Assembly: GCA_016937175.1 (NCBI GenBank)
Contig: JAFGWL010000049.1
Span: 1-20,626, forward strand
Direction of reading: 5' to 3'
DNA from: Candidatus Mcinerneyibacteriota bacterium
GTDB taxonomy: Bacteria; Macinerneyibacteriota; Macinerneyibacteria; Macinerneyibacteriales; DSCS01
DNA length: 20,626 nucleotides
This document shows positions 1 to 20,626 of this stretch, in pieces. The notes below the pieces were generated by a model. The model searched no databases and was not told where the DNA came from. It saw only the letters and a program-made list of their open reading frames with translations. Positions within the stretch are counted from its first letter, which is position 1, and each line of letters opens with the position of its first letter. A program made the translations under genes and the position numbers.

Positions 1-8
1 CGCGACCC

Positions 9-1301
9 CTATAACCCTAATCGGGTATAGATCTTGTCCACGTTGCGGAGGTGGTAGTTGTAGTCGAAGGCTTTTTCGATCTCTTCTTTCGTAAAATGGG
101 CCATGAACTCCTCATCGCTCAGCAGGACATCCTGAAAGGCTTTCCCTTCTTCCCAGACTTTCATGGCATTACGCTGCACCAGGGCATAGGCCTCTTCACG
201 GGTGACCCCCTTCTGTGTCAGCTGCAGGAGGAAATACTGGGAAAAGACCAGGCCGCGCATCTTTTCAAGGTTTTTCATCATATTGTCGGGGTAGACAGCC
301 ATATTGGCGATGACCCAGGTCATCTTGTCCAGGATATAGTCCAGGGCGATGGTAGAATCGGGAAGAATCACCCGCTCTACAGAGGAGTGGGAGATATCAC
401 GCTCGTGCCAGAGAGCCACATTTTCCATGGCCGCCAGTGAATTGGAACGGATAAGACGGGCCAGTCCGCATACACGCTCCCCGATAATGGGGTTTCTCTT
501 GTGGGGCATGGCCGAAGAGCCTTTCTGCCCCTTCTTGAAAGGTTCTTCCACTTCCAGGACTTCTGTCTTCTGGAGAGCCCGGAGTTCTGTTGCCATCTTT
601 TCCAGAGTAGAGGCAATGACAGCTAATGTCGTCATAAAGAAGGCGTACCGGTCTCTCTGGACCACCTGATTAGAGACCGGGGCGGGCGTCAACCCGAGCT
701 TTTCACACACCATCTCCTCGATCTCTGGGTCGATGTTGGCAAAAGTCCCCACAGCGCCGGATATCTTTCCTACAGAGACATCCTCCACAGCATGCTCGAG
801 CCTTTTCAGGTTGCGCTTCATCTCTTCATACCAGATGGCAAGCTTCAGCCCGAAGGTGATGGGCTCAGCATGTATCCCGTGAGAACGTCCGATCTCAAGA
901 GTATATTTATGCTCCTGAGCTCTTTCCCCCAGGGCTTCGATGAGCCGTTTCACTTCGTGGATCAGGAGATGCCCGGCCTCTTTCATGAGAAGGCCATTGG
1001 CTGTATCCAGCATATCCGAGGAAGTCATCCCCCAATGGATATACCGGCTGTCGGGCCCGACAAATTCTGCAACTGACGTCAGGAAGGCGATGACATCGTG
1101 ATGGGTGACCTCTTCGATCTCACGGACCCGCTCGATATTGAAATCGGCCTTTTGCAGAATCGTTTTCAGGCTGCTGTCCGGAATGACGCCTTTCTTGTTC
1201 CAGGCTTCACAGACAGCCAGCTCCACGTCAAGCCATTTTTGCAGTTTGTTTTCTTCGGTCCATACAGCCCCCATCTTCTCACGGGTATAACGCTCGATCA
1301 T
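9..1301 (-). CDS. purB: Adenylosuccinate lyase
   Basis: This cytosolic enzyme of purine synthesis releases fumarate from SAICAR to give AICAR, and from adenylosuccinate to give AMP. The 430-residue length is normal for the compact bacterial type. Family landmarks are all visible: THHD near residues 66-69, TSSD at 93-96, HGIHAEP at 141-147 (catalytic histidine region) and the fumarate-lyase signature GSSAMPHKRNP at 261-271, with its flexible catalytic-serine loop. The ATG at 1301 is preceded by GGGAGG four bases upstream, which fixes the start. TAG ends it at position 9. It has its own promoter directly behind the terminator of the efflux operon, so it is an independent unit with no evident functional tie to the upstream genes. 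No key residue is missing. Confidence 0.97.
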   Translation of the reverse strand: MIERYTREKMGAVWTEENKLQKWLDVELAVCEAWNKKGVIPDSSLKTILQKADFNIERVREIEEVTHHDVIAFLTSVAEFVGPDSRYIHWGMTSSDMLDTANGLLMKEAGHLLIHEVKRLIEALGERAQEHKYTLEIGRSHGIHAEPITFGLKLAIWYEEMKRNLKRLEHAVEDVSVGKISGAVGTFANIDPEIEEMVCEKLGLTPAPVSNQVVQRDRYAFFMTTLAVIASTLEKMATELRALQKTEVLEVEEPFKKGQKGSSAMPHKRNPIIGERVCGLARLIRSNSLAAMENVALWHERDISHSSVERVILPDSTIALDYILDKMTWVIANMAVYPDNMMKNLEKMRGLVFSQYFLLQLTQKGVTREEAYALVQRNAMKVWEEGKAFQDVLLSDEEFMAHFTKEEIEKAFDYNYHLRNVDKIYTRLGL

Positions 1302-1329
1302 AATGCCTCCCTTTTTGACTTACGGCTTG

Positions 1330-1358
1330 AGTATAGAAGAAAAAATATGCGATTTCAA
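1330..1358 (-). promoter_or_regulatory. Sigma70-type promoter of purB
   Basis: On the minus strand TTGAAA (1353-1358) and TATACT (1330-1335) are separated by exactly 17 bases, close to the housekeeping consensus. The predicted start of transcription lies near 1323, giving a leader of about 20 bases that holds the GGGAGG ribosome site. The -35 box lies only four bases past the U-tract of the upstream terminator. No operator or purine riboswitch fits in so short a leader. Confidence 0.75.
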
Positions 1359-1362
1359 TTTT

Positions 1363-1400
1363 AAAAAAAAGCGGCCCCGGAGAGTCTTCCGAAGCCGCTT
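1363..1400 (-). terminator. Rho-independent terminator after the RND gene
   Basis: Read on the minus strand, AAGCGGC pairs with GCCGCTT (outer 7 bp), an inner CGGA/TCCG helix follows, and the hairpin is followed by eight T residues (A run at 1363-1370). It starts 26 bases after the RND stop codon and closes the tetR-tolC-RND operon. Confidence 0.9.
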
Positions 1401-1426
1401 GTGCAGCTGAAGGAACAGGGAGGTTC

Positions 1427-4400
1427 CTATTCTGTTTCCCTCTTTCTGTCGAATCCGAAGACTTTACGGATATCCAGGTTGATCATATAGAGGGAAGGGA
1501 TCATAAACAGAGTCAGTAGGCTGGCCAGGAGCAGTCCGTAAGCCAAAGCCATGACCACCGGGACGATGACCTTGGCATCTCCGCCGATGCCATAAACCGT
1601 CGGCAACAGCCCTGCCACAGTGGTCACCGTGGTCAGAATGACCGGACGAAGACGTTGTTTTGCTCCCCGTGCGATATTAGCCATCTGATGACGGCGGTCC
1701 TTGGCAGGATGCTCCTTAAAGACACTGTTGATAAAGTCTATCATCACCACGCTGTCGTTCACAGCCACTCCCATGAGCCCGATCATTCCGATGATCCCCA
1801 TAAAGGAAAGAGGGACCCCGTGAAGCCTGAAGGCCAGAAGCGAGCCCAACAAGCCGAAGGGAATGGTCATCATGATGATAATAGGCTGGGAAAGAGACTT
1901 AAAGAGGAGGATCATGATGAAATAGATGAAGAATACCGCCATGATAAATGCGAAGACCACTCCGCCCATGGTCTCTTTGGTCTGTTCAGCTTCCCCGCCG
2001 AGTTTGAGATAGGCCTGGTCATAATCTTTGACCCGTGGCATAAACTCTTCTACCAGCATGGCGTTGACCTTGGCTGAAGTGGTTACATCAGGATCCACAT
2101 CCGCGGTCACACTGACGACTCTTTCCCCCATATGATGCCTGATCTGAGAGACACCCGCTGCTGTACGCAGGGAGGCCACTTGATTTAAGCGTATCAAACG
2201 CCCCTGATTGTTGGGGACCATGAGATTCAGAAGAAACTCTCTGCTGTCTTTGGCTCCGTTCCCGGCCTTGACGACGAAATCGAGTTTCTGGCGGGTGGTC
2301 TGGATGCTCGTAGCCACCACACCGTTATAGGCAGTCCTGACCGTCCTGGTTATATCGCTCACCGAGAGCCCCAGGGAGGCCAGTTTAGCATAATCCAGTT
2401 CTATCCTGAGCTCCATCTTCCCTTCATCGTAATCGTCATCGATATCGGTCACCCCTGGAATCGTCTTGAGGTAACTCTTCAGCTCTTCGGTTATGGCCAG
2501 AGAGTCCCTCAGGTCCACGGCGATGACTTTCACGTCCACGGCAGCACCCCCGCGCGGCCCTCCGCCTGAGACTCCGGCCCAGACTTGTTTGATACCTTTC
2601 AGCTTTTTCGGATTGATCTCTTCTCTGAGATCTTTCAATATGGCCCGGGCATCTCTTTTTCGCTGCTCTTTGGGAACCAAATTGATGGTAAAGTAGGCTC
2701 TCTTGTTTCCGGAGCTTCCCGTGCTTCCTGTCTGTGTCTGCAGGGCTTCCAGCTCCTCGGGCTTGACTTTTTGAAGGATGATCTCCTCAATGGCAGCGGC
2801 CCTCTTTTCCATCTCATCCAGGCTGATCCCCTCTTCGGGAGCCTCTACCGTGAGCCTTATCCGGTCTGCGGAGTTATCATACATCAGGACAAAGTTTCTG
2901 ATGGTCGGCTGGGAGACCCAGAGTATGGCAGCTCCCATGAGGATGACAACCAGAAGCAGAAGATAACGCAAACGCAGCACTTTATTGAGCAACCGCTCAT
3001 ACCCGTCCCGTAAAGGCTGGAACCAGTGAGCCTTTTTGCGGGCTTTAGCCGGACGGACATGGGCCAGGTGGTTAGGAAGGATTACAAATGCTTCAAAGAG
3101 GGAAAAGAGAAGCATGGCCGAGATCACCACAGGGAAAAAGGAGATAAATTTTCCCATCATCCCCCCGATAGTATAGAGAGGCATGAAGGCAGCGATGGTA
3201 CTTACAATGGTCACGGTGACTGCCGGCATGACTCTCATGGTCCCCTTGACGGCAGCGTCCACCGAAGGCATCCCTTTTCTTTTATTTTCAAAGATGACAT
3301 CGGCCACGACTATCCCGTCATCCACAAGCATTCCGATCACCGTGATTATCGCCCCCAGGGTGATGACATTCAGCGTCTGGTCGATGGAATACATGTAGAT
3401 CATAGTAAGAAAAAGGGATATGGGGATGCCGAAAGCCGTCCAGAAAGATGTCCGGACATCCAGGAAGAAAAGAAGGATGACGATGACAAGGATAAATCCG
3501 ATAATGGCATTGGACTGTACCACACTCAATAGAGATGAGACATTGCGGGAGCGGTCTCCGATGACAGTGATCTCCATGTTTTCCGGGACCTGGGCTTGAA
3601 AATCCTTTAAAAAGGCCCTGATATTTTTATTGGTCCGCATGATATCGGCATTTTCCTTCTTTTTGATGTCAATATCGACGCCGTTCTGCCCGTTGACCCG
3701 GAAACGGATATTCTCCTCTTCAAAATCATCCACCACCTGGGCGATATCCTTCACACGGACACGCTTTTCCCCGAAGTTGGAGCGGACTATTACTTCTCCC
3801 ACCTGCATGGGGTCATGGAAGATCCCGTCCGTGACCACAAGATGCTCTCCCTGTTCCAGGTCGATGCTTCCTCCCGTGGAACGGGTGTTTCTGGCATTGA
3901 TAGCACTGACGATATTGTTGAGTGAGACATAGTACTCTTCCATCTTATTGGGATTTACGACGATATGGATCTCACGCTCCCTGTACCCGTCGATCTCGAT
4001 CTCCCCCACACCTTCCACCTTTTTCAGCTCGTCTTTGAGCCGGTCTGTGAAATAAAAAAGCTCGCGGGGTTCCACTGTGTAGCCTTTTTTGGCTGTAACA
4101 CTGATACTGAAGACTGTAAACATCGTGGGGCTGAAATCAATGACGTTGATCTCATCCACTTCGGAAGGCAGGCCGGAGATGTTGGATATGGAGATCCGGC
4201 GGAAGATCTCATCCTTTACCGCCTGGGGATCCTTCAGTCCTTCATCGAGGTTCACGGTGATACTGGCTCCGTTTTCAAAAGCCACGGAGTTAAACTCATC
4301 TATCCCGCTGATGTTTTCCAGCTCCTCTTCCACGGGGATGACGACATTCATCTCCACGTCTTCGGGGCTGGCTCCGGGGTAGGCGATATGAACCATCATA

Positions 4401-4534
4401 AAGTGGGACTCCACATTGGGCATATGATCCTGTTTCACGCGCAGGAGGCTGAAGACTCCTCCAAGTACGATGAGGATCACCAGAATATTGACGACAAGTT
4501 TATTTTCTGCGAAATAACGGATAAATTTTTCCAT
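1427..4534 (-). CDS. RND-family efflux permease (AcrB/MMPL-like inner-membrane pump)
   Basis: A 1035-residue inner-membrane transporter of the resistance-nodulation-division superfamily, which uses the proton gradient to export drugs, metals or lipophilic compounds. It shows the duplicated plan: one membrane helix near the N terminus, a large periplasmic loop (about 35-340), six helices, a second loop, six helices. The helix-4 proton-relay motif GMLVDDGIVVAD carries the paired aspartates (405/406 from this start). Helix 10 reads GVAVNDSVVMIDF, with Asn near the place of the AcrB lysine, as in many non-AcrB RND families. Substrate cannot be told. A GTG at 4540 is also in frame, but the GGGGGAG ribosome site is 5 bases before ATG 4534 and abuts the GTG, so ATG is preferred. 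The TolC-like gene ends 15 bases upstream. No adaptor (MFP/HlyD) gene is present. Confidence 0.93.
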   Translation of the reverse strand: MEKFIRYFAENKLVVNILVILIVLGGVFSLLRVKQDHMPNVESHFMMVHIAYPGASPEDVEMNVVIPVEEELENISGIDEFNSVAFENGASITVNLDEGLKDPQAVKDEIFRRISISNISGLPSEVDEINVIDFSPTMFTVFSISVTAKKGYTVEPRELFYFTDRLKDELKKVEGVGEIEIDGYREREIHIVVNPNKMEEYYVSLNNIVSAINARNTRSTGGSIDLEQGEHLVVTDGIFHDPMQVGEVIVRSNFGEKRVRVKDIAQVVDDFEEENIRFRVNGQNGVDIDIKKKENADIMRTNKNIRAFLKDFQAQVPENMEITVIGDRSRNVSSLLSVVQSNAIIGFILVIVILLFFLDVRTSFWTAFGIPISLFLTMIYMYSIDQTLNVITLGAIITVIGMLVDDGIVVADVIFENKRKGMPSVDAAVKGTMRVMPAVTVTIVSTIAAFMPLYTIGGMMGKFISFFPVVISAMLLFSLFEAFVILPNHLAHVRPAKARKKAHWFQPLRDGYERLLNKVLRLRYLLLLVVILMGAAILWVSQPTIRNFVLMYDNSADRIRLTVEAPEEGISLDEMEKRAAAIEEIILQKVKPEELEALQTQTGSTGSSGNKRAYFTINLVPKEQRKRDARAILKDLREEINPKKLKGIKQVWAGVSGGGPRGGAAVDVKVIAVDLRDSLAITEELKSYLKTIPGVTDIDDDYDEGKMELRIELDYAKLASLGLSVSDITRTVRTAYNGVVATSIQTTRQKLDFVVKAGNGAKDSREFLLNLMVPNNQGRLIRLNQVASLRTAAGVSQIRHHMGERVVSVTADVDPDVTTSAKVNAMLVEEFMPRVKDYDQAYLKLGGEAEQTKETMGGVVFAFIMAVFFIYFIMILLFKSLSQPIIIMMTIPFGLLGSLLAFRLHGVPLSFMGIIGMIGLMGVAVNDSVVMIDFINSVFKEHPAKDRRHQMANIARGAKQRLRPVILTTVTTVAGLLPTVYGIGGDAKVIVPVVMALAYGLLLASLLTLFMIPSLYMINLDIRKVFGFDRKRETE

Positions 4535-4549
4535 ACTCACTCCCCCTGC

Positions 4550-5947
4550 TTACCGGTTTTGCTCTGTGATGTACCGGTAGTCCAAATAACTCTCTATAAG
4601 GCTGTATTTTAAGCTGTTGATCTGAATAAGCTCTCCGGTGATCTGATTATCAGTCTGGATCAGACTGTTTAGTTCCAGTCGGGCTTGGTTGTATTTGATC
4701 TCCTGCGCTTCATATTGTTTTCTTAAAGTCTCCAGGTTCTCCATCCTCAAGTCGAGAAGTTCTTTGCTTCCGCCCAGAGAAGCGATAAGGCGGCCTGTCA
4801 TCTTTTCGTAATTCATGGCAGAACGTTCGATCTCCAGGCCCAGGGACTCATATTCCAGCTTTGAGACAGAGACCCCTGCTTTAGATGCCCTGTTTCCCAG
4901 GGGCATGCGGAACGTCAGGCTGAGCCTGTAATCGGCATCCCCGATCCTGTAGGAATCAGAAAATTCTTCAGCCTGGGTCTTGAAGGTCAGGCCGGCAGAG
5001 AGATTGAGCTCCGGTTTTGTCTTCTCTTTGCTCAATGTGATGTCAAGTCCGGCTTGTTCCAATGTCGTCGAAAGGATATGGTAGGCCCGTGTCTCCTCAA
5101 AAGGCCTACGTGAGAAATCACTTTGTGAAGCATGCCGCCACATGGCCTCGTAAAGGGCCAGGTCGGGAGATTTACCAGTAAGGTCTATATAGGGAGCCAA
5201 CTCCTTTTTGAGTAGTGCTACACTCTTCTGTGTCTCGACCAGGCTTTCGCGATAGGTCAGGACCGTGGAATGGCTCTGATGGACGTCATCAGCATCAGCC
5301 AGATTGTTCCTGAACCGCCTCATGATCTCCTCTTCCATGCGAAGGGCATTCTCGATACGTTTTTCCAGAAGGCCCAAGGCTGTCTCCAGGGAGGCCCATT
5401 GATAGTAGAATTTGGTAAAGTCATTTCGCAATGCCGCCATGTCTTCAGCAGTCTGCAGTTTCCGGATCTGAAGATCTAACTTGCTTTTGAGGTAGGGGAT
5501 CTTGTTAAGAGTCCCTAAATAATTTTTCAATAAAGGCTGTGTAACATCAAGGGTCAGCGCCGGGGAGAAGCGTTCCGTGGTATTACCGGCTGTATCGGTT
5601 CCTGTAAAATCATATTCCATCCCTGCTGTGAGAGAGGCTCCGGTAGAGGCAAGAGTCTTTTCTATGCGCGTATAGAGGGAGAGGCCGTTGGCATAATCAT
5701 AGCCACTGTATCCCTTCGTCCCGGAATAAGCAGCTCCTGCGCTCAGGGTGAGATCTTTGTAGGAATCGGTGATGACTGTATTGAGAGAGGCCTTCTCTTC
5801 TGCTATCAAACTCTGCCGGATCTCAGGAAGTTTCCCGGTTATTTCCTCTAAATAAGTATCCAGGCTCAGGACCTCTTCACTGAAAGAGGGTACTGTAAGA
5901 GCCGATATAAAAACGGCCAGTAAAAAATACATTTTCAAAAGCTTCAT
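4550..5947 (-). CDS. TolC-family outer-membrane efflux protein
   Basis: A 465-residue outer-membrane factor expected to form a trimeric beta-barrel plus periplasmic alpha-tunnel that carries RND substrates out of the cell. Residues 1-23 form a signal peptide (basic MKLLK, hydrophobic core, then SFSEE). The rest alternates long amphipathic helices rich in Glu/Lys/Leu with short beta segments ending in aromatic residues, the two-repeat pattern of the OEP family. The C-terminal part (roughly 395-450, QYEAQEIKYNQARLELNSL) is the typical last coiled-coil hairpin. Its ATG overlaps the tetR stop codon in an ATGA arrangement, which indicates translational coupling. The RND pump follows 15 bases after its stop. 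Identity within the family is clear, but the exported substrate is unknown. Confidence 0.92.
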   Translation of the reverse strand: MKLLKMYFLLAVFISALTVPSFSEEVLSLDTYLEEITGKLPEIRQSLIAEEKASLNTVITDSYKDLTLSAGAAYSGTKGYSGYDYANGLSLYTRIEKTLASTGASLTAGMEYDFTGTDTAGNTTERFSPALTLDVTQPLLKNYLGTLNKIPYLKSKLDLQIRKLQTAEDMAALRNDFTKFYYQWASLETALGLLEKRIENALRMEEEIMRRFRNNLADADDVHQSHSTVLTYRESLVETQKSVALLKKELAPYIDLTGKSPDLALYEAMWRHASQSDFSRRPFEETRAYHILSTTLEQAGLDITLSKEKTKPELNLSAGLTFKTQAEEFSDSYRIGDADYRLSLTFRMPLGNRASKAGVSVSKLEYESLGLEIERSAMNYEKMTGRLIASLGGSKELLDLRMENLETLRKQYEAQEIKYNQARLELNSLIQTDNQITGELIQINSLKYSLIESYLDYRYITEQNR

Positions 5948-6546
5948 TCCCTGTCCTTCCTTTCTTTGGCTGCTTTGACCAAAATATAAAACTCATCCCG
6001 GAATCCTTCCTTGATCTTCCGATCGCTCATATCGAGTACATCCTGCCACATCTCCTTCATCGAGGTGTAGAGCATCATAGGGGCCAGATGGAAAAAGACA
6101 AAACGGAACATGAACTGTTCCGGGACGATGGACTCACTCGTCTCTTTACAGAACTCCGCCGTGGACTCCCGGGCCCATTTGCTCAGATAGGTGACAAAAC
6201 TTTCGCGGACATCACTCCGCTTGGGGATCTCGGCAAAGATGATCTTGAGATAAGGCTCCATCCGGCCGAACTTCTCCAGGAGAAACTCCCGCTGTTTATT
6301 ATGAAACTCAGGATCCTCTTTCGTGATCTTCTCCCTGGATTCCAGTCGTTTTTCAGTAAGATATTCGAAAAAGTGGGCAATGATCTCCTGAAGGAGCTCA
6401 TCCTTCTTTTTAAAATAGTGGTAGACAAGAGACTTTGTCACTCCGGCACGCGATGCGATCTCTGAAAGCGCCGTCCCGTCGAATCCTTTGGTTGAAAAGA
6501 GGTCCAGAGCGCTCTGCAAAATCTCTTTTCTCGTGTCGTGTTCCAT
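5944..6546 (-). CDS. TetR/AcrR-family transcriptional repressor
   Basis: A 200-residue one-component regulator. The N-terminal TetR DNA-binding domain is plain: KEILQSALDLFSTKGFDGTA, then the helix-turn-helix at about 25-46 with AGVTKSLVYHYFKKKDELL. The C-terminal helical domain (about 60-200) is divergent, as usual for ligand-binding domains of this family. The reading frame opens at 6612, but that codon lies in the -35 box of the promoter; ATG 6546 has GGGGAGGG three bases upstream and starts exactly at the conserved domain. As first gene of tetR-tolC-RND it most likely represses its own operon through the GACCGGTC palindrome at the promoter and is released by a pump substrate. The inducer cannot be read from sequence. 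Confidence 0.92.
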   Translation of the reverse strand: MEHDTRKEILQSALDLFSTKGFDGTALSEIASRAGVTKSLVYHYFKKKDELLQEIIAHFFEYLTEKRLESREKITKEDPEFHNKQREFLLEKFGRMEPYLKIIFAEIPKRSDVRESFVTYLSKWARESTAEFCKETSESIVPEQFMFRFVFFHLAPMMLYTSMKEMWQDVLDMSDRKIKEGFRDEFYILVKAAKERKDRE

Positions 6547-6564
6547 ACACCCTCCCCGCCGGCT

Positions 6565-6584
6565 TTGACTTGCCGACCGGTCAA
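6565..6584 (-). promoter_or_regulatory. Candidate TetR operator
   Basis: An inverted repeat TTGAC-N10-GTCAA (6565-6569 with 6580-6584) contains the perfect 8-bp palindrome GACCGGTC (6575-6582). It touches the -10 box and covers the expected transcription start of the tetR operon, an ideal place for steric repression. TetR-family sites of the GACCGGTC type are well known. That the adjacent TetR protein binds here is inference. Confidence 0.65.
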
Positions 6585-6612
6585 TAATAGAGTATTCTCC
6601 GCGGGCTGTCAA
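6584..6612 (-). promoter_or_regulatory. Proximal promoter P1 of tetR-tolC-RND
   Basis: A perfect TTGACA -35 (6607-6612) and a TATTAT -10 (6584-6589) are spaced by 17 bases on the minus strand. Start of transcription should fall near 6577, inside the palindromic operator, about 30 bases before the tetR ATG. The near-consensus strength suits a promoter that is normally held down by a repressor. Confidence 0.8.
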
Positions 6613-6655
6613 TAAATATTTCGCTTCACGTAAAGTTATCGCTTCAACCCGTCTG

Positions 6656-6689
6656 ACTTTACCACGGAAATGTGGAGTGAATGTGGAGG
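6656..6689 (-). promoter_or_regulatory. Distal promoter P2 with 11-bp direct-repeat activator box
   Basis: Two direct repeats (plus-strand AAATGTGGAGT and GAATGTGGAGG, 6668-6689) are spaced by 11 bases. Six bases downstream on the minus strand lies TAAAGT (6656-6661) as a -10 hexamer. No consensus -35 exists; the repeats occupy that place, as in promoters activated by OmpR/PhoB-type response regulators. The same arrangement with only A/G differences in the repeats stands before the Spy-like gene (16175-16208). The transcript would run through P1 into tetR-tolC-RND with a leader of about 100 bases. The rest of the gap between the O-antigen gene and tetR (6613-6730) shows no gene and no convincing terminator. 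Confidence 0.6.
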
Positions 6690-6730
6690 AGGGAAACCTC
6701 TGTAAAAATATTTTATGATTACGGTCTCTT

Positions 6731-7903
6731 CTATGTCTCTCTTTTCTCCCTCTTGTAGATCACGATCTCAGCCAGGAAGAGACCCATGAAGAACCAGAAG
6801 TACATCATCTGGCGGATGATGTGAAAATTATTGGAAAAGAACGCCTGGACGAGGAAAGCGGCCAGCCCGCAGTAGAGGCCGAACCAGCGTCCCCGGTAAC
6901 CCGATGTCCTGGAAAAATAGTAACCAAGGAAAAGAAGGAGAAAGAGGGCCGCAGGAATCCCGTTCTCCGCTGCATACTGAAGAATGAAATTATGGGCGTC
7001 CATGGAGGGAAGATCCTCTCTGTAGCCAAAGGGGATGGGCCGCCTCCATTCATCATAATGGTAACGCATCTGGCGAAGCCCCACACCGGTGACAGGATAC
7101 TTGAGGGCTGTCTCGGAATAGGCTTGCCAGAGGCCCAGGCGGACGGCATTCCCCCGGCGGAGAAAGTAGGGACGGGCCACAAAGACAAGGGTCACAAAGA
7201 GAAGGATGAGGATGGAAAGGATAACAGCAAAACGCTTGAACCGGAAACCCTCTCTGCTCATGGAGACCATCATGACCACGCCCACGACGACTCCGAGCAT
7301 GGCTGCATCACTCTGGGAAAAGAAGACGGAAAGAATAAAAAAGACGATGAGCCCCCAGTCGATCCATGGAAGAAAAAGGGTCTTTTTCTCCTTTTTCAGA
7401 TAGAGGAGGATAAGAAGCCCGATGATAAGGACAGAAGCGTAGTTATTACAGATCCCCAGGGGTGTATCCAGCCGGGCCGCCCGGTCGGCAAAACCCAGAT
7501 ACCGCAGGTGCGGGATCATCCTCAGCCAGCCGAGGACAGAGGTCACAAAAAGCCCTCCGATGAAGAACTTCACCACCTGGCTCACCCTGATGAGATGTTT
7601 TTTCATAAGAAAGTAAGCGGTAAGAAAGATTAGAAAACTCCCCCAGTACTTTTCCGCTTCACTGAAAAAACGCCCCGTGTTGACAGCCTGAGTCAATCCC
7701 AGAAGAAGGGTCCCTCCCAGGACAAGAAAAAAGAGCCCGAAGAGAAGAGACGTCCTGTCCCATTCCAGCTTCCGGTCCCGGGCGATTCCGTAAATAAGAA
7801 GTATTAACAGCATAATGATCCCTGTATATCCCAAAGGAAGCTTGAGCATGCCGAAGATGAAAAACACGGCCAAAGCACTATATCGAAATATTTTGATCAG
7901 CAT
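6731..7903 (-). CDS. O-antigen polymerase/ligase family membrane protein (Wzy/WaaL-like)
   Basis: A 390-residue polytopic inner-membrane protein with about ten or eleven hydrophobic segments and one large periplasmic loop (about 255-320). That loop carries the family pattern: RLGLWQAYSETALKYPVTGVGL, then a Tyr/Arg-rich stretch, then MDAHNFILQYAAENGIP. These features match the O-antigen ligase/Wzy_C family (PF04932). The family includes Wzy polymerases, which join lipid-linked repeat units, and WaaL ligases, which move polymer to lipid A; sequence alone does not separate them. Beside a Wzx flippase and an initiating sugar-phosphate transferase, polymerase is the likelier role. It is the last gene of the polysaccharide operon, 53 bases after the sugar transferase, with GGAGG four bases before its ATG. 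Confidence 0.85.
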   Translation of the reverse strand: MLIKIFRYSALAVFFIFGMLKLPLGYTGIIMLLILLIYGIARDRKLEWDRTSLLFGLFFLVLGGTLLLGLTQAVNTGRFFSEAEKYWGSFLIFLTAYFLMKKHLIRVSQVVKFFIGGLFVTSVLGWLRMIPHLRYLGFADRAARLDTPLGICNNYASVLIIGLLILLYLKKEKKTLFLPWIDWGLIVFFILSVFFSQSDAAMLGVVVGVVMMVSMSREGFRFKRFAVILSILILLFVTLVFVARPYFLRRGNAVRLGLWQAYSETALKYPVTGVGLRQMRYHYDEWRRPIPFGYREDLPSMDAHNFILQYAAENGIPAALFLLLFLGYYFSRTSGYRGRWFGLYCGLAAFLVQAFFSNNFHIIRQMMYFWFFMGLFLAEIVIYKREKRET

Positions 7904-7921
7904 AAGACCTCCATTTTTCCA

Positions 7922-7949
7922 AGTATACCCGAAACTTCTTCAACTTCAA
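7922..7949 (-). promoter_or_regulatory. Possible internal promoter before the O-antigen gene
   Basis: TTGAAG (7944-7949) and TATACT (7922-7927) stand 16 bases apart on the minus strand, in the only sizeable gap of the polysaccharide operon. The -10 is good, the -35 moderate. It could give the polymerase gene extra or separate expression. Confidence 0.4.
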
Positions 7950-7956
7950 GCCCGCC

Positions 7957-9345
7957 TCAGCGCCCCTTCCCCTTGAGCATAGTCCCCAGAGTCTTTGCGG
8001 CGATGAGGGCATCCAGAAGAATGCTGCGGTTTTTGATATAGTACAGGTCATACTCCAGTTTCCGGCAGGCATCCTCTAAAGTAGCCCCGTAATCGTAATT
8101 GACCTGGGCCCACCCGGTGATCCCGGGACGCACAATATGCCGGAACCCGTAGAAAGGGATCTCCTTCTGATATTCTGCCACCAGCCTGGGCTGCTCAGGA
8201 CGGGGGCCGATAAGGTTCATATGTCCCAAAAAAATATTGATAAACTGGGGAAACTCATCTATCCGAAGCTTTCGAAGTATCCGCCCCACACGGGTTATCC
8301 GAGGGTCTTCTCCCGAGAGAGGGTTCAGGGGATGCTTCTCCGGGTCGTGTAAACGCATGCTCCGTAATTTAAAAATCGGAAAGGCTTTCCCCCCGAGACC
8401 TGTCCTGTGCTGAATAAAAAAGACCGGCCCCGGATCATCGATCTGCTGAAAAAGAACAGCTGGAAGGATAACGGGGAAAGAAAGGATCATACCCGTCAAC
8501 CCCAGGATGATGTTAAAGACCCGGCTTACAAATCCGTAAAGGGTAATGGATTCTTCCTGTTCCCTTATGAGCCTGAAGAGATAATAGTAATACTCTTTAT
8601 CCATGTGGAAGACCGGCAGTTTTCGGGAAAATGTCTGAACTACTTCATCGGAATAGACCAGGGGGATCCCCTTTTCCTCGGCCCGGGCAAAGACCTCGAA
8701 ATCCTCCTCTTCCGCCCGGCGGTCCCGGGCTGATATAAGAAGGTCAAGGCCTGAGGCATAATCGTCTGCCAGGCAGTCTTTCGTCCCCCCGAGCACCGGA
8801 AGCTCAACGCCTGATACGGTCCTGACGGCCTCTCCCTTTTTTTTCTTCTCATCATAGATCCCGACAAGCTCCAGCGGACGTCGCCGCCGGGAAAGGATCT
8901 CGTCGATCACAAGAAGAGCGGGTTCTCCGCTTCCCCAGAGAGCTGCCTTTCTCCCTTTCCGGGCATAGATCGGAAGGCCGAAAAGAAGGGTGAGAAAAGC
9001 AAAAAATCCTAAAAGAGTGCTGTTTTTTACCAGGTTGATGGCCATATAGGATCCGGTCACTTTGGGAAAGAACCGGGCCGCCATCATGAGAGTTAAAGCA
9101 TAGGCCCAGGTCTTCAAAACCGTGACAGCTACATAACTGCGCCTTCGGACGGCGCTTAGGCGGAAAAAACCCTGAAGATATAGAAGCAGTAGCCAGACCC
9201 CGGTATAGGCGACATAATAGTGGGGGAATTTATCCCAGATAAGCTCTCCTGAAAAAAGCTGCCGAAAGAGCATGACAGCAAATACGCCTCCTCCGAGAAG
9301 GGAGAAGAAGAGAAGCCTCTCCAGCCTTTTACGCTTTTTTCCCAT
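7957..9345 (-). CDS. Polyprenyl-phosphate sugar-1-phosphate transferase (WbaP/WcaJ type)
   Basis: This membrane enzyme begins polysaccharide assembly by moving a sugar-1-phosphate from a nucleotide sugar to undecaprenyl phosphate. The 462 residues show the large polyisoprenyl-phosphate hexose-1-phosphate transferase plan. Four hydrophobic segments fall within about 8-127, followed by a cytosolic Rossmann-like domain with ALWGSGEPALL near 135-145, a re-entrant hydrophobic helix at about 278-300, and the C-terminal bacterial sugar transferase domain (PF02397). Within that domain are QHRTG (312-316), KLRSM (326-330), the catalytic Asp-Glu pair in LRIDEFPQ (363/364), PRPE (381-384) and RPGITGWAQVNY (406-417). 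Its start overlaps the preceding glycosyltransferase by 17 bases and has GGGAGG upstream. Which sugar is used (glucose, galactose or an N-acetylated one) cannot be decided here. Confidence 0.93.
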   Translation of the reverse strand: MGKKRKRLERLLFFSLLGGGVFAVMLFRQLFSGELIWDKFPHYYVAYTGVWLLLLYLQGFFRLSAVRRRSYVAVTVLKTWAYALTLMMAARFFPKVTGSYMAINLVKNSTLLGFFAFLTLLFGLPIYARKGRKAALWGSGEPALLVIDEILSRRRRPLELVGIYDEKKKKGEAVRTVSGVELPVLGGTKDCLADDYASGLDLLISARDRRAEEEDFEVFARAEEKGIPLVYSDEVVQTFSRKLPVFHMDKEYYYYLFRLIREQEESITLYGFVSRVFNIILGLTGMILSFPVILPAVLFQQIDDPGPVFFIQHRTGLGGKAFPIFKLRSMRLHDPEKHPLNPLSGEDPRITRVGRILRKLRIDEFPQFINIFLGHMNLIGPRPEQPRLVAEYQKEIPFYGFRHIVRPGITGWAQVNYDYGATLEDACRKLEYDLYYIKNRSILLDALIAAKTLGTMLKGKGR

Positions 9346-10516
9346 GGGTTACCTCCCTGTAAACCTCTTCATAAGCTTCCACATAGGCCTTCGTCTCCAT
9401 TGAGGGCTTCACTCTTTTATCTGAATCTGCAAAGACAGCTTCCCGCTCCCTCACAAAGCCTTCACAGCTCCTCCGGATCTCCTCTGTGCTGCAACCTTCA
9501 AGCCATCGGGCCTTGTCATATCCCTCCAAGGCTTCGGGGATCCCTCCGAAAGGCGTCGTGATGATGTATTTCCCCCGAGCCCGGGCCTCCTGGATCGTAT
9601 TGGAAAGAGGCTCATCCCAGTTGACAGGAAAGAGGAGGATATCACAATAGTCTCTGTAGATCTCATCCCGGTCTGTGTAAGGGTGGAAGAAGATATTCTT
9701 CCGCCCGGATACTCTCTTTTTAAGAGAGTCAAGATAGCCCGGATCTGAAGCGCCGAAAAAATGAAGCTCAGCCTGGCCGATATTCAAAAACGCTTCGACC
9801 ATTTCCCCGATCCCCTTGCTGGGGACCAGGCGCCCCAGATAGGCGAACCGAAGGGGACCGCCATGATCTTTCATCTCAGGAAGGCTTTCAGGAAGGGGAC
9901 AGGGGTTGTAGATCACCCGTTTCACAGGAACTTTTTTAAAATAGCCCTCCTGCAGATGTTTTTCCAGAGTGACCCGGCTTACAGAACAGACAGCATCTAT
10001 TTTTTCCACATCTTTCTTTTTGTTCCAGGTATAGAGCTTGCATTTCAAGGACTGACGGTTCATCCTTCTTCCCCCGTGGACCATCAGAGAACGTGCACAT
10101 AAAAGATAATACTCCCGCAGAGTATGGACCACAGGGATCCCCATCCTACGGGCAGCTGCGAAAAAATCAGTGGAAAACCCCGAGATACAATGGCTGTGGA
10201 TTATGTCGGGTTTATATTGATGAAACAAATTCATAAGCGCCATGGTCATGGGAAAGTTCTTCATATCTCCCAGTTTCCACAAGAACCGCAGAGGGGCGCT
10301 TCTCCGCCGTCCGTCATGAACCCAATAGACATTGCGGTGATGAAGGACATGTACCTCGATTCCTTTATGGACATAACTCCTGTCTTCAGGGCCTACCCGT
10401 AACACTTTGACATCATGGCCCTTTTCTGCCAGCCCTTCGGCTAAAAGAGACGTGGTATGCTCCGCCCCTCCGATGGAATCCGGCGGGTAAAGACTGTTGA
10501 GCATCAAGATCTTCAT
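9329..10516 (-). CDS. Glycosyltransferase, GT4 family
   Basis: A 395-residue GT-B fold enzyme, presumably cytosolic and membrane-associated, adding a sugar to the lipid-linked repeat unit. The N-terminal acceptor domain begins MKILMLNSLYPPDSIGGAEH, with the glycine motif used by GT4 enzymes. The C-terminal donor domain holds FAYLGRLVPSKGIGEMVEAF (about 224-243) and the EX7E motif as E302 and E310 within DEPLSNTIQEARARG. GT4 enzymes generally retain the anomeric configuration. The donor and acceptor are unknown. ATG 10516 overlaps the stop of the KpsS-like gene (ATGA) and has AAGGAG upstream. Confidence 0.9.
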   Translation of the reverse strand: MKILMLNSLYPPDSIGGAEHTTSLLAEGLAEKGHDVKVLRVGPEDRSYVHKGIEVHVLHHRNVYWVHDGRRRSAPLRFLWKLGDMKNFPMTMALMNLFHQYKPDIIHSHCISGFSTDFFAAARRMGIPVVHTLREYYLLCARSLMVHGGRRMNRQSLKCKLYTWNKKKDVEKIDAVCSVSRVTLEKHLQEGYFKKVPVKRVIYNPCPLPESLPEMKDHGGPLRFAYLGRLVPSKGIGEMVEAFLNIGQAELHFFGASDPGYLDSLKKRVSGRKNIFFHPYTDRDEIYRDYCDILLFPVNWDEPLSNTIQEARARGKYIITTPFGGIPEALEGYDKARWLEGCSTEEIRRSCEGFVREREAVFADSDKRVKPSMETKAYVEAYEEVYREVTHGKKA

Positions 10517-11829
10517 TGTTCTCCTTCCAGGGTATCCAGGATCCTTCGGGCGATCTTCTCCAGCTGTCCCCGGTTATAGTGATATTCATTCCCTTCCATG
10601 GAGTACTCATCCTTCAGGAAATGGAGAAACCCACGGACGACCTCTCTATCCGGGGTGAACGCCGCAAAGGCTTCCAGGTCTTCTGCCAGGGTCTCAGGAG
10701 CCCCCTGAAGGGCTATTCCTTCTATAGCATAAAAAGCCTGTCCTATGCACATCACTTTCTTCCCCCGTGAAATAGCGTCCAGCCCGACCGTTGAGTTGAT
10801 AGTCACCACACCCAGGCTCTTATCGATAAACTCCGAAATATCCCCTCCGGCCAGGATCCTGACCTCTTCATCGCCCCGGTATTTCTCCCGCAGCCTCTCA
10901 TAGGAGACAGCCCCCCTGTCCATGGGATGCTCTTTAAAGACCACAGCGGCCCTCTTCTCCGGAATAAGCTTCCCGTTGAACTTTTTCAGGGCCCCGATGA
11001 CCTCTTCAGCCATAGTCTCCATATCCCGGTAAGGGGAATAGAGAAGCGTCTGGGAATCGTTGACCACCTGAAAGGGGACAAAAAAGAACCGCCGGGGGAG
11101 ATTTCCCCTAGGCTGCTCCCTCTTTTTTTTGCCGTATGCCGCCCGGAAACGAGAAGCATAGTCTCGCAGGCGCATAATCTTGTTTTCAGGCGCATTCAGC
11201 CCGAAGACCTTCCCGGCTTTATAAAAAAGCAGAAAAAAAGCGATGATCAGGTTTCGCTTTTTTGTGGAAATGCCCGAATCGGTTCTGTCGCTCTTCACTC
11301 TTCTCTCTGTTGAAAACCCGCGATAAAAGGAGCTTTCCCGGGGCACCGAATTGGCAGCATTGACCCCTTTGGGATCCATGGTAATAGTGTTGGGGCGGAA
11401 CAAACCGAGCTCAAAGACAAAGACAGGGAGTTGAAGCCGACGGGCAGCTTCCAGAGCATAGGCATGCTGCCAGCGGGTATCGTTGTGACACAAAAGGATC
11501 CCTATCCTCTCATTTTCCAGAAAACCTTTGACCGCTTTGTAGTAGGTGTTGAAAAACTCTTTTTCTTTCATTGTGAGCAGCCTTTTTTCAAGCTTTTTGA
11601 CCCGCGCGGAATAGTAGGTCTCCAGCTCCGTAGCATTCTCCTCTGAAGTGTATCGTTTCAATAGCTTCCGCCAGCCTATTTGGGGAAGCCCCCGCATAAG
11701 ATAACTGTCTCCCGGATGAAAGGTAAGAGCTGTCACTGGACAGCCTTGATCCCGAAGAAGACGCCCCAGGTCTCTGAAGAAATAGGAGTAGGGGCCCTGA
11801 AGAAAGAGGGCCTTTTTCTCAGTCGCCAT
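10513..11829 (-). CDS. KpsS-like capsular polysaccharide synthesis/export protein
   Basis: A 438-residue cytosolic protein resembling the Capsule_synth family (PF05159; KpsS/KpsC/LipB). Landmarks are LFLQGPYSYFFRDLGRLL (8-25), CHNDTRWQHAYALE (114-127), ELGLFRPNTITM (140-151), VPFQVVNDSQTLLYS (251-265), the FKEHPMDRG segment (298-306) and INSTVGLDAISRGK (344-357). The family members KpsS and KpsC add beta-Kdo residues to a phosphatidylglycerol anchor in ABC-transporter capsule systems. Here it sits in a Wzx/Wzy-type cluster, so it may be an unusual Kdo-type or other glycosyltransferase. The frame is open to 11925, but GGGAG lies seven bases before ATG 11829, and the family motif begins there. 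It overlaps the preceding gene by 11 bases. Confidence 0.85.
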   Translation of the reverse strand: MATEKKALFLQGPYSYFFRDLGRLLRDQGCPVTALTFHPGDSYLMRGLPQIGWRKLLKRYTSEENATELETYYSARVKKLEKRLLTMKEKEFFNTYYKAVKGFLENERIGILLCHNDTRWQHAYALEAARRLQLPVFVFELGLFRPNTITMDPKGVNAANSVPRESSFYRGFSTERRVKSDRTDSGISTKKRNLIIAFFLLFYKAGKVFGLNAPENKIMRLRDYASRFRAAYGKKKREQPRGNLPRRFFFVPFQVVNDSQTLLYSPYRDMETMAEEVIGALKKFNGKLIPEKRAAVVFKEHPMDRGAVSYERLREKYRGDEEVRILAGGDISEFIDKSLGVVTINSTVGLDAISRGKKVMCIGQAFYAIEGIALQGAPETLAEDLEAFAAFTPDREVVRGFLHFLKDEYSMEGNEYHYNRGQLEKIARRILDTLEGEQ

Positions 11830-12949
11830 CCACATGCTCCCTGTAAGCTGTAAGAAGCCTGGGATCAGTCTCTTCCACTCTGTATTTCTCCCTTGCCTCT
11901 TCTGCTGCATTCTGTATCCGTTCAAAATCCTCCTCTTTCAACGAGAGAAGAAGCCGTCGGAGTTCATCGCTGTCGGACTCATCGATGGCATAGCCTATTC
12001 CTTCCTTCTCCGTCCTCTTGGCCAAATAGGTCCCGCGAGAGACGATAAGGGGAAGTCCCAGCTCTATGGCCTCGTAGAATTTGTTGGGCATCAGTACCAG
12101 GGCGTTCTTGTCGTCTGTGTCATAAGCGCAATAGATCACATCCACCATGGAGTAGTATTTCCACAGCCCTCCCGAAGGGAAGATCCCGTGGTATGAAGCT
12201 TGTTTATATTTTTTGAGCAATCGGTAAAGTTTTCGTTCACTTTGGGTAAATCCGGCCAGTTCCACTCTGAGTCCCGGCTCCCCTTCCACCGCATCCAGAA
12301 GTGTCTTAATGGTGTTGAGATAACGCATATTCCCGAAATAACCGATCACAAGGGGCTTGAAATCCCGAGGATGTGCCTGATACCCGTCGAGGATACCCGG
12401 GCCCACAAGATTCTCCTGATAGACTTTGGGACGAGAAGAAGCAAACTTTTTATAATAAAATTCATAAAACCCCGGTGATGTAAAGACAAGAAGGGAACAT
12501 TTTTTTATCCAGCGCCGCTCTTTCATAGCGCTGGTTTTGGCCAGGATCTTTTTGAAAAGTCCTTTCCCCCGGGGAAAGATCGCCGAGGGGAGATCGGCTA
12601 TTTCATAGACGATCTTCACGCTTCGGTCACACCAGAAACGGTAAAGAAAAGCTGTCATGAGTCCTTCATACCGGAAGGCGTGTATGATGTGAGGCCGTTC
12701 GTGGATAAGCAGGCGTATCCCCTGGAGGATATAGCCCCAATACCCGATCAGGGTCTTCAGGTGCATGCCTTTGCTCTGCCCCTTTTTCCTGATGTAGGTC
12801 CTCTCCACACCCCTCATGTCGGGCTCGATGGATTCATTGAGCCTGTCCCAGTAATAGAAGACGATCCGGTAATGCTCCCGCAGGGCGCGGACTCTGTTCA
12901 TCATCCGGGGGTCCGGGACAGATGGAGATAACATCATTATTTTTTTCAT
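11819..12949 (-). CDS. Glycosyltransferase, GT4-like (GT-B fold)
   Basis: A 376-residue predicted GT-B glycosyltransferase. The N-terminal region has the pattern DPRMMNRVRALRE (13-25), seen in a GT4 subgroup. The middle holds KIVYEIADLPSA (112-123), and the donor domain ends in LMPNKFYEAIELGLPLIVS (286-304), the equivalent of the nucleotide-sugar binding segment. The usual first Glu of EX7E is not obvious, so the exact family is less certain than for its neighbours. ATG 12949 is preferred over the in-frame ATG 12964: GGAGGAG lies five bases before it, and it forms an ATGA overlap with the wzx stop codon. The role is inferred to be a sugar-adding step in the same repeat unit. Confidence 0.83.
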   Translation of the reverse strand: MKKIMMLSPSVPDPRMMNRVRALREHYRIVFYYWDRLNESIEPDMRGVERTYIRKKGQSKGMHLKTLIGYWGYILQGIRLLIHERPHIIHAFRYEGLMTAFLYRFWCDRSVKIVYEIADLPSAIFPRGKGLFKKILAKTSAMKERRWIKKCSLLVFTSPGFYEFYYKKFASSRPKVYQENLVGPGILDGYQAHPRDFKPLVIGYFGNMRYLNTIKTLLDAVEGEPGLRVELAGFTQSERKLYRLLKKYKQASYHGIFPSGGLWKYYSMVDVIYCAYDTDDKNALVLMPNKFYEAIELGLPLIVSRGTYLAKRTEKEGIGYAIDESDSDELRRLLLSLKEEDFERIQNAAEEAREKYRVEETDPRLLTAYREHVDGD

Positions 12950-14436
12950 TCCAACTCCTCCCATTGACGGCCGGTACCGGTGACCTTATTCCAGCCTTTC
13001 TTGAGCATACCGAAAGAGATATTGATGTAGGGGTCTCTGACAAGGACCATATACAAGCCGTAGATCAGAAATGAAAAACTGACACTCAGGACAAAGGTCC
13101 TGTAAGGCCCGTATCCGAGAGCTTTGACTCCGCTGCAGACATAGAAGACAAAAAAGCTTCCCACCAGATAATGGAGACTCTCTCTTTTAAAGAGGCTGAA
13201 GCGGATAAGCCCCCGGGCCATCATGTACTGAAGGAGGAAAAGCGTCAGATGAGTCACCACCAGCACCGCCGTGATTCCGTTGTGGTGATATAAGGGGATA
13301 AAGAGAAAATTCAAGCCCAGGTTGACCGCTGCCGCCGCCGAGCTGGCCACGGTGATCCGTCCCTCACGTCCTGTGGGGAGGAGGATCTGGAGAGAGAGAA
13401 ACGAGTTCATGCTCTCCAGTATGATGACCGGGGCAATGAAACGAAGGGAGCGGGCCCCTTCCACGAAATCTGCCCCCCCGAAGACATGAAGGATCTCAGG
13501 AGCCAGGATGACCACGCCGGTGACAATGGGGAACCCCAGAAAATAGATAAAATTGATGGACTTTTCCGCCAGCCGCCGAAACTCTTCATGCAATCCTTTT
13601 TTGAAATAGTAGGAGAGACGGGGGACAAGCACTGTCGATAGGGAGATGACGATGCTTGTGGCCAGAAGGGCCAGCTTTTTATCCACATTGTAAAAGGCTA
13701 CATTCTTGTCTCCGCTTAGAAACCCCAAAAGGACCAGGTCAAAGCGGGTATAGATACTAGCGACAAAAGCGGCAAAGAAGAGAGCCAGCACGGGTTTCAT
13801 ATGTCTCTTGAAAGCAAGCCCCCGTATCCTCAGGTGGACGTAAGCGCGTGAATGGATCATGTTTACAAGATGTGACCCGACTGTGGCAAAGACAGTGATC
13901 CCGGCATAGATGAGGTAATGTTCCGGTTCCAAAACGAAGAGGAACAGGGCCGCAACAGAGATGACTTTAAAGACGATGCTTCGCAGGGAGATGTAGCGAT
14001 AGTCTTCCAGCCCCGCATAGAGCCATTCCACGGAAAATGGGTTCATAAAGACGATCCCGCCTACGATAAGATAGAGAAGAGCCTCCTGCTGCATCTTCTC
14101 CACCAGAAAAAAACAAGTGAGATAAACTGTCAGCGTAACCGTCATAGCCATGAAGTTGATCCAGAAAAGTTCACTGAAGACGCGGTTGAGCTCCTCCCGG
14201 TCGTCCCTGGCCCGGGCGCATTCCCTCGTCCCGTATTGGGGAACGCCTAAACCGGCAAAGATGGAAAAATACATGGCAAAGGAAATGGCCAGATTGACCT
14301 TCCCCACATTCTCCGGACCCAGGACACGCAGGACATAAGGGTAGGTGATCAGGGGGAAGAGCATCCTCAGACCGATGAGAAGAGAGTTGTAGATATAATT
14401 TTTTTTAATGGATTGTGTCTTGACGCTCTTATTCAT
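12946..14436 (-). CDS. wzx: Oligosaccharide flippase (Wzx, polysaccharide transporter family)
   Basis: A 496-residue inner-membrane protein with some 12-14 hydrophobic segments, belonging to the polysaccharide biosynthesis (PF01943) branch of the MOP superfamily. The start NYIYNSLLIGLRMLFPLITY followed by YVLRVLGPENVGKVNLAISF is the family's typical opening, and GVPQYGTRECARARDD follows helix 2, as in RfbX-like flippases. It should move undecaprenyl-linked repeat units from the cytosolic to the periplasmic face. It overlaps the upstream glycosyltransferase by 8 bases without a strong ribosome site of its own, so it is probably translated by coupling. The short tail (about 475-496) is hydrophilic. 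Confidence 0.92.
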   Translation of the reverse strand: MNKSVKTQSIKKNYIYNSLLIGLRMLFPLITYPYVLRVLGPENVGKVNLAISFAMYFSIFAGLGVPQYGTRECARARDDREELNRVFSELFWINFMAMTVTLTVYLTCFFLVEKMQQEALLYLIVGGIVFMNPFSVEWLYAGLEDYRYISLRSIVFKVISVAALFLFVLEPEHYLIYAGITVFATVGSHLVNMIHSRAYVHLRIRGLAFKRHMKPVLALFFAAFVASIYTRFDLVLLGFLSGDKNVAFYNVDKKLALLATSIVISLSTVLVPRLSYYFKKGLHEEFRRLAEKSINFIYFLGFPIVTGVVILAPEILHVFGGADFVEGARSLRFIAPVIILESMNSFLSLQILLPTGREGRITVASSAAAAVNLGLNFLFIPLYHHNGITAVLVVTHLTLFLLQYMMARGLIRFSLFKRESLHYLVGSFFVFYVCSGVKALGYGPYRTFVLSVSFSFLIYGLYMVLVRDPYINISFGMLKKGWNKVTGTGRQWEELE

Positions 14437-15553
14437 GGGAGAGACTCTCGCCTGCAGCGATCACTTTTCTATAGAGGTCCTGAAACTCAAGCGACATCTT
14501 TTCTGCTGAAAAATGACTCCTTACGCTTTCGGCAGCGACTTGCCCCATGCTTTCAGCCTCCTTTTGTGAGGCCTTGTCAAAGAGACTCACCAGGTCCTCT
14601 TCGGATCGGAAGAGGGTCCCCGTCTCGGAACAGTGTGACAATATGTGAGCGTGGGGGGGGATATCCGAAAGAAAGACAGGCAGCCCGCAGGACATCCCTT
14701 CCAGGACAGCATTGGGAAGCCCTTCGGAACGGGAAGCGCTCAGCAGGATGTCTGAAGCCTGGTACCAGGAGCGGATCTCTTTCACGGGGCCGGTAAAAAG
14801 AATATTGGGCTGCGGAAGCCCCTTTATCCGTATGGGATCTTTTATCTCTCCGGCCAGGACGAGGATCCCCTCATCACGCCAACGGCTCTTCAGAAAGGCC
14901 CGGATCAGAAGGTCGTAGTTCTTCCGCCGGGAAAGGGCTCCCGAATAGATAAAGACAATCTTTTTTTCATCCAGGCCCAGCTCTTTTCGACGCTTCTGTT
15001 TCAGTTCAGGAGAAGCCGGCACAAAAAAGTCGGTGTCCACCCCGTTGTCTATATGAAGAAAGGGGATCCCTGTCCTTTCTCCGTAGCGCATGGCTACATA
15101 ATCCGAACAGGCCACGGGGATACAGATCTTTTTCATATAGGATATATGGAGAGCGGCGACAGCTCTCCCCGCCAAAGGCCCAAACCGATGGATATACTCG
15201 TCTCCGGGATAATTACGGACAGAAGAGATCACCGGAAACTCTTCCAGGCCCGAAAAGAGCCCGTCTGCCCGCAGTCCATGGACATGGACAAGAGAGGGGT
15301 TAAATTCTCTAAGTATCTTTTTTCGTATCTCCCTTTTCCCAAGAAAGAGGTCAGCCTTCCTGATGGGAAAAGTATGGACAGGGACATCCATCTTCCTGAA
15401 GAGGGGCTCCAGAGAATCCTTTCTTTCCCGGGTAAACCTGGCCACTACAGGAGAAAACTCTTCCCGGTCGAGATGCCTGAGAATATAACTCAGTTGGCGT
15501 ACCGGGCCGCATTGCCGTAAGGATGAGATAACAAAAAGAATCTTCGTTTGCAT
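14429..15553 (-). CDS. Glycosyltransferase, GT4 family
   Basis: A 374-residue GT-B enzyme and first gene of the polysaccharide operon. The N-terminal domain starts QTKILFVISSLRQCGPVRQL. The donor domain contains IVFIYSGALSRRKNYDLLIR and the EX7E signature SEGLPNAVLEGMSCGLPVFL, with Glu residues at about 277 and 285. Two ATG codons stand side by side (15556 and 15553); AAGGAG is only two bases from the first and five from the second, which favours 15553. Transcription probably begins from the TATAAT box just upstream, so this gene sets the 5' end of the operon. Sugar specificity is unknown. Confidence 0.9.
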   Translation of the reverse strand: MQTKILFVISSLRQCGPVRQLSYILRHLDREEFSPVVARFTRERKDSLEPLFRKMDVPVHTFPIRKADLFLGKREIRKKILREFNPSLVHVHGLRADGLFSGLEEFPVISSVRNYPGDEYIHRFGPLAGRAVAALHISYMKKICIPVACSDYVAMRYGERTGIPFLHIDNGVDTDFFVPASPELKQKRRKELGLDEKKIVFIYSGALSRRKNYDLLIRAFLKSRWRDEGILVLAGEIKDPIRIKGLPQPNILFTGPVKEIRSWYQASDILLSASRSEGLPNAVLEGMSCGLPVFLSDIPPHAHILSHCSETGTLFRSEEDLVSLFDKASQKEAESMGQVAAESVRSHFSAEKMSLEFQDLYRKVIAAGESLSHE

Positions 15554-15572
15554 CATATCTCCTTAAAATCCC

Positions 15573-15578
15573 ATTATA
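15573..15578 (-). promoter_or_regulatory. -10 element of the polysaccharide operon promoter
   Basis: A perfect TATAAT hexamer on the minus strand, 17 bases before the start codon and right after the T-tract of the Spy-gene terminator. The -35 position at 17-base spacing falls in the T-run (CTTTTT), which is weak; TTGGCA is present but only 9 bases away. This suggests a promoter that leans on its -10 or on an activator. Confidence 0.45.
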
Positions 15579-15591
15579 ACGATTTTTTGCC

Positions 15592-15621
15592 AAAAAAAAA
15601 GCCCCTTTTCAGGGGCTTTTT
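15592..15621 (-). terminator. Rho-independent terminator after the Spy-like gene
   Basis: GCCCC (15601-15605) and GGGGC (15612-15616) pair around a six-base loop, extended by A/T pairs. Nine T residues follow on the minus strand (A run 15592-15600), with five on the other side, so it could act in both directions. It starts 26 bases after the stop codon and separates the Spy-like unit from the polysaccharide operon. Confidence 0.92.
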
Positions 15622-15646
15622 CCTTGTGCTGACGCTTTTTCGCTGA

Positions 15647-16147
15647 TCAGTCGTTATCCCACCCGAAAGGGCCTTCACCCATTCCGGGACGCTGTCCCAT
15701 TCCGGCGCCTTTGGCAGGCCTCTGCCCACCCTGACGCATCATTTTCATTCCGAGTCCGAAAAGATCACGCTCTTCTTTTGACAGGCTTTTCATAATGGTG
15801 AGCTGCTGATCCTTATGGATCTTCCACATGGCATCGCGGTTGGCCTTCTGCTTATCCATGATTTCAGAGACTCTGTTCCAATCAGGATTGTCTTTCATCA
15901 TCTCTTCTTTAAGGGAAAGAACGAGTTTCTCCTGCTCCAGGCGCAGCGTCTGTATCTTTTCCCGGTTGGCTTCAAACATTTTCTCATGCTGCTCGAATAT
16001 CTTGTCTCTTAAGGCCTGCATCTCTTCTTGCTTCTCATTGCGGAATCCTGCTCCGCCCTTCATCCCATCGCCGTTACCGCGGGGAAATGCCATAAGAGCG
16101 CTGACGCCGATCAACACCATCAAAACCAAGACCAATGATTTTCTCAT
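15647..16147 (-). CDS. Spy/CpxP-like periplasmic stress or metal-response protein
   Basis: A 166-residue exported protein. The signal peptide is clear (MRKSLVLVLMVLIGVSALMA, cleavage near AFP). The mature part is a charged all-helical region: QEEMQALRDKIFEQHEKMFE, REKIQTLRLEQEKLVLSLKE, DWNRVSEIMDKQKANRDAMW, then IMKSLSKEERDLFG, the place where the Spy/CpxP/ZraP family carries its LTxxQ-like motif. The tail is rich in Gly, Met, Gln and Pro. Relatives act as ATP-independent periplasmic chaperones or metal-linked stress sensors; that role is inferred. ATG 16147 is chosen because GGAGGTG lies four bases upstream and the signal peptide starts there, although the frame is open to 16282. It is a single-gene unit with its own promoter, response-regulator-like box and terminator. 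Confidence 0.8.
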   Translation of the reverse strand: MRKSLVLVLMVLIGVSALMAFPRGNGDGMKGGAGFRNEKQEEMQALRDKIFEQHEKMFEANREKIQTLRLEQEKLVLSLKEEMMKDNPDWNRVSEIMDKQKANRDAMWKIHKDQQLTIMKSLSKEERDLFGLGMKMMRQGGQRPAKGAGMGQRPGMGEGPFGWDND

Positions 16148-16174
16148 AATACACCTCCGTTTGTTTCTGTATTC

Positions 16175-16208
16175 ACTATAGGGACTAAATATGGAGTAAA
16201 TATGGAGA
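16175..16208 (-). promoter_or_regulatory. Promoter of the Spy-like gene with 11-bp direct-repeat box
   Basis: TATAGT (16175-16180) forms the -10. Six bases upstream stand two tandem repeats (plus-strand AAATATGGAGT and AAATATGGAGA, 16187-16208), exactly 11 bases apart. A degenerate third unit, ATAGGGAC (16178-16185), keeps the same phase and overlaps the -10. No -35 consensus is present. Placement and 11-bp period match PhoB/OmpR-type activation sites. The minus-strand core CTCCATATTT resembles the E. coli BaeR box as I recall it (CTCCATDATT). A short leader of about 20 bases leads to the ATG. Confidence 0.65.
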
Positions 16209-16234
16209 GAAGAATATTTGTTTTCACCCTTGTT

Positions 16235-16267
16235 CCGGCATCCGGCCGTAAAGAGGCCGGATGCCGG
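16235..16267 (-). terminator. Strong hairpin after the FG-GAP gene, probable terminator
   Basis: A perfect 13-bp inverted repeat (16235-16247 with 16255-16267, loop of seven) begins 16 bases past the FG-GAP stop codon. Its position suggests a transcription end or mRNA-stabilising hairpin. It lacks the usual T-tract (the minus strand continues AACAAGGGTGAAAAC), so it may be an atypical terminator or act with Rho. Confidence 0.55.
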
Positions 16268-16283
16268 TAGGGCTGAACGCATC

Positions 16284-19200
16284 CTATTTCAGAAGAACCA
16301 TCTTTTTCGTAAACCGTTCTCCATCGATCATCATCACGGCATAATAGACGCCGCTGGGGCACTCGTTCCCCCGGCTGTCCCGGCCGTTCCAATGGACAGT
16401 ATGGAAGCCTGACGGCTTCTCTTCATTCACAAGGGTGATCACCAGGCGGCCCCTGGCATCCCTGATATCCAGGGTGACCATTCCCGGCTCCTTCACTTCG
16501 TAGGGGATATCCGTTTCGGGGTTGAAGGGGTTCGGGAAATTCTGTTTCAGCACTGATGTCTTGACCTGGGGAATGAATGTCATGGTATCATCCTTCACCA
16601 AGGCGTACAGGCCCGATGTTCCGAAGAAAAGATGTTCGCGGCTATAATCCTTGAGGACCCATTCACCGCCCTCTTTTTTCAGCAGAGCCCCTTCCTGCCC
16701 GTAGGGGTTGACGATACTCATGGCGCCTTCCCCGCGTTCGAACGCTGCCTGGAAAAGGAAGGCCCCCTTGACCGGAGGTGTCTCAAACAGAGCGGGACCG
16801 GTGAGGAGAAGCCGGCTTCTCTCTTCAGCGGTGAAGATCAGGCCTGCATAACTCATGGATGCCCCGTCATAGAGGTCACCCACACCCAGAGAGAGGGTAT
16901 CATAGAGAACTCCGTCATAGGAAACAGCGATGCTATGGGTCCCGTTGCTGAACATCACATCATTAAAGGATGTCCCGCTCTCCCAGCGTGCAGCATCTCC
17001 CGTCATCTCCATGGCATAGATTGTCGCTCCGCCGTCGATGGTGATCTCAGCATCAGCAGGATCCATGCTGACACCGGCTGCTAAAGCATAGACCTTGGCA
17101 TGCCCCCAGATCACATCGTTGGGGATGAGATACGAACTGATCCCGTAGACATCCAGAGAAGCCGTATTGCTGTAGTCGGAAGCATTGAGGCTGTTGACAG
17201 CCCGGACTTTAAAGGTGTAGCTTCCCGGAGTGAGATCGCTGATGGTCAATGTGGTGATATCGGCTCCTGTCGTGGACCCGAGATAATCATAGTTGATCCC
17301 GTTGGTGCTGTAGACGACTTCAAACTTATCCTCATTATCGGAATTGTCCGTCCAGGAGAAGAGGACTTCTTTTGAGCCGTTTTTCTCTGCAGTCAACCCG
17401 GAGGGAGCCGTAATGGGGCGGACATCTGTCAAAAAAGAGAAGGTGGTGCTCCAGGCTCCGTCTCCGTAGCTGTTGCTTCCGCGGACACGCCAGTAATAGA
17501 CTGTATACTCACTCAGGGAGACAGTGACACTGGATGTAGTCTCTGTTTCCGTTGCGCTATAGGCCGGGCTACTGAAATCGGAATCATCATCCACTTCCAC
17601 ATCATACGATGTCGACCCTATTGCTGCTTCCCAGCTCAGATCCGGAGAAAAAAGCACTCCTGTGGCATCATCGGCAGGAGTATTCAATGTGACCGGTCCC
17701 GGAACACCGGGCGTCACGAACTCGAGTGTCGTAAAGAGAGACCCGGCTCCCGTACCATCGACTGTCTGCACACGGAAGACAGCTTGTGTGGCCTCCTGAT
17801 CTTCGGGGAATTCCAGGATCCGCATCAGACGATGGCCCGCATTTCCGTCTCCGCTTCGTCTCCGGTCGCCGGTTTCGGAATCAGCCTCTCCGCTGATCAA
17901 CTGATCATCAGCAGCGCCGTCTGCTGCAGCATTATAGGTGAGCAGGTCGGCAGGCGTCTCGCTGTCAGACCCCGCTTCCCAGGTAAACGTCGCTGTGTAC
18001 TGGTCCATGGTGACGTTCGGGTTAGCCGGTGCAGAAGCCACAGTGTTTCCCGGGTTCATATTATTGATATAGACAGTGGTGGTCATCCCCCCTGTCTGGA
18101 GAAGATCCAGGTCTCCGTCGCTGTCGCAATCACCCCAGCGCATATGCCCGTCGGGGATGGGCAGGATGTTGTGCTGGTCAGCAGCAACAGCCGAAAACAT
18201 GCCTGACCCGTTATTGTCATAGAGAACTGTCACACTCCTCCCGACGATATAACCGCTGATGAGATAGTCCACATCCCCGTCATTATTGTAATCTCCCGTG
18301 GTCATGTCATAGGCCCAGACATTGATCGCCGGAATCGGTCCGTCGCTCTCTGTGAAGACATCGCCCCCGTCATTACGGAAGACCACATCCTTGGCATCGT
18401 TGATGAGGATGAGATCCGGGTCGCCGTCTCGGTCATAATCCATCCAGCGTAACACCGCATTACCTGATGCGGACAACTGTGTCCCGGACAGGAGAGTGAA
18501 GGTTCCTTCTCCGTCATTCCGGTAGATCCCCGAGGCCGCAGAGATGTAGTATCCGTAATAGGCCAGGTCCACATCCCCGTCTCCGTCGTAGTCGGCCCAG
18601 CGCGCCTGGCCTTCAAACACATTGGGAACAGCAGGCGATAATTCCGAGAAGCTCCCGGTTCCGTCGTTGACCCAGACCTTCAGGATCATATCGGAAGAGA
18701 CACCGCCGGCCAGGAGGACATCCAGGTCTCCGTCATTATCATAATCTCCGATATCAAAGTTGCTGCGATAAGTGTCTTTCAGGCCCGGGTCTGTCTTTGT
18801 GAAGACAAAGCCGCCTTCATTTTTATAGAGATAGGTCACTTGCGCTATCGACGGAAGCATCCCGTTGAGGAGGATATCCATGTCTCCGTCATTGTCGCAA
18901 TCAAAGACCACGAGGTCTCCTTCAAAGGCCCCATCATAATCGATGCCGGCAGGGGAAAAGTTCCCCGACCCGTCATTGACAAAGACTTTCATCACAGACT
19001 CTTCATCATGGACACCGGTCACCGCAAAATCAAGGTCCCCGTCATTATCGAAGTCGGCCCATTCTCCGGCAGCATCCTGAAGAGAGACATATCCTCCGGT
19101 GAGGTCTGTGTACTCTCCTGAAACGTTTTCATACACTTTCGTGATATGATTTCCCACCATCCAGATATCAGGGTCCCCGTCAGAATCCGTATCAGTCCAG

Positions 19201-20270
19201 GCGGCTTTTGTATAACTTTCTGCACAGTCGATCGCCTGATCGTCTTTTGTATAGACGCCAGTCCCGTCATTGAGAAAGAGCTGGGCCTGGCCGATGAACA
19301 GGTACTTGCCCAGGAGAAGCAGATCCAGGTCCCCGTCTCCGTCGTGATCCTTAAAGAGGGCTGTATCATACCTCCCCCCTGCAAAAGCGGGATTGGTGAT
19401 CGTCGTGAATCCGCCGAGGCCGTCTCCGGCATAAAGGACTGCCTGCTCATTGGAGGATGAATCCCAGCCAGTGATAAACAGGTCAAGGTCACCATCGCCC
19501 GTGACATCAGCCCAGCGCACGGCGCCTTTTCGGACATTGACCAGGGAGGCGACCACATCGGTAAAGACATCGCTTCCATCGTTCCGGTAGACCCGCGAGG
19601 TGTAGTCCCCTGATGATCGGACTCCGATGATCGCCAGGTCAGGATCCCCGTCGCTGTCGAAATCACCCCAGTCAGCATCCACATACATGCTGTAGTCCAG
19701 AAGAGGCATGACCTGGGTAAAGGTCCCGTCCTGGTTGTTCCGATAGATCTTGGTGCTGTATCCGGAGGAGTTGGCCCCCGAGAGAAGAAAGTCCGCGTAC
19801 CCGTCGTTATTGTAATCAGCAGCCTTCAGTATGCCGTTGCCCATTCCCTCTACGCCGATGTCCACAAGCGTGAACATATTGGCGCCGTCGTTTCTGAAGA
19901 CATAAGCCTTGTACTGGGAAAGGACGTTGCTGAATCCGGAGACATAGAGATCCACATCCCCGTCATTGTCATAATCCGCCCAGTCAGAGATCCCGTACAT
20001 CAAATTCTCGATGAGCTGAAGAGGCCCTGAAAGGAGAAATCCCCCGTCGTTCCTGTAGATCTCGATGACAAACTTTGTCGGGTAACTCCCTCCCACAGCC
20101 AGGTCGTCGTCTCCATCATTATCGTAATCCCCCCAGGAGAGGCTTTGAGGGTCAAAGCCGTTAAAGGGCTGATAAGAGTGCTGAGGCACATAATAGGCCA
20201 CCGGAGCAGCGAAAAGAGCCCCGGTGAGGACACAGGCCGTCAACAAAAGAAAAAAGAGCTGCCTTCTCAT
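16284..20270 (-). CDS. Secreted FG-GAP/VCBS repeat protein with C-terminal sorting-type domain
   Basis: A 1328-residue exported protein. Residues 1-21 form a signal peptide (MRRQLFFLLLTACVLTGALFA). From about 40 to 735 come 14 FG-GAP-like repeats, each with a DxDxDG-type calcium loop followed by DLxxxG; the loops fall near 48, 99, 152, 204, 255, 308, 361, 406, 457, 509, 560, 611, 660 and 714, a period of about 51. Fourteen blades would make two seven-bladed beta-propellers. Next come a divergent fibronectin-like region (750-855), two FN3-like domains (about 857-948 and 954-1043), an Ig-like stretch, and a C-terminal domain (1243-1328) starting NFPNPFNPET with GRLV and SGVYYAVM, as in FlgD-Ig/type IX sorting tails. 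Probable surface or released adhesive protein; ligand unknown. GGAG lies four bases before the ATG. Confidence 0.9.
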   Translation of the reverse strand: MRRQLFFLLLTACVLTGALFAAPVAYYVPQHSYQPFNGFDPQSLSWGDYDNDGDDDLAVGGSYPTKFVIEIYRNDGGFLLSGPLQLIENLMYGISDWADYDNDGDVDLYVSGFSNVLSQYKAYVFRNDGANMFTLVDIGVEGMGNGILKAADYNNDGYADFLLSGANSSGYSTKIYRNNQDGTFTQVMPLLDYSMYVDADWGDFDSDGDPDLAIIGVRSSGDYTSRVYRNDGSDVFTDVVASLVNVRKGAVRWADVTGDGDLDLFITGWDSSSNEQAVLYAGDGLGGFTTITNPAFAGGRYDTALFKDHDGDGDLDLLLLGKYLFIGQAQLFLNDGTGVYTKDDQAIDCAESYTKAAWTDTDSDGDPDIWMVGNHITKVYENVSGEYTDLTGGYVSLQDAAGEWADFDNDGDLDFAVTGVHDEESVMKVFVNDGSGNFSPAGIDYDGAFEGDLVVFDCDNDGDMDILLNGMLPSIAQVTYLYKNEGGFVFTKTDPGLKDTYRSNFDIGDYDNDGDLDVLLAGGVSSDMILKVWVNDGTGSFSELSPAVPNVFEGQARWADYDGDGDVDLAYYGYYISAASGIYRNDGEGTFTLLSGTQLSASGNAVLRWMDYDRDGDPDLILINDAKDVVFRNDGGDVFTESDGPIPAINVWAYDMTTGDYNNDGDVDYLISGYIVGRSVTVLYDNNGSGMFSAVAADQHNILPIPDGHMRWGDCDSDGDLDLLQTGGMTTTVYINNMNPGNTVASAPANPNVTMDQYTATFTWEAGSDSETPADLLTYNAAADGAADDQLISGEADSETGDRRRSGDGNAGHRLMRILEFPEDQEATQAVFRVQTVDGTGAGSLFTTLEFVTPGVPGPVTLNTPADDATGVLFSPDLSWEAAIGSTSYDVEVDDDSDFSSPAYSATETETTSSVTVSLSEYTVYYWRVRGSNSYGDGAWSTTFSFLTDVRPITAPSGLTAEKNGSKEVLFSWTDNSDNEDKFEVVYSTNGINYDYLGSTTGADITTLTISDLTPGSYTFKVRAVNSLNASDYSNTASLDVYGISSYLIPNDVIWGHAKVYALAAGVSMDPADAEITIDGGATIYAMEMTGDAARWESGTSFNDVMFSNGTHSIAVSYDGVLYDTLSLGVGDLYDGASMSYAGLIFTAEERSRLLLTGPALFETPPVKGAFLFQAAFERGEGAMSIVNPYGQEGALLKKEGGEWVLKDYSREHLFFGTSGLYALVKDDTMTFIPQVKTSVLKQNFPNPFNPETDIPYEVKEPGMVTLDIRDARGRLVITLVNEEKPSGFHTVHWNGRDSRGNECPSGVYYAVMMIDGERFTKKMVLLK
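18066..20153 (-). repeat. Tandem FG-GAP coding repeats (14 units)
   Basis: The FG-GAP region repeats at DNA level: plus-strand words such as TCCCCGTCATTATC and TCCCCGTCTCCGTC, encoding the DNDGD or DGDGD loops, recur about every 150 bases. Units differ at many positions, so the array is old rather than freshly expanded. It is wholly in frame inside the FG-GAP gene. Confidence 0.85.
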
Positions 20271-20271
20271 A

Positions 20272-20626
20272 CTACTCCTCCCTTAAGAGGCTCTGCAGGT
20301 TCAAAGCCTTTTCATCAGTGGGGTCTAAAGCCAGGGCTTTTTTGACCTGCCCCCATCCGTCGGGATCGTTGACCGCCGACCCGCCTTCAGTCCCTGCCGT
20401 CCCGTCCATGATATAGGCTTCTGCAAGGATGTTGTGGATATCCACGGCATCCACAGAGTCATCATGCCCATGGACCCAGCCATCTGTCCCGGTCCTGTGT
20501 GCCGAGAGTTGAGAGATCGCCTCGGCCTCATTGTTTTCCATGAGGGCGATGGCTCCTAGGCCCACATTGATCCTCAGATCCGTTCCCGTCCCCAGAGCCG
20601 CTGCTGAAGCAAAAGAGAGCTTCGCC
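20272..20626 (-). CDS. TPR-like protein, C-terminal part only
   Basis: The frame is open to the window edge, so only the last 117 or so residues are seen and the true start lies beyond 20626. The visible part is helical, with repeated Ala/Leu spacing: FASAAALGTGTDLRINVGLG, then LMENNEAEAISQLS, then VDIHNILAEAYIMDG. It ends with WGQVKKALALDPTDEKALNL, which matches the second half of a tetratricopeptide repeat. TPR proteins are protein-binding scaffolds. Its stop codon is one base from the FG-GAP start and contains that gene's ribosome site, so the two are co-transcribed and perhaps functionally linked. A GTG at 20565 is in frame but has no need to be a start. Confidence 0.65.
   Translation of the reverse strand, partial: AKLSFASAAALGTGTDLRINVGLGAIALMENNEAEAISQLSAHRTGTDGWVHGHDDSVDAVDIHNILAEAYIMDGTAGTEGGSAVNDPDGWGQVKKALALDPTDEKALNLQSLLREE

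Follow-up and report, generated by a model that had tools for sequence, protein, structure and literature searches.

A putative BaeR-type direct-repeat box at the promoters of a Spy-like gene and an RND efflux operon in Candidatus Mcinerneyibacteriota

Analysis of a contig of 20,626 nucleotides from a Candidatus Mcinerneyibacteriota bacterium (the whole of which is here termed the window) revealed two closely similar direct-repeat boxes, one upstream of a gene for a Spy-like secreted protein and the other upstream of a TetR-TolC-RND efflux operon. It appears probable that both boxes are bound by a dimeric response regulator of the OmpR/PhoB family with BaeR-type specificity, for which the regulator RR2 is the most likely candidate, and that this regulator would activate both the spy gene and the efflux operon. 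This reading draws on the sites, their rarity, their conservation, the fixed geometry of the -10 element, an inventory of two candidate regulators and a cross-phylum association between recognition helix and box, all of which were observed.

The paired boxes and their promoters

By direct reading of the plus strand, the two 22-bp elements (6668-6689, AAATGTGGAGTGAATGTGGAGG; 16187-16208, AAATATGGAGTAAATATGGAGA) are identical at 18 of 22 bases, the remaining four being A/G differences, as the first-pass annotation of this DNA had stated. On the minus strand their shared core, CTCCAYATTY-A-CTCCAYATTT, is composed of two 10-bp half-sites in an 11-bp register. The spacing of exactly six bases between the repeats and a TAWAGT hexamer, which was likewise noted at that stage, was confirmed for both promoters (CCGTGG at the box 1 promoter and AGTCCC at the box 2 promoter). 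The features of the window that bear on these promoters are:

1427..4540, minus strand: RND efflux permease (Pfam PF00873, E 4.5e-182)
4550..5947, minus strand: TolC-like outer-membrane efflux protein (Pfam PF02321, E 2.7e-16)
5944..6546, minus strand: TetR-family regulator, first gene of the operon (Pfam PF00440, E 2.3e-17)
6565..6584, minus strand: probable TetR operator TTGACCGGTCGGCAAGTCAA (TGAC-N10-GTCA), overlapping the proximal promoter and lying immediately past its -10
6584..6612, minus strand: proximal promoter of the efflux operon, consensus sigma-70, with TTGACA (6612-6607), a 17-bp spacer and TATTAT (6589-6584)
6656..6661, minus strand: TAAAGT, the -10 of the box 1 promoter, separated from box 1 by six bases (6662-6667)
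6668..6688, minus strand: box 1, half-sites CTCCACATTC (6688-6679) and CTCCACATTT (6677-6668), upstream of the TetR-TolC-RND operon
15592..15618, minus strand: intrinsic terminator AAGCCCCTGAAAAGGGGCTT with a T run, 3' of the Spy-like gene
15647..16147, minus strand: Spy/CpxP/ZraP-like secreted protein of 166 aa (Pfam PF13801 Metal_resist, 32.2 bits against a cut-off of 29.2)
16175..16180, minus strand: TATAGT, the -10 of the spy promoter, separated from box 2 by six bases (16181-16186)
16187..16207, minus strand: box 2, half-sites CTCCATATTT (16207-16198) and CTCCATATTT (16196-16187), upstream of the Spy-like gene

The first-pass annotation had also held that no -35 is present, and this is correct for both box promoters, a promoter search having returned no -35/-10 pair at the spy promoter. 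It does not extend to the efflux operon, which additionally possesses a consensus TTGACA-N17-TATTAT promoter between box 1 and the start codon; this proximal promoter had been overlooked in the earlier account, and the first gene of the operon is to be read as a TetR-type regulator. The efflux operon consequently has two promoters. The TTGACA of the proximal promoter is kept in a congener (G001) and in a genome from another family of the order (G002), while the palindrome TTGACCGGTCGGCAAGTCAA is identical in G001 and its TGAC-N10-GTCA pattern is also present in G002. The three genes of the operon overlap or nearly touch, and no gene for a membrane fusion protein was found within it (1427-6546) or within the corresponding operon of either relative; HlyD_D23 proteins are encoded elsewhere in the genome (C44, C37 and C9).

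Regarding the other target, assignment to the Spy/CpxP/ZraP family follows from the PF13801 match above cut-off. The predicted model of the protein has a mean pLDDT of 72.6, with core helices above 90, and its best Foldseek matches are Spy, CpxP and ZraP, these being weak (E about 0.1, probability up to 0.98). The protein is possibly also a metal binder. Since a strong minus-strand terminator follows the gene, it is probably monocistronic; the terminator scan listed only a plus-strand version, and the minus-strand terminator was read directly. Positions 16284-20270 of the window encode a protein of 1328 aa with at least 11 FG-GAP repeats, an fn3 domain, a FlgD-like C-terminal domain and a sorting-domain-like tail.

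Rarity and conservation of the box

A 21-bp core with up to three mismatches allowed is expected 0.01 times per window and was observed twice, on both occasions with zero mismatches. In the whole genome (1,879,816 bases, 98.7% complete) the two window sites are the only core matches at this threshold, and the element is thus not scattered, which had been raised at the outset as a possible objection; both matches lie in promoters. The full 33-bp pattern (box, six bases and TAWWNT) had been widened to take in the sites of the relatives, so that the fair test is the comparison with unrelated genomes: among 386 genomes it matched five times in the three genomes of the order and once in the other 383. 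The reversed control pattern gave zero matches in the same 386 genomes. An extra site in the own genome (C56:7232, three mismatches over 33 bp) overlaps the 5' end of an oppositely oriented gene and was taken as a chance match.

The element is kept at orthologous promoters, its absence from which would have spoken against the first-pass reading. Precisely two core matches occur in G001, on one contig and upstream of the orthologous Spy-like and TetR genes, while G002 has a single match, 5' of a Spy-like gene, on a contig that also bears a TetR-TolC-RND operon:

G001:C11:18548-18568: counterpart of box 1, upstream of the orthologous TetR gene
G001:C11:8288-8308 and G002:C52:14423-14443: counterparts of box 2, upstream of Spy-like genes

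Although the 21-bp box search imposed no -10, TANNNT is located exactly six bases past the repeats in all five sites of the order (TATTCT at the box 1 promoter of G001; TATAGT and TATATT at the spy promoters of G001 and G002, respectively). When the promoters of the window were aligned with those of the congener, the boxes were found to be conserved while the flanks barely align. Head-to-tail half-sites in an 11-bp register and replacement of the -35 at a fixed distance from the -10 are both features of OmpR/PhoB-type sites, and the original description of the element as an OmpR/PhoB-type activator box is supported by this arrangement. In G002 no box was found at the TetR operon, for which only the proximal promoter was detected, nor at a second spy gene; the link between the box and efflux is therefore shown only in this genus. 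A DUF302 gene of G002 (L076:1087-1467, on G002:C34) is preceded by a weaker box, CTTCATAGTATTTTCACATTT, which scores 18.5 and has TATATT at +6, and is a possible further member of the regulon.

Two readings would diminish the significance of these sites. It could be argued that the likeness of two A/T-rich promoters is fortuitous, given that degenerate versions of the box produce weak scattered matches in the A/T-rich G002, the control orientation included; the expectation of 0.01 for the core, the excess of pattern matches in the order over those in the 383 other genomes and the recurrence of the sites at orthologous promoters render the probability of this negligible, conservation having already refuted it. 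A more specific reservation is that the efflux box is a relic, with TetR at the proximal promoter exerting the sole practical control and the spy gene alone constituting the real regulon. The strong proximal promoter, positioned with its conserved operator between box and gene, is in keeping with such a view, as is the finding of only this promoter in the other family, but the congener retains the box together with its +6 TANNNT while neighbouring bases differ, and we regard a relic as unlikely.

The candidate regulator and its alternatives

Each of the three genomes of the order encodes exactly two regulators with the OmpR/PhoB DNA-binding domain (PF00486), both of which have clear orthologs across the three. 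One of these, RR2, is encoded next to a histidine kinase:

G000:C10:7911-8597, minus strand: RR2 response regulator, PF00486, recognition helix DSHIKNIR
G000:C10:6637-7914: membrane histidine kinase next to RR2, with an extracytoplasmic loop of about 105 residues

The helix is DSHIKNIR in the own genome and the congener and DTHIKNIR in G002, the orthologs keeping D[ST]HIKNIR, and the gene order recF-RR-HK is also maintained, with recF upstream of RR2 in both relatives. The pair follows dnaA, dnaN, recF and a DciA-like gene (G000:C10:6637-12358), which is an unusual location for genes of an envelope-stress system. A regulator pair preceded by the same box had been named in the first-pass annotation as something to look for; a search of this dnaA-dnaN-recF-DciA-RR-HK cluster found no such box. 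No curated family name could be given to RR2, as every NCBIfam model listed falls below its cut-off. The extracytoplasmic loop of the kinase (L033:212-1489; L096:164-1489) is rich in Met and Arg (in G002, MHNKDRMSMRHHMRMRNNMPDMRGR) and resembles the tails of the Spy-like proteins, a possible pointer to chaperone feedback or to the sensing of metals.

The only other OmpR-type regulator of the genome is PhoB-like and is encoded beside pstS and a PhoR-like kinase. Were it to read the boxes, the regulon would be one of phosphate; yet its helix is DVHIKHIR, the target genes are not phosphate genes, no convincing box was found at its locus, and in both the own genome and the congener the pstS promoter, which lies between pstS and phoB, has TTAAC-N6-TTAAC repeats, a box unlike the CTCCAYATT repeats. 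We therefore consider this assignment highly improbable, and as the PhoB-like regulator lies beside a promoter with the TTAAC-N6-TTAAC box, RR2 is left as the candidate reader among PF00486 regulators; elimination and helix together point to it as the cognate winged-helix regulator. There is rather more room, albeit still little, for another direct-repeat binder, such as a LytTR regulator or some regulator outside PF00486, the genome encoding two LytTR proteins of which one is a response regulator (C52), and LytTR sites being direct repeats as well. The repeat spacing of LytTR sites is, however, approximately 21 bp, and their core is unlike CTCCAYATT. Moreover, the cross-phylum association described below concerns OmpR-type regulators that share a single helix class, and a matrix derived from the sites of the order finds the BaeR targets of E. 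coli.

Relation to BaeSR and a wider specificity class

The matrix in question was built from the five sites of the order and run on the E. coli spy, mdtA, baeSR and creBCD regions together with 150 kb of control DNA. The mdtA promoter ranked first (20.1) and spy second (15.8), the latter only narrowly above the best of 299,874 control positions (15.0); matches at creD (11.7 and 9.8) are within noise and were discounted as support. Published BaeR boxes are TTTTTCTCCATDATTGGC and TCTNCANAA (PMC3799227), and the match at E. coli spy is the former, TTTTTCTCCATDATTGGC. The published BaeR boxes found, in a search mainly of non-subscription literature, concern proteobacteria.

The likeness to BaeSR encompasses CTCCAT-type half-sites in an 11-bp repeat, the recognition helix (DSHIKNIR in RR2, DSHIKNLR in BaeR of MG1655) and the combination of a Spy-family with an RND-efflux target, target status here being read from the boxes. 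In E. coli the CTCCA half-site of mdtA and spy ends 17 (11+6) bp before a TACACT, in the same phase as here; this TACACT could be the -10. The 17-bp phase is as would be expected with one more repeat between. A BaeR-like rather than CpxR-like specificity, as first proposed, is thus favoured by box, helix and matrix. In E. coli CpxAR also controls Spy-family chaperones (CpxP, Spy), but the CpxR box is GTAAA-N5-GTAAA, which on direct reading is absent from both strands of both sites, and RR2 scores 149.3 against a CpxR cut-off of 341.

There are, on the other hand, clear differences from BaeSR. RR2 scores 168.5 against the curated BaeR cut-off of 380, and the kinase 120.5 and 135.3 against the curated BaeS cut-offs of 603 and 500, respectively. 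While mdtABCD-baeSR forms one operon in E. coli with a BaeR site upstream (PMC7657598), the RR2-HK pair resides in the dnaA-dnaN-recF cluster, outside the efflux operon and without a box of its own, and the efflux operon lacks a membrane fusion protein and has its own TetR. Because both proteins fall far below the cut-offs and the pair is placed in this manner, it was not filed as BaeSR; the RR2 system would work like a BaeR regulon, yet RR2 is not BaeR by the curated cut-off. CreBC/BlrAB shares the 11-bp register and a T[TC]CA[CT] core, the CreB site being TTCACN6TTCAC (PMC4689548) and the helix of E. coli CreB DTHIKTLR, but differs in its targets (creD), and RR2 reaches a score of only 158.5 where the cut-off for CreB is 273. 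Among Clostridia, the OmpR/PhoB-family regulator RR_1586 of C. difficile recognises a head-to-tail repeat of an 11-nt motif, DRTTAAGNWWW (PMC6222199), which is the arrangement seen here with a different core.

A scan of public genome contigs with the 33-bp pattern, by which the six-base spacing and the -10 are imposed, returned at least 117 loci. Among the matches listed, 28 of 30 OmpR-type regulators at box loci carry the helix D[STA][HY][IV]K[NKM]; in the background set, with the RR2 ortholog excluded, none of 27 regulators does so (Fisher p 3e-14, a value that overstates independence, many of the box loci being related and from Tissierellia or Clostridium). The helix class also occurs beyond these groups, at box loci with the labels Geobacteraceae (L234), Nitrospirae (L215) and Anaerolineae (L239). 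Genes starting no more than 120 bp past a box, again among the matches listed, encode HtrA-type proteases (8), DUF2680 secreted proteins (6), SHOCT proteins (5), OmpR-type regulators (4), PepSY proteins (3) and HlyD proteins (2), with one TolC-like and one CopC protein among the remainder; some matches are AT-rich, repeat-like or coding and probably due to chance, and were used in these tallies only. In Bacillota the same kind of box occurs 5' of cysteine-synthase-like genes (L184, L227), L184 having two boxes (447-479 and 687-719) 240 bp apart, and in Helicobacter genomes (L132, L213, L229) a box is situated 27-28 bp before a gene for a PepSY-type membrane protein.

On balance, we lean towards the view that box and helix form one ancient specificity class, in which D[STA][HY][IV]KN[IL]R regulators would read CTTCAYATT-type 11-bp repeats six bases before a -10 and control envelope-quality genes (Spy/DUF2680 proteins, HtrA, RND/TolC/HlyD efflux and copper handling). 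The class would encompass this lineage and E. coli as well as Bacillota, Nitrospirota, Chloroflexota and Geobacter-like genomes, and its known proteobacterial members would be BaeR and CreB.

In the mechanism that we propose, the extracytoplasmic loop of the kinase would sense envelope stress and the kinase would phosphorylate its neighbour RR2, which would then load onto the two head-to-tail half-sites in place of a -35 and bring sigma-70 RNA polymerase to the -10 that lies six bases further downstream. The level of the Spy-like periplasmic protein and, via the distal promoter, that of the TetR-TolC-RND efflux operon would be raised as a result, while the efflux operon would keep its separate TetR-type promoter. 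That RR2 is the binder and the activator, and what the signal is, we infer. The envelope-stress regulon linking chaperone and efflux in a distant lineage, as envisaged in the first-pass annotation, accordingly stands in part: Spy-family and RND targets are indicated by their boxes, with the efflux link confined to this genus.

Regulon, regulator and -10 geometry are predicted here from sequence alone in an uncultured lineage. The envelope-stress switch of E. coli seems to have a close counterpart in a lineage very distant from that group. This points to a BaeR-type combination of helix, DNA box and target function (chaperone and efflux) that is of much greater age and breadth than its enterobacterial version. 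With such a helix-to-box rule, envelope-stress regulons could be called directly in many genomes.
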